Below, piece by piece: positions 1 to 41,620 of a stretch of DNA of 41,620 nt. The position numbers and the translations under genes are program-made. Source of the DNA: Clostridia bacterium (GTDB lineage: Bacteria > Bacillota > Clostridia > Oscillospirales > Acutalibacteraceae); the NCBI GenBank assembly GCA_017475765.1, contig JAFVEY010000067.1, positions 1 through 41,620 on the forward strand, read 5' to 3'. The notes beneath the pieces were generated by a model. That model did no database searches. It was not told where the DNA came from and was given only the letters and a program-made list of their open reading frames with translations. Each line of letters begins with the position of its first letter. Position 1 is the first letter of the stretch.

Positions 1-144
1 TGTGGTGGTAAAGCTGAAATCATCCAATACCCAGCGAACGGCAAAGTGACTGTGAGTTGTGGTGGATGTATGGCGAATATTTCTTTTTGTCCATCAAAGA
101 CAGAAGCTATTGATCGATGGAACAGGAGGACTGACAATGCGTAA
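1..144 (+). CDS. Lar-like zinc-ribbon protein, 3' part only
   Basis: The frame is open from base 1 to a TAA at 142-144 and gives 47 residues. They begin with CGG, have a second CGGC motif near residues 20-23, then a spaced cysteine, and end with an EAIDRWNRR-type tail. This Cys pattern followed by 'A..WNRR' is typical of short phage and prophage proteins annotated as Lar-family restriction alleviation proteins. The N-terminal CPFCGG pair would lie outside the window. The last 8 bases overlap the next gene, whose AGGAGG ribosome-binding site (124-129) lies inside this reading frame. Real anti-restriction activity is not shown by such matches. The family call is from motif recognition only. Confidence 0.6.
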   Translation, partial: CGGKAEIIQYPANGKVTVSCGGCMANISFCPSKTEAIDRWNRRTDNA

Positions 145-382
145 TAGAACAATGAAACGCAGACAATGTTTTGTAAATGCTCATTGCTCATACGATTGTC
201 CAAATTTTCAGATTGATACAATAAATTATCTTTACGGGTATGGAATTTCTGACGATATGGGACTCGAAAAGGTTAGTTGTAAATATTGTCACTATAATTC
301 AGGCAAATGTGATGATTGTTTGTTTCAACACAGTAAAGAATGTCTTGAATATATTTCAAAGAAAGTTGAGGTAGATACATGA
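137..382 (+). CDS. Small Cys-rich protein of unknown function
   Basis: 81 aa. ATG at 137 is chosen because a perfect AGGAGG (124-129) sits 7 bases upstream; a longer reading from base 59 would have no such signal. Nine cysteines occur in clusters: two spaced by six and three residues near the N-terminus (C..C...C at about 11-20), then CKYC, C..C and KEC toward the C-terminus. This suggests one or two zinc sites. I do not recognise a family. Its stop overlaps the start of the next gene (ATGA), so the two are probably translationally coupled. In the inovirus layout it sits in the early/replication block. Confidence 0.75.
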   Translation: MRNRTMKRRQCFVNAHCSYDCPNFQIDTINYLYGYGISDDMGLEKVSCKYCHYNSGKCDDCLFQHSKECLEYISKKVEVDT

Positions 383-624
383 AAGTAAAAATTGTAGGGA
401 AAAAATCAGGTACATTTACAAGTAAAGATACCGGCGAAGTAATATCATTCGGCAAACTGCATTGTATTGGTGCGTTTCCTTTGGACGAAAAAGGAACAGA
501 CGGTGATCAATGTCTTATCATAAGTTGCAATCCCAATGCTTTAAAGGATATCCCTGTTCCGTGTGACGCTGATCTTGATTTCAATCAATGGGGCAGGCTT
601 GCAAGTGTGGAGGTGATTCGTTAA
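379..624 (+). CDS. Candidate phage single-stranded DNA-binding protein
   Basis: 81 aa, start ATG overlapping the upstream TGA. The N-terminal pattern MKVKIVGKKSG-(x)-SKDTGE, then beta-rich segments, fits a small single-domain OB-like fold. Length and position (before the coat gene) match the ssDNA-binding protein of filamentous phages; gene V protein of M13 is 87 aa. Such a protein would coat the single-stranded genome before extrusion. This is inference from size, context and predicted beta content; no diagnostic motif is visible. It could instead be an unrelated small cytoplasmic protein. Confidence 0.5.
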   Translation: MKVKIVGKKSGTFTSKDTGEVISFGKLHCIGAFPLDEKGTDGDQCLIISCNPNALKDIPVPCDADLDFNQWGRLASVEVIR

Positions 625-786
625 ATGGGACTTGGTTTCTTTATCTTCGGTCTGATCGTCGGATTTTTTGTTTCGTTTATTGTTATCAAAAAGCAGATAT
701 CAAAGGATGGAGCGGGTCAGCTGAAAGTCTGCGAGAAATGCCCCTATTTCAGGACGGGCGGAGATGATTTTAATGACAGATTCTGA
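625..786 (+). CDS. Small membrane protein with a CxxC tail
   Basis: 53 aa. ATG follows directly on the upstream TAA; GGAGG at 609-613 serves as ribosome-binding site. Residues 2-21 form one strongly hydrophobic helix (GLGFFIFGLIVGFFVSFIVI) followed by KK, so the N-terminus is probably outside and the tail cytoplasmic. The tail carries CEKC at 36-39, a possible metal or redox pair. It is the size of minor coat or assembly peptides of inoviruses, but there is no sequence match I can name. It overlaps the next gene by 14 bases. Confidence 0.6.
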   Translation: MGLGFFIFGLIVGFFVSFIVIKKQISKDGAGQLKVCEKCPYFRTGGDDFNDRF

Positions 787-910
787 GGTATTAAGTGCGA
801 TACTTAATCGCCTGGATTTGCTTTATGCTCTTCATCTTTTAACATTTTCAATATTGGCGGTAGTGGGTGTTTTATTCATTCTTTATCGCCTGTTGATAAA
901 GTTCTTTTGA
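773..910 (+). CDS. Small membrane protein (possible minor coat protein)
   Basis: 45 aa, ATG at 773 inside the end of the previous gene, with a GGAG-like site about 10 bases upstream. An acidic N-terminus (MTDSEV) leads to an amphipathic stretch and one transmembrane helix (about residues 20-37), then a basic end (YRLLIKFF). This organization is what pVII/pIX-type minor coat proteins look like, and it directly precedes the major-coat-like gene. Function is inferred from size, topology and position only. Confidence 0.6.
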   Translation: MTDSEVLSAILNRLDLLYALHLLTFSILAVVGVLFILYRLLIKFF

Positions 911-924
911 AAGGGGGTTTAATT

Positions 925-1113
925 ATGGGTCCTTCTGTTATGACTGTTGATGCTACTGTCGCAAATTCCTTTACAATCACTTCCGATCTTGTAAAGCCTA
1001 TTGTCGATGCCATTAACAGCGGACTGGATGTGCTTATTCCTGTTGGAATCGGTATTATGTCAACATTCATTGGCATACAGCTTATCCGCAGAGTAATATT
1101 TACATTCCTTTGA
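925..1113 (+). CDS. Major coat protein-like (pVIII analogue)
   Basis: 62 aa. ATG 925 is preceded by GAAAGGGGG (909-917), one of the strongest ribosome-binding sites in the element, which fits a highly expressed structural protein. The N-terminal half is polar and acidic. Residues about 38-55 (LDVLIPVGIGIMSTFIGI) are a transmembrane helix, followed by QLIRR and a short hydrophobic end. Acidic surface, membrane helix and basic DNA-facing end is the inovirus major coat architecture. There is no obvious cleavable signal peptide, unlike M13 pVIII but like several other inoviruses. A terminator follows immediately, as after gene VIII of Ff phages. Confidence 0.72.
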   Translation: MGPSVMTVDATVANSFTITSDLVKPIVDAINSGLDVLIPVGIGIMSTFIGIQLIRRVIFTFL

Positions 1114-1120
1114 TTTTCAA

Positions 1121-1156
1121 TGTCGGTGGTTTATCAAGCCACCGACAATATTTTTT
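1121..1156 (+). terminator. Terminator after the coat gene
   Basis: TGTCGGTGG at 1121-1129 pairs with CCACCGACA at 1139-1147; the stem extends inward by three pairs (one G-U). A T-run (1151-1156) follows. It would limit transcription of the adsorption gene relative to coat protein, as the central terminator of Ff phages does. Confidence 0.85.
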
Positions 1157-1173
1157 GAAAGGAGTTTTTCAAA

Positions 1174-2414
1174 TTGACGGTAATAAATAGAAACTGGGTA
1201 TTGCGTATTACTGCTGTTTTATCTGCATTAGTCATTTCGTTTTTTTCTGTTTTACCTGTTTTTGCAGTTGATTCACAGATAGAAACAAATTATTACGATT
1301 ATACCTCCCCGTCTGCGTTTTCTGATGCAATTATTGCTACCAGGGATCAATTTCCCAATTATTTTCATGATGATTATATCATTTTTAATGTTCATGGTTA
1401 TTGTGGTTGTGACTATGTTGTTCTTTCCGGTGAGATAACGTGCGATTTTTCTAATTCTTTTTGGTTTTATTATCGTGGTCATTTTTCGGTTTTTCATGTG
1501 ACTTATTCCAATGGTTCTTATTCAGTTAGATTATTTGCTAATACGGATAAATTATATACCAGACGTGATGAATTTGATCCATCTTTCGGTATTATTTTTA
1601 ATGAAGATTTAGTTTCTTATAGAATTTTAGATTATACAGCAAGTAATCGTATTTATGATACTAACGGTAATGTAATTTTTGACGCAGATTTTTTTCAAGC
1701 CGCCCGACTAACCCGGAGGAATCTGAAGATGACAGCGGAGGAGCTTCTTCCGATTGGGATTTTGATTCTTTGTTCAATGGTATCGGTTCTGCTCTTGGCT
1801 CGTTGGGCGAAACAATTACAAACGCATTAAATGGTCTTTTAAGTGGTATACAGAATTTTTTCAGAAGTTTTCTTGAAAATTATCAAAGCGGTTTTAATTC
1901 TATTATTGATTTTCTCGGTAATTTTTTCAATGGTCTTGGTTCTGTATTAAGTAATTTTTTTACATCATTTCTTGAAAATTATCAAAGTGGATTGAATAGC
2001 ATAGTTAATTTCTTTTCTGATTTTTGGAATGGAATTTCTAGTTTGTTTGTTCCATCTGATGAATTTTGGGATAGTGATCCTTTCGGTATCATTTCTGTTG
2101 CAATCGAAAATAAATTTGATTTTATCGAGGGTTTCCGTACTGCTTTTGAAGTTTTCAATAATACAAAGGGTCAAACATTGAATTATGAGTTTGATATTCT
2201 CGGTCAGCATTTTGCTATTAATTTTGAATGGTATGAAGCATATCGTTTACAAGTTCGCTCATTATTCGGGACATTGTTTTTAGTTTATGCTGCTTTACGT
2301 TGTTTTAAAATGATCTCCGGTATATTTGGTGTTCAGCTTGGTGAAGGTGGCTCTAGTGGCACAAGTGGTACTTTAAGTGTTGTGGATAATAATAGTTCTA
2401 TCACTCGGAGGTAA
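1174..2414 (+). CDS. Adsorption (pIII-like) protein, expressed by -1 frameshift
   Basis: Start TTG 1174 with AAAGGAG at 1158-1164. Residues 1-31 form a signal peptide ending VFA, followed by an extracellular domain. The starting frame runs to 1830 (218 aa). The frame that holds the rest opens only at 1683 and has no credible start. The two join perfectly if ribosomes slip -1 on T-TTT-TTT at 1689-1695. The product is then 413 aa, close to the length of M13 pIII. After the shift come an acidic Pro/Ser/Gly linker, two 33-residue repeats (about 225-290), a further domain and a C-terminal membrane helix (about 358-384). Position between coat and Zot genes supports host attachment and virion release. 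The unshifted product would end in its own hydrophobic segment (LLPIGILILCSMVSVLLL). An inactivating indel remains possible. Confidence 0.62.
1689..1695 (+). promoter_or_regulatory. -1 frameshift slippery heptamer T TTT TTT
   Basis: Seven T bases are in the correct phase for tandem -1 slippage (GA-T TTT TTT-C in the starting frame). The site lies 6 bases after the downstream frame opens (stop TGA at 1680-1682). A short hairpin (1736-1752) exists but is farther downstream than usual, and no clear upstream SD-like stimulator is seen. Confidence 0.5.
1845..2042 (+). repeat. Two tandem 99-bp (33-codon) repeats in the adsorption gene
   Basis: Units 1845-1943 and 1944-2042 each encode NFF-x-SFLENYQSG-x-NSI followed by a Phe/Asn/Gly-rich stretch. 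A 20-base block at 1869-1888 recurs exactly at 1968-1987. Recent duplication or strong selection on the helix-forming repeat would explain the identity at DNA level. Confidence 0.9.
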
Positions 2415-2417
2415 GTT

Positions 2418-2651
2418 ATGATTACTGAAGCTATAATACAATTTATTATCAATGGATTTTATCATTTGATAAGCCTTTTCCCTTCATTTACTGTTGGTGC
2501 TGATTTACTCTCGGCATTTTCTCAACTTGCTGCTTGGGCTGCTTGGGTGAATTATTATGTACCTCTGGAGGATTTTTGCACCGGATTGTCTGCAATTTTT
2601 GATACATGGATTGTGTCTTGTGTGGTCGGTGTTTGTATTGAATTATTTTAA
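2418..2651 (+). CDS. Hydrophobic minor coat-like protein (pVI position)
   Basis: 77 aa, ATG 2418 with CGGAGG (2405-2410) lying in the last codons of the previous gene, so translation is coupled. Three hydrophobic segments are visible: residues 4-20, about 29-48 and 56-77. There is no signal peptide. In filamentous phages the gene after the adsorption gene encodes pVI, a small hydrophobic cap protein that joins pIII to the virion. Size, hydrophobicity and position agree, but the sequence itself gives no family signature. Confidence 0.6.
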   Translation: MITEAIIQFIINGFYHLISLFPSFTVGADLLSAFSQLAAWAAWVNYYVPLEDFCTGLSAIFDTWIVSCVVGVCIELF

Positions 2652-2667
2652 ATTGAGGATGGTTTTT

Positions 2668-3447
2668 ATGGTACAGATTTTATTGAAAATTGGTTTAATC
2701 GTTTTCATCGGATGGTGTTTTTTTGCCCGCCGTTTTTTGCTCTCTCTTCCCTCTCTAATTTATTGGTGGATAATGGATATTGTTCATTATGATAAAAATC
2801 TTTTTCGGGAATATGGTCTAAGGCTTTACTGTGGAAAACAAGGTTCAGGCAAATCAATTGGTATTGTCTATGATTTGGAACGCTTTCGTCGCAGATATCC
2901 CAAATGTAAGATATACACTAATTTCGGTTATCGGGCTCAGACTGCTCCCCTTAACAGTCTTAATGATTTACTGGATTCTTCAAAGTTGAATGGTACAGAT
3001 GGTGTTATATTTGCCATTGATGAAATTCAGAATGAGTTTTCTTCGGCTGCTTCTAAAGATTTTCCTGAAAGTCTGCTTTCGCAGATTACCCAGCAGCGTA
3101 AACAACGGATTTGTATTCTTGCTTCGTCTCAGGTCTTTACACGTATTGCAAAACCATTGCGTGAACAGTCTTTTATTGTTGTGGATTGTAAGACCGTTTT
3201 CGGACGATATACGAAGTTAAGATATATATCTGCTGATGATTATCTCGAATATGCAGAGAATCCTAATCCAAAAAAGCGATTGAAGCTTCGCCCGATGAAG
3301 ATTATCACCTTTGTGCAGACAAATGCACTCAGAAACTGTTATAACAGCTATGAGTTAATCAGACGATTAAGCCGTGAAGGTTTCTGTGAGCGTAAGCCTG
3401 ATACAAATATTAACGTAAATAATGTAACTGTTGTCAGACATAAGTAA
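2668..3447 (+). CDS. zot: Zot/pI-type assembly ATPase
   Basis: 259 aa. ATG 2668 is chosen for the GAGG at 2655-2658. Residues about 3-37 are hydrophobic (one or two membrane segments) and are followed by a P-loop ATPase: Walker A GKQGSGKS at 56-63 and Walker B IFAIDEI at 114-120. ITQQRKQ and ASSQVF downstream resemble the sensor region of zonular-occludens-toxin/gene I proteins. In inoviruses this inner-membrane motor drives virion assembly and extrusion. Here the membrane anchor is N-terminal and no helix follows the ATPase, opposite to M13 pI; this suits a Gram-positive host without an outer membrane. No gene IV secretin is present, also as expected. The family call is secure from motifs plus context. 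Confidence 0.9.
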   Translation: MVQILLKIGLIVFIGWCFFARRFLLSLPSLIYWWIMDIVHYDKNLFREYGLRLYCGKQGSGKSIGIVYDLERFRRRYPKCKIYTNFGYRAQTAPLNSLNDLLDSSKLNGTDGVIFAIDEIQNEFSSAASKDFPESLLSQITQQRKQRICILASSQVFTRIAKPLREQSFIVVDCKTVFGRYTKLRYISADDYLEYAENPNPKKRLKLRPMKIITFVQTNALRNCYNSYELIRRLSREGFCERKPDTNINVNNVTVVRHK

Positions 3448-3482
3448 AATATTACTCGCTTGCAAAGCAAGCGAGTAATATT
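3448..3482 (+). other. 16-bp perfect inverted repeat, possible packaging signal
   Basis: AATATTACTCGCTTGC (3448-3463) pairs perfectly with 3467-3482 across a 3-base AAA loop. No T-run follows on the + strand, so it is a poor + strand terminator. An ultra-stable hairpin in the intergenic region next to the origin is where filamentous phages keep the packaging signal. It might also block read-through from zot into rep. Confidence 0.6.
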
Positions 3483-3504
3483 ACATGGCTGATAATGTTA
3501 CATT

Positions 3505-3555
3505 AGTATCGTCAATAGTATAGGTTCGGGCGAAGCCGCCTTAACTTGATACTAT
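3505..3555 (+). other. Candidate double-strand origin with pC194-type nick sequence
   Basis: CTTGATA at 3545-3551 equals the core nick sequence of pC194/pUB110-family rolling-circle plasmids, which are cut between G and A (here 3548/3549). It lies in inverted repeats: AGTATC (3505-3510) with GATACT (3548-3553), and ATAGTAT (3515-3521) with ATACTAT (3549-3555). A GC-rich stem-forming core (3523-3540) lies between them. A Rep_1 gene starts 120 bases downstream. Confidence 0.62.
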
Positions 3556-3669
3556 ATAGAAATAACTCAAGGATTGCAATTTTGCAAAATGGCTTGAATA
3601 CTGGGATAATTTGTTATTATCAAAATTTGTTAATACTTTATTCATAATTTGAATAGTGGGGTGTTACCC

Positions 3670-4758
3670 ATGGAAAAGTTACTATTGTGTCAAAATGAAA
3701 TTGACAGGAAGTTTACACCAAAGAAAATACAGTCTGAGAAACTTGTTGATTCTTTGGTTCGTTTGGAGATGTTTAAAAAGGCTTCAAGAGTCGCTGATTG
3801 TGCAAGCGTGGTTGAATATCATCAGTATGATGGTGTTGAAAAGCCCGTTTTATCCAATGTTTGGTTTTGTAAGAATAGGCTTTGCCCTCTCTGCTCATGG
3901 CGCAGATCTATGAAGCTGTACGGACAGCTTTCAAAGATAATGGATAATCTTTCAGGTAATTTTCGATTTATATTTGTTACGCTGACTATTAAAAACTGTA
4001 AAGCTGAGGATTTGGCAAGTACTGTTAAATTGCTTAATCAATCATTTAATCGTCTTAAGACTTATAAATATATGCAGTTTGTCAAAGGTTTTTTTAAGGC
4101 TTTGGAAATAACACATGACAATTATGAGTATATCAGTAAAAAAATGTGGTATGGAGACAAGAAAAAGCATATCAAGGCACGTGGCAGATATTATTCCCGG
4201 TTAGGTCTTAAAATTGGAGACCGTAATCCGAATTTTGATATGTATCATCCGCATTTACATATTATCTTTGCAGTTGATGAGGAATATTTTTCTTCTCCTT
4301 ATCTTACTCAGGATAGGTTGTGCCAGCTGTGGCAGAAGGCTCTTAAAGTTGACTATAAGCCTGTGTGTGATATCAGAACGGTTAAACCTCAAAAGGATAA
4401 AGCCGGAGACGGTATCGGTTATAAGGCTGCTGTCTGCGAGGTTGGCAAATATAGTGTTAAAGATACTGATTATCTGACAGGCAGCTATAAGCAGATAGAT
4501 AAGACTGTCAGCACATTGCTTGACGCTCTTCATCATGTCAGGCTTTGCAGTTTCGGCGGTGTATTTGAGGATGTTCGGAAAATGCTCGGTATCTTGGAAG
4601 ATGATCCGATTGACGGCGATTTACTACATATCAATGATGATACTATCCGTGAAGATGTAAGTTATATGATTATCCGTTATAAATGGGCTGTCGGATTTTA
4701 CGAACGCACTATTACAGAACATATTAATATTGATATTGAGGTTGATGATGATGAATAA
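3670..4758 (+). CDS. rep: Rolling-circle replication initiator, Rep_1 family
   Basis: 362 aa. ATG 3670 is preceded by GTGGGGTG (3656-3663); an upstream TTG at 3649 is less likely. Motifs follow the pC194/pUB110 Rep_1 family: zinc-like CKNRLCPLC (67-75), IFVTLTIKNC (101-110), FFKALEITHD, the metal-binding HPHLH (193-197), and EVGKYSVKDTDYL with the likely nicking tyrosine at 261. An extra segment of about 40 basic residues (151-191) separates the EITHD and HPHLH motifs. The enzyme would nick one strand at CTTGATA and start plus-strand synthesis. Ff phages use a different initiator (pII), so replication here is plasmid-type. Family assignment is secure; the target site is inferred. Confidence 0.93.
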   Translation: MEKLLLCQNEIDRKFTPKKIQSEKLVDSLVRLEMFKKASRVADCASVVEYHQYDGVEKPVLSNVWFCKNRLCPLCSWRRSMKLYGQLSKIMDNLSGNFRFIFVTLTIKNCKAEDLASTVKLLNQSFNRLKTYKYMQFVKGFFKALEITHDNYEYISKKMWYGDKKKHIKARGRYYSRLGLKIGDRNPNFDMYHPHLHIIFAVDEEYFSSPYLTQDRLCQLWQKALKVDYKPVCDIRTVKPQKDKAGDGIGYKAAVCEVGKYSVKDTDYLTGSYKQIDKTVSTLLDALHHVRLCSFGGVFEDVRKMLGILEDDPIDGDLLHINDDTIREDVSYMIIRYKWAVGFYERTITEHINIDIEVDDDE

Positions 4759-4966
4759 TGCAGAATTGTTTAAGATTATGATTTTAGAATGGATGTTAAA
4801 TACTTCTGATCATTTGGATAATGAATATTTAACTGTTGTGAATCGTGTAACACTCAATCATTTAACTGCTTCGGATTATTATGACCTTCTTGTCACGGAA
4901 ACCCGGCAGGATTATGCCCGACATATTTTTAGACAAATTCGGCAGCTTATGGATACTTATCTTTGA
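4748..4966 (+). CDS. Small helical protein of unknown function
   Basis: About 71-73 aa. Three in-frame ATGs (4745, 4748, 4751) follow GAGG at 4738-4741; 4748 or 4751 give normal spacing. The start overlaps the end of rep, so translation is probably coupled. The sequence is acidic then basic, mostly helix-forming (YYDLLVTETRQDYARHIFRQIRQL), with no cysteines or membrane segment. It could be a replication or copy-control partner of Rep. I do not recognise a family. Confidence 0.65.
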   Translation: MMNNAELFKIMILEWMLNTSDHLDNEYLTVVNRVTLNHLTASDYYDLLVTETRQDYARHIFRQIRQLMDTYL

Positions 4967-4970
4967 ATCC

Positions 4971-5006
4971 AGTCCCCTACCCATCGTAGGGGACTTTGTG
5001 CATTTT
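4971..5006 (+). terminator. Terminator at the end of the prophage genes
   Basis: AGTCCCCTAC (4971-4980) pairs perfectly with GTAGGGGACT (4986-4995), loop CCATC, followed by TTGTGCATTTT. It closes the rep transcript. Confidence 0.85.
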
Positions 5007-5022
5007 GTACATTATGATTCAA
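4995..5022 (+). other. dif-like 28-mer, candidate prophage attachment site
   Basis: TTTGTGCATTT-TGTACA-TTATGATTCAA has the 11-6-11 architecture of Xer sites. It agrees with E. coli dif at 18 of 28 positions by eye, including TTATG of the XerD arm, GCAT of the XerC arm and most of the central hexamer. It lies exactly between the last phage terminator and a Xer-type recombinase gene. Many filamentous phages integrate at dif with host Xer proteins. The second copy would be left of the window. Confidence 0.4.
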
Positions 5023-5114
5023 AGGCTCTGTTTTGGGACATTGAGTGGATTAAAAACAAGAAATCCTAAAATCCAGTATTTCATTTTGAGAGTAAAAGCA
5101 ATTTATATATTTTG

Positions 5115-6080
5115 CTATATGTTTGCCAACGGATTCGCATTGAGTCCCTTCTCGATCTGTTCATCTGCAATATGAGTGTAGATCTGAGTCGTACCAAGAT
5201 TGGAATGTCCGAGAATCGCCTGTAAAGTTCTGATGTCTACCCCGCCCTTCTGGTACATCAGCGTTGCAGCTGTATGTCGAAGTTTGTGTGGTGAATAACC
5301 CTGATTGCCAAGCCCGATCTTTTCAAGGTAATGATTAACCATGTGATAAACACCTTTGTTAGTCATACGACACCTCTTTCTGCTGATAAAAAGAGCGTTT
5401 TTATCGGTGATGGCATTTGTTGGTCTTACTTTCAGATATTCTTTCAGAGCATTGACACAAGCGGGATTCAGAGTAAGCATTCTCTCTTTATTTCCCTTTC
5501 CTCTGATCTTCAAAGTGTATTCACTATTGATATCGGAAAGGTTGATTCCCACCAGTTCCGAAAGTCTGAGTCCGCAGTTCAGGAAAAATATTAGAATACA
5601 ATAATCTCTTTCTTTAAATTCACCATCTACTGCTTTGAGCAAATTCAAACTTTCTTCCAGCGTAAGATATTTTGGTAATCTTTTTCCTTTTTTAGGTGCC
5701 TCAAGCTCCTCAGTAGGGTTATGTGACAACTTATGCACCTTAATAGTAAGATAATTAAAAAAATCCTTTAAACTGGATGTTTTGCGTGCTCTGGTAGCGG
5801 CTGTATTATTTCTTTCATCTTTACAATAATTCAGAAATAAAATAATTTCAGAAAAGGTAACAGACTCAATCATTGCAAGATCTACTGAAGAAATATCTAT
5901 ATCATCCACCGGTATATCGTCCTTGACAAGTCCTCTGTCCTTAATGAGAAAACGAAAGAATGTCCTTAAATCACGATAGTATTCATCTACTGTTAAATCA
6001 GATCTACCTTTAACATTTCCAATATAATTCAGAAACTCCAGAATGACAGGCGGTGCTTCTTTAAAGATTGTGTAGCTCAA
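5115..6080 (-). CDS. Xer-type tyrosine recombinase
   Basis: 321 aa. Start TTG (6078-6080) with AGGGAGGT at 6088-6095, seven bases away; no ATG fits. An N-terminal SAM-like core-binding domain (about 10-125) is followed by the catalytic domain. R is seen in NCGLRLSEL, K in RGKGNKER, H-x-x-R in SPHKLRHTAATL, H/W in LGHSNLGTTQ, and the nucleophile Y in IYTHI. The close match to chromosomal XerC/D proteins of Clostridia and the conserved ANPLA tail suggest a host gene for chromosome dimer resolution rather than a phage integrase. Position next to a dif-like site and a prophage border fits either role. It transcribes toward the prophage. Confidence 0.85.
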   Translation of the reverse strand: MSYTIFKEAPPVILEFLNYIGNVKGRSDLTVDEYYRDLRTFFRFLIKDRGLVKDDIPVDDIDISSVDLAMIESVTFSEIILFLNYCKDERNNTAATRARKTSSLKDFFNYLTIKVHKLSHNPTEELEAPKKGKRLPKYLTLEESLNLLKAVDGEFKERDYCILIFFLNCGLRLSELVGINLSDINSEYTLKIRGKGNKERMLTLNPACVNALKEYLKVRPTNAITDKNALFISRKRCRMTNKGVYHMVNHYLEKIGLGNQGYSPHKLRHTAATLMYQKGGVDIRTLQAILGHSNLGTTQIYTHIADEQIEKGLNANPLANI

Positions 6081-6247
6081 TTATTATACCTCCCTACGAT
6101 TTTCAGGATTTATTTATTATATTATATCATTACCGATAAACAAAGTCAAAGAAACCAATTCTATATTTTTGCAATATCGAATAAGAAATAATCTGTCATC
6201 TAAAATATACAGCATGGATCCACATCCAATTCAAATTTCATATTGTT

Positions 6248-6775
6248 TTAATCATTCAACGGAGATAAAACAATAGCGCCTGTTTTTCTTGTTTTTTTCA
6301 TATCAATAATACGCTGGTTTTCCGAACCTCTGAAATTCAGGGAGATATTTCTCAACTCCTCTACAAATTTTCCATCAACAAGAATATCAGTATTATTAAG
6401 TATTTCATCCGTACATTCAATATATCGGCAGCCGCCCGGAACTAAATCCTTTTCATAAGTGAATCCGGTATATATCCATAGATTTCTTTCCGGCAGTTCT
6501 TTGCACAGACGGCGTATGAGTTTTACGATCTCTCTTTGATTGGATGGTTCAAATGGCTCTCCGCCAAGCACCGTCAGACCGTTATAATAACTTTTGGAAA
6601 GCTCTCTGATAATAAATTCCTCTGTTTCGGAGGTATACAGCCTGCCATATTCAAAATCCCATGTCTGCGGCTGAAAGCAACCCTTGCAGCGATTGGTACA
6701 ACCCGAAACAAACAGGCTGACACGAATTCCTTCTCCGTTTGCACAGTCCGTTGTTATAATTTCTCCGATATACAT
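6248..6775 (-). CDS. nrdG: Anaerobic ribonucleotide reductase activating protein
   Basis: 175 aa radical-SAM activase that installs the glycyl radical on NrdD. The [4Fe-4S] motif is CTNRCKGC (CxxxCxxC, about residues 26-33), preceded by NGEGIRVSLFVSG. The SAM-binding glycines are in TVLGGEPF, and WIYTGF is the later family motif. Length is typical (150-180 aa). ATG 6775 has an AGAAGGTGA-type site upstream. It lies 65 bases after nrdD in the same direction, separated by a hairpin that may set nrdG below nrdD expression. Confidence 0.95.
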   Translation of the reverse strand: MYIGEIITTDCANGEGIRVSLFVSGCTNRCKGCFQPQTWDFEYGRLYTSETEEFIIRELSKSYYNGLTVLGGEPFEPSNQREIVKLIRRLCKELPERNLWIYTGFTYEKDLVPGGCRYIECTDEILNNTDILVDGKFVEELRNISLNFRGSENQRIIDMKKTRKTGAIVLSPLND

Positions 6776-6800
6776 ATATTTTCACCTTCTGAAAAATGAA

Positions 6801-6827
6801 GCCTCAAATTTTCAAGAAATTTGAGGC
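6801..6827 (-). terminator. Hairpin between nrdD and nrdG (attenuator or terminator)
   Basis: GCCTCAAATTT (6801-6811) pairs with AAATTTGAGGC (6817-6827). On the minus strand it is followed by TTCATTTTTC, a short imperfect T-run. It probably causes partial termination after nrdD. Confidence 0.7.
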
Positions 6828-6840
6828 ATATTAATTTTAT

Positions 6841-9039
6841 TTATACTTTAGCAAATTGAGAATTAGAAAGGTGAATCACTCTTTCCTTAATCTCCTGAGT
6901 ACGTCCTTGATTCCAGAATTGTGTGCCGATATATCCGCAGGTTCTGCGGGCAACATTCATCTTGTTCTGATCCCTGTTTTTACAGTTCGGACACTCCCAT
7001 ACCAGCTTGCCGTCATCAGCCTTGACGATCTGAATTTCTCCACTATAACCGCAAACCTGACAGAAATCGCTCTTTGTGTTAAGCTCAGCATACATGATGT
7101 TATCATAAATAAATCGGATAACCTGCATCACTGCCGCAATATTATTCTGCATATCAGGCACTTCCACATAAGAAATAGCTCCGCCCGGAGAAAGGGTCTG
7201 GAATTCAGACTCCAGCTTCAGCTTATCAAAAGCGTTGATCTCCTCTGTTACATGAACATGATAGCTGTTAGTGATATAATTTCTGTCGGTAATACCCTTT
7301 TTAATGCCGAAACGCTTCTGCAGACATTTAGCAAATTTGTAAGTCGTGCTTTCAAGTGGTGTTCCGTATATGCTGTAATCAATGTTTTCTTCAGCCTTCC
7401 ACTTGGCACAATACTCGTTCAGTTTTTTCATTATTTCCAGTCCGAGCGCTTTGCCTTCCTCTTCTGTCAACTTTTTGCCAATCAGGCTGTATACACATTC
7501 CCAGAGTCCGGCATAGCCGAGTGAAAGCGTTGAATAACCGCCATACAGCAACCTGTCTATCGGTTCACCTTTTTTCAGACGTGAAATAGCTCCGTACTGC
7601 CACAGAATAGGAGCTGCATCCGAAAGAGTTCCTTTAAGTCTGTCGTGACGGCATCTGAGGGCACGATGGCAAAGATCCATCCGTTCATCAAATATCTTCC
7701 AGAACTGATTCATATCCTTATCGGCACTCAGTCCGATATCAACAAGATTGACCGTAACAACTCCCTGATTGAAACGGCCGTAATATTTCGGATTGCCATT
7801 TTCGTCAATATAAGGAGTAAGGAAGCTGCGGCAGCCCATACAGGTATAGCAATGACCGTTCCCGTTTTTGTCAATCTTATTTTTCAGCATGACCTTTTCG
7901 GAAATATAATCGGGAACCATTCGCTTTGCCGTACATCTTGCAGCAAGCTCCGTGAGATAATAATAGGGATCTCCCTCATGGATATTATCCTCTTCAAGCA
8001 CATAAATGAGCTTCGGAAAAGCCGGCGTGATCCATACGCCTGCTTCGTTCTTTACACCTGTGCAGCGCTGGCGGAGCGTCTCCTCTATGATCATAGCAAG
8101 ATCCTTTTTCTCACGCTCATTTCTCGCCTCGTTAAGATACATAAATACTGTCACGAAAGGTGCCTGTCCGTTGGTGGTAAGAAGAGTCACAACCTGATAC
8201 TGTATTGTCTGGACGCCCTTGGTTATTTCTTTTCTGAGACGCTCTTCAACAATACCGTCAATCTTATCCTGTGAAACCTCTATTCCCATCTCCTTTATTT
8301 CAGCAAGAAATTCTCTCTTTATTTTTTCTCTTGAAATCTGGACAAACGGCGCAAGGTGTGTAAGACTTATACTCTGTCCGCCATATTGATTACTGGCGAC
8401 CTGAGCGATGATCTGCGTAGCAATATTACACGCTGTTGAAAAGCTGTGCGGTCTTTCGATAAGCGTTTCGCTGATAACGGTACCGTTCTGCAGCATATCA
8501 TCAAGATTCACAAGATCACAGTTGTGCATATGCTGAGCGAAATAATCGGCATCGTGGAAATGAATGATTCCCTTTTCGTGAGCTTCTACGATATCAAGGG
8601 GCAAAAGCATTCTTTTGGTAAGATCCTTGCTGACCTCGCCTGCCATATAGTCACGCTGTACGCTGTTTACGGTAGGATTCTTATTAGAATTTTCCTGTTT
8701 TGCTTCCTCATTATTGCACTCAATAAGGCTCAGTATCTTGTTATCGGTTGTATTTGAGGAACGGATCAGCGATCTTGTATAACGATAGCGAACATAATTT
8801 CTGGCAAGCTGAAAAGCACCTTTTGCCATGATCTGATCCTCTACCATATCCTGTATTTCCTCAACAGAAACGGCTCTGTTGATTTTTGTGCATTTATATT
8901 CAACATACTCCGCAATATCTCTGATCTGATCTTCGGTCAGTTTTCCGGTGTCTGTTGCTTTATTTGCTTTTGTGATAGCCGAAACTATTTTTTCAATATT
9001 AAATGGCTCCTCAGATGAATTTCTTTTTATAATTCTCAT
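6841..9039 (-). CDS. nrdD: Anaerobic ribonucleoside-triphosphate reductase
   Basis: 732 aa class III enzyme reducing ribonucleotides to deoxyribonucleotides without oxygen. An N-terminal ATP-cone (about 1-95, starting RIIKRNSSEEPFNIEKI) provides allosteric control. The large catalytic barrel follows (HNCDLVNLDDML, CYTCMGCRS). A C-terminal zinc site is formed by CQVC and CPNC, and the glycyl radical loop RRTCGYIG places the radical glycine near 702. Start ATG 9039 has GGAGATG upstream. The promoter region is shared with a divergent Crp/Fnr-type gene and contains palindromic and NrdR-like sites. Identification is secure. Confidence 0.97.
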   Translation of the reverse strand: MRIIKRNSSEEPFNIEKIVSAITKANKATDTGKLTEDQIRDIAEYVEYKCTKINRAVSVEEIQDMVEDQIMAKGAFQLARNYVRYRYTRSLIRSSNTTDNKILSLIECNNEEAKQENSNKNPTVNSVQRDYMAGEVSKDLTKRMLLPLDIVEAHEKGIIHFHDADYFAQHMHNCDLVNLDDMLQNGTVISETLIERPHSFSTACNIATQIIAQVASNQYGGQSISLTHLAPFVQISREKIKREFLAEIKEMGIEVSQDKIDGIVEERLRKEITKGVQTIQYQVVTLLTTNGQAPFVTVFMYLNEARNEREKKDLAMIIEETLRQRCTGVKNEAGVWITPAFPKLIYVLEEDNIHEGDPYYYLTELAARCTAKRMVPDYISEKVMLKNKIDKNGNGHCYTCMGCRSFLTPYIDENGNPKYYGRFNQGVVTVNLVDIGLSADKDMNQFWKIFDERMDLCHRALRCRHDRLKGTLSDAAPILWQYGAISRLKKGEPIDRLLYGGYSTLSLGYAGLWECVYSLIGKKLTEEEGKALGLEIMKKLNEYCAKWKAEENIDYSIYGTPLESTTYKFAKCLQKRFGIKKGITDRNYITNSYHVHVTEEINAFDKLKLESEFQTLSPGGAISYVEVPDMQNNIAAVMQVIRFIYDNIMYAELNTKSDFCQVCGYSGEIQIVKADDGKLVWECPNCKNRDQNKMNVARRTCGYIGTQFWNQGRTQEIKERVIHLSNSQFAKV

Positions 9040-9102
9040 CTTATCATCTCCGTTATTTTATAATGCGTAATACCTATTTTATATCAAAAGAATACAAATG
9101 TC

Positions 9103-9118
9103 TGTTGCATAAGCAACA
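9103..9118. promoter_or_regulatory. Crp/Fnr-type palindrome upstream of nrdD
   Basis: TGTTGCATAAGCAACA is a perfect 6-4-6 palindrome, 63 bases before nrdD and 68 bases before the divergent Crp/Fnr gene. Its half-site geometry matches Crp/Fnr family operators; the half-site sequence differs from classical FNR. The neighbouring regulator is the natural candidate. Confidence 0.55.
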
Positions 9119-9131
9119 ATTTTATGATATC

Positions 9132-9176
9132 ATACTATATGTAGCGTTTTATACAAAATTTCAACACATTATATAG
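9132..9176. promoter_or_regulatory. Two NrdR-box-like sites
   Basis: ATACTATATGTAG (9132-9144) and ACACATTATATAG (9164-9176) resemble the NrdR consensus (ACAC.ATATATAG-like). They are 32 bases apart, three helical turns, as for paired NrdR boxes. They lie between nrdD and the divergent regulator. No nrdR gene is in the window. Confidence 0.45.
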
Positions 9177-9186
9177 AGGGTATGAT

Positions 9187-9813
9187 ATGAATAAATATGC
9201 AATGCTTTCATGCTTCCGTCAGGGTGAAACCGACATGATCAGAAGCTGTTTGGGCGCTGAAAAAAAATCCTTCAGAAAAAATGATATTATCATGAAGTTT
9301 TCGGATTGGAATAATAATCTCGGAATTGTAGAAAAAGGCATGACTTTTCTGGTCAGCCTGAACGATAAGGGTGAGCCGAATATACTAGATTATTATGAAG
9401 AAGGTGATATTTTCGGCAGAATCCTTTCTCCGAATACAAATGTAAATTTATACTATATTTATGCAAAAAGAAATTGTGAAATCTCTCTTTTTGCATACGA
9501 CAATCTGCATTTACTTGAGCAGACAAACCGTGGGTTGTATCAACAATTTTTTGAAAATATGTTCCATTCAACCGTAAGCCGCAATCAAATGCACATTGAT
9601 ATACTTGCTCAGCGGACGATACGTGACAAACTGATGACTTATCTGAAGTATATATCGGAAATGACAGGAAAGACTGAATTTTCCATACCGATTTCCCTGT
9701 CAGATCTTGCGGATTATCTGTCTGTTGACCGAAGCTCCATGATGCGTGAAATTAAAAAAATGAACAATGAACTTATTATAAACTCAAAAGGTACAAAAAT
9801 AATCATTTTATAA
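9187..9813 (+). CDS. Crp/Fnr-family transcriptional regulator
   Basis: 208 aa. ATG 9187 follows GAGGG at 9176-9180. The N-terminal half (about 15-120) has the cyclic-nucleotide-binding beta-roll pattern (GIVEKGMTFLVSLNDKG, YYEEGDIFGR). A long dimer helix with RTIRDKLMTYL follows, then a winged helix-turn-helix (ISLSDLADYLSVDRSSMMREIKKM, about 168-192). The N-terminal four-cysteine cluster of Fnr is absent, so direct oxygen sensing through that cluster is unlikely; the ligand is unknown. Divergence from nrdD, with a palindrome between, suggests control of nrdDG and itself. The family is secure, the target is inferred. Confidence 0.85.
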   Translation: MNKYAMLSCFRQGETDMIRSCLGAEKKSFRKNDIIMKFSDWNNNLGIVEKGMTFLVSLNDKGEPNILDYYEEGDIFGRILSPNTNVNLYYIYAKRNCEISLFAYDNLHLLEQTNRGLYQQFFENMFHSTVSRNQMHIDILAQRTIRDKLMTYLKYISEMTGKTEFSIPISLSDLADYLSVDRSSMMREIKKMNNELIINSKGTKIIIL

Positions 9814-9857
9814 GAAAAATAAAAATTCTATCGTTTGATATCAGATATATTCACAAT

Positions 9858-10604
9858 TTATACAGATTCTCTTATCGGCAATATGCCGCCGATATCATAC
9901 AAACCGCCCGTTCCTATTGATTCAATATGTACGGCGTGATTTCCGGCAAATGCTTTGATATTATCATATTCGGGATGAACCTTTATATTACCACTGAAAA
10001 CCAGAATATCCTTATCCGCCAGTCCGCAACAGCCGCCGATAAAGCCGTAAGGATAACCATCCAGTTTGATTGACCCTGGAGATATTTTCAGCACGTCAAT
10101 ATCATTTTCCATGCAAAGTCTGAATATGGATTCATCGGAGGTGATGACAGCATTTTCTGTCAGAACTGCCGTTGAGCATTTTGCATATCGTTGGTTTGTG
10201 TGAAGTAGTGTGAAAAGATTTTCAAGACAATATCTGATAATATTTTTGTCGGTTCTGTTTTTATTACATATTATTTTATCGCCCAGAATACAAACATTCA
10301 GCAAGGGGGCTGCCGCTGTGATATGGTCTGTTTCAATAATTTTTCCTCCGTAAGACATCAGAGCCTGTGTTAAGCAAATATCCGAAGCATTGACACAAAA
10401 GCTGTCCGAACGAAGATGACAGACACACATATCAGCATGAAATCTCTCCGCACCGCTGATGCTTTCGAGTGGTTTCGGAGAGATAACTTCTATATGAAAA
10501 TTCATTTCAAGTTCCCTGACCATTTCAGGATTACGATCCGACATTAATACAGTTTTCACCTTTCCACACGGCAGATTAGGCTTTTCAATAAATCGGTCTG
10601 TCAT
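9858..10604 (-). CDS. Conserved protein of unknown function (GME-fold-like, DUF6873-type)
   Basis: 248 aa. ATG 10604 is chosen because GAGGTGAT lies nine bases upstream; a GTG at 10616 would be 12 bases longer. The C-terminal region GFIGGCCGLADKDILVFSGN followed by HPEYDNI, with repeated Gly/Asp loops, resembles a Clostridia family that I recall as DUF6873, related to the guanidino-group-modifying (amidinotransferase-like) propeller fold. That link is from memory and should be treated as tentative. It is the last gene of the export operon, 18 bases after the permease. No signal peptide or membrane helix. Confidence 0.6.
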   Translation of the reverse strand: MTDRFIEKPNLPCGKVKTVLMSDRNPEMVRELEMNFHIEVISPKPLESISGAERFHADMCVCHLRSDSFCVNASDICLTQALMSYGGKIIETDHITAAAPLLNVCILGDKIICNKNRTDKNIIRYCLENLFTLLHTNQRYAKCSTAVLTENAVITSDESIFRLCMENDIDVLKISPGSIKLDGYPYGFIGGCCGLADKDILVFSGNIKVHPEYDNIKAFAGNHAVHIESIGTGGLYDIGGILPIRESV

Positions 10605-10622
10605 ATTGCTGATCACCTCTGC

Positions 10623-11804
10623 TTAATAATATCTCAAAGCATCCACAGGCTTCAATGATGCTGCCTTCACAGCAGGATAGATACCGAAAAAGGTTCCGAT
10701 CAATGCCGAAAAAACAATCATGACAATCATTATATCAGGTCTGAAATTAAGTGTCAACCCGAAAATACTTGCTCCGATGATTGACAGAACTGTCCCGACA
10801 GCTATGCCTAAAAAACATCCGACAACACTAATAAATGCCGATTTAGCCAAAAATTCAACCACAATTGATCCTCGGCTTGCCCCCAAAGACTTTTTGATCC
10901 CTATTTCTCTTGTTTGCTCCGCTACCGATACAAGCATGACATTCATTATATTTAATCCTGCCACCAACAGAGATATCGCTCCTATCGCAGAAAGAACAAC
11001 AGAAAAAATATTAAGAATATTATTTAGACTTTCTTTTTGCTTTGCCAGATTATTGACAGTATAACCGTCCTTGATATTTGTCTGTCTTTCCATCCTTTTG
11101 ACAATATCCTTTTCTGCAGCATCATAATCTGTAAACTCATTAGTCTTTATGACAATCTGAGTAAAATTATTACTGGACATATTGTTCTGCATGGTACTGT
11201 ATGGGATATAAACAAAGTCCGGAATATAGTTTCCTATCACATTCTGCAAAAGGCCGCTTCCTGTTTTGAGTATGCCTATTATGCTGTATTTATCGGTTGT
11301 ATCGCCGCTGTTGATCATGATCGTTTTTCCGACAATATTATCTGTTCCGTAATTATCCACCGCAAATTTCTGATCAACCATACATATTTTAGAGTTGGCA
11401 GCAATATCTCCCGAATTGAAAAATCTTCCGTACAGTAGACTTAATGAGATCGACTTATCGGCTGTCTGATCAATTCCGAAAAGATAAACCGGTTTTTGCT
11501 TATCCTGAAAATATACATTCGTTGTTTCAAAAACCAGCGGCATGGCAGTACTGACATACGGCAAGGATTTGATATCTTCAAGCTCTGCCATTGTGAGCGG
11601 CGTACTATCCTTATTCGGACTCACGGCAAGACCGCCCATACCCAATCCGTCAATTTCCCCGGTCAGGGCAGTTTTACCACAGTCACCAATATTATTTGTG
11701 ATTATTACCGCAGCAACCCCCACAGCAATTCCCAGTAGTGTCAGCAGCATTCTGCCTTTATTGATAAAAACCCCTCTGATGGATTTGAATATGATTTCAA
11801 GCAT
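10623..11804 (-). CDS. MacB/FtsX-type ABC transporter permease
   Basis: 393 aa. ATG 11804 with GGGGAG upstream overlaps the end of the adaptor gene by 8 bases. Topology is that of MacB-like permeases: one N-terminal helix (about 15-40, GRMLLTLLGIAVGVAAVIIT), a large external domain (MacB_PCD, about 45-270), then three C-terminal helices with the FtsX signature EQTREIGIKKSLGASRGSI. With the upstream HlyD-like adaptor it should export a peptide, lipid or drug, or transmit force. The ATPase subunit normally found in such operons is absent from the window, and no ATPase domain is fused. Substrate unknown. Confidence 0.88.
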   Translation of the reverse strand: MLEIIFKSIRGVFINKGRMLLTLLGIAVGVAAVIITNNIGDCGKTALTGEIDGLGMGGLAVSPNKDSTPLTMAELEDIKSLPYVSTAMPLVFETTNVYFQDKQKPVYLFGIDQTADKSISLSLLYGRFFNSGDIAANSKICMVDQKFAVDNYGTDNIVGKTIMINSGDTTDKYSIIGILKTGSGLLQNVIGNYIPDFVYIPYSTMQNNMSSNNFTQIVIKTNEFTDYDAAEKDIVKRMERQTNIKDGYTVNNLAKQKESLNNILNIFSVVLSAIGAISLLVAGLNIMNVMLVSVAEQTREIGIKKSLGASRGSIVVEFLAKSAFISVVGCFLGIAVGTVLSIIGASIFGLTLNFRPDIMIVMIVFSALIGTFFGIYPAVKAASLKPVDALRYY

Positions 11805-12780
11805 TGTTCTCCCCTGTTCCCACAATAATCCTTTGACCGTCACTAACCTCCTGACAGTTTTTGATGATCCTGCTGCCGCTGCTCAAGCCTGATGTTACCT
11901 CGATGCCGGATTTATATTCATTGCCTGTTTCAATATATCGTTTGACAGCCAGATTTTTTTCCGCCAGAAAAACGTATTCTCCGCTTTCATCGCTTCTGAT
12001 ATATTCATAAGGAACAATCAACCTGTCCTTGTCTACGGAGGTAATCACCGAACATTCTGCTGTGTAGCCGATACGCAGCGATTCGTTCGTTTCATCAAGC
12101 TTTATGGTTACCTCGACAGATGTTTCCTTTCCTGTCAGACCTGAAGTTTGTTTTGCTTCATCTGAGATCTTATATACGGTTCCCGAAAAGGTTTTGTTTT
12201 CTATGGCGGTAAATTTTACTCTTGCCTTTTGTCCGATTGTTATTCTTTCAATATAAGCCTCATTGATATTCACAGGTATGACAAACGATGATGTATCTGC
12301 TATTTTAAGCACCACGGAATTTTTGCTGACGATCTCATTTTCTTCGTAGGCAATTCCCGAAACCGTTCCACCTTTTTCTGCGCAGACGGTTTTCAAAGAA
12401 GAATACTTTTTTACTTCATTCAGAATTTCATCTGTGAGAGCAGTTTTTGATAGGCTGTTCAGCAAAGCTTCTGCATCGCTATATGAATAAGAAAGACCAG
12501 CAGTCTGTTCCGGCTCATAAATATAAAAAAGCGGATCTCCCTTTTTTACCTTGCTTCCGTTTTTTACAGCAAAATGATCTATCAGACAATAATTCTCAGC
12601 CGTAACCGGACTTTCCGAGCCGTACTGCATTTTTCCTGACGCTGTTACCGTATTTTCGGTATCCTCAGGTCTAAGTATCAATATATCCGCCTGTGCAGAA
12701 GCATTGACAATACTTCCGCTGACAAAAATAGTTGCAATACTGATTATCGTTATCAAATATAAAAACAAATATTTCTTCAT
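11797..12780 (-). CDS. HlyD/MacA-like membrane fusion (adaptor) protein
   Basis: 327 aa. ATG 12780 has GGGAG nine bases upstream. An N-terminal membrane anchor or uncleaved signal (about 2-27) is followed by a split biotinyl-lipoyl-like domain (AVKNGSKVKKGDPLFYI and GGTVSGIAYEENEIV), a short helical hairpin, beta-barrel domains (GQKARVKFTAIENKTFSG) and a membrane-proximal domain (SGLSSGSRIIKN). The hairpin is short, as expected in Gram-positives without an outer membrane partner. First gene of the export operon, divergent from hisH. Confidence 0.85.
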   Translation of the reverse strand: MKKYLFLYLITIISIATIFVSGSIVNASAQADILILRPEDTENTVTASGKMQYGSESPVTAENYCLIDHFAVKNGSKVKKGDPLFYIYEPEQTAGLSYSYSDAEALLNSLSKTALTDEILNEVKKYSSLKTVCAEKGGTVSGIAYEENEIVSKNSVVLKIADTSSFVIPVNINEAYIERITIGQKARVKFTAIENKTFSGTVYKISDEAKQTSGLTGKETSVEVTIKLDETNESLRIGYTAECSVITSVDKDRLIVPYEYIRSDESGEYVFLAEKNLAVKRYIETGNEYKSGIEVTSGLSSGSRIIKNCQEVSDGQRIIVGTGENNA

Positions 12781-12853
12781 CGTGCTCAACTCCCGATTTT
12801 ATTATTTGAGCTTTGATTTAAATTATCATTGTAAATTATTGTATTTTATTTTC

Positions 12854-12882
12854 TTGATATATGTTTGAATTTATGCTAAAAT
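12854..12882 (+). promoter_or_regulatory. Promoter of hisH-hisF
   Basis: TTGATA (12854-12859), 17-base spacer, TAAAAT (12877-12882) with an extended -10 TGC directly before it. Transcription would start about 12889, some 30 bases before hisH. Confidence 0.75.
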
Positions 12883-12917
12883 TGTCATATAAAAGAAAAA
12901 GGAATGGGTGTGGTAAT

Positions 12918-13535
12918 ATGATAGCTGTGATTGACTACGGTGCAGGAAATTTGCAAAGCGTTATCAAGGCTATGAATTTTATCGGCAGCGAATGTATTGT
13001 AACAAATGAAAAGGAAATCATCCTGAACTCGGATGGAGCCATTCTTCCGGGTGTGGGTTCCTTTGCCGACGCAATGGACTGTATGAATTCTTCGGGTGCA
13101 ACCGATGCCGTTTTGGAATTCGTTAAAACAGGAAAGCCGTTTTTGGGGATTTGTCTCGGATTGCAGCTTCTTTTTGAAAGCAGCGAAGAAAGTCCCGGTG
13201 CAAAGGGTCTGGGACTTCTTAAGGGCAGCATCACAAGAATCCCGAATCATAATGGTACGCTCAAAATTCCGCATATAGGATGGAATTCGCTTGATGTCCG
13301 CAAACATGAAGGACTTTTTAAGGGTATTGAAGGCAATCCGTATGTATATTTTGTACATTCATATTTTCTGAAAGCAGATGACGAAAATATCGTTTCATCA
13401 ACAACAAATTACGGTACTGAAATTGACGCTTCTGTTAATGCCGGAAATATTTATGCAACACAATTTCATCCCGAAAAAAGCGGCAAAGTCGGACTGCAGA
13501 TATTAAATAATTTCGTATCTTTAACAGGGAGGTAA
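12918..13535 (+). CDS. hisH: Imidazole glycerol phosphate synthase, glutaminase subunit
   Basis: 205 aa. It starts at ATG 12918 ([11 protein letters not shown], the family N-terminus). It hydrolyses glutamine and channels ammonia to HisF in histidine synthesis. The class I amidotransferase triad is visible: nucleophile C in FLGICLGLQ (about residue 79), and H and E in QFHPEKS near the C-terminus. The oxyanion strand motif PGVGSF is present. It is followed seven bases later by hisF. No other his gene is in the window, so this pair is separate from the rest of the pathway. Confidence 0.95.
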
Positions 13536-13542
13536 AAAAGTT

Positions 13543-14304
13543 ATGTATGCAAAAAGAATCATTCCCTGTCTTGATGTAAAGGATGGCAGAGTTGTCAAGG
13601 GAACAAGCTTTGTCAATCTCAGGGATGCCGGCGACCCTGTCGAATGTGCCAGAATATATGACAAAGAGGGTGCTGACGAGCTTGTTTTGCTTGATATTAC
13701 CGCATCCAGCGATGCAAGAAATATTATTGTTGATATCGTAAGACAGGTTGCGGACTGTGTATTTATACCCTTTACCGTAGGCGGCGGCATACGCACGGTT
13801 GATGATTTTACAGCAATACTAAGAGCTGGCGCTGATAAGGTATCTGTAAATTCAGCCGCTATCCATCATCCTGAAATCATCAATGAGGCCTCCTACAAAT
13901 TCGGAAGTCAATGTGTGGTGACTGCCATTGACGCCAAAAGAAGAGAGGACAGCAGCGGCTGGGATATCTTTATCAACGGCGGTAGAATCAATACAGGTAT
14001 AGATGCTGTAAAATGGGCTGTTGAAGCCGAACAAAGAGGTGCCGGAGAAATACTTCTGACAAGTATGGACTGTGATGGTGTTAAAAACGGCTATGATCTG
14101 GAGTTGACAAGAGCCGTTTCTGAAAATGTGGGCATTCCTGTTATTGCATCGGGAGGCGCCGGAAAAATGGAACATTTCTATGACGCATTTACCAAAGGAA
14201 AGGCGGACGCTGTACTTGCCGCTTCCCTTTTCCATTTCGGAGAAATATCCATTGGTGAGCTGAAGGATTATCTGCTTGATCGGGGTATTTCCGTAAGAAA
14301 ATAA
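13543..14304 (+). CDS. hisF: Imidazole glycerol phosphate synthase, cyclase subunit
   Basis: 253 aa (beta/alpha)8 barrel that cyclises PRFAR with ammonia from HisH to imidazole glycerol phosphate and AICAR. Catalytic aspartates are in [11 protein letters not shown] (D11) and VVTAIDAKR (about D130). Phosphate-binding glycines are in TVGGGIRT and IASGGAGK. Start ATG with GGGAGG at 13527-13532. Its AICAR by-product feeds the purine pathway encoded at the right end of the window. Full length and intact. Confidence 0.97.
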
Positions 14305-14327
14305 AAAGCTGTCCTGATAAAAAACAG

Positions 14328-14374
14328 AAAAATTCCCTCAAAGCCTTATCAAAAATGGCTTTGAGGGAATTTTT
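14328..14374. terminator. Bidirectional terminator between hisF and the convergent gene
   Basis: An 18-bp perfect stem: 14328-14345 (A5-TTCCCTCAAAGCC) with 14357-14374, T-run on both strands. It serves hisF on + and the 14373-15626 gene on -; it slightly overlaps that gene's stop codon. Confidence 0.93.
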
Positions 14375-15626
14375 ATTGATCGGCAACATACTTTGATATC
14401 TCACTCTTACCGAGAATATAAATGGTATGTTCATCCTGCATACATATCTTTCTGGCATCCGATGATACCGAAGTTGTTGACAGTTTATTTCCCTTCGTAT
14501 CAAACAGATCTATTTCGGAAGGTGACAGCACCGCAAGGCTGTCGTTTTTATAATCCAATGATAATATCTTGCTGTTTGTATTAAAATCAAACTCATGATT
14601 TCCGTCTTTGTTGATGGAGTATATATCACAGTCTCTGCCGTCAGGATTTTTGGAAAGCGACAGGATGAGCCCATAATCTTTTTTCATGGTATAGGTTGTC
14701 AGAGTTTTTGACTGATAGGAGAAATCTGATTTTCTTCCGTTTTCAACATCAATAAAATATGAAGCCTGTTCCCCGACCGCCAGTATATTTCCGTTGCTCA
14801 TATATCTCACATCATAAATATAGGAATCCTCCACCTCATATTTCTGCAGATAACTTTCCTGACCGAAATCAAGAACATAGATCACGGATACAAGACCTCC
14901 GTTATTTGCTGAAACTCCGGAAAGTGCGGCTCTTGTTCCGTCATTATTCAAAGATACATTACTTACATAATAATCGGCAAAGGAATAGGCATATTTTTTT
15001 GTATTGTCATATTTATACACTTCCAGCTGTGAAAGATAATCTTCCCCATAAGAAAGCACCGCATAGGTTCCGTTTGACGAAATATCAGCGGAAAAGAGTT
15101 TCTTCTTTGATGAGCCTGAATAAATAATGCTGTCCCTGTTCAATATTTTATAGCCTGTTGCATCCGAATTATAGATGATTGAATAATTAGAATTTGCCCT
15201 TAAAACAGGGTTGGCAAACAAATGTTGATTATTCTGTATTTCGCCGGCATTGGAATTAAGCACAACAACCGAGGTATCGCTGCAGTAAATCGGACAGCCG
15301 TCCATAAGAGAAAAATTCTCTTTATTGATACTGGTTCCAATAAATCTGACAGGATAGCCGTTTCCCTCTGTTTTCCCCAAAAGATCGTACTGAAACCAAT
15401 GGGATATATTTTCAGGGGTAAGATAATCTATATTGACCAGAGCAAGTACTGCCACAACCGAGATAAAAAGTATAATAAATACCTTAAAAAACTTTTTTGT
15501 AAGATTATTCGGAGTCGGCTCTATATCATTTATTTCCCGCAAAGGAACATCTTCATAGCTTACATATCTGCGGTTTTTGGCGCTGTTTGGTTTTGTATGC
15601 TGATAACGACCTTTATTTTTTTTCAT
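14373..15626 (-). CDS. Membrane-anchored propeller-like protein (DUF5711-like)
   Basis: 417 aa. A basic cytoplasmic N-terminus of about 45 residues (MKKNKGRYQHTKPNSAKNRR) precedes one membrane helix (about 46-66, FFKVFIILFISVVAVLALV) and a long extracellular domain. This domain contains repeated short beta blades such as SADISSNGTYAVLSYGED, VSLNNDGTRAALSGV, VRYMSNGNILAVGE and LDYKNDSLAVLSPSEIDLFD, which is a beta-propeller-like pattern. It resembles the Clostridia family I recall as DUF5711; function unknown. Last gene after truA, 15 bases downstream, so co-transcribed with the ecf-truA operon. Confidence 0.65.
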   Translation of the reverse strand: MKKNKGRYQHTKPNSAKNRRYVSYEDVPLREINDIEPTPNNLTKKFFKVFIILFISVVAVLALVNIDYLTPENISHWFQYDLLGKTEGNGYPVRFIGTSINKENFSLMDGCPIYCSDTSVVVLNSNAGEIQNNQHLFANPVLRANSNYSIIYNSDATGYKILNRDSIIYSGSSKKKLFSADISSNGTYAVLSYGEDYLSQLEVYKYDNTKKYAYSFADYYVSNVSLNNDGTRAALSGVSANNGGLVSVIYVLDFGQESYLQKYEVEDSYIYDVRYMSNGNILAVGEQASYFIDVENGRKSDFSYQSKTLTTYTMKKDYGLILSLSKNPDGRDCDIYSINKDGNHEFDFNTNSKILSLDYKNDSLAVLSPSEIDLFDTKGNKLSTTSVSSDARKICMQDEHTIYILGKSEISKYVADQ

Positions 15627-15641
15627 TTGCTTTTCCTTTCA

Positions 15642-16379
15642 TCAATATATCACTTTATTTAAATACAATCCCTCCGGAGGAGCTGTTGGTCCTGCAAGCT
15701 GACGGTTTTCTGCCCTGATAATGGAAGGTATCTCATCGGGCGCTATTTTTCCCTGTGATACATACAGCAGGGTTCCGACAATGATTCTAACCATATTGTA
15801 CAAAAATCCATCTGCCTGAACAGTTATCGTTACCATATCATTTTCTTTTGAAACAGACAGATGGCTGATTGTCCTGTGGAAATCTCCCTTTTCACGGTTG
15901 TCAAGCGTACAAAATGAAGTGAAATCATGTGTGCCCAGAAAATGTTCGGCAGCACGGTTCATCTTATCAATATCCAGTTGATACCAATAATGCAGCGCAT
16001 AGCTGACTAAAAAAGGATTTCTTATTTCCGCATTCCAGATCTTATAGATATATTCCTTTCCTTTGCAGGAATACCTTGCATGAAAATCATCGTCTGCTTC
16101 AGCTGCATCAAGAACTGCTATACTATCGGGAAGATAATTATTGACAGCAGCCGGCAGCCGTTCGAGGGGAATACGATGCTCTGTGTGAAAGCTGACGCAA
16201 TACATATTTGCATGAACGCCGGAATCGGTTCTGCTGCAGCCCTTGATATCGGTCGGAGTGCCTATTACCCTGAACAAGGCATTCTGAAAGACCTCCTGAA
16301 CGGTAACGGCATTATTCTGAATCTGCCATCCGTGATATTTGCTTCCGTCATATGTTAATGTCAATAATATATTTCTCAT
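15642..16379 (-). CDS. truA: tRNA pseudouridine synthase A
   Basis: 245 aa, makes pseudouridine at tRNA positions 38-40. Catalytic aspartate is in CSRTDSGVHA (about residue 52). Other family motifs: YDGSKYHGWQIQ at the N-terminus, KEYIYKIWN, GTHDFTSFC, and DGFLYNMVRIIVGTLL near the C-terminus. Length is typical. It lies 8 bases after ecfT, an order (ecfA-ecfA-ecfT-truA) conserved in Firmicutes. Confidence 0.96.
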   Translation of the reverse strand: MRNILLTLTYDGSKYHGWQIQNNAVTVQEVFQNALFRVIGTPTDIKGCSRTDSGVHANMYCVSFHTEHRIPLERLPAAVNNYLPDSIAVLDAAEADDDFHARYSCKGKEYIYKIWNAEIRNPFLVSYALHYWYQLDIDKMNRAAEHFLGTHDFTSFCTLDNREKGDFHRTISHLSVSKENDMVTITVQADGFLYNMVRIIVGTLLYVSQGKIAPDEIPSIIRAENRQLAGPTAPPEGLYLNKVIY

Positions 16380-16387
16380 ATTCCGCC

Positions 16388-17200
16388 TCAGACAAAGTTA
16401 GGAAAGTACAGATTGCAAAGAATGACTCCCACAAACATGACTGCCGAAAAAACAAGTGCAATCAGATCAGTAACAGAGTAATGAAGTATCTTCATTCTTG
16501 TCCTGTTTTTACCACCGTTATAGCAGCGGCATTCCATTGCCATGGCAAGATCGTTGGCACGTCTGAAAGAAGATACAAACAAAGGAATCAGAACAGGAAT
16601 AAGCGCCTTTACTCTCTGAAAGATATTGCCGCTTTCCATATCGGCACCTCTTGCCTTTTGTGCATTCATAATTTTATCTGTTTCTTCCAGAAGAACAGGT
16701 ATGAATCTCAGAGCGATCGTCATCATCATTGCTATTTCGTGAACCTGCACATGAAAAAATGACAATGGCTTCAGAAGTCTTTCAATTGCATCTGTCAGGT
16801 CAGTCGGAGATGTTGTATAGGTAAGTGCTGAGCTTACCATCATCAGTATAGATATTCTGATAATCACAAAAAAATAGTTGCTGATACCGCCTGTGGTTAG
16901 TTTTATCATCCACCATTCCCAAAGAACCTCTCCTGAACCGTAGAACAGATTTAATATGCCTGTCAGAATGATAATGACTAAAATCACCTTAAGACTTTTC
17001 AGGTACTTGATAAAGCTGATTTTCGTCAAAGCAATCACAAGTACAGTAAAAGCTGTCATCACAGCCAACGAAATAAAATTATAACACAGAAATATAAACA
17101 CGATATAAACGATAAGAAGAAGGATTTTTGCCCTCGCATCCATCTTATGTATAAATGATTTTCCCGGCATAAACTGTCCGAGTGTTATGTCTCTGACCAA
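16388..17200 (-). CDS. ecfT: ECF transporter transmembrane subunit EcfT
   Basis: 270 aa. Start TTG at 17198-17200 with AAGGGG upstream; no in-frame ATG is near, and the nearby ATG is out of frame. Multiple hydrophobic helices (about 25-60, 65-85, 110-130, 245-268) surround the cytoplasmic coupling region with two signature motifs: KARGAD (about 185) and AMECRCYNGG (about 225), the second being a variant of the usual AMEARGY. These couple ATP hydrolysis in EcfA1/A2 to substrate-binding S components. S components are not encoded here, as is usual for group II ECF modules. Confidence 0.92.
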   Translation of the reverse strand: MVRDITLGQFMPGKSFIHKMDARAKILLLIVYIVFIFLCYNFISLAVMTAFTVLVIALTKISFIKYLKSLKVILVIIILTGILNLFYGSGEVLWEWWMIKLTTGGISNYFFVIIRISILMMVSSALTYTTSPTDLTDAIERLLKPLSFFHVQVHEIAMMMTIALRFIPVLLEETDKIMNAQKARGADMESGNIFQRVKALIPVLIPLFVSSFRRANDLAMAMECRCYNGGKNRTRMKILHYSVTDLIALVFSAVMFVGVILCNLYFPNFV

Positions 17201-17223
17201 TATTTTTTCATCCCCTTACCTTT

Positions 17224-18072
17224 TTACGAAAGATAGTTGACTATCTCATTAAAGCCCTGCTCAACCGTCAGGACGGTGGGATCCACATTGATTCCTTTCT
17301 GACGCAGCATCATCATTATTTTGGTGATTTGCGGAACACGAAGTCCGATATTTTCAAGTTCCTTTCCTCTTGAAAATACATTATGGGTCGTATCAAGCAT
17401 CCATTTCTTTCCTTTGGACATTACCAATATCCTGTCGGCAATTCTGGCGATATCCTCCATACTGTGTGAAACAAGCAGAACTGTATTTTTTCTTACTTTA
17501 TGATAATCAACGATCTGTGAAAGCAGCGCATCTCTTCCGAGAGGATCGAGTCCCGCCGTAGGCTCATCAAGTATCAGCACATCGGGATCCATCGCAATCA
17601 CTCCGGCAATTGCTGCCCTTCTTTTTTCTCCGCCCGAAAGCTCAAACGGCGAGCTTTCAAGCTGATCCTCACGCAGACCTGTGAATTCTGCCGCAGAACG
17701 GACACGCTTATCTATTTCATCCTGCTCCAGTCCCATATTTTTCGGACCGAAGGAAATGTCTTTATACACGGTTTCTTCAAACAGCTGGTATTCAGGATAT
17801 TGGAATACCATACCAACCTTGAATCTGACCTCTCTGATTTTTTTCGGTTCTTCCCATATATCCTTGCCATTGATATATATTTTGCCTTCTGTCGGCCTGA
17901 TAAGACCGTTCAGAAGCTGTACAAGCGTGGATTTGCCGGAGCCTGTATGTCCGATGATTCCAACAAACTCTCCCTCTTCAATTTCAAAGTTAACATCGTC
18001 CAGAGCGGTCTTTTCAAAAGAAGTTCCTCCGCCGTATACAAATCTGATGTTTTCTGCCCTGACAACCGACAC
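17224..18072 (-). CDS. ecfA2: ECF transporter ATPase EcfA2
   Basis: 282 aa. GTG start 18070-18072, with GGAGG seven to eight bases upstream. ABC ATPase: Walker A GHTGSGKS (about 40-47), Q-loop FQYPEYQLFE, signature LSGGEKRR, Walker B VLILDEP, H-loop SHSMED. The YPEYQLFE Q-loop typifies the EcfA2 (CbiO2) paralogue. It pairs with EcfA1 as a heterodimer on EcfT. Gap to ecfA1 is 12 bases. Confidence 0.94.
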   Translation of the reverse strand: MSVVRAENIRFVYGGGTSFEKTALDDVNFEIEEGEFVGIIGHTGSGKSTLVQLLNGLIRPTEGKIYINGKDIWEEPKKIREVRFKVGMVFQYPEYQLFEETVYKDISFGPKNMGLEQDEIDKRVRSAAEFTGLREDQLESSPFELSGGEKRRAAIAGVIAMDPDVLILDEPTAGLDPLGRDALLSQIVDYHKVRKNTVLLVSHSMEDIARIADRILVMSKGKKWMLDTTHNVFSRGKELENIGLRVPQITKIMMMLRQKGINVDPTVLTVEQGFNEIVNYLS

Positions 18073-18084
18073 CTTACCGCCTCC

Positions 18085-18951
18085 TTATCCGTTCTTTTTT
18101 TGCAGCGAGCAATACTTGATCAGCGCCTGCACACATTCTTCCTCATTAAGCACACATTTAGGCAGTTCAAAACCGCAGCCAGCCAGTTTATATATCAGTT
18201 CGGTAGCTTGCGGAACGTCAAGCCGGCGCTGCTTTAAAAGCTCTACCTGCGCAAATACTTCTTTCGGAGTTCCCGAAGTCAATACATTACCCGAATCCAT
18301 CACAATCACTCTGTCCGCCAGAACAGCTTCTTCCATATAATGAGTGATAAGAATAATCGTTATGCCCATATTGCGATTGAGTTCCGTTATGGTGTGTATC
18401 ACCTCATCCCTGCCCTGCGGATCCAGCATGGCAGTCGGTTCGTCAAGCACGATACATTCAGGCTCCATTGCAATGATTCCTGCAATGGCAATTCTTTGCT
18501 TCTGACCGCCGGAAAGTTTGTCGGGAGAATGGGTTCTGTAATCATACATATCTACTGCTTTCAGCGCATTATCCACACGAATCCGTATTTCTTTTGAAGG
18601 AATACCGATATTTTCACAGCCAAAAGCAACATCCTCCTCAACGATGCCTGCAACAATCTGATTATCGGGATTTTGCAGAACAAGTCCGACCTTCTTGCGG
18701 ATCTCAAAAAGCCTGTCATCGTCCTTTGTATTGATACCGTCAACAAAAATGTCTCCGGTTGTGGGAAGATAGATAGAATTAAAATGCTTGGCAAGAGTGG
18801 ATTTTCCTGAGCCGTTATGTCCGACTATGGCAACAAATTCTCCCTTGTTGATCGTCATATTGACACCGTTAAGTGCAAAAGCGGAAGAATCCTCACCTTC
18901 TGTTCCTTCATATTGAAAATATACATCTTTGACTTCGATAAACTCTTCCAT
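18085..18951 (-). CDS. ecfA1: ECF transporter ATPase EcfA1
   Basis: 288 aa. ATG 18951 (MEEFIEVKDV) with GGAGG five to six bases upstream is preferred over a start 30 bases earlier that would overlap the preceding gene. Walker A GHNGSGKS, Q-loop LQNPDNQIV, signature LSGGQKQR, Walker B CIVLDEP, H-loop THYMEE. The NPDNQ Q-loop marks the EcfA1 (CbiO1) paralogue. First transporter gene of the operon. Confidence 0.94.
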   Translation of the reverse strand: MEEFIEVKDVYFQYEGTEGEDSSAFALNGVNMTINKGEFVAIVGHNGSGKSTLAKHFNSIYLPTTGDIFVDGINTKDDDRLFEIRKKVGLVLQNPDNQIVAGIVEEDVAFGCENIGIPSKEIRIRVDNALKAVDMYDYRTHSPDKLSGGQKQRIAIAGIIAMEPECIVLDEPTAMLDPQGRDEVIHTITELNRNMGITIILITHYMEEAVLADRVIVMDSGNVLTSGTPKEVFAQVELLKQRRLDVPQATELIYKLAGCGFELPKCVLNEEECVQALIKYCSLQKKNG

Positions 18952-18973
18952 TTTGTACCTCCGCAATATGAAA

Positions 18974-19840
18974 TCATCCATTACTCTGCCATATAGCCGT
19001 ACTGCCGCAAGGCAGCGTCAGTCTGCTTTCGGTAACATGAAGCCCTATTTCGGAGCTTGATACATTTCCTCCGAACTTAGGTTTAAGCATAACACTAAGC
19101 AGATATTCCATTACGGACGGCGAAAGACCTGTCGTATATGAATTAAGTATAAAAAAGCAAGCATCATCGGAAAGGATCGGCACACAAAGCTCCACCAGCG
19201 AAAAAAGCTGTTCTTCAAGCTTCCAGACCTCTCCTCCCGGTCCCCGTCCATAGGACGGAGGATCCATGATAATTCCGTCATAGTGATTGCCTCTACGTTG
19301 TTCACGCTGCACAAATTTGACACAGTCATCAACAAGCCAGCGAACCGGTTTGTCCGAAAGTGAGCTGAGAGCAGCATTTTCCTTTGCCCACTGTACCATG
19401 CCCTTTGATGCATCCACATGACACACACTTGCCCCTGCTTCCAGGCAGGCAAGCGTTGCAGCGCCCGTATAGGCAAACATATTCAGCACTTTTAAAGGTC
19501 TGCCAGCAGCTCTAATCTTATCCGACACAAAATCCCAGTTGACAGCCTGCTCCGGAAAAACACCCGTATGCTTAAAGCCCATAGGTTTAATACCAAAGGT
19601 CAGATTTTTATAATTGATTGCCCATTGCTGAGGAACCTTTTTGTTGTACTGCCACGCACCGCCGCCGCTGGAACTTCTTTTATACCGTGCATGAGCTTGA
19701 TGCCAAAGAGGATTCTTCCTCTCTGTATGCCAGATTATCTGAGGGTCGGGGCGGATAAGCACAATCTCTCCCCAGCGCTCTAGACGTTCGCCGTCTGAGC
19801 AGTCAATCAGCTCGTAATCTTTCCATTGTGCCTCACGCAT
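18974..19840 (-). CDS. Class I SAM-dependent (rRNA-type) methyltransferase
   Basis: 288 aa. ATG 19840 is preferred: GGAGG is eight bases upstream, whereas an ATG two codons earlier would be only two bases from it. N-terminal part (about 1-100) ends in KHTGVFPEQAVNW. A Rossmann domain follows with motif I VLNMFAYTGAAT, acidic residue in HVDASKGM, and motif IV IMDPPSYGRGP. The DPPSYG and Y/F-P-E-Q patterns match RlmI/RlmL-type 23S rRNA methyltransferases, but no PUA domain is visible, so the target base is uncertain. Heads the ecf-truA operon, after a terminator-like hairpin behind ilvD. Confidence 0.85.
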   Translation of the reverse strand: MREAQWKDYELIDCSDGERLERWGEIVLIRPDPQIIWHTERKNPLWHQAHARYKRSSSGGGAWQYNKKVPQQWAINYKNLTFGIKPMGFKHTGVFPEQAVNWDFVSDKIRAAGRPLKVLNMFAYTGAATLACLEAGASVCHVDASKGMVQWAKENAALSSLSDKPVRWLVDDCVKFVQREQRRGNHYDGIIMDPPSYGRGPGGEVWKLEEQLFSLVELCVPILSDDACFFILNSYTTGLSPSVMEYLLSVMLKPKFGGNVSSSEIGLHVTESRLTLPCGSTAIWQSNG

Positions 19841-19871
19841 TTCCATTTCCTCCGTTTTTACATATATAACA

Positions 19872-19907
19872 TTGTGCAGAGCAGATAATCGATTCCGCTC
19901 TGCACAA
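19872..19907 (-). terminator. Hairpin after ilvD
   Basis: TTGTGCAGAGC (19872-19882) pairs perfectly with GCTCTGCACAA (19897-19907). The following minus-strand tract is only moderately T-rich (TGTTATATATG), so termination may be partial. Confidence 0.65.
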
Positions 19908-19914
19908 ACGACAT

Positions 19915-21582
19915 TTATTTCTTAACTTCCAGTACAGCGCCCCTGTTGCCTGATGTTACAAGTGAAGCATATCTTGCCAGATAGCCTGTTGTGATTTTCG
20001 GTTCTCTCGGCTGCCACTCTGCACGGCGCTTCTCTAACTCTTCATCGCTGAGCTGTACATTGATGGAGTTAGCATTGATATCTATCTCTATGATATCGCC
20101 GTCCCTGATCAAAGCGATCGGACCGCCTACTGCCGCTTCAGGAGATACATGACCGATTGCTGCTCCTCTTGTTGCGCCTGAGAATCGTCCGTCTGTGATA
20201 AGCGCAACTGTGCTGCCGAGACCTCTGCCCATAATAGCAGATGTCGGATTGAGCATTTCTCTCATTCCGGGGCCTCCCTTCGGACCTTCATAACGGATCA
20301 CAACAACATCACCGTCAACGATCTTTCCTCCGTTAATAGCAGTCATTGCGTCCTCTTCGCAGTCATAAACTTTTGCAGGACCCGAATGCTTCAGCATTTC
20401 GGGAGCAACGGCGCTGCGCTTGACCACGCATGAATCAGGAGCCAGATTACCCTTCAGCACAGCAATTCCGCCTGTTTTGCTGTAAGGATTTTCAACAGGT
20501 CTGATAATATCGGGATTTTTATTGATGACTCCGCTGATATTTTCGGCAATGGTTTTACCTGTACAGGTAATCAAATCTGTTTTAAGCAGACCGAGTTTGT
20601 TGATTTCGTTCATTACAGCGTATATTCCGCCTGCTTCATTAAGTTCCTCAATATAGGTATGACCTGCCGGCGCAAGATGACAAAGATTAGGTGTATGTGA
20701 GCTGATCTCGTTCGCTATATCAAGATTCAGATCTATGCCACACTCATGTGCAATAGCCGGAAGATGAAGCATACTGTTGGTGCTGCATCCGAGAGCCATA
20801 TCCATCGTAAGTGCATTTCTGAATGCGTCCTCCGTCATGATGTCACGGGGACGGATATCCTTTTCGAGAAGCTCCATGATCTTCATTCCAGCGTGTTTTG
20901 CAAGCTGTATTCTTTCGGAATAAACCGCAGGAATCGTGCCATTGCCTCTGAGCGCCATGCCGAGTACTTCGGTCAGACAGTTCATGGAGTTCGCCGTATA
21001 CATACCCGAACAGGAACCGCAGCTGGGACATACCTTATTTTCAAATTCAAGAAGCTCGTCCGCTGTGATCTTGCCTGAATTATAAGAACCGACTGCTTCA
21101 AACATACTGGAAAGGCTTCTCTTTTCTCCGTTGACATGACCTGCAAGCATTGGACCGCCGCTGACAAATATCGTGGGAATATTCAGTCTTGCCGCAGCCA
21201 TAAGCAGACCGGGAACATTTTTATCACAGTTAGGAACCATTACAAGCGCATCAAATGCGTGTGCAATAGCCATTGCTTCGGTTGAATCAGCAATGAGATC
21301 ACGGGTAACGAGAGAATATTTCATACCCTTGTGACCCATGGCAATACCATCACAGACAGCAATAGCCGGAAAAACGACAGGGTTGCCGCCTGCCATTGCA
21401 ACGCCCTGCTTGACAGCATTCACGATCTTATCAATATTCATGTGACCGGGAACGATCTCGTTATAGGAGCTTACAATGCCTATCATCGGTTTTGCGATTT
21501 CCTCGTCCGTCATACCGAGTGCGTGAAGGAGTGAACGCTGCGGCGCACACTGAACGCCCTTGCTTATTGCATCACTATTCAT
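19915..21582 (-). CDS. ilvD: Dihydroxy-acid dehydratase
   Basis: 555 aa. It catalyses the dehydration step common to valine, leucine and isoleucine synthesis, and its product also leads to pantothenate. Iron-sulfur ligands are in AVCDG, VPNCDKN and [16 protein letters not shown]. Also visible are the family motifs [23 protein letters not shown] and GHVSPEAA. Length is typical (about 555-560). ATG 21582 gives the [10 protein letters not shown]-terminus. Monocistronic by context: own promoter upstream, hairpin downstream. No other ilv gene in the window. Confidence 0.97.
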
Positions 21583-21652
21583 AAAAAACGACCTGCCTTT
21601 TAATTAATATGGTGCTGCTGTTAAGCACCTTTTGTTATTAAACACATAATAT

Positions 21653-21681
21653 ATTATAAGTTTTTGGGTTTATATTGTCAA
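21653..21681 (-). promoter_or_regulatory. Consensus sigma-A promoter of ilvD
   Basis: On the minus strand TTGACA (21676-21681), 17 bases, TATAAT (21653-21658): a perfect consensus match. The leader of about 64 bases contains a small stem GGTGCT/AGCACC (21611-21629), too short for a known riboswitch or T-box. Confidence 0.9.
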
Positions 21682-21786
21682 TCCCTGATACATAATAATT
21701 TTGCACATAAGGCTGTTTTTTGTTTCTGTTTGAATTGGTCTGTCCGCTTATATTGGGATTTCAGCATTGATTTTTTATTTTGACTG

Positions 21787-23862
21787 TCAAACAACGGCAA
21801 GAGAGATATGATATTCACAGTCATACAGCATATTATGCCACTTGTCAGCGCTATAATGAATGTCTGGAAATACGGAACGAAAATATTTATTCAATTGAAA
21901 GACATCGCAGCCATTTTTCTTCAATGTCTTATTCAATGCCGACTCTATTCTGCCATCAATCACATCATAAATATTCTCTGTCTCTGCCTGATCTGAATTT
22001 CCGACAGCATCCAATTCAATCTCAAAATCAAAGCGCAGCCTTTTATTACTGATTTGCGGTACAATATTGACAGAAGCCGAATTGATACTGAAGGTGAGGT
22101 TTGCCTCGTTGATCCCTTCGGTGTAATTGAATATCTTTTTATTAAGAATAAGAGTCCCAACCGTTTCATCAGGCGTCAATACATCACTCTGTCCCCCACC
22201 GCTTCTGACAAGAAGACTGCCGTCCGCTTTAAGACAGTTCATCTCTCTGTCAATGAAAATATACGGCAGAAGCATATCTCCATATGGATTATTGACAGAT
22301 GTGACATAATCAAAAAGGGAAAAATGAACTGCCGTCTGATCAATTGCCTTGCTGTCTGACAATACATTGATATACTCAGACTGATATCCCATATCTTCAA
22401 TTGCCGTTTTTAGCGTTTCTCCGCTGCTTTCATAAGAAACCATAATATTTGTTGTTTTCATAATATCGTTATTATGCCTGAAATACGCCAGACTGTCGCT
22501 GCTTTCTTCCGCTGCATTTCTGTTGAGAATTAAAAACAGACATTGACTAAGAAGAACAGATTTTCCTCTTTGATTTTCGAGTCCAGCCATTGCTTCGGCA
22601 ACGCTGCTTCCCTCCGTATAAACAAGTTTGACAGCATTTTCTCTTTCTTCGGATTCCGTATCAAGGACTATCAGCGTCAGTTGATAACCGTTATCGTTTT
22701 TATCAATCCCTATTCCTTGCACGATCAGTCTTTGATTGAGCTGCACAGAGCTGCAGCCGTTAAAGGAAAAAAGGATGGTCAATACACAAATTAGTGATAC
22801 CGATGCTCGCAGAATACGCTTTCTTCCCGATTTACTGATGATAATGACAGCGGCAGGCAGTATTAGTGAAAACACGATCATAAGGGTGCAAAGTACATAT
22901 CGGTTAAAGAGTATATCTTTTATTCTCGCATTTTGATTTAGCCAAAGAGTTAAACCATAAATACCTGCCGATACAGATACAAACACTCTTACAGAATTTT
23001 TATTCTTCATCGGCATTAATTTTTTGATCGAATCAAAAATAATACAGAAGGCCGTTGAAAGAGAACAGCATAAACCCGACAGGGTTACACCGATGAAAAA
23101 CGGATTGAACCGCTGCAGCGTACCCGAACCGTCAATAAGATGATAAAACGGATACGGCATATGGATCAGATATTCTCCCAGCGAACCACATATCAGAATA
23201 AACATCAGCAGAAGAAAAATATAGGAAAATATATTCCACATGATCAGATTTCGCACAAACTTTCCCTTTGTTCTGGAAAATAGCATAAACAATACTGCAA
23301 ATTCCGTGATTTCGGACAAGATCATTATCGTTCCATCATAAATTGAGGAACTGCTGACAGAGTGGAGTGGTGTCAAATTATCCGACGAATAGGACGGTGC
23401 AAGAAAAACAACAGCCATAATATATGAAATTACGATCACCGCAAATGAAATTGCTGAAAATCTGACGATTGCTTCAATTCCCATAAAAGCTGCATAGACA
23501 GCCGTCAGCAAAATAAACGCTTCGATAATTTCAATATTCAAGTTTTTTCCTGCAAGCTCTTGAGCAAAACCGTTCAATTTTATCATATCATAGACTGAAA
23601 TAAATATAAAATATAAAATATAGAATATCTGAAATTTTTCTGATACTTCTTCTATTCTCTTGATTCCGGATATATCCTTGCGGCAAAAGAAAAAAGGCAG
23701 CATAACGATGAATGACAATGCAAAGGTGATCAGCAAAGGCAAAAAATTGTTCCATACCGATCCGCTGCCGGATATCACGGCAGGAAACATAATCGCCGCT
23801 GTGATTCTTGTCACAAATAAAAGTATAAAAAGCTGACCGGAGGCTATCGTATTATTATTCAT
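21787..23862 (-). CDS. Fused spore germination permease and lipoprotein (GerAB-GerAC)
   Basis: About 691 aa. ATG 23862 is preferred because GGTGAT lies four bases upstream; in-frame starts at 23868 and 23871 are possible. Residues 1 to about 340 carry some ten membrane helices of the amino-acid-permease-like GerAB subunit (FVTRITAAIMFP, IYDGTIMILSEITEFAVLF). Without a stop, a basic patch (SGRKRILR), one hydrophobic segment and a lipobox-like FNGC (Cys about 370) lead into a GerAC domain (RLIVQGIGIDKNDNGY, QRGKSVLLSQCLFLI, SLLVRSGG). GerAB and GerAC are normally separate. The retained lipobox would allow signal peptidase II to split the product. It overlaps the gerAA end by 8 bases. Confidence 0.88.
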   Translation of the reverse strand: MNNNTIASGQLFILLFVTRITAAIMFPAVISGSGSVWNNFLPLLITFALSFIVMLPFFFCRKDISGIKRIEEVSEKFQIFYILYFIFISVYDMIKLNGFAQELAGKNLNIEIIEAFILLTAVYAAFMGIEAIVRFSAISFAVIVISYIMAVVFLAPSYSSDNLTPLHSVSSSSIYDGTIMILSEITEFAVLFMLFSRTKGKFVRNLIMWNIFSYIFLLLMFILICGSLGEYLIHMPYPFYHLIDGSGTLQRFNPFFIGVTLSGLCCSLSTAFCIIFDSIKKLMPMKNKNSVRVFVSVSAGIYGLTLWLNQNARIKDILFNRYVLCTLMIVFSLILPAAVIIISKSGRKRILRASVSLICVLTILFSFNGCSSVQLNQRLIVQGIGIDKNDNGYQLTLIVLDTESEERENAVKLVYTEGSSVAEAMAGLENQRGKSVLLSQCLFLILNRNAAEESSDSLAYFRHNNDIMKTTNIMVSYESSGETLKTAIEDMGYQSEYINVLSDSKAIDQTAVHFSLFDYVTSVNNPYGDMLLPYIFIDREMNCLKADGSLLVRSGGGQSDVLTPDETVGTLILNKKIFNYTEGINEANLTFSINSASVNIVPQISNKRLRFDFEIELDAVGNSDQAETENIYDVIDGRIESALNKTLKKNGCDVFQLNKYFRSVFPDIHYSADKWHNMLYDCEYHISLAVV

Positions 23863-25393
23863 GGGCATCACCGCTTTTCACATTGGCACCGGGCATATTC
23901 TGAACCATTTCAGTTTTGGCGGAAAGTGTTTTCCAGCCCGCACGAACGGCAACATCTCTCATGAGAGCCGCACCTGTCGGAGTGATAGGTGCGGTATACG
24001 GAATTCCGAAGCTGTTTTTGCTGCAAAGATTGATAAATACAAGGCAGAATAGTGCCGAAACACCCCATATTCCAAACAAACCTCCTGCAATGGTAAACAT
24101 TAGTCTTAATATTGCAGCCGGCGCATAAAGATTAGGGATAATATACGAGCAAATTGCTGATATAGCAACCACCATCAGCGTCGGTGCACCGATCAGCCCG
24201 GCATTGATAGCCGTATCACCTATGACAAGACCACCGACGATACTTACGGCATATCCAAGCGGTTGAGGCATACGAAGTCCGGATTCACGCATAATTTCAT
24301 ATACTAGCAGAATCAGAATGGTTTCTGCCATAAGCGACAGAGGTGTATCTCCGATGGAACCTGCAATTTTATTCAGCATAAGAGTGGGAAACATTTCGGG
24401 ATTGAAAGTTCCGAGTGCAGTATATATTCCTGGCAGCAGTATAGAAATTAAAAATGCTGCATATTTTAGCCATCTTGTGAATGTGGCAAAATATGGCTTG
24501 TTGGAATAGTCATCAAGTGTCTGAAAGTATTCTGCAAAAAGATACGGCACTATCAGAGCGGAAGGAACACCGTCCACCAATACAGCAATTCGCCCTTCAG
24601 TTATTTTTCCGCAGACCGTATCGGGACGCTCCGTAACCCCCACCGTACTGAACGGAGATACTCTTCCCTCTTCTTCCAGATACGGAACAAGGTAGCCTGC
24701 CGCAAGAACTGTATCAATATTCACTTTGTTCAGCCTTTCCTTCAGCATGGAAATAATCTTTGGAGAAGCTGTGTCCGAAAGATAGCATAAGCATATTTCC
24801 GTTTTGGACAGTCTGCCTATTGTCATAATTTCTAAGTTCAGCTTCGGGCTTTTCATTCTTCTCCTGATAAGCGTCATATTGGTTCTGAGAGGTTCGACAA
24901 AGCCTTCCTTTGAACCTCTTTGTATCACATCCGATTCAGGCTCGGATATACTTCGTGATTTATATCCCTGAATACCGACTGCCAGCATTTTCGGACAGCC
25001 TTCCAGCGCTATGACAGCAAAACCTGACATAATAAAGCTGTAAAGCTCTTCAAAGGTTGTTATTTCGGTTATATCGTCAACATACAGTATCTTATACTGA
25101 ATATCCGACAGACAGCTTTCAGGAGAGCCTGTAAAGCTGTATTCAAACATCGGCTTTATAATACCGAGAGCTAGGATATCCTTGCTGATAAGATTGTCGA
25201 TTGAAATAACAGCAGAATCTATTCCCGAAAGACTCATCTCATGGATGGTAAGGTCGGCAGCATTGTTAAAATCCCGTCGGATATAATCCAGATTAGATTT
25301 CAGAGAGGAATTGAGTATGGTTTTTGGAACCGCATTTTTTTCGCCTGTCTTTTGTGTATAAATATCCTTTATGATATTGATGAAGTCGTACAA
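23855..25393 (-). CDS. Spore germination protein GerA (A subunit)
   Basis: 512 aa. TTG start 25391-25393, with AAGGTGAT just upstream. N-terminal soluble domain (about 1-290) contains LDYIRRDFNNAADLTIHE, KSRSISEPESDVIQRGSKEGF and VSPFSTVGVTERPD, all GerA-family signatures. Four to five membrane helices follow (about 310-480), with MRESGLRMPQPLGYAVSIVGGLVIGD. The A subunit forms the inner-membrane ion-channel part of germinant receptors, with GerAB binding the germinant. Co-transcribed with the GerAB-GerAC fusion. Shows that the host makes, or descends from cells that make, endospores. Confidence 0.95.
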   Translation of the reverse strand: MYDFINIIKDIYTQKTGEKNAVPKTILNSSLKSNLDYIRRDFNNAADLTIHEMSLSGIDSAVISIDNLISKDILALGIIKPMFEYSFTGSPESCLSDIQYKILYVDDITEITTFEELYSFIMSGFAVIALEGCPKMLAVGIQGYKSRSISEPESDVIQRGSKEGFVEPLRTNMTLIRRRMKSPKLNLEIMTIGRLSKTEICLCYLSDTASPKIISMLKERLNKVNIDTVLAAGYLVPYLEEEGRVSPFSTVGVTERPDTVCGKITEGRIAVLVDGVPSALIVPYLFAEYFQTLDDYSNKPYFATFTRWLKYAAFLISILLPGIYTALGTFNPEMFPTLMLNKIAGSIGDTPLSLMAETILILLVYEIMRESGLRMPQPLGYAVSIVGGLVIGDTAINAGLIGAPTLMVVAISAICSYIIPNLYAPAAILRLMFTIAGGLFGIWGVSALFCLVFINLCSKNSFGIPYTAPITPTGAALMRDVAVRAGWKTLSAKTEMVQNMPGANVKSGDAHE

Positions 25394-25414
25394 AATATCA
25401 CCTTCCCGTCCTTT

Positions 25415-25481
25415 TAAGTGTGTTCATAAAAGGGTGATTTATACATTTTTATGAATATTTCGCTGCTTTAGGAGCAAAATA
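25415..25481. promoter_or_regulatory. Divergent sigma-G-like promoter elements
   Basis: Minus strand, toward gerAA: GTATA (25440-25444), 17 bases, CACACTT (25416-25422). Plus strand, toward the DUF421 gene: GAATA (25453-25457), 17 bases, CAAAATA (25475-25481). Both resemble forespore sigma-G sites (GHATR, CATWHTA), with one or two mismatches. Weak evidence from an AT-rich region, but fitting for germination genes. Confidence 0.35.
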
Positions 25482-25513
25482 TCAATAACGATTTTTTGAA
25501 GGGAACTTTCATA

Positions 25514-26188
25514 ATGATTATTTCTGCAATAAGAACAGTCTTACTTTATATCATCATTATCATTACAGTACGTCTGATGGGAAAACGGCAGATCAGCGAG
25601 CTGCAGACAAGTGAGCTTGTCGTTACCCTGCTGATGTCGGATATCGCTTCCATCCCCATGCAGAATACAGATCAGTCTATGTTAAGCGGCATTATCCCGA
25701 TTCTGATTCTTCTTGTGTGCGAAATATTTATATCCCTGCTGATGCTGAAACATTCGGGCTTCAGAAAGCTTATCTGCGGAAAACCGGTGATCGTCATCAA
25801 TGACGGAAAGGTGGATCAGCAGGCCATGAAGGAGCTTCGCATGAGTACAGAGGATCTTTTTGAGGAATTGAGACAAAAGGATATTTTTAAACTTGAAGAT
25901 GTTGCATTTGCTATCATAGAAACCAACGGGAAAATGAGCGTATTAAAAAAGCCTTCCAGCGATACAGTAACAGCAAAGCAGCTGGGAGTACAGACACCTG
26001 ACCACGGTATGCAGGCTGTCATCATCAGCGATGGAGAAATTGCTTCATCATCACTTAAATTCTGCGGTCTTGACAAAAAATGGCTGAATGGCATTCTTAA
26101 GCTGGAAAAACTGCAGCTTGATGATATTTTTATCATGACAGCCGACAAGAGCAGAAAATATAATATCATCAAAAAGGCAGGTGCATGA
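25514..26188 (+). CDS. DUF421/YetF-like membrane protein
   Basis: 224 aa. ATG 25514 has GAAGGGA upstream. Two to three N-terminal membrane helices (MIISAIRTVLLYIIIIITVRLMGKR and IIPILILLVCEIFISLLML), the signature RLMGKRQISELQ-x-SELVV, then a cytoplasmic domain with PVIVINDGKV and RMSTEDLFEELRQ...VAFAIIETNGKMSV. This is the YetF family. YetF homologues in Bacillus spores contribute to heat resistance and inner-membrane properties. Divergence from gerA genes supports a spore-membrane role here. The exact activity is unknown. Confidence 0.92.
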   Translation: MIISAIRTVLLYIIIIITVRLMGKRQISELQTSELVVTLLMSDIASIPMQNTDQSMLSGIIPILILLVCEIFISLLMLKHSGFRKLICGKPVIVINDGKVDQQAMKELRMSTEDLFEELRQKDIFKLEDVAFAIIETNGKMSVLKKPSSDTVTAKQLGVQTPDHGMQAVIISDGEIASSSLKFCGLDKKWLNGILKLEKLQLDDIFIMTADKSRKYNIIKKAGA

Positions 26189-26189
26189 A

Positions 26190-26570
26190 ATGAGCAGAAT
26201 ATGGAGCGCTGTGGTCGTTTTTGCAGTAATTATTATTGTAATTACAACAGGATTTATATTCAATACAAAATCAGTTGATTCAGTTTCTGAAAAAGTCAAT
26301 TCCGCTCTTGCATACAGCAAAAGCGGAGATAAAGAAAATGCCAAAAAAAATATGGAATCTGCCGTTGAGGAATGGAACAGCAAGATGAATACAATGCTTC
26401 TTTTCATGTCGCATGATAAGCTGGATCAGATAGACGAATCGCTGAATATTGCAGACACATATATCACAAGCGGTGACACCGCCATGTTCAATGCCGAATG
26501 TAAAAGAACGTCTATATTGCTGCAGCATTTCTATGATCTAGAATATCCCACCGTCTATAATATATTCTGA
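26190..26570 (+). CDS. DUF4363 family membrane-anchored protein
   Basis: 126 aa. ATG 26190 follows the previous stop by one base, with AGGCAGGTG upstream. One N-terminal membrane helix (about 5-24) and an external helical domain (SVSEKVNSALAYSKSGDKENAKKNMESAVEEW...). It matches the pattern of DUF4363 proteins, which often accompany DUF421 genes in Clostridia and are linked to spores. Function is unknown; probably acts with its neighbour at the membrane. Confidence 0.8.
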   Translation: MSRIWSAVVVFAVIIIVITTGFIFNTKSVDSVSEKVNSALAYSKSGDKENAKKNMESAVEEWNSKMNTMLLFMSHDKLDQIDESLNIADTYITSGDTAMFNAECKRTSILLQHFYDLEYPTVYNIF

Positions 26571-26573
26571 GCA

Positions 26574-26607
26574 AAAGGCTGTATCGGCAAACACCGACAC
26601 AGCCTTT
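26574..26607. terminator. Bidirectional terminator between DUF4363 gene and glgB
   Basis: AAAGGCTGT (26574-26582) pairs with ACAGCCTTT (26599-26607), with a second TCGG/CCGA stem inside (one mismatch between) and loop CAAACA. It serves the two convergent genes. Confidence 0.8.
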
Positions 26608-26610
26608 GGG

Positions 26611-28515
26611 TTACTTCTTTGCAGTTGTTTTCTTTGTCTTTTCCGTCTTTGGCTTCGGATCGTCCTTTACTTCAAAAATACAGGTGCCGAATGGAGCAAG
26701 TGTGATAAGCGCCGAATTCTGCCATTGCTTATGCGGAACGGCCTCCGACTTGATCGGATAAGGATTTGTTACACCCTTGCCGCCGTAAATCTCAAAATCT
26801 GTATTGAGAACCTCGGTGAGTGTGCAGCCGTCCTTGAGTCCGATACGGAAATTGTCACGTCGAACAGGCGACATATTGCATACGATCGCATATTTCTGTC
26901 CGTCTGTCATACGATAATAGGAATATACGTTGTTATTTCCATCATCAGCGTCAATCCAAAGGAAGCCGTCATTTTCATAATCCTTTTCATAGAAAGCAGG
27001 ATTTTTGGTTGTAAGCTCGCCGATCTCACGGAAAAATCTGTGGAAGCAGCGGTGCATTTCATACTCTTTGATCAGGAACCAGTCAAGTTCCTTTGTTTCA
27101 TCCCATTCACGGAACATTCCAAGCTCATTGCCCATGAAATTGAGCTTCTTGCCGGGGTGAGTAAACATATAGGCATACAAAGTTCTTGCCTGAGCAAATT
27201 TATTGGCATAATCCCCGCCCCACATTTTCTGAACAATCGTTGCCTTTCCATGAACTACCTCATCGTGTGAGAAAGGAAGTATAAACCTTTCAAAGTAGAA
27301 ATAAGCCATAGACCAGTTGATCTTATTATGGCTGCCCTTGCGGAAAAGCGGGTCGATTTTCATATATTCGAGCGTATCGTTCATCCAGCCCATATCCCAC
27401 TTATAGTCAAATCCGAGACCGCCCTTCTCAACAGGTGCGGTAACGCCCGGATAGTCTGAGGAATCCTCAGCGATAAGCATGATATTCTTAAAACGCTCGT
27501 TGAGCTTCTGATTCATCTTTTTAAAGAAATCTATCGAACGGTCGTTGACGCCTCTGTCTTTATTGCCCATCCAGTAAATTCCGTTATTGATCGCATCCAT
27601 TCTGATACCGTCAAAATGGTAAACATCAAGCCAAAATGCGGCGCATGAAAGGAGAAAGCTCTGAACCTCACCCTTTGAAACATTAAAATTGTAGGTACCC
27701 CATTGACTTTGGTTTACATCTGACGGCGGATATTCATAAAGATCCGTTCCGTCAAATTTAGCAAGAGAATAATTATCCCTTACAAAATGAACAAACGCAA
27801 AGTCAATAATCACACCGATACCATTCTGATGACATTTGTCAACGAACGTCATCAGCTGTTCGGGGGTTCCATATCTTGAGGTAGCGCTGAAATACTGTGC
27901 AGACTGATAACCCCACGATCCGTCAAAGGGAAACTCAGCAAGAGGAAGAACTTCAATATGTGTGAAATTATTTTCTTTTACATATTTGATAAGATCATCG
28001 GCAATTTCATCATATCTGAACCACTGAGCGCCGCCGTCAGCTTCACTTTTGCCATAGGGCTTACGCCATGAACCCATGTGCATTTCATATATATTGAGCG
28101 GCTTGTCATAGCATTTGGTTCTTTCTTTCATCCATTTTTTATCATGGAAATATTTCTGAGGATCAATTCTTACAATAACAGAAGCCGTATCCGGTCTGAG
28201 CTCACTATGGAACGCATAGGGATCCGCCTTATCAACTACTGTTCCGCCCTGTTGATAAACCCTGAATTTATAAAGCTGCCCCACTCTCGCTTCGGGTATG
28301 CAAAGCTCATATACACCATTCTGTAATCTGTTCATGCGGTGTGTTCCGCCGTTCCAGCCGTTAAACTCACCTACAACATCAACCCCATGAGCTGCAGGTG
28401 CATATACTCTGAAAATAATTCCGCTTTCATCCTCCGAAACAGGATGAGCGCCGAAATATTGATAGGAATTGCTGCTAATACCCTGATAGTATTCATCCAT
28501 CGAAAAAGCTGTCAT
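26611..28515 (-). CDS. glgB: 1,4-alpha-glucan branching enzyme
   Basis: 634 aa GH13 enzyme that introduces alpha-1,6 branches into glycogen. N-terminal CBM48-like domain (about 20-110, HPVSEDESGIIFRVYAPAA). Catalytic barrel motifs: DFAFVHF (region I variant), GIRMDAINNGIYW with the nucleophile Asp, MLIAEDSSDYPG with the acid/base Glu, and FSHDEVVHGK. A C-terminal beta domain ends near TLAPFGTCIFEV, and a Lys/Thr-rich tail (KPKTEKTKKTTAKK) follows that is not part of the fold. Start ATG with AGGAGATG upstream. No other glycogen gene adjoins it. Confidence 0.95.
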   Translation of the reverse strand: MTAFSMDEYYQGISSNSYQYFGAHPVSEDESGIIFRVYAPAAHGVDVVGEFNGWNGGTHRMNRLQNGVYELCIPEARVGQLYKFRVYQQGGTVVDKADPYAFHSELRPDTASVIVRIDPQKYFHDKKWMKERTKCYDKPLNIYEMHMGSWRKPYGKSEADGGAQWFRYDEIADDLIKYVKENNFTHIEVLPLAEFPFDGSWGYQSAQYFSATSRYGTPEQLMTFVDKCHQNGIGVIIDFAFVHFVRDNYSLAKFDGTDLYEYPPSDVNQSQWGTYNFNVSKGEVQSFLLSCAAFWLDVYHFDGIRMDAINNGIYWMGNKDRGVNDRSIDFFKKMNQKLNERFKNIMLIAEDSSDYPGVTAPVEKGGLGFDYKWDMGWMNDTLEYMKIDPLFRKGSHNKINWSMAYFYFERFILPFSHDEVVHGKATIVQKMWGGDYANKFAQARTLYAYMFTHPGKKLNFMGNELGMFREWDETKELDWFLIKEYEMHRCFHRFFREIGELTTKNPAFYEKDYENDGFLWIDADDGNNNVYSYYRMTDGQKYAIVCNMSPVRRDNFRIGLKDGCTLTEVLNTDFEIYGGKGVTNPYPIKSEAVPHKQWQNSALITLAPFGTCIFEVKDDPKPKTEKTKKTTAKK

Positions 28516-28572
28516 ATTATCATCTCCTGCTGATTTTTATCTGATTTAATTTTAAAATACCTTCATTAGAAT

Positions 28573-28606
28573 GTCATTAGACACATCGTCAGGTTTGTCT
28601 AATGAC
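28573..28606 (-). terminator. Terminator-like inverted repeat after the SCP2-like gene
   Basis: GTCATTAGACA (28573-28583) pairs perfectly with TGTCTAATGAC (28596-28606), overlapping the upstream gene's stop codon. The minus-strand tail is moderately T-rich. Confidence 0.65.
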
Positions 28607-28946
28607 CGCTTTGCTTAAGCGTATTATACAGAGAAAGTGCAAGCATTACATTACCCTTTGTTTTGATTTGTCCTGTGGTAAATGCTCTGAACGGATCAAG
28701 CTGCTGCGTAATGATTTTCTCAAAAGTACTGATTGTCATGGAAGCGAAGATATTGACATTAGGATGCCTTACCGGTTCAATAATTTTACACCCGTCAATA
28801 TAGGCAGCATAAATATAACCGCTTTCCTGCTGACCTGTCAGATACAAAAGCGCTGAAAAGTTACCTCCTACTGCTGACATATCCTGTTCCATAAACTTGT
28901 TTTTAATCAATTCATAACAATCCTTATAATCCATACTTTCAATCAT
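28599..28946 (-). CDS. SCP2 sterol-transfer-domain-like protein
   Basis: 115 aa. ATG 28946 is used, but the AGAGG adjoins it directly, so an ATG four codons later (28934) may be the true start. The fold pattern ends with FEKIITQQLDPFRAFTTGQIKTKGNVMLALSLYNTL, the conserved 'G.i...Gd...a..l..l' end of SCP2 domains. It probably binds a lipid or acyl ligand in the cytoplasm; partner unknown. Alone between glgB and a 270-base AT-rich gap (28947-29219) that holds only its own promoter region and the hyd terminator. Confidence 0.7.
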   Translation of the reverse strand: MIESMDYKDCYELIKNKFMEQDMSAVGGNFSALLYLTGQQESGYIYAAYIDGCKIIEPVRHPNVNIFASMTISTFEKIITQQLDPFRAFTTGQIKTKGNVMLALSLYNTLKQSGH

Positions 28947-29149
28947 CCTCTGTCATACAAAGATCAATATTTTATTATCGTCCGAAAAGATAATTTTTAT
29001 TCAGACACAACTTGATAAAATCAATACTTTTCGATTATAGCATAAAACACAACACATTATTTTCTCCATAAGAATTATAATTAGTTTTATTTGACAAAAT
29101 ATACATTTTATCAATATAAATATTACTTTAAATCATGTTAATTACCAAA

Positions 29150-29190
29150 CTCACAAAAAATACAGCCGGATATTCTTCACAGAATATCCG
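29150..29190 (-). terminator. Terminator of the hydCBA operon
   Basis: CGGATATTC (29167-29175) pairs with GAATATCCG (29182-29190), loop TTCACA. On the minus strand it is followed by GCTGTATTTTTTG, a clear T-run. Confidence 0.9.
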
Positions 29191-29219
29191 ACCGCATTTA
29201 TTGGTATAGTTCCCTTTTA

Positions 29220-30971
29220 TCAAGACATCTTATTTCCTCTTGCAACATAAGTGGTGTGCAGATACTTATGTGCCTTCTCCTTGCCGGGAGCTTCAAAAAA
29301 TTCGTCATATATCATCTTGACAACAGGACTTTCATCGCTGCATCTGAATTCACAGTTCTTGTCATAATCATAGAGTGCCTTGGATCTCAGCGCTTTATAA
29401 TCCACATAATTTCTTACGCTGTCGCTTTGGAGCGGCTGACCTCCGCCGTTGATACAACCGCCGGGGCAAGCCATAATCTCAACCATCTGATAGTCTGCTT
29501 CACCTTTCTTGATTTTGTCAAGAAGTGCACGGGCATTGGCAAGGCCTGATGTAACAGCGACATTGATTTTGATTCCCGCTACTTCATAAGTAACAGTACG
29601 GACAGCTTCCGGACCTCTTACCTCTTCAAAATCTACTTTCTTGAAGTCACCGTCAAGCGTTCGTGCAGCCGTTCTGAGAGCAGCCTCCAGTACACCGCCT
29701 GTTGCACCGAAGATAGCTCCGCCGCCTGTTGCCTTGTTGAACGGTGCATCATAGTCCTCTTCGGGAAGGGACGCAAAATCAAGATGTGCACGTTTGATCA
29801 TTCTTGCAAGTTCTCTTGTGGTAAGAGCTACATCCACATCATCATACTCACCGTCACCTGAACGAAGCTGAGGACGCTTACATTCAAACTTCTTTGCTGT
29901 GCAGGGAATAACGCTGACAACAAATACATTATTCGGGTCAAGACCGTTCTTTTCGCAGTAGTAGCTCTTGAGAACTGCTCCGAACATAGCCTGCGGAGAT
30001 TTGCAGCTGGAAAGGTGCGGAATGAAGTCAGGATAATAATGCTCAACAAACTTTACCCAGCCGGGGCAGCAGGATGTGAACATCGGGAGCGTTCCGCCTG
30101 TCTTTATTCTCTCGATCAGCTCGTTAGCTTCTTCAAGAATCGTAAGGTCGGCAGTAAAATCCATATTGAAGATATTGACATTCTCGCCCAGACGGCGGAT
30201 TGCCGCAACCATTTTGCCCTCGACATTCGTACCGATAGGCAGATTGAAGCTTTCGCCCAAAGTTGCCTTGATGGAAGGAGCGGTAAAGAATATGACCTTC
30301 TTGTCAGGGTTTGCAATAGCTTCCCAGACTTCATCCTCCTGGCTCTTTTCTGTAAGAGCGCCGACAGGGCAGCTTACGATACACTGACCGCAGCCGACAC
30401 AGGGAGAATCATTGAGGCTCTTGTCAAACGGACTGCCAACATGAACCTGATAACCTCTTTTGATGGCGCCGATAACGGATACCGACTGCACATTCTTACA
30501 GGCAGAAACACAGCGCATACACTGAACGCATTTATTATTGTTGCGGACAATATATGGCGACTGTTCGTCAATTTCATAAACAGCTTCTTCGCTTGTGAAA
30601 TGATCTTCATCGACATTATATTCAAGTGCCAACTTCTGAAGCTCACAGTTATTATTTCTTACACATGAAAGACATTTCTTCTGGTGAGTAGAAAGAAGCA
30701 GCTCGATGGTTGTTTTTCTTGATTTGATGACAGCCGGTGTATTTGTGAAAACCTCCATGCCCTCTTCTGCCGGATAAACACACGCCGCAAGAAGTCCACG
30801 GCGGTTCTTTGCTTCCACCATACATACACGACAGGCACCGATACAGTTGATATCCTTGAGGTAGCAGAGCGTAGGGATCTCGATATTAGCCTGCTTTGCA
30901 GCCTGGAGAATAGTATAGCCCTTCGGTACTTCAACAGGGATATTATTTATTTTCAGATGTACTGTTTCCAT
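29220..30971 (-). CDS. hydA: [FeFe]-hydrogenase catalytic subunit HydA (trimeric type)
   Basis: 583 aa. N-terminal [2Fe-2S] domain (CYLKDINCIGACRVC, about 36-50, and C64), a His-Cys3 cluster (HQKKCLSC...C, 96-109), two [4Fe-4S] motifs (CVQCMRCVSAC 148-158, CVGCGQCIVSC 191-201), then the H-cluster domain: L1 TSCCPGW (299-305), L2 PCTAKK (356-361), L3 ACPGGCINGGG (501-511). With HydB and HydC it forms the NAD/ferredoxin-linked, electron-bifurcating-type hydrogenase known from Ruminococcus albus and Thermotoga, which produces H2 during fermentation. In L2 the residue before PCTAKK is Ile where most [FeFe]-hydrogenases have Met. Directly downstream of hydB (14 bases). Confidence 0.95.
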   Translation of the reverse strand: METVHLKINNIPVEVPKGYTILQAAKQANIEIPTLCYLKDINCIGACRVCMVEAKNRRGLLAACVYPAEEGMEVFTNTPAVIKSRKTTIELLLSTHQKKCLSCVRNNNCELQKLALEYNVDEDHFTSEEAVYEIDEQSPYIVRNNNKCVQCMRCVSACKNVQSVSVIGAIKRGYQVHVGSPFDKSLNDSPCVGCGQCIVSCPVGALTEKSQEDEVWEAIANPDKKVIFFTAPSIKATLGESFNLPIGTNVEGKMVAAIRRLGENVNIFNMDFTADLTILEEANELIERIKTGGTLPMFTSCCPGWVKFVEHYYPDFIPHLSSCKSPQAMFGAVLKSYYCEKNGLDPNNVFVVSVIPCTAKKFECKRPQLRSGDGEYDDVDVALTTRELARMIKRAHLDFASLPEEDYDAPFNKATGGGAIFGATGGVLEAALRTAARTLDGDFKKVDFEEVRGPEAVRTVTYEVAGIKINVAVTSGLANARALLDKIKKGEADYQMVEIMACPGGCINGGGQPLQSDSVRNYVDYKALRSKALYDYDKNCEFRCSDESPVVKMIYDEFFEAPGKEKAHKYLHTTYVARGNKMS

Positions 30972-30985
30972 GAATTATCCCCTCC

Positions 30986-32878
30986 TTATTTGGTTACGAC
31001 AGCGCCGAACTTACAGTTGCTCATGCAGACGCCGCACTTGATACATTTTTCCGAATCTATGACATGAGGCTGCTTTACTGTACCGCTGATAGCCTTGACA
31101 GGACAATTTCTTGCACAAAGAGTACAGCCCTTGCATTTATCGGGGATAATTTCATATTTGATGAGAGATTTGCAGACACCGGCAGGACAGGTCTTATCCT
31201 GAATGTGTGCAATATATTCATCCTTGAAGAAATGGAGCGTTGAGAGTATCGGATTAGGTGCTGTCTGACCGAGTGCGCAGAGCGACGATTTCTGCATATG
31301 CTTTGCGAGGTCATCAATTCTGTCGATATCCTCCATCTCACCCTTGCCCTGTATGATCTTGTCAAGATATTGCAGCAGCTTGCGTGTACCCACACGGCAC
31401 GGCGTACATTTGCCGCAGCTTTCATCAACGGTAAATTCCAGATAGAATTTAGCAATATCCACCATGCAGGTATCCTCATCAAGAATGATCATACCGCCCG
31501 AACCCATCATGGAACCGATGGCAAGCAGTCCGTCATAGTCAATAGGAGCGTCGATATGCTCTGCAGGGATACATCCGCCTGAAGGTCCGCCTGTCTGAGC
31601 TGCCTTGAATTTCTTTCCGTTCGGAATGCCGCCGCCTATTTCTTCAATAATTTCACGGAGAGTTGTACCCATCGGGATTTCAACAAGACCTACGTTAGTT
31701 ATCTTGCCGCCGAGAGCAAATACTTTTGTACCTCTGCTCTTTTCTGTACCGATAGATGAATACCAACCGCTGCCCTTATAGATAATCTGCGCAATATTGG
31801 CATAAGTTTCAACATTGTTCAGAACTGTCGGCTTTTCAAAAAGACCCTTTACAGCCGGGAACGGAGGACGTGGACGAGGCTCTCCTCTGTTGCCTTCAAT
31901 GGAAGTCATAAGAGCCGTTTCCTCACCGCATACGAATGCACCGGCACCGAGACGGATCTCCATATCAAAATCAAATCCCGAACCGAAAATATTCTTTCCG
32001 AGGAAGCCGTATTCTCTCGCCTGTTTGATGGCGATTGTCAATCTTTCAACGGCAATAGGATATTCCGCACGGACATATACAAATCCGTGATGTGCGCCGA
32101 TCGCATAGCCTGCGATAATCATCGCTTCAACAACGCACTGCGGGTCACCCTCCAGAATCGAACGATCCATAAATGCACCCGGATCGCCTTCATCGGCATT
32201 ACAACAGACATACTTTTCGTCGCCGGCAGAAGCCTTTGCAAACATCCATTTTCTGCCTGTCGGGAATCCGCCGCCGCCTCTTCCTCTGAGTCCGGAATTA
32301 AGAACCTCATCGATAACATCATCGGGTGTCATGGTAGTAAGAGCCTTTGCAAGCGCCTGATAACCGTCAAGAGCAATATATTCGTCAATATTTTCGGGGT
32401 CAATAACACCGCAGTTTCTGAGAGCAATTCTCATCTGCTTTTTGTAGAAATTTGTTTCTGAGAGAGAAATGATCGAACCGTCCTCATGGACTGTTTCCTT
32501 ATAAAGAAGCTCCTTGACAACATTGCCTTCCTTCAGATGCTCCTTAACAATTCTTTCAACTCCCTCCGGAGTAGCCTGTGCATAGAATGCGCCCTCAGGA
32601 TATACGATCATAATCGGACCGAGCGAACAAAGACCGAAGCAGCCTGTTCTTACCACAAGGATTTCATCCTCTATGCCGTTTTCCTTCAATGATTTCTCAA
32701 GTGCAGCAATTACCTTTTTGCTGCCTGAGGATGTGCAGCCTGTACCTCCGCATACAAGCACCTGCTTACGGTAAGCCGTATGCTTTGCCAGCTCCTCGCC
32801 CTTTTCCTTTACGAGTTTTCTGACCATGACAAGCTCTTCATTCTCTTTTTTGATTCTGTTAAGTTCTTCGATTGTCAT
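30986..32878 (-). CDS. hydB: Hydrogenase NADH-binding subunit HydB (NuoF-like)
   Basis: 630 aa. Thioredoxin-like [2Fe-2S] domain (about 40-125, VCGGTGCTSSGS...TGCFGLC), NuoF core with Gly-rich NADH/FMN loops (GLRGRGGGGFPTGRKW, CNADEGDPGAFMDR, FVCGEETALMTSIEG), the [4Fe-4S] motif SCGKCTPCRVGT, and a C-terminal two-cluster ferredoxin domain (CKGCTLCARNCP, CIKCGVCMSNC). It takes electrons from NADH via FMN. ATGA overlap with hydC shows translational coupling. Confidence 0.96.
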   Translation of the reverse strand: MTIEELNRIKKENEELVMVRKLVKEKGEELAKHTAYRKQVLVCGGTGCTSSGSKKVIAALEKSLKENGIEDEILVVRTGCFGLCSLGPIMIVYPEGAFYAQATPEGVERIVKEHLKEGNVVKELLYKETVHEDGSIISLSETNFYKKQMRIALRNCGVIDPENIDEYIALDGYQALAKALTTMTPDDVIDEVLNSGLRGRGGGGFPTGRKWMFAKASAGDEKYVCCNADEGDPGAFMDRSILEGDPQCVVEAMIIAGYAIGAHHGFVYVRAEYPIAVERLTIAIKQAREYGFLGKNIFGSGFDFDMEIRLGAGAFVCGEETALMTSIEGNRGEPRPRPPFPAVKGLFEKPTVLNNVETYANIAQIIYKGSGWYSSIGTEKSRGTKVFALGGKITNVGLVEIPMGTTLREIIEEIGGGIPNGKKFKAAQTGGPSGGCIPAEHIDAPIDYDGLLAIGSMMGSGGMIILDEDTCMVDIAKFYLEFTVDESCGKCTPCRVGTRKLLQYLDKIIQGKGEMEDIDRIDDLAKHMQKSSLCALGQTAPNPILSTLHFFKDEYIAHIQDKTCPAGVCKSLIKYEIIPDKCKGCTLCARNCPVKAISGTVKQPHVIDSEKCIKCGVCMSNCKFGAVVTK

Positions 32879-33387
32879 TGTTGCCTGCCCCCTTCCTCTG
32901 CAATATACTTGTCAAGGATCTTATCGACTTCCTTGGGGGTCAGCTTGCCGTAAACATCCTCATCAATCATCATAACCGGTGCCAGACCGCAAGCGCCTAC
33001 ACAGCGGCATGAATCAATCGAGAAAAGACCGTCGGGCGTACATTCGCCGCTTTTAATGCCAAGTTTCTTTTCAACCTCTGCCAATATTTTGTCGGCTCCT
33101 TTAACATAGCAAGCCGTGCCAAGACAGACGCTGATTCTGTGTTTTCCTTTCGGGGTCAGGCTGAAACGGGAATAGAATGTCGCAACACCGTAAACCTCGC
33201 TAAGTGATACTCCGAGACCGTCAGCGACCATCTGCTGAACTTCGATCGGGAGATAGCCATAAATCTCCTGTGCCTCGTGAAGTACGGGCAGCAATGCACC
33301 CGGAAGCTCTTTATGCTGATTGATTACAGCTGTCAGCTTCTCTTCCTGAGCCTTTGTCCCCTTAAATGCCAGGGAATTTTCTGCCAT
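32875..33387 (-). CDS. hydC: Hydrogenase subunit HydC (NuoE-like)
   Basis: 170 aa. ATG 33387 with GGGAGG eight to nine bases upstream is chosen over a start nine codons earlier. Thioredoxin-fold [2Fe-2S] protein with CLGTACYVKG and CRCVGACGLAP supplying the four ligands, and the N-terminal helical bundle typical of NuoE (LLPVLHEAQEIYGYLP). First gene of hydCBA; passes electrons between HydB and HydA. Confidence 0.95.
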   Translation of the reverse strand: MAENSLAFKGTKAQEEKLTAVINQHKELPGALLPVLHEAQEIYGYLPIEVQQMVADGLGVSLSEVYGVATFYSRFSLTPKGKHRISVCLGTACYVKGADKILAEVEKKLGIKSGECTPDGLFSIDSCRCVGACGLAPVMMIDEDVYGKLTPKEVDKILDKYIAEEGGRQQ

Positions 33388-33434
33388 AGGATATTCCTCC
33401 CAGTAATTATTCAATTTCGTCTGAAATTACTTTT

Positions 33435-33463
33435 ATTATACAGCAAGTTTTATATAATTACAA
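33435..33463 (-). promoter_or_regulatory. Promoter of hydCBA
   Basis: Minus strand TTGTAA (33458-33463), 17 bases, TATAAT (33435-33440). It lies about 50 bases before the hydC start codon. Confidence 0.78.
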
Positions 33464-33524
33464 GGATTTTATCCAAATTTAATAAAAATTTCTAATATTT
33501 TTTGTAGAAGTTAGATATATCTAA

Positions 33525-35259
33525 TTGTATATACTTAATATTTACATTTTTGATAATAGTAATAATTGGTTAATTATTCTTTCGTTCCGTGCAGTTTTCT
33601 GCATTCGTGTGGTGTATTCCACGGAAGGAGCTGATCAAAATCAATATTGTCTCCTGATGAAATGTTGATCAGATAATAATTAAGATATCTTTCCGGATCC
33701 AAACCATTGGCTTCCGCCGTATGAATGATCGTCAGTAAAACAATGCTTTCCAAAGAGCTGATCGGAGTCGGAGCAAATCTCCAGCTGTTTTCGTCATTGA
33801 CGAATTTTTTAAGATATCTTTTTGTGCAAAGATTATCGATATCCATTCTTCCGTCATCCAGAAATCTTCTCAGCGCCGGCTCGTTTTCAAGAAAATAATG
33901 GACTGCCTGAGATGTTTTCGTTTTTTGAGCAAAATCTATTCTGAGCGCTTTTGAGCTGACCACCCAGTCCGTCATTTCATCAATGATCTTTTTCGTCTCT
34001 TTATTCCTTATCTCATACCGTATGTCGGTATCAAATTCGCTCAGCCTGTTTTCTATTGCATAGATTTTATCACAAAATATCATTCCCTGCTCTGCAGTTG
34101 AACCCTCTCTTATTGATGGAAACATACTTTCAAAGGCATTCATAAATTTTGCCCGGACCTTTGCCCATGAACCCGCATAAGTAATCTTCAGGGGCAGATC
34201 CTTGAAGCTGTCAAATTTGTCAGTTGCTAATATTCCTTCAAACTTTTCAAGAAATCTTCGGGAATGTATGCTGTCCGTATCATCCTGCATTTCATAAAAC
34301 ACAACAGGGGCAGTAACATTTCTCGGCGTCATATACAGCCAGATATACTGTTCTTTTTCAGGCTTCCAATTTTTCAGGCTGACCTGACTAATCAATGTAT
34401 TATCGGCATAGATAATCTCGCTTTTGACTATCTCCTCAGCAAGGCGGACATAAAGCCTGATCAGCCACTTGCCGCATACCTCGGTGATCCACTCTGACAT
34501 CGTATAAGCCGAGATACAAATCCCCATATTCTGCAATAAAAGTTCCTGATTGACCAAAGACAGATGATTCAGATATTTCCGGCATATAATATGGGATATC
34601 AATTCGGGTCTTATCCTCCGGTCACTCACCACTTTGCAATGAGCAAAAGTTTTATATCTGTTCGGAAGTTTATATCCGCACCCCGGACATTTCACACCTA
34701 TATAACAGAAATCATGCAGCTCCAGTCTGCCGGAAACCACGGTGAGTTCTGTTTGGGTTTTTCTTGATGAAATATCCAATTCTTCATCACAGTACGGGCA
34801 GTCATAATTTTTGCCCCAACCCAGCGTATCCTGATAATATCTGATATCGTCATCCATTTCAGAATGTGATTTGATATTTTCACGTATGAATGCAAATGTT
34901 TCTTCCAGTTCCTGAGCCGATGTTTTTGACAAACCGCCATTTTCTGTGGCATATATATCCTCCATTCCATTGATTAATTCCGCCTCGTTAAGAACGAAAT
35001 TCAACTGTTCGGCAAGGATTAGTTTTCTCCTGTCGGGAGAAAGTTCCATCTGCATTTTCAGTTTTTTTACTTCTGTTTCCAATTCCTGATTCCGCAGTTC
35101 CAGCGCCTGAGTTTTCAGTTTATAGAAGCTGATCAATTTAGCCTCACTCAAAAGCTTGTTATACCTTTTTCGGGAAACAGTTATTGTTTTGATGCGTCTT
35201 ATATTTTCTTTCATAAGAAATATTATATAACTTTTTACTTTATTTGTATATATTTAATA
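33525..35259. repeat. 16-bp direct repeats flanking the transposase-like gene
   Basis: TTGTATATACTTAATA (33525-33540) and TTGTATATATTTAATA (35244-35259) match at 15 of 16 positions in the same orientation. They lie 33 and 29 bases outside the gene. They are AT-rich and could be chance, and are longer than the usual 8-bp IS66 target duplication. Confidence 0.35.
33574..35214 (-). CDS. IS66-family transposase relative, possibly inactive
   Basis: 546 aa. N-terminal basic and coiled-coil segment (about 15-60, with LELRNQELETEVKKLKMQ), zinc-finger pairs CPYC (about 138-141) and CPGC, then the IS66 core (MSEWITEVCGKWL, FEGILATDKFDSFKDLP, AGSWAKVRAKF) and the C-terminal signature WRFAPTPISSLESIVLLTIIHTAEANGLDPERYL. 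The usual IS66 'ADET' catalytic motif reads ADNT here. The companion tnpA and tnpB genes are absent and I see no terminal inverted repeats. It lies alone between the hyd and pur operons. It may be a decayed insertion, a non-autonomous unit or a retained gene; the frame is intact, which argues against old decay. Confidence 0.8.
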   Translation of the reverse strand: MKENIRRIKTITVSRKRYNKLLSEAKLISFYKLKTQALELRNQELETEVKKLKMQMELSPDRRKLILAEQLNFVLNEAELINGMEDIYATENGGLSKTSAQELEETFAFIRENIKSHSEMDDDIRYYQDTLGWGKNYDCPYCDEELDISSRKTQTELTVVSGRLELHDFCYIGVKCPGCGYKLPNRYKTFAHCKVVSDRRIRPELISHIICRKYLNHLSLVNQELLLQNMGICISAYTMSEWITEVCGKWLIRLYVRLAEEIVKSEIIYADNTLISQVSLKNWKPEKEQYIWLYMTPRNVTAPVVFYEMQDDTDSIHSRRFLEKFEGILATDKFDSFKDLPLKITYAGSWAKVRAKFMNAFESMFPSIREGSTAEQGMIFCDKIYAIENRLSEFDTDIRYEIRNKETKKIIDEMTDWVVSSKALRIDFAQKTKTSQAVHYFLENEPALRRFLDDGRMDIDNLCTKRYLKKFVNDENSWRFAPTPISSLESIVLLTIIHTAEANGLDPERYLNYYLINISSGDNIDFDQLLPWNTPHECRKLHGTKE

Positions 35260-35261
35260 AC

Positions 35262-35304
35262 AAAAATAACCTCTGCTGCAAAATAATTTATCTCACAGCA
35301 GAGG
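35262..35304 (-). terminator. Terminator of the purine operon
   Basis: CCTCTGCTG (35270-35278) pairs perfectly with CAGCAGAGG (35296-35304), followed on the minus strand by TTATTTTTG. Located directly after purD. Confidence 0.88.
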
Positions 35305-35317
35305 CTTTCCTTATGGA

Positions 35318-36583
35318 TTATTTGGTTTTTCCGATATCCCTGCGATAATGAGCACCCTCAAAGGATATCCTTTCAACAGCCGAATACGCCTTTTCAAGCG
35401 CCTCATCAAGAGTTTTTCCGCCGGCTGTAATACCGAGAACTCTTCCGCCGTTGGTTAAAAATTTACCGTCCTGATATTTAGTTCCGGCATGATAAACAAC
35501 AGCACCTTCTGTCTGTCCGTTTTCATCAAGACCTGTAATTTCAATCCCCTTCTTATATGCCAGAGGATAACCGCCCGAAGCCATCACCACGCAGGCAGTT
35601 GCATCATTGATCCATTCAATATCAAGCTCGGAAAGTCTGCTGTCGATAACAGCTTCGATGATATCAACAAGATCGGTTTTCAGTCTGGGAAGCACAACCT
35701 GTGTTTCGGGATCACCGAAACGGGCATTATATTCGATTACCTTCGGACCGTCCGGAGTGATCATCAGACCAAAATACAAGCATCCCTTAAAGGTGCGGTT
35801 TTCACTATTCATTGCCGCAATGGTAGGCTCAAAAATCGTCTTTCTGCATATTTCAGCGACCTTATGAGTATAGTACGGGTTAGGACTGATGGTTCCCATA
35901 CCTCCAGTATTCAGACCCTCATCATTATCGTAAGCTCTTTTATGATCCTTTGAAGAAACCATCGGCTTTAAAGCAATACCATCTGTAAATGCGAGAACAG
36001 ATACTTCGGGACCGGTAAGAAATTCCTCTACAACAACATGATTTCCTGATTCACCGAATTTCTTATCCTCCATGATCTCTTTGACAGCGGCTCTTGCCTC
36101 ATCATGATCCTTGGCGATGATAACACCCTTTCCGAGTGCAAGACCATCTGCCTTTATCACAACGGGATATTTATTTTTCGCTTCTATATATTCCATAGCC
36201 TTGGCAGGGTCGTCAAATACCTCATATTCAGCCGTAGGAATATTATATTTTTTCATCAGATTCTTTGAAAAGACCTTACTGCTTTCAATGATGGCGGCAT
36301 TTGCTTTCGGACCGAAAGCACGGATACCGTTTTCTGTCAGGAAATCCACCATTCCGTCCGCAAGCGGATCATCAGGAGCTACAAAAACAATATCAACCTC
36401 ATTCTCCTTTGCAAAAGCAGTTATTTTTTCCTTGTCCATTGCTCCGATATCAACACATTCGGCATCCTTTGAAATGCCGCCGTTACCGGGAGCTGCATAT
36501 ATTTTTTCAACTTTCGGGCTTTCCTTAAGCTTGCGGATGATAGCGTGTTCCCTTCCGCCGCTTCCGACTACAAGTATTTTCAT
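35318..36583 (-). CDS. purD: Phosphoribosylamine-glycine ligase (GAR synthetase)
   Basis: 421 aa ATP-grasp enzyme joining phosphoribosylamine and glycine. ATG 36583 (MKILVVGSGGREHA, the family N-terminus) has GGGAGG upstream. Visible motifs: KADGLALGKGVI, the ATP-grasp VVEEFLTGPEVSVLAFTDG, GGMGTISPNPYY, and EYNARFGDPETQVVLPRL. Last gene of the pur operon, 14 bases after the transformylase gene. Confidence 0.97.
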   Translation of the reverse strand: MKILVVGSGGREHAIIRKLKESPKVEKIYAAPGNGGISKDAECVDIGAMDKEKITAFAKENEVDIVFVAPDDPLADGMVDFLTENGIRAFGPKANAAIIESSKVFSKNLMKKYNIPTAEYEVFDDPAKAMEYIEAKNKYPVVIKADGLALGKGVIIAKDHDEARAAVKEIMEDKKFGESGNHVVVEEFLTGPEVSVLAFTDGIALKPMVSSKDHKRAYDNDEGLNTGGMGTISPNPYYTHKVAEICRKTIFEPTIAAMNSENRTFKGCLYFGLMITPDGPKVIEYNARFGDPETQVVLPRLKTDLVDIIEAVIDSRLSELDIEWINDATACVVMASGGYPLAYKKGIEITGLDENGQTEGAVVYHAGTKYQDGKFLTNGGRVLGITAGGKTLDEALEKAYSAVERISFEGAHYRRDIGKTK

Positions 36584-36597
36584 ATTGTACCTCCCGA

Positions 36598-37776
36598 TCA
36601 ATGATGGAACAGACGGATGCCTGTGAATGCCATGGTGATACCATATTTGTTACAGGTATCAATTACATTATCGTCACGGATGGAGCCGCCCGGCTGAGCG
36701 ATATACTGAACGCCGCTGCGCTTTGCTCTTTCTATATTGTCGCCGAATGGGAAGAATGCGTCAGAACCGAGAGATACACCGCTGAAAGTGGAAAGCCACT
36801 GTTTCTTTTCCTCACGGGTGAGCGGTTCTGGCTTTTCTGTGAAGAACTGCTCCCATATACCGTCTGCAAGTACATCCTCATAATCATCGGAGATATATAC
36901 GTCAATCGTATTGTCACGGTCGGGTCTGCGGATATCATTCCTGAAAGGAAGCGCAAGAACCTTCGGATTCTGGCGGAGGTACCATATATCAGCTTTATTG
37001 CCGGCAAGTCTTGTGCAGTGAATTCTTGACTGCTGACCTGCGCCCACACCGATAGCCTGTCCGTCCTTTGCATAGCAAACGGAGTTCGACTGTGTATACT
37101 TAAGCGTGATAAGAGCTATGATAAGGTCACGCTTTGCTTCCTCTGTAAGCTCCTTGTTTTCTGTCACAATATTCTGAAGCAATTCTTCATTAATTCTGAG
37201 ATCATTTCTGCCCTGCTCAAAGGTAATACCATAAACCTGTTTATGCTCAATGGCAGCCGGAACATAAGATGTGTCGATTTTTACAATATTGTAGGTTCCC
37301 CTGCGCTTTGATTTCAGAATGGCAAGAGCTTCGTCCGTATAATCGGGAGCGATGATGCCATCGGAAACTTCCCTCTGCAAAAGAAGTGCCGTTGACTTAT
37401 CACAGGTATCGGAAAGAGCTACCCAGTCTCCGTAAGAGGACATTCTGTCTGCACCTCTTGCCTTTGCATAAGCGCTTGCAATTGGTGAAAGCTCCAGATC
37501 ATCAACAAAATAAATCTTCTTAAGCGTGTCGGAAAGCTCTGTTGCAACTGCTGCACCTGCCGGACTTACATGCTTGAAGGAAGCGGCTGCCGGAAGTCCT
37601 GTTGCAGCCTTCAGCTCGGAAACAAGCTGCCAGCTGTTGAAGGCATCAAGAAAATTGATATATCCCGGTCTGCCGTTAAGAACGGTAACAGGAAGCTCGG
37701 AGCCGTCCTGCATATAAATCTTTGACGGCTTCTGATTAGGGTTGCAGCCGTATTTAAGTTCGAGTTCGTTTGCCAT
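36598..37776 (-). CDS. purH: AICAR transformylase, stand-alone (no IMP cyclohydrolase domain)
   Basis: 392 aa. It carries the formyltransferase part of PurH: the catalytic KHVSPAGAA motif (about 68-76), NSVCYAKDGQAIGVGAGQQSR, LGSDAFFPFGDNIERA and AQPGGSIRDDNVID. The roughly 200-residue MGS-like IMP cyclohydrolase domain that normally precedes it is missing; the protein starts MANELELKYGCNPNQ with its own AGGGG ribosome-binding site. Cyclohydrolase activity is supplied by the gene 24 bases upstream (PurO type). It converts AICAR to FAICAR with 10-formyl-THF. The symbol follows the family; the function is only the transformylase half. Confidence 0.92.
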   Translation of the reverse strand: MANELELKYGCNPNQKPSKIYMQDGSELPVTVLNGRPGYINFLDAFNSWQLVSELKAATGLPAAASFKHVSPAGAAVATELSDTLKKIYFVDDLELSPIASAYAKARGADRMSSYGDWVALSDTCDKSTALLLQREVSDGIIAPDYTDEALAILKSKRRGTYNIVKIDTSYVPAAIEHKQVYGITFEQGRNDLRINEELLQNIVTENKELTEEAKRDLIIALITLKYTQSNSVCYAKDGQAIGVGAGQQSRIHCTRLAGNKADIWYLRQNPKVLALPFRNDIRRPDRDNTIDVYISDDYEDVLADGIWEQFFTEKPEPLTREEKKQWLSTFSGVSLGSDAFFPFGDNIERAKRSGVQYIAQPGGSIRDDNVIDTCNKYGITMAFTGIRLFHH

Positions 37777-37800
37777 TGTTCTATCCCCTTTTACTTTTTA

Positions 37801-38508
37801 TTAATGATTCTTATTGACGATCCTGTCCTCAAATTCACCTGTTTCAAGGTCAATAAAACGTGTATAAAGAGAAACCTTATTATCCTCGTTCAGAGCGTTC
37901 CACACATTTTCTGTAAAGGTGTCAATATCACCTTCAATATTGACAAGCGTCGGTTCTCCCTCAAAGGACGGAATCGGATTGCCGTCAGACTTATAGGTAT
38001 GAATGAAATGTCCTTCGCCTGCCACTGGCTGCGCATATTCATAGAAGAAACGAAGCGCCGACTGCTCTCTGCCCTCATTGCTCTTTAAAATAGAAAGCTT
38101 ATATGAGAAATCTCCATCTGCAAGCTCGGCAATTCCTGAAATTCTCGGAGTAAAATTGGGAGAATCAGGCTCAAAGGTACGGGTGCGGAGAGCCTCCTCA
38201 AAGGTCTTGCCCTCCAGAATAAAATCTCTTACGGTATCCGTCTGATCTCCATTGGTTACAATGGTTGCCCTTTCAAGTGTACGCACAGGAGCATAGATGA
38301 TAAGTGAAGGATCAACAAGCTGCGAGGGATCAAATGCCTTTGTCTTAAGATCCTTACCCTCGGCAACAAATACTCTGTTGCGGCTGTTGGTGCTTCTTCC
38401 CATAATAAAGTAACCGATAACGGCATTTTTGCCGTCGGCACTTTTACCGATGATAATACCTCTTCCGGGGTAAGTAGTCGAGGAAATCTCTGTTTTTAAT
38501 TCTGTCAT
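37801..38508 (-). CDS. purO: IMP cyclohydrolase, archaeal PurO type
   Basis: 235 aa. ATG 38508 with AGGAAGGG eight bases upstream is preferred to a start 21 codons earlier that would overlap purN. The N-terminal block TTYPGRGIIIGKSADGKNAV, then YFIMGRSTNSRNRVF, is the signature of the PurO-like family first known in archaea. Later blocks: SNEGREQSALRFFYEYAQPVAGEGHFIHTY. It closes FAICAR to IMP. Located directly before the matching transformylase, which lacks this domain. Identification is by motif recognition. Confidence 0.9.
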   Translation of the reverse strand: MTELKTEISSTTYPGRGIIIGKSADGKNAVIGYFIMGRSTNSRNRVFVAEGKDLKTKAFDPSQLVDPSLIIYAPVRTLERATIVTNGDQTDTVRDFILEGKTFEEALRTRTFEPDSPNFTPRISGIAELADGDFSYKLSILKSNEGREQSALRFFYEYAQPVAGEGHFIHTYKSDGNPIPSFEGEPTLVNIEGDIDTFTENVWNALNEDNKVSLYTRFIDLETGEFEDRIVNKNH

Positions 38509-38524
38509 TTTCTTTGCCCTTCCT

Positions 38525-39151
38525 TTACTTTTTGATATACACTCTGTCATTTCTGACTTCAAGCCTGTCATTACAGAAAAGCGATACAGCCTGAGGAAGA
38601 ATCTTCCATTCAGCCTGTTCCATCACCCTTTTCTGCAGAATTTCAGGAGTATCGTCGTCCTGTATTTCCACAGCTTTCTGAAGTATGATCGGACCGCCGT
38701 CACAGACCTCCGTTACAAAATGAACTGTCGCTCCTGTCAGCTTTACCCCCTTTTTAAGAGCCTCCTCATGCACTCTCAGACCATAATAGCCTTTTCCGCA
38801 AAAGGACGGGATCAGCGCAGGATGAACATTCATCATCCGGTTCGGGTATGCTCTGACAACAAGCTCATCAAGTATTGTCATAAAGCCCGCATATACAACA
38901 AGATCAGCCTTTTCCTCCTTCAAAGCGTCCAGTATCGCTTCGCTGTAAGATATGACATCACCGTATTCCTTACGGGCGATCACACGGGATTTTATACCGT
39001 GATTCTTTGCTCTTTCCAGCGCATAGACACCCGGCTTTGAAGAAATAACACAGGTAATCTTTCCCCCTGTTATCATGCCGCTTTCCTGAGCATCTATCAG
39101 CGCCTGCAGATTGGTTCCGCCGCCCGAAACAAGAACAACAATATTTTTCAT
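38525..39151 (-). CDS. purN: Phosphoribosylglycinamide formyltransferase
   Basis: 208 aa. It formylates GAR with 10-formyl-THF. N-terminal VLVSGGGTNLQALIDA binds phosphate; catalytic Asn-His in MNVHPALIPSF (about 106-116) and Asp in EVCDGGPII (about 144) form the triad. ATG 39151 gives the family N-terminus. Gap of 27 bases to purM upstream and 16 to purO downstream. Confidence 0.97.
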   Translation of the reverse strand: MKNIVVLVSGGGTNLQALIDAQESGMITGGKITCVISSKPGVYALERAKNHGIKSRVIARKEYGDVISYSEAILDALKEEKADLVVYAGFMTILDELVVRAYPNRMMNVHPALIPSFCGKGYYGLRVHEEALKKGVKLTGATVHFVTEVCDGGPIILQKAVEIQDDDTPEILQKRVMEQAEWKILPQAVSLFCNDRLEVRNDRVYIKK

Positions 39152-39178
39152 AGTAGTTACTTCCTTTCGGTCAGCCGA

Positions 39179-40213
39179 TTATTCAATGATAACTCCTTCA
39201 TCGCTCTCTGTCAGCTCTCCAAGAACATAAGCGTCCTCGCCTGCTGTCTTAAGAACTTCAATTGCCTTATCGGCGTCTTCCTTATTGACAACAACAGTCA
39301 TACCGACACCCATGTTGAAGGTATTGAACATATCACGCTCAGGAATATTGCCCTTCTTTGCGATCAGTTCAAATATCGGAAGAACCTGTACATTGCTGCG
39401 CTGTATCTTTGCAGAAATTCCTTTCGGAAGAGAACGTGGAATATTTTCATAAAATCCTCCGCCTGTTATATGGGAAATGGATTTTACCTTAACGCTGTCA
39501 AGAAGTGAGAGGATTGCCCTGACATATATTCTTGTCGGTGTAAGAAGAGCTTCTCCGAGAGTGGTACCCAGCTCATCGTAATACTCCTTCACCGTAGTTT
39601 CATTGATATTGAACACCTTGCGCACCAGCGAGAAACCGTTGGAATGAACACCGCTTGATTTTATGGCTATCATCACATCGCCGGGCTTCTGTGTTTCGGG
39701 CTTGAGGATCTTGTCCTTATCTACAACGCCTACCGAGAAGCCTGCAAGATCATATTCATCCTCCGGCATCATTCCGGGATGCTCCGCCGTTTCGCCGCCG
39801 ATAAGCGCACATCCGCTCTGTACACAGCCCTCGGCAACACCTGCCACTATTTCAGCAACCTTTTCAGGATAATTCTTTCCGATGGCAATGTAGTCAAGGA
39901 AAAACTGAGGCTTTGCTCCGCAGCAGATAATATCGTTGACACACATGGCAACACAGTCGATACCGATGGTATCATGCTTATCCAGAAGCATTGCAACCTT
40001 GAGCTTTGTGCCGACACCGTCCGTGCCTGAAACAAGAACAGGATTTTTGATACCCTCGGTGTCAATCTCAAAAAGACCTCCGAAACCGCCGATACCGGAA
40101 AGAACACCCTTTGTAAATGTCTTTGCAACGTGCTTTTTCATCAGCTCTACCGATCTGTAACCGGCTGTAACATCAACGCCTGCTGCCTTATAGCTGTCAC
40201 TATAGCTTTTCAT
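39179..40213 (-). CDS. purM: Phosphoribosylformylglycinamidine cyclo-ligase (AIR synthetase)
   Basis: 344 aa. ATG 40213 ([14 protein letters not shown]) has CGGAGG upstream, so an in-frame start 11 codons earlier is rejected. Motifs: [64 protein letters not shown] and [13 protein letters not shown]. It makes AIR from FGAM and ATP. Lies 32 bases after purF. Confidence 0.97.
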
Positions 40214-40245
40214 TTTTATACCTCCGAAATTACGGCTGTGCCGCA

Positions 40246-41620
40246 TTATTTTATCTTTTTTGAATATTTATCCTCCCTTGACGTATCGGAAACATCAAGA
40301 GGATAATTTCCTGTAAAACAGGCATCACAGAAGCCAAGACTGCATTCCTTTGCTACTTCGGGCAGACTTTCTGCCGACAGGAATCCCAATGTATCCGCTC
40401 CGATATACCGGCATATCTCATCCTCGCTCATATTGGAGGCAATGAGATTTTCCTTTGTGGTCGTGTCGCTTGTGAGATAGCACGGATTTTTAAACATCGG
40501 GGATGCAATCCTCATGTGAACCTCTTTAGCTCCCGCATTTCTCAGAAGCTCGACAATATGTCTTGCAGTTTTTCCTTTGAGGATAGAATCATCAATGACG
40601 ATCACTCTTTTTCCCTCAACATTATGCTTAAGTGCATTCAGTTTTATACGCATAAGGTATTCGGAATTCTTTTTTCTGTCATTGAAGGCTCTGCCTATAT
40701 ACTTATTTTTGATAAGACCTGTTGCATATCTGATTCCCGATTCTATCGAATAGCCAATCGCCGATTCAATGCCGCAGTCGGGAACTCCGCATACAAAATC
40801 GGCATCCACAGGGTGCTGCTTTGCAAGAAGCCGTCCTGCCCTCTGCCTTGCCATAGCAACGGAAACGCCGTCAATAACACTATCGGGACGGGAAAAATAG
40901 ACATATTCAAAAAGACAGAGATGCGTATCTCTTCCGCAGTTTTCCGTATAACTGTGAAGTCCGTCTTCATCAATGACCACCATTTCGCCCGGTCTGACAT
41001 CACGGATAAAATCTCCACCCATACTGTCGAAAACGCAAGATTCGGAAGCAAGAACATAGCTGCTGCCGAGTTTTCCTATACAAAGCGGACGTATGCCCAT
41101 CGGATCACGCACACCAATCAGTTTGCTCGGAGACATCAGAACGATTGCATAAGCGCCTTTGAGCTGTCTTACTGCTTTTTCAACGGCTTCCTCTATCGAA
41201 CCTGTATTGATCCTTGCCCTGGCAACAAGATAGGCAATGATTTCCGTATCTCCGTTTGACTGGAAAATAGCGGCTCCCTGATTCAGATCATCACGCAGTA
41301 TATGATAATTGGTAAGAGCGCCGTTCATGCAAAGTGCAAGCTGACCCTTTATATACCTCATGACAAGGGGCGCAAGATTCTGATGATCGACTGCTTCTCC
41401 CGAAGAATACTTGACATGACCCAAAGCGATCGTACCGTTTCCAAGTCTTGAAAGCTCCTTTTCGGGCAATGCCTCCGGAATCATTCCGAAATCCTTATAA
41501 TACACCATGCTGCCGCCGTTATTTACGGCTATGCCTGCGCCGATCTGTCCCCTGTTTTGGAGAGCATAAAGCTCCAGATATGTCTCTTCGACTATATCTG
41601 TGTCCACGTCATATTTATAA
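40246..41620 (-). CDS. purF: Amidophosphoribosyltransferase, 5' end off the window
   Basis: At least 457 residues visible; the frame stays open to base 41620, and the N-terminal Cys nucleophile (normally CGVFGIY) lies beyond the edge, so the GTG at 41607 is not the real start. Visible: [39 protein letters not shown] and [12 protein letters not shown] of the glutaminase domain, GIRPLCIGK, and the PRPP loop [14 protein letters not shown] (slightly divergent from the usual DDSIVRGTT). Late cysteines ([15 protein letters not shown]) match Fe-S-containing PurF proteins. First visible gene of the pur operon. Confidence 0.95.

Follow-up and report, generated by a model that had tools for sequence, protein, structure and literature searches.

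The question raised by this locus is how a gene resembling the adsorption gene of a filamentous phage could be expressed when it lies in two overlapping reading frames. The window, by which we mean the whole analysed stretch of 41,620 nucleotides from a Clostridia bacterium, carries an inovirus prophage at positions 1-6080, beginning at the left end of the contig, as judged from the list of open reading frames (ORFs) and Pfam matches. Small membrane ORFs also lie within the prophage, together with the following features:

925..1113, plus strand: putative major coat protein, small, with a hydrophobic helix LIPVGIGIMSTFIGIQLIRRVIFTFL; the ORF just before the adsorption gene, as in relatives
1174..1830, plus strand: zero-frame ORF, the predicted short form of 218 amino acids, with signal sequence, N-domain and coat-like tail
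1683..2414, plus strand: -1 frame, with the acidic Pro/Ser/Gly linker, amphipathic repeats and C-terminal anchor of the predicted long form; the regions correspond in relatives
1689..1695, plus strand: slippery heptamer T TTT TTT in the zero-frame register
1696..1827, plus strand: zero-frame tail of the short form, coat-like LLPIGILILCSMVSVLLLAR
1703..1758, plus strand: possible 3' stem-loop stimulator, 7 nt past the heptamer
1729..1827, plus strand: the 33-amino-acid tail alone, from a possible internal start (ATG, GGAGG 9 nt upstream)
2418..2651, plus strand: pVI-like small membrane protein between the adsorption gene and pI, as in relatives; named by position
2668..3447, plus strand: pI, Zot-like assembly ATPase (Zot in Pfam, E 0.011, below the Pfam cut-off)
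3670..4758, plus strand: replication initiator Rep_1 (Pfam PF01446, E 5.5e-64)
5115..6080, minus strand: tyrosine integrase (Pfam PF00589, E 2.3e-38)

Organization of the adsorption gene

The ORF at 925..1113 gave a weak PHROG match (phrog_18198, function unknown there, E 3.2e-4), and its size, position and motif suggest the major coat protein. The pVI-like ORF had no match in Pfam or PHROG, and the pI protein had eight relatives at 38-57% identity. The first ORF of the adsorption gene begins at a TTG with AGGAG 9 nt upstream, and its product starts with a hydrophobic signal. A TGA at 1680 precedes the open stretch of the -1 frame, and the two frames overlap by 145 nt; the coordinates that the initial annotation had given for both (1174-1830 and 1683-2414) were right. 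At the run of seven T the zero frame reads GCA GAT TTT TTT CAA, which places T TTT TTT in the canonical register. The heptamer stands 6 nt past the opening of the -1 frame, and the last base of the zero-frame stop codon lies 135 nt further on. With the heptamer in this register a -1 slip at 1689-1695 joins the frames as had been proposed, and the proposed length of 413 amino acids for the joined protein agrees with 174 zero-frame codons to 1695 followed by 239 codons of the -1 frame. The -1 frame had also been said to have no plausible start, and the 67 codons that follow the slip were found to hold only TTG at 1770 and 1803, each with a Shine-Dalgarno match of at most 3 nt.

Read across the two frames, the gene has the layout of pIII, with signal sequence, N-domain, linker and C-terminal anchor, and its position between the coat gene and the pVI-like and pI genes is pIII-like as well. 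No sequence match to pIII was found for either half in Pfam, PHROGs or PDB sequences. The matches that the halves did give in Pfam and PHROGs (tape-measure, Baculo_PEP_C and other weak ones) were judged to reflect low complexity, and a search of PDB sequences with the B-frame profile A2 returned weak matches only, e.g. to designed helical bundles. Positions 1770-2050 encode long amphipathic repeats (FLENYQSG.N..), which match tape-measure-like PHROGs with E values down to 1.6e-8, probably via low complexity. An AlphaFold model of the short form from the window was of low confidence (mean pLDDT 56.2); it shows strands in the region from 68 to 122 and a C-terminal helix over 188-217.

Spread of the two-frame layout and its slip sites

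Viral contigs searched with each half of the window gene, and also with the B-frame profile A2, yielded no relatives, so pI was used as an anchor for finding them. The pI loci numbered 33 in viral contigs and 28 in genome contigs; six of 300 genomes of the family had a match, and 391 genomes of the class gave 10 matches, the own genome included in each case. A B-frame profile search of 292 genomes from the family of one relative gave 12 matches, five of them already known. Loci L001-L098 and positions 1-6200 of the window were scanned automatically on both strands for overlapping frames of which the first ends hydrophobic. The scan returned 18 pairs in the -1 sense, 13 of which were the adsorption gene, and three pairs in the +1 sense, none of which was. 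The other five -1 pairs join other ORFs (in L018, L046, L051 and twice in L067); in that of L046 the first frame is a coat-like ORF, and the second has an end resembling that of an adsorption protein. Loci L038, L039, L083 and L098, which the filters of the scan had missed, were added by eye. Duplicates were removed (L001, L002 and L070 are the window; L003 and L008 are L017; L071 is L082; L086 is L038; L034 is L083), as were re-fetched stretches such as L080, L081, L084, L085 and L087; L090, with a T-run out of register, and L027, which is single-frame, were kept outside the set. This left the -1 layout in 17 distinct phage loci, the window included, and all shifts were -1. The closest two-frame phage (L003/L017), in a genome of the same family, has a pI 59% identical to that of the window and shares the layout, its in-register heptamer being C CCT TTA in place of the seven T. 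Two tandem inovirus copies were seen in one contig for L017 (G012/G300; 5,450 bases apart) and for L026 (about 6,055 bases apart); the two tandem-copy stretches fetched from G012 are identical over 3,693 bases.

The layout could also have arisen from an ordinary single-frame pIII gene by a frameshift mutation, decay or an assembly error in the T-run, and the initial annotation had named uninterrupted homologues as the observation that would point to this. Such homologues were found: among 62 pI loci, in which L012, a near-copy of L011, is included, 12 were two-frame, 34 had a single ORF of at least 280 amino acids upstream of pI, and 16 were neither, the last group including short contigs, other gene orders and L034 (same sequence as L083). 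However, most of the single-frame loci sit elsewhere on the pI tree than the two-frame loci. In keeping with mutation or error, many of the relatives are metagenome assemblies, the T-run of L090 (minus strand, around 1505) is out of register so that its N-domain frame enters neither following frame, which suggests that T-runs at such sites can drift, and several two-frame genes have a further frame break. In five loci (L026, L039, L041, L083 and L038) the break lies downstream, at differing places, and in L088 the signal part is in another frame, upstream of the site. The genes with extra breaks may be decayed or misassembled; breaks in the repeat-rich long part are equally compatible with gene decay, misassembly of the repeats or additional recoding. 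Against these points, the 17 loci agree in the -1 direction and have similar overlaps, although their slip sequences are of five kinds; one of them, L032, belongs to a complete chromosome and lacks a T-run at its site; and in the set the end of the zero frame appears to be under selection, as described below. A local mutation or error was rejected given the recurrence of the layout in 17 loci, and we regard this explanation as highly unlikely. On a pI tree of 40 proteins, in which long branches such as that of L088 make some placements unsure, the 12 of the 17 two-frame loci that are present need five changes, and well-supported branches force five, so that the layout was gained or lost repeatedly or was exchanged as a module.

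An independent start of the -1 frame was rejected as well. In 13 of the 17 loci the 67 codons that follow the slip held no start codon (the -1 frames of L038 and L083 being only 60 and 64 codons long), and in the other four the starts that exist have a Shine-Dalgarno match of at most 3 nt. Lacking a usable start, the -1 frame has frameshifting as the only evident way to be expressed. The third frame has 4-15 stops over the same stretch in each of the 17 loci.

The initial annotation had asked whether the run of seven T and the two-frame layout are conserved among homologous prophages. The layout is; the run is present in only eight of the 17 loci (the window, L033, L038, L041, L044, L088, L089 and L098). 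Six loci have GGTTTTT (L024, L026, L029, L030, L082 and L083), and one locus each has CCCTTTA (L017), CCCGGGG (L032, where it occurs twice in the same gene) and seven A (L039). The heptamer starts at most 18 nt past the opening of the -1 frame in 16 of the loci and at 57 nt in L039. In-phase canonical heptamers occur in these genes at a background of 0.0186 per codon (93 of 4991 codons), and the chance of one within 7 codons of a given point is about 0.12 for a single gene; it is the recurrence over 17 loci that takes the slip site beyond chance. Canonical heptamers stand at the site in 10 of the 17 loci (P 7e-6), and a site heptamer is found in 16 (P 5e-14) with GGTTTTT counted, a slip type admitted only after it had been seen and, like the A7 site, assigned by eye; the 17 loci are related, and P values combined over them are optimistic. 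G_GUU_UUU is described as the -1 shift site of a cardiovirus in the abstract of PMC4524249. It is the same heptamer as in these six loci, not that of the window, and the shift sequence is all that is in common, the cardiovirus being a eukaryotic RNA virus with protein-directed stimulation.

Runs of 7 to 9 T, or of 7 A, are present in nine of the 17 loci, among them the window, and could let transcriptional slippage, rather than ribosomal frameshifting, make the long form; slippage of this kind is a known alternative in insertion sequences, according to a passage of a recoding review (PMC5009743). In the other eight loci, however, the shift lies at at most five T (GGTTTTT, six loci) or at no such run (CCCTTTA and CCCGGGG, one each), and in part of the loci a stem-loop follows at ribosomal spacing. 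Transcriptional slippage was rejected as the common mechanism, a long homopolymer not being present in all members, and is very improbable as the source of the long form. The same eight loci, which shift without a run of seven or more equal bases, speak against a phase-variable switch as the common mechanism, one of the two roles that had been suggested for the T-run. The other role, programmed frameshifting that sets the ratio of a short to a long attachment protein, is strongly supported by relatives that keep the two frames while the slip sequence changes and by a second frame without a start.

Stimulators of -1 frameshifting include 3' structures about 5-9 nt past the slip site, as stated in PMC5009743, and the spacer between heptamer and stem-loop was 4-9 nt over our loci. 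The best hairpin near the expected spacing (up to 55 nt) was compared with 65 control windows from the same gene, and beat all of them in nine of the 17 loci; four of the 65 control windows were as stable in the window locus, 17 in L030 and 31 in L032. In a second comparison the controls were 60 shuffles with the -1 protein and its codon usage unchanged. No more than one shuffle was as stable in nine loci (L017, L033, L039, L041, L044, L082, L083, L088 and L089), and Fisher's P for all 17 loci combined was 4e-7. In these shuffles the stem-loop was not significant singly in eight loci (the window, L024, L026, L029, L030, L032, L038 and L098); the window hairpin at 1703..1758 has -14.4 kcal/mol, and 10 of 60 shuffles were equally stable. 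In an alignment by eye of four GGTTTTT loci, L030 keeps the stem with one T-A to C-G change and loses the outer pair. Rfam gave no match at the shift site.

The zero-frame tail and the coat protein

Over the set, the end of the zero frame is itself conserved and coat-like and very probably a real product, which the initial annotation had missed. Its hydrophobic character has to be judged with care, as the T-ending codons of the -1 frame alone make the zero frame hydrophobic, and synonymous shuffles were therefore used as the null. Shuffled means of hydrophobicity were 1.5-2.7 and observed values 2.3-3.0, with L088 below its own null. Over the set, openness and hydrophobicity of the zero frame exceeded the shuffles (Fisher 2e-9 and 5e-5, from loci that are not independent). 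For the window alone neither openness (P 0.27) nor hydrophobicity (P 0.41) was significant against synonymous shuffles. In an ungapped test the zero-frame peptides were more alike than the -1 proteins would lead one to expect (136 pairs, mean z 3.3; the 98 pairs with less than 35% identity in the -1 frame, mean z 2.4), and the pair L041/L089 is 43% identical in the zero frame versus 23% in the -1 frame. No pair that involves the window was significant in this test; when gaps were allowed, the window tail was similar at P<0.05 to three of the 16 tails of its relatives (L032, L033 and L088).

The tail shares with the inovirus major coat protein a hydrophobic helix with an LIPxG-like motif. Against the coat protein of its own phage the window tail scored 42, compared with 25.4 for the synonymous null (P 0.010) and with 34 for the best of six other hydrophobic ORFs of the same phage. 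The coat comparison could be made in 15 of the 17 loci, as no coat gene was found in L041 and L083. In all 15 the own coat scored above all the other hydrophobic ORFs that were compared within that phage (mean 51 versus 27 for 52 control ORFs), with narrow margins in L024 (47 versus 46) and L032 (51 versus 49 for another ORF), and in 14 the score exceeded the synonymous shuffles at P<0.05. The related loci L088 and L098 have a different coat type, and their tails follow that type (66 versus 33). The own coat was the best of the 15 coats for only two of 15 tails and ranked 13th for the window, most coats being alike, so the likeness is to the coat type and not to the individual coat. In an AlphaFold model of the L024 short form (overall mean pLDDT 58.5) residues 165-201 form a C-terminal helix with pLDDT of about 70-93.

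These results bear on the view that the zero-frame tail is a non-functional by-product, that only the long form matters and that frameshifting merely lowers its amount. The codon bias of the -1 frame already gives a hydrophobic read-out, above which the window alone does not rise, as this view would have it; but over the set the openness and conservation of the zero frame are in excess, the tail is like a coat, and L091 has a separate gene for an N-domain with a membrane tail beside a single-frame long protein (loci L018-L020 are similar, with a homology that profiles left unproven). The tail as a mere by-product was rejected for its set-wide conservation and coat likeness, and we consider this view unlikely. 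Over the set of loci, the pattern of conservation indicates that the zero-frame tail is selected in its own right.

A product of its own could come from an internal start instead. The window has an ATG at 1729 with GGAGG 9 nt upstream, which would give the tail, also or only, as a coat-like protein of 33 amino acids, the size of pVII or pIX, and L027, whose long form is single-frame, has preserved the tail frame together with an ATG. However, a Shine-Dalgarno match of at least 5 nt before a zero-frame internal start is present in just four of the 17 loci (the window, L017, L088 and L089), and the tail frame is continuous with the signal-bearing N-domain in 16, the exception being L088. Manufacture of the tail from an internal start thus seems rather improbable as an explanation of the layout; a start at 1729 is possible as an addition to the frameshift model. 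L027 stands near the largest two-frame group on the pI tree and encodes the long form in one frame without a slip site; of 1000 shuffles, 56 were as open as its coat-like frame and none was as similar to the other tails.

Other inoviruses have related arrangements. L091 (minus strand) has a single-frame long adsorption protein at 898-2034 and, downstream at 2294-2968, a gene of its own for a protein with a signal and a membrane tail, which resembles a stand-alone short form. The Lacrimispora/Hungatella prophages L018, L019 and L020 have a separate membrane-tailed gene before pIII (about 4158-4855), which is broken by a stop in L019; in L020 the pIII gene that comes next is broken. The search with pI led to 19 deposited inovirus records, of which eight were fetched and seven read for frames (L103 as an annotation table only), and all seven have a membrane-tailed ORF, about 190-220 amino acids long in six and 87 in one, followed by a long gene. 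A profile comparison of the N-domains with the stand-alone small proteins of deposited inoviruses gave no match, and the N-domain profile aligned with the Lacrimispora/Hungatella protein at a probability of 2.5%, over one 25-residue stretch. The long adsorption gene of the porcine inovirus MT135308 (L104, minus strand, 2386-3490) is split in the +1 sense and that of its relative L099 is in one frame. L009 and L010 have an adsorption-like gene downstream of pI, and the L009 copy (4085-5348) is in two pieces.

Predicted forms and known recoding systems

Taken together, the layout, the slip site, the coat-like tail and the selection on both frames, which emerge from comparison of the loci as a set, make it very probable that two forms of the adsorption protein are produced by programmed -1 frameshifting. 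Ribosomes that stay in frame would finish a short protein with the signal sequence, an N-terminal domain that presumably binds the receptor, and the coat-like tail. A slip of one base backwards at T TTT TTT would instead lead to a long pIII-like protein, in which the same N-domain is followed by the linker, the amphipathic repeats and the C-terminal anchor, and the share of ribosomes that shift would fix the ratio of the forms. The two forms would be two ways to mount one N-domain. The long form would sit at the tip as pIII, and the short form would be anchored through its coat-like helix, in the membrane and possibly also between coat subunits. We infer the ribosomal shift, the ratio of the forms and the final place of each from the comparison, and receptor binding by the N-domain, the identity of the long form with pIII and the presence of the short form in the virion from position and likeness. 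Where the short form ends up is less certain than the production of two forms by frameshifting. That the filament takes up the short form as one of its coat subunits, with frameshifting setting the number of N-domains on coat-type anchors against those at the pIII tip, is a tentative proposal to which we give somewhat less than an even chance.

The pIII protein of the Ff phages has a signal sequence, an N-domain, a linker and a C-terminal anchor, is encoded in a single frame and lies near the coat and assembly genes. Domain order and gene neighbourhood are alike, whereas the gene described here has two frames and no sequence match to pIII in Pfam, PHROGs or PDB. The two-gene inoviruses mentioned above (Inovirus sp. 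of porcine origin, bajarodino viruses, and the Lacrimispora/Hungatella prophages) also place a membrane-tailed ORF before a long adsorption gene. They have two genes in place of one, however, and their small protein can be likened to the short form by arrangement alone.

Tailed phages offer well-known cases of frameshifting in structural genes. In T3/T7 gp10 and in Lactobacillus phage A2 it leads to two forms of the major capsid protein, as PMC5009743 describes, and these resemble the present case in that two forms of one structural protein share an N-terminus. In those tailed phages ribosomes that stay in frame make the abundant coat and the shift extends it, whereas here an adsorption gene of a filamentous phage is concerned and the shift replaces a coat-like tail with a pIII-like anchor. 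The review also describes gpG/gpGT of lambda, with a -1 frameshift near the 3' end of the gene that is common among tailed phages; the shift near the 3' end into an overlapping frame is similar here, but gpG and gpGT are tail chaperones absent from the virion, and the present product is presumed to be a secreted, membrane-anchored adsorption protein. In searches of an open-licence library we found no report of frameshifting in filamentous phages or inoviruses, and likewise nothing on frameshifting in receptor-binding proteins or on the adsorption protein of Firmicutes inoviruses. The accessible text of the recoding review (PMC5009743) uses the word filamentous once, for display libraries, and the words frameshift and adsorption are absent from the main text of a study of Enterocloster inoviruses (PMC10061712).

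If the frameshift model is right, the attachment proteins of such inoviruses would be prone to mis-annotation, because a gene caller would give two ORFs, one of them without a true start. The phage would also give one binding domain two anchors, one of which is like its coat. Were the short form indeed to be part of the filament, this would be a natural phage display in which the ratio is controlled at translation.
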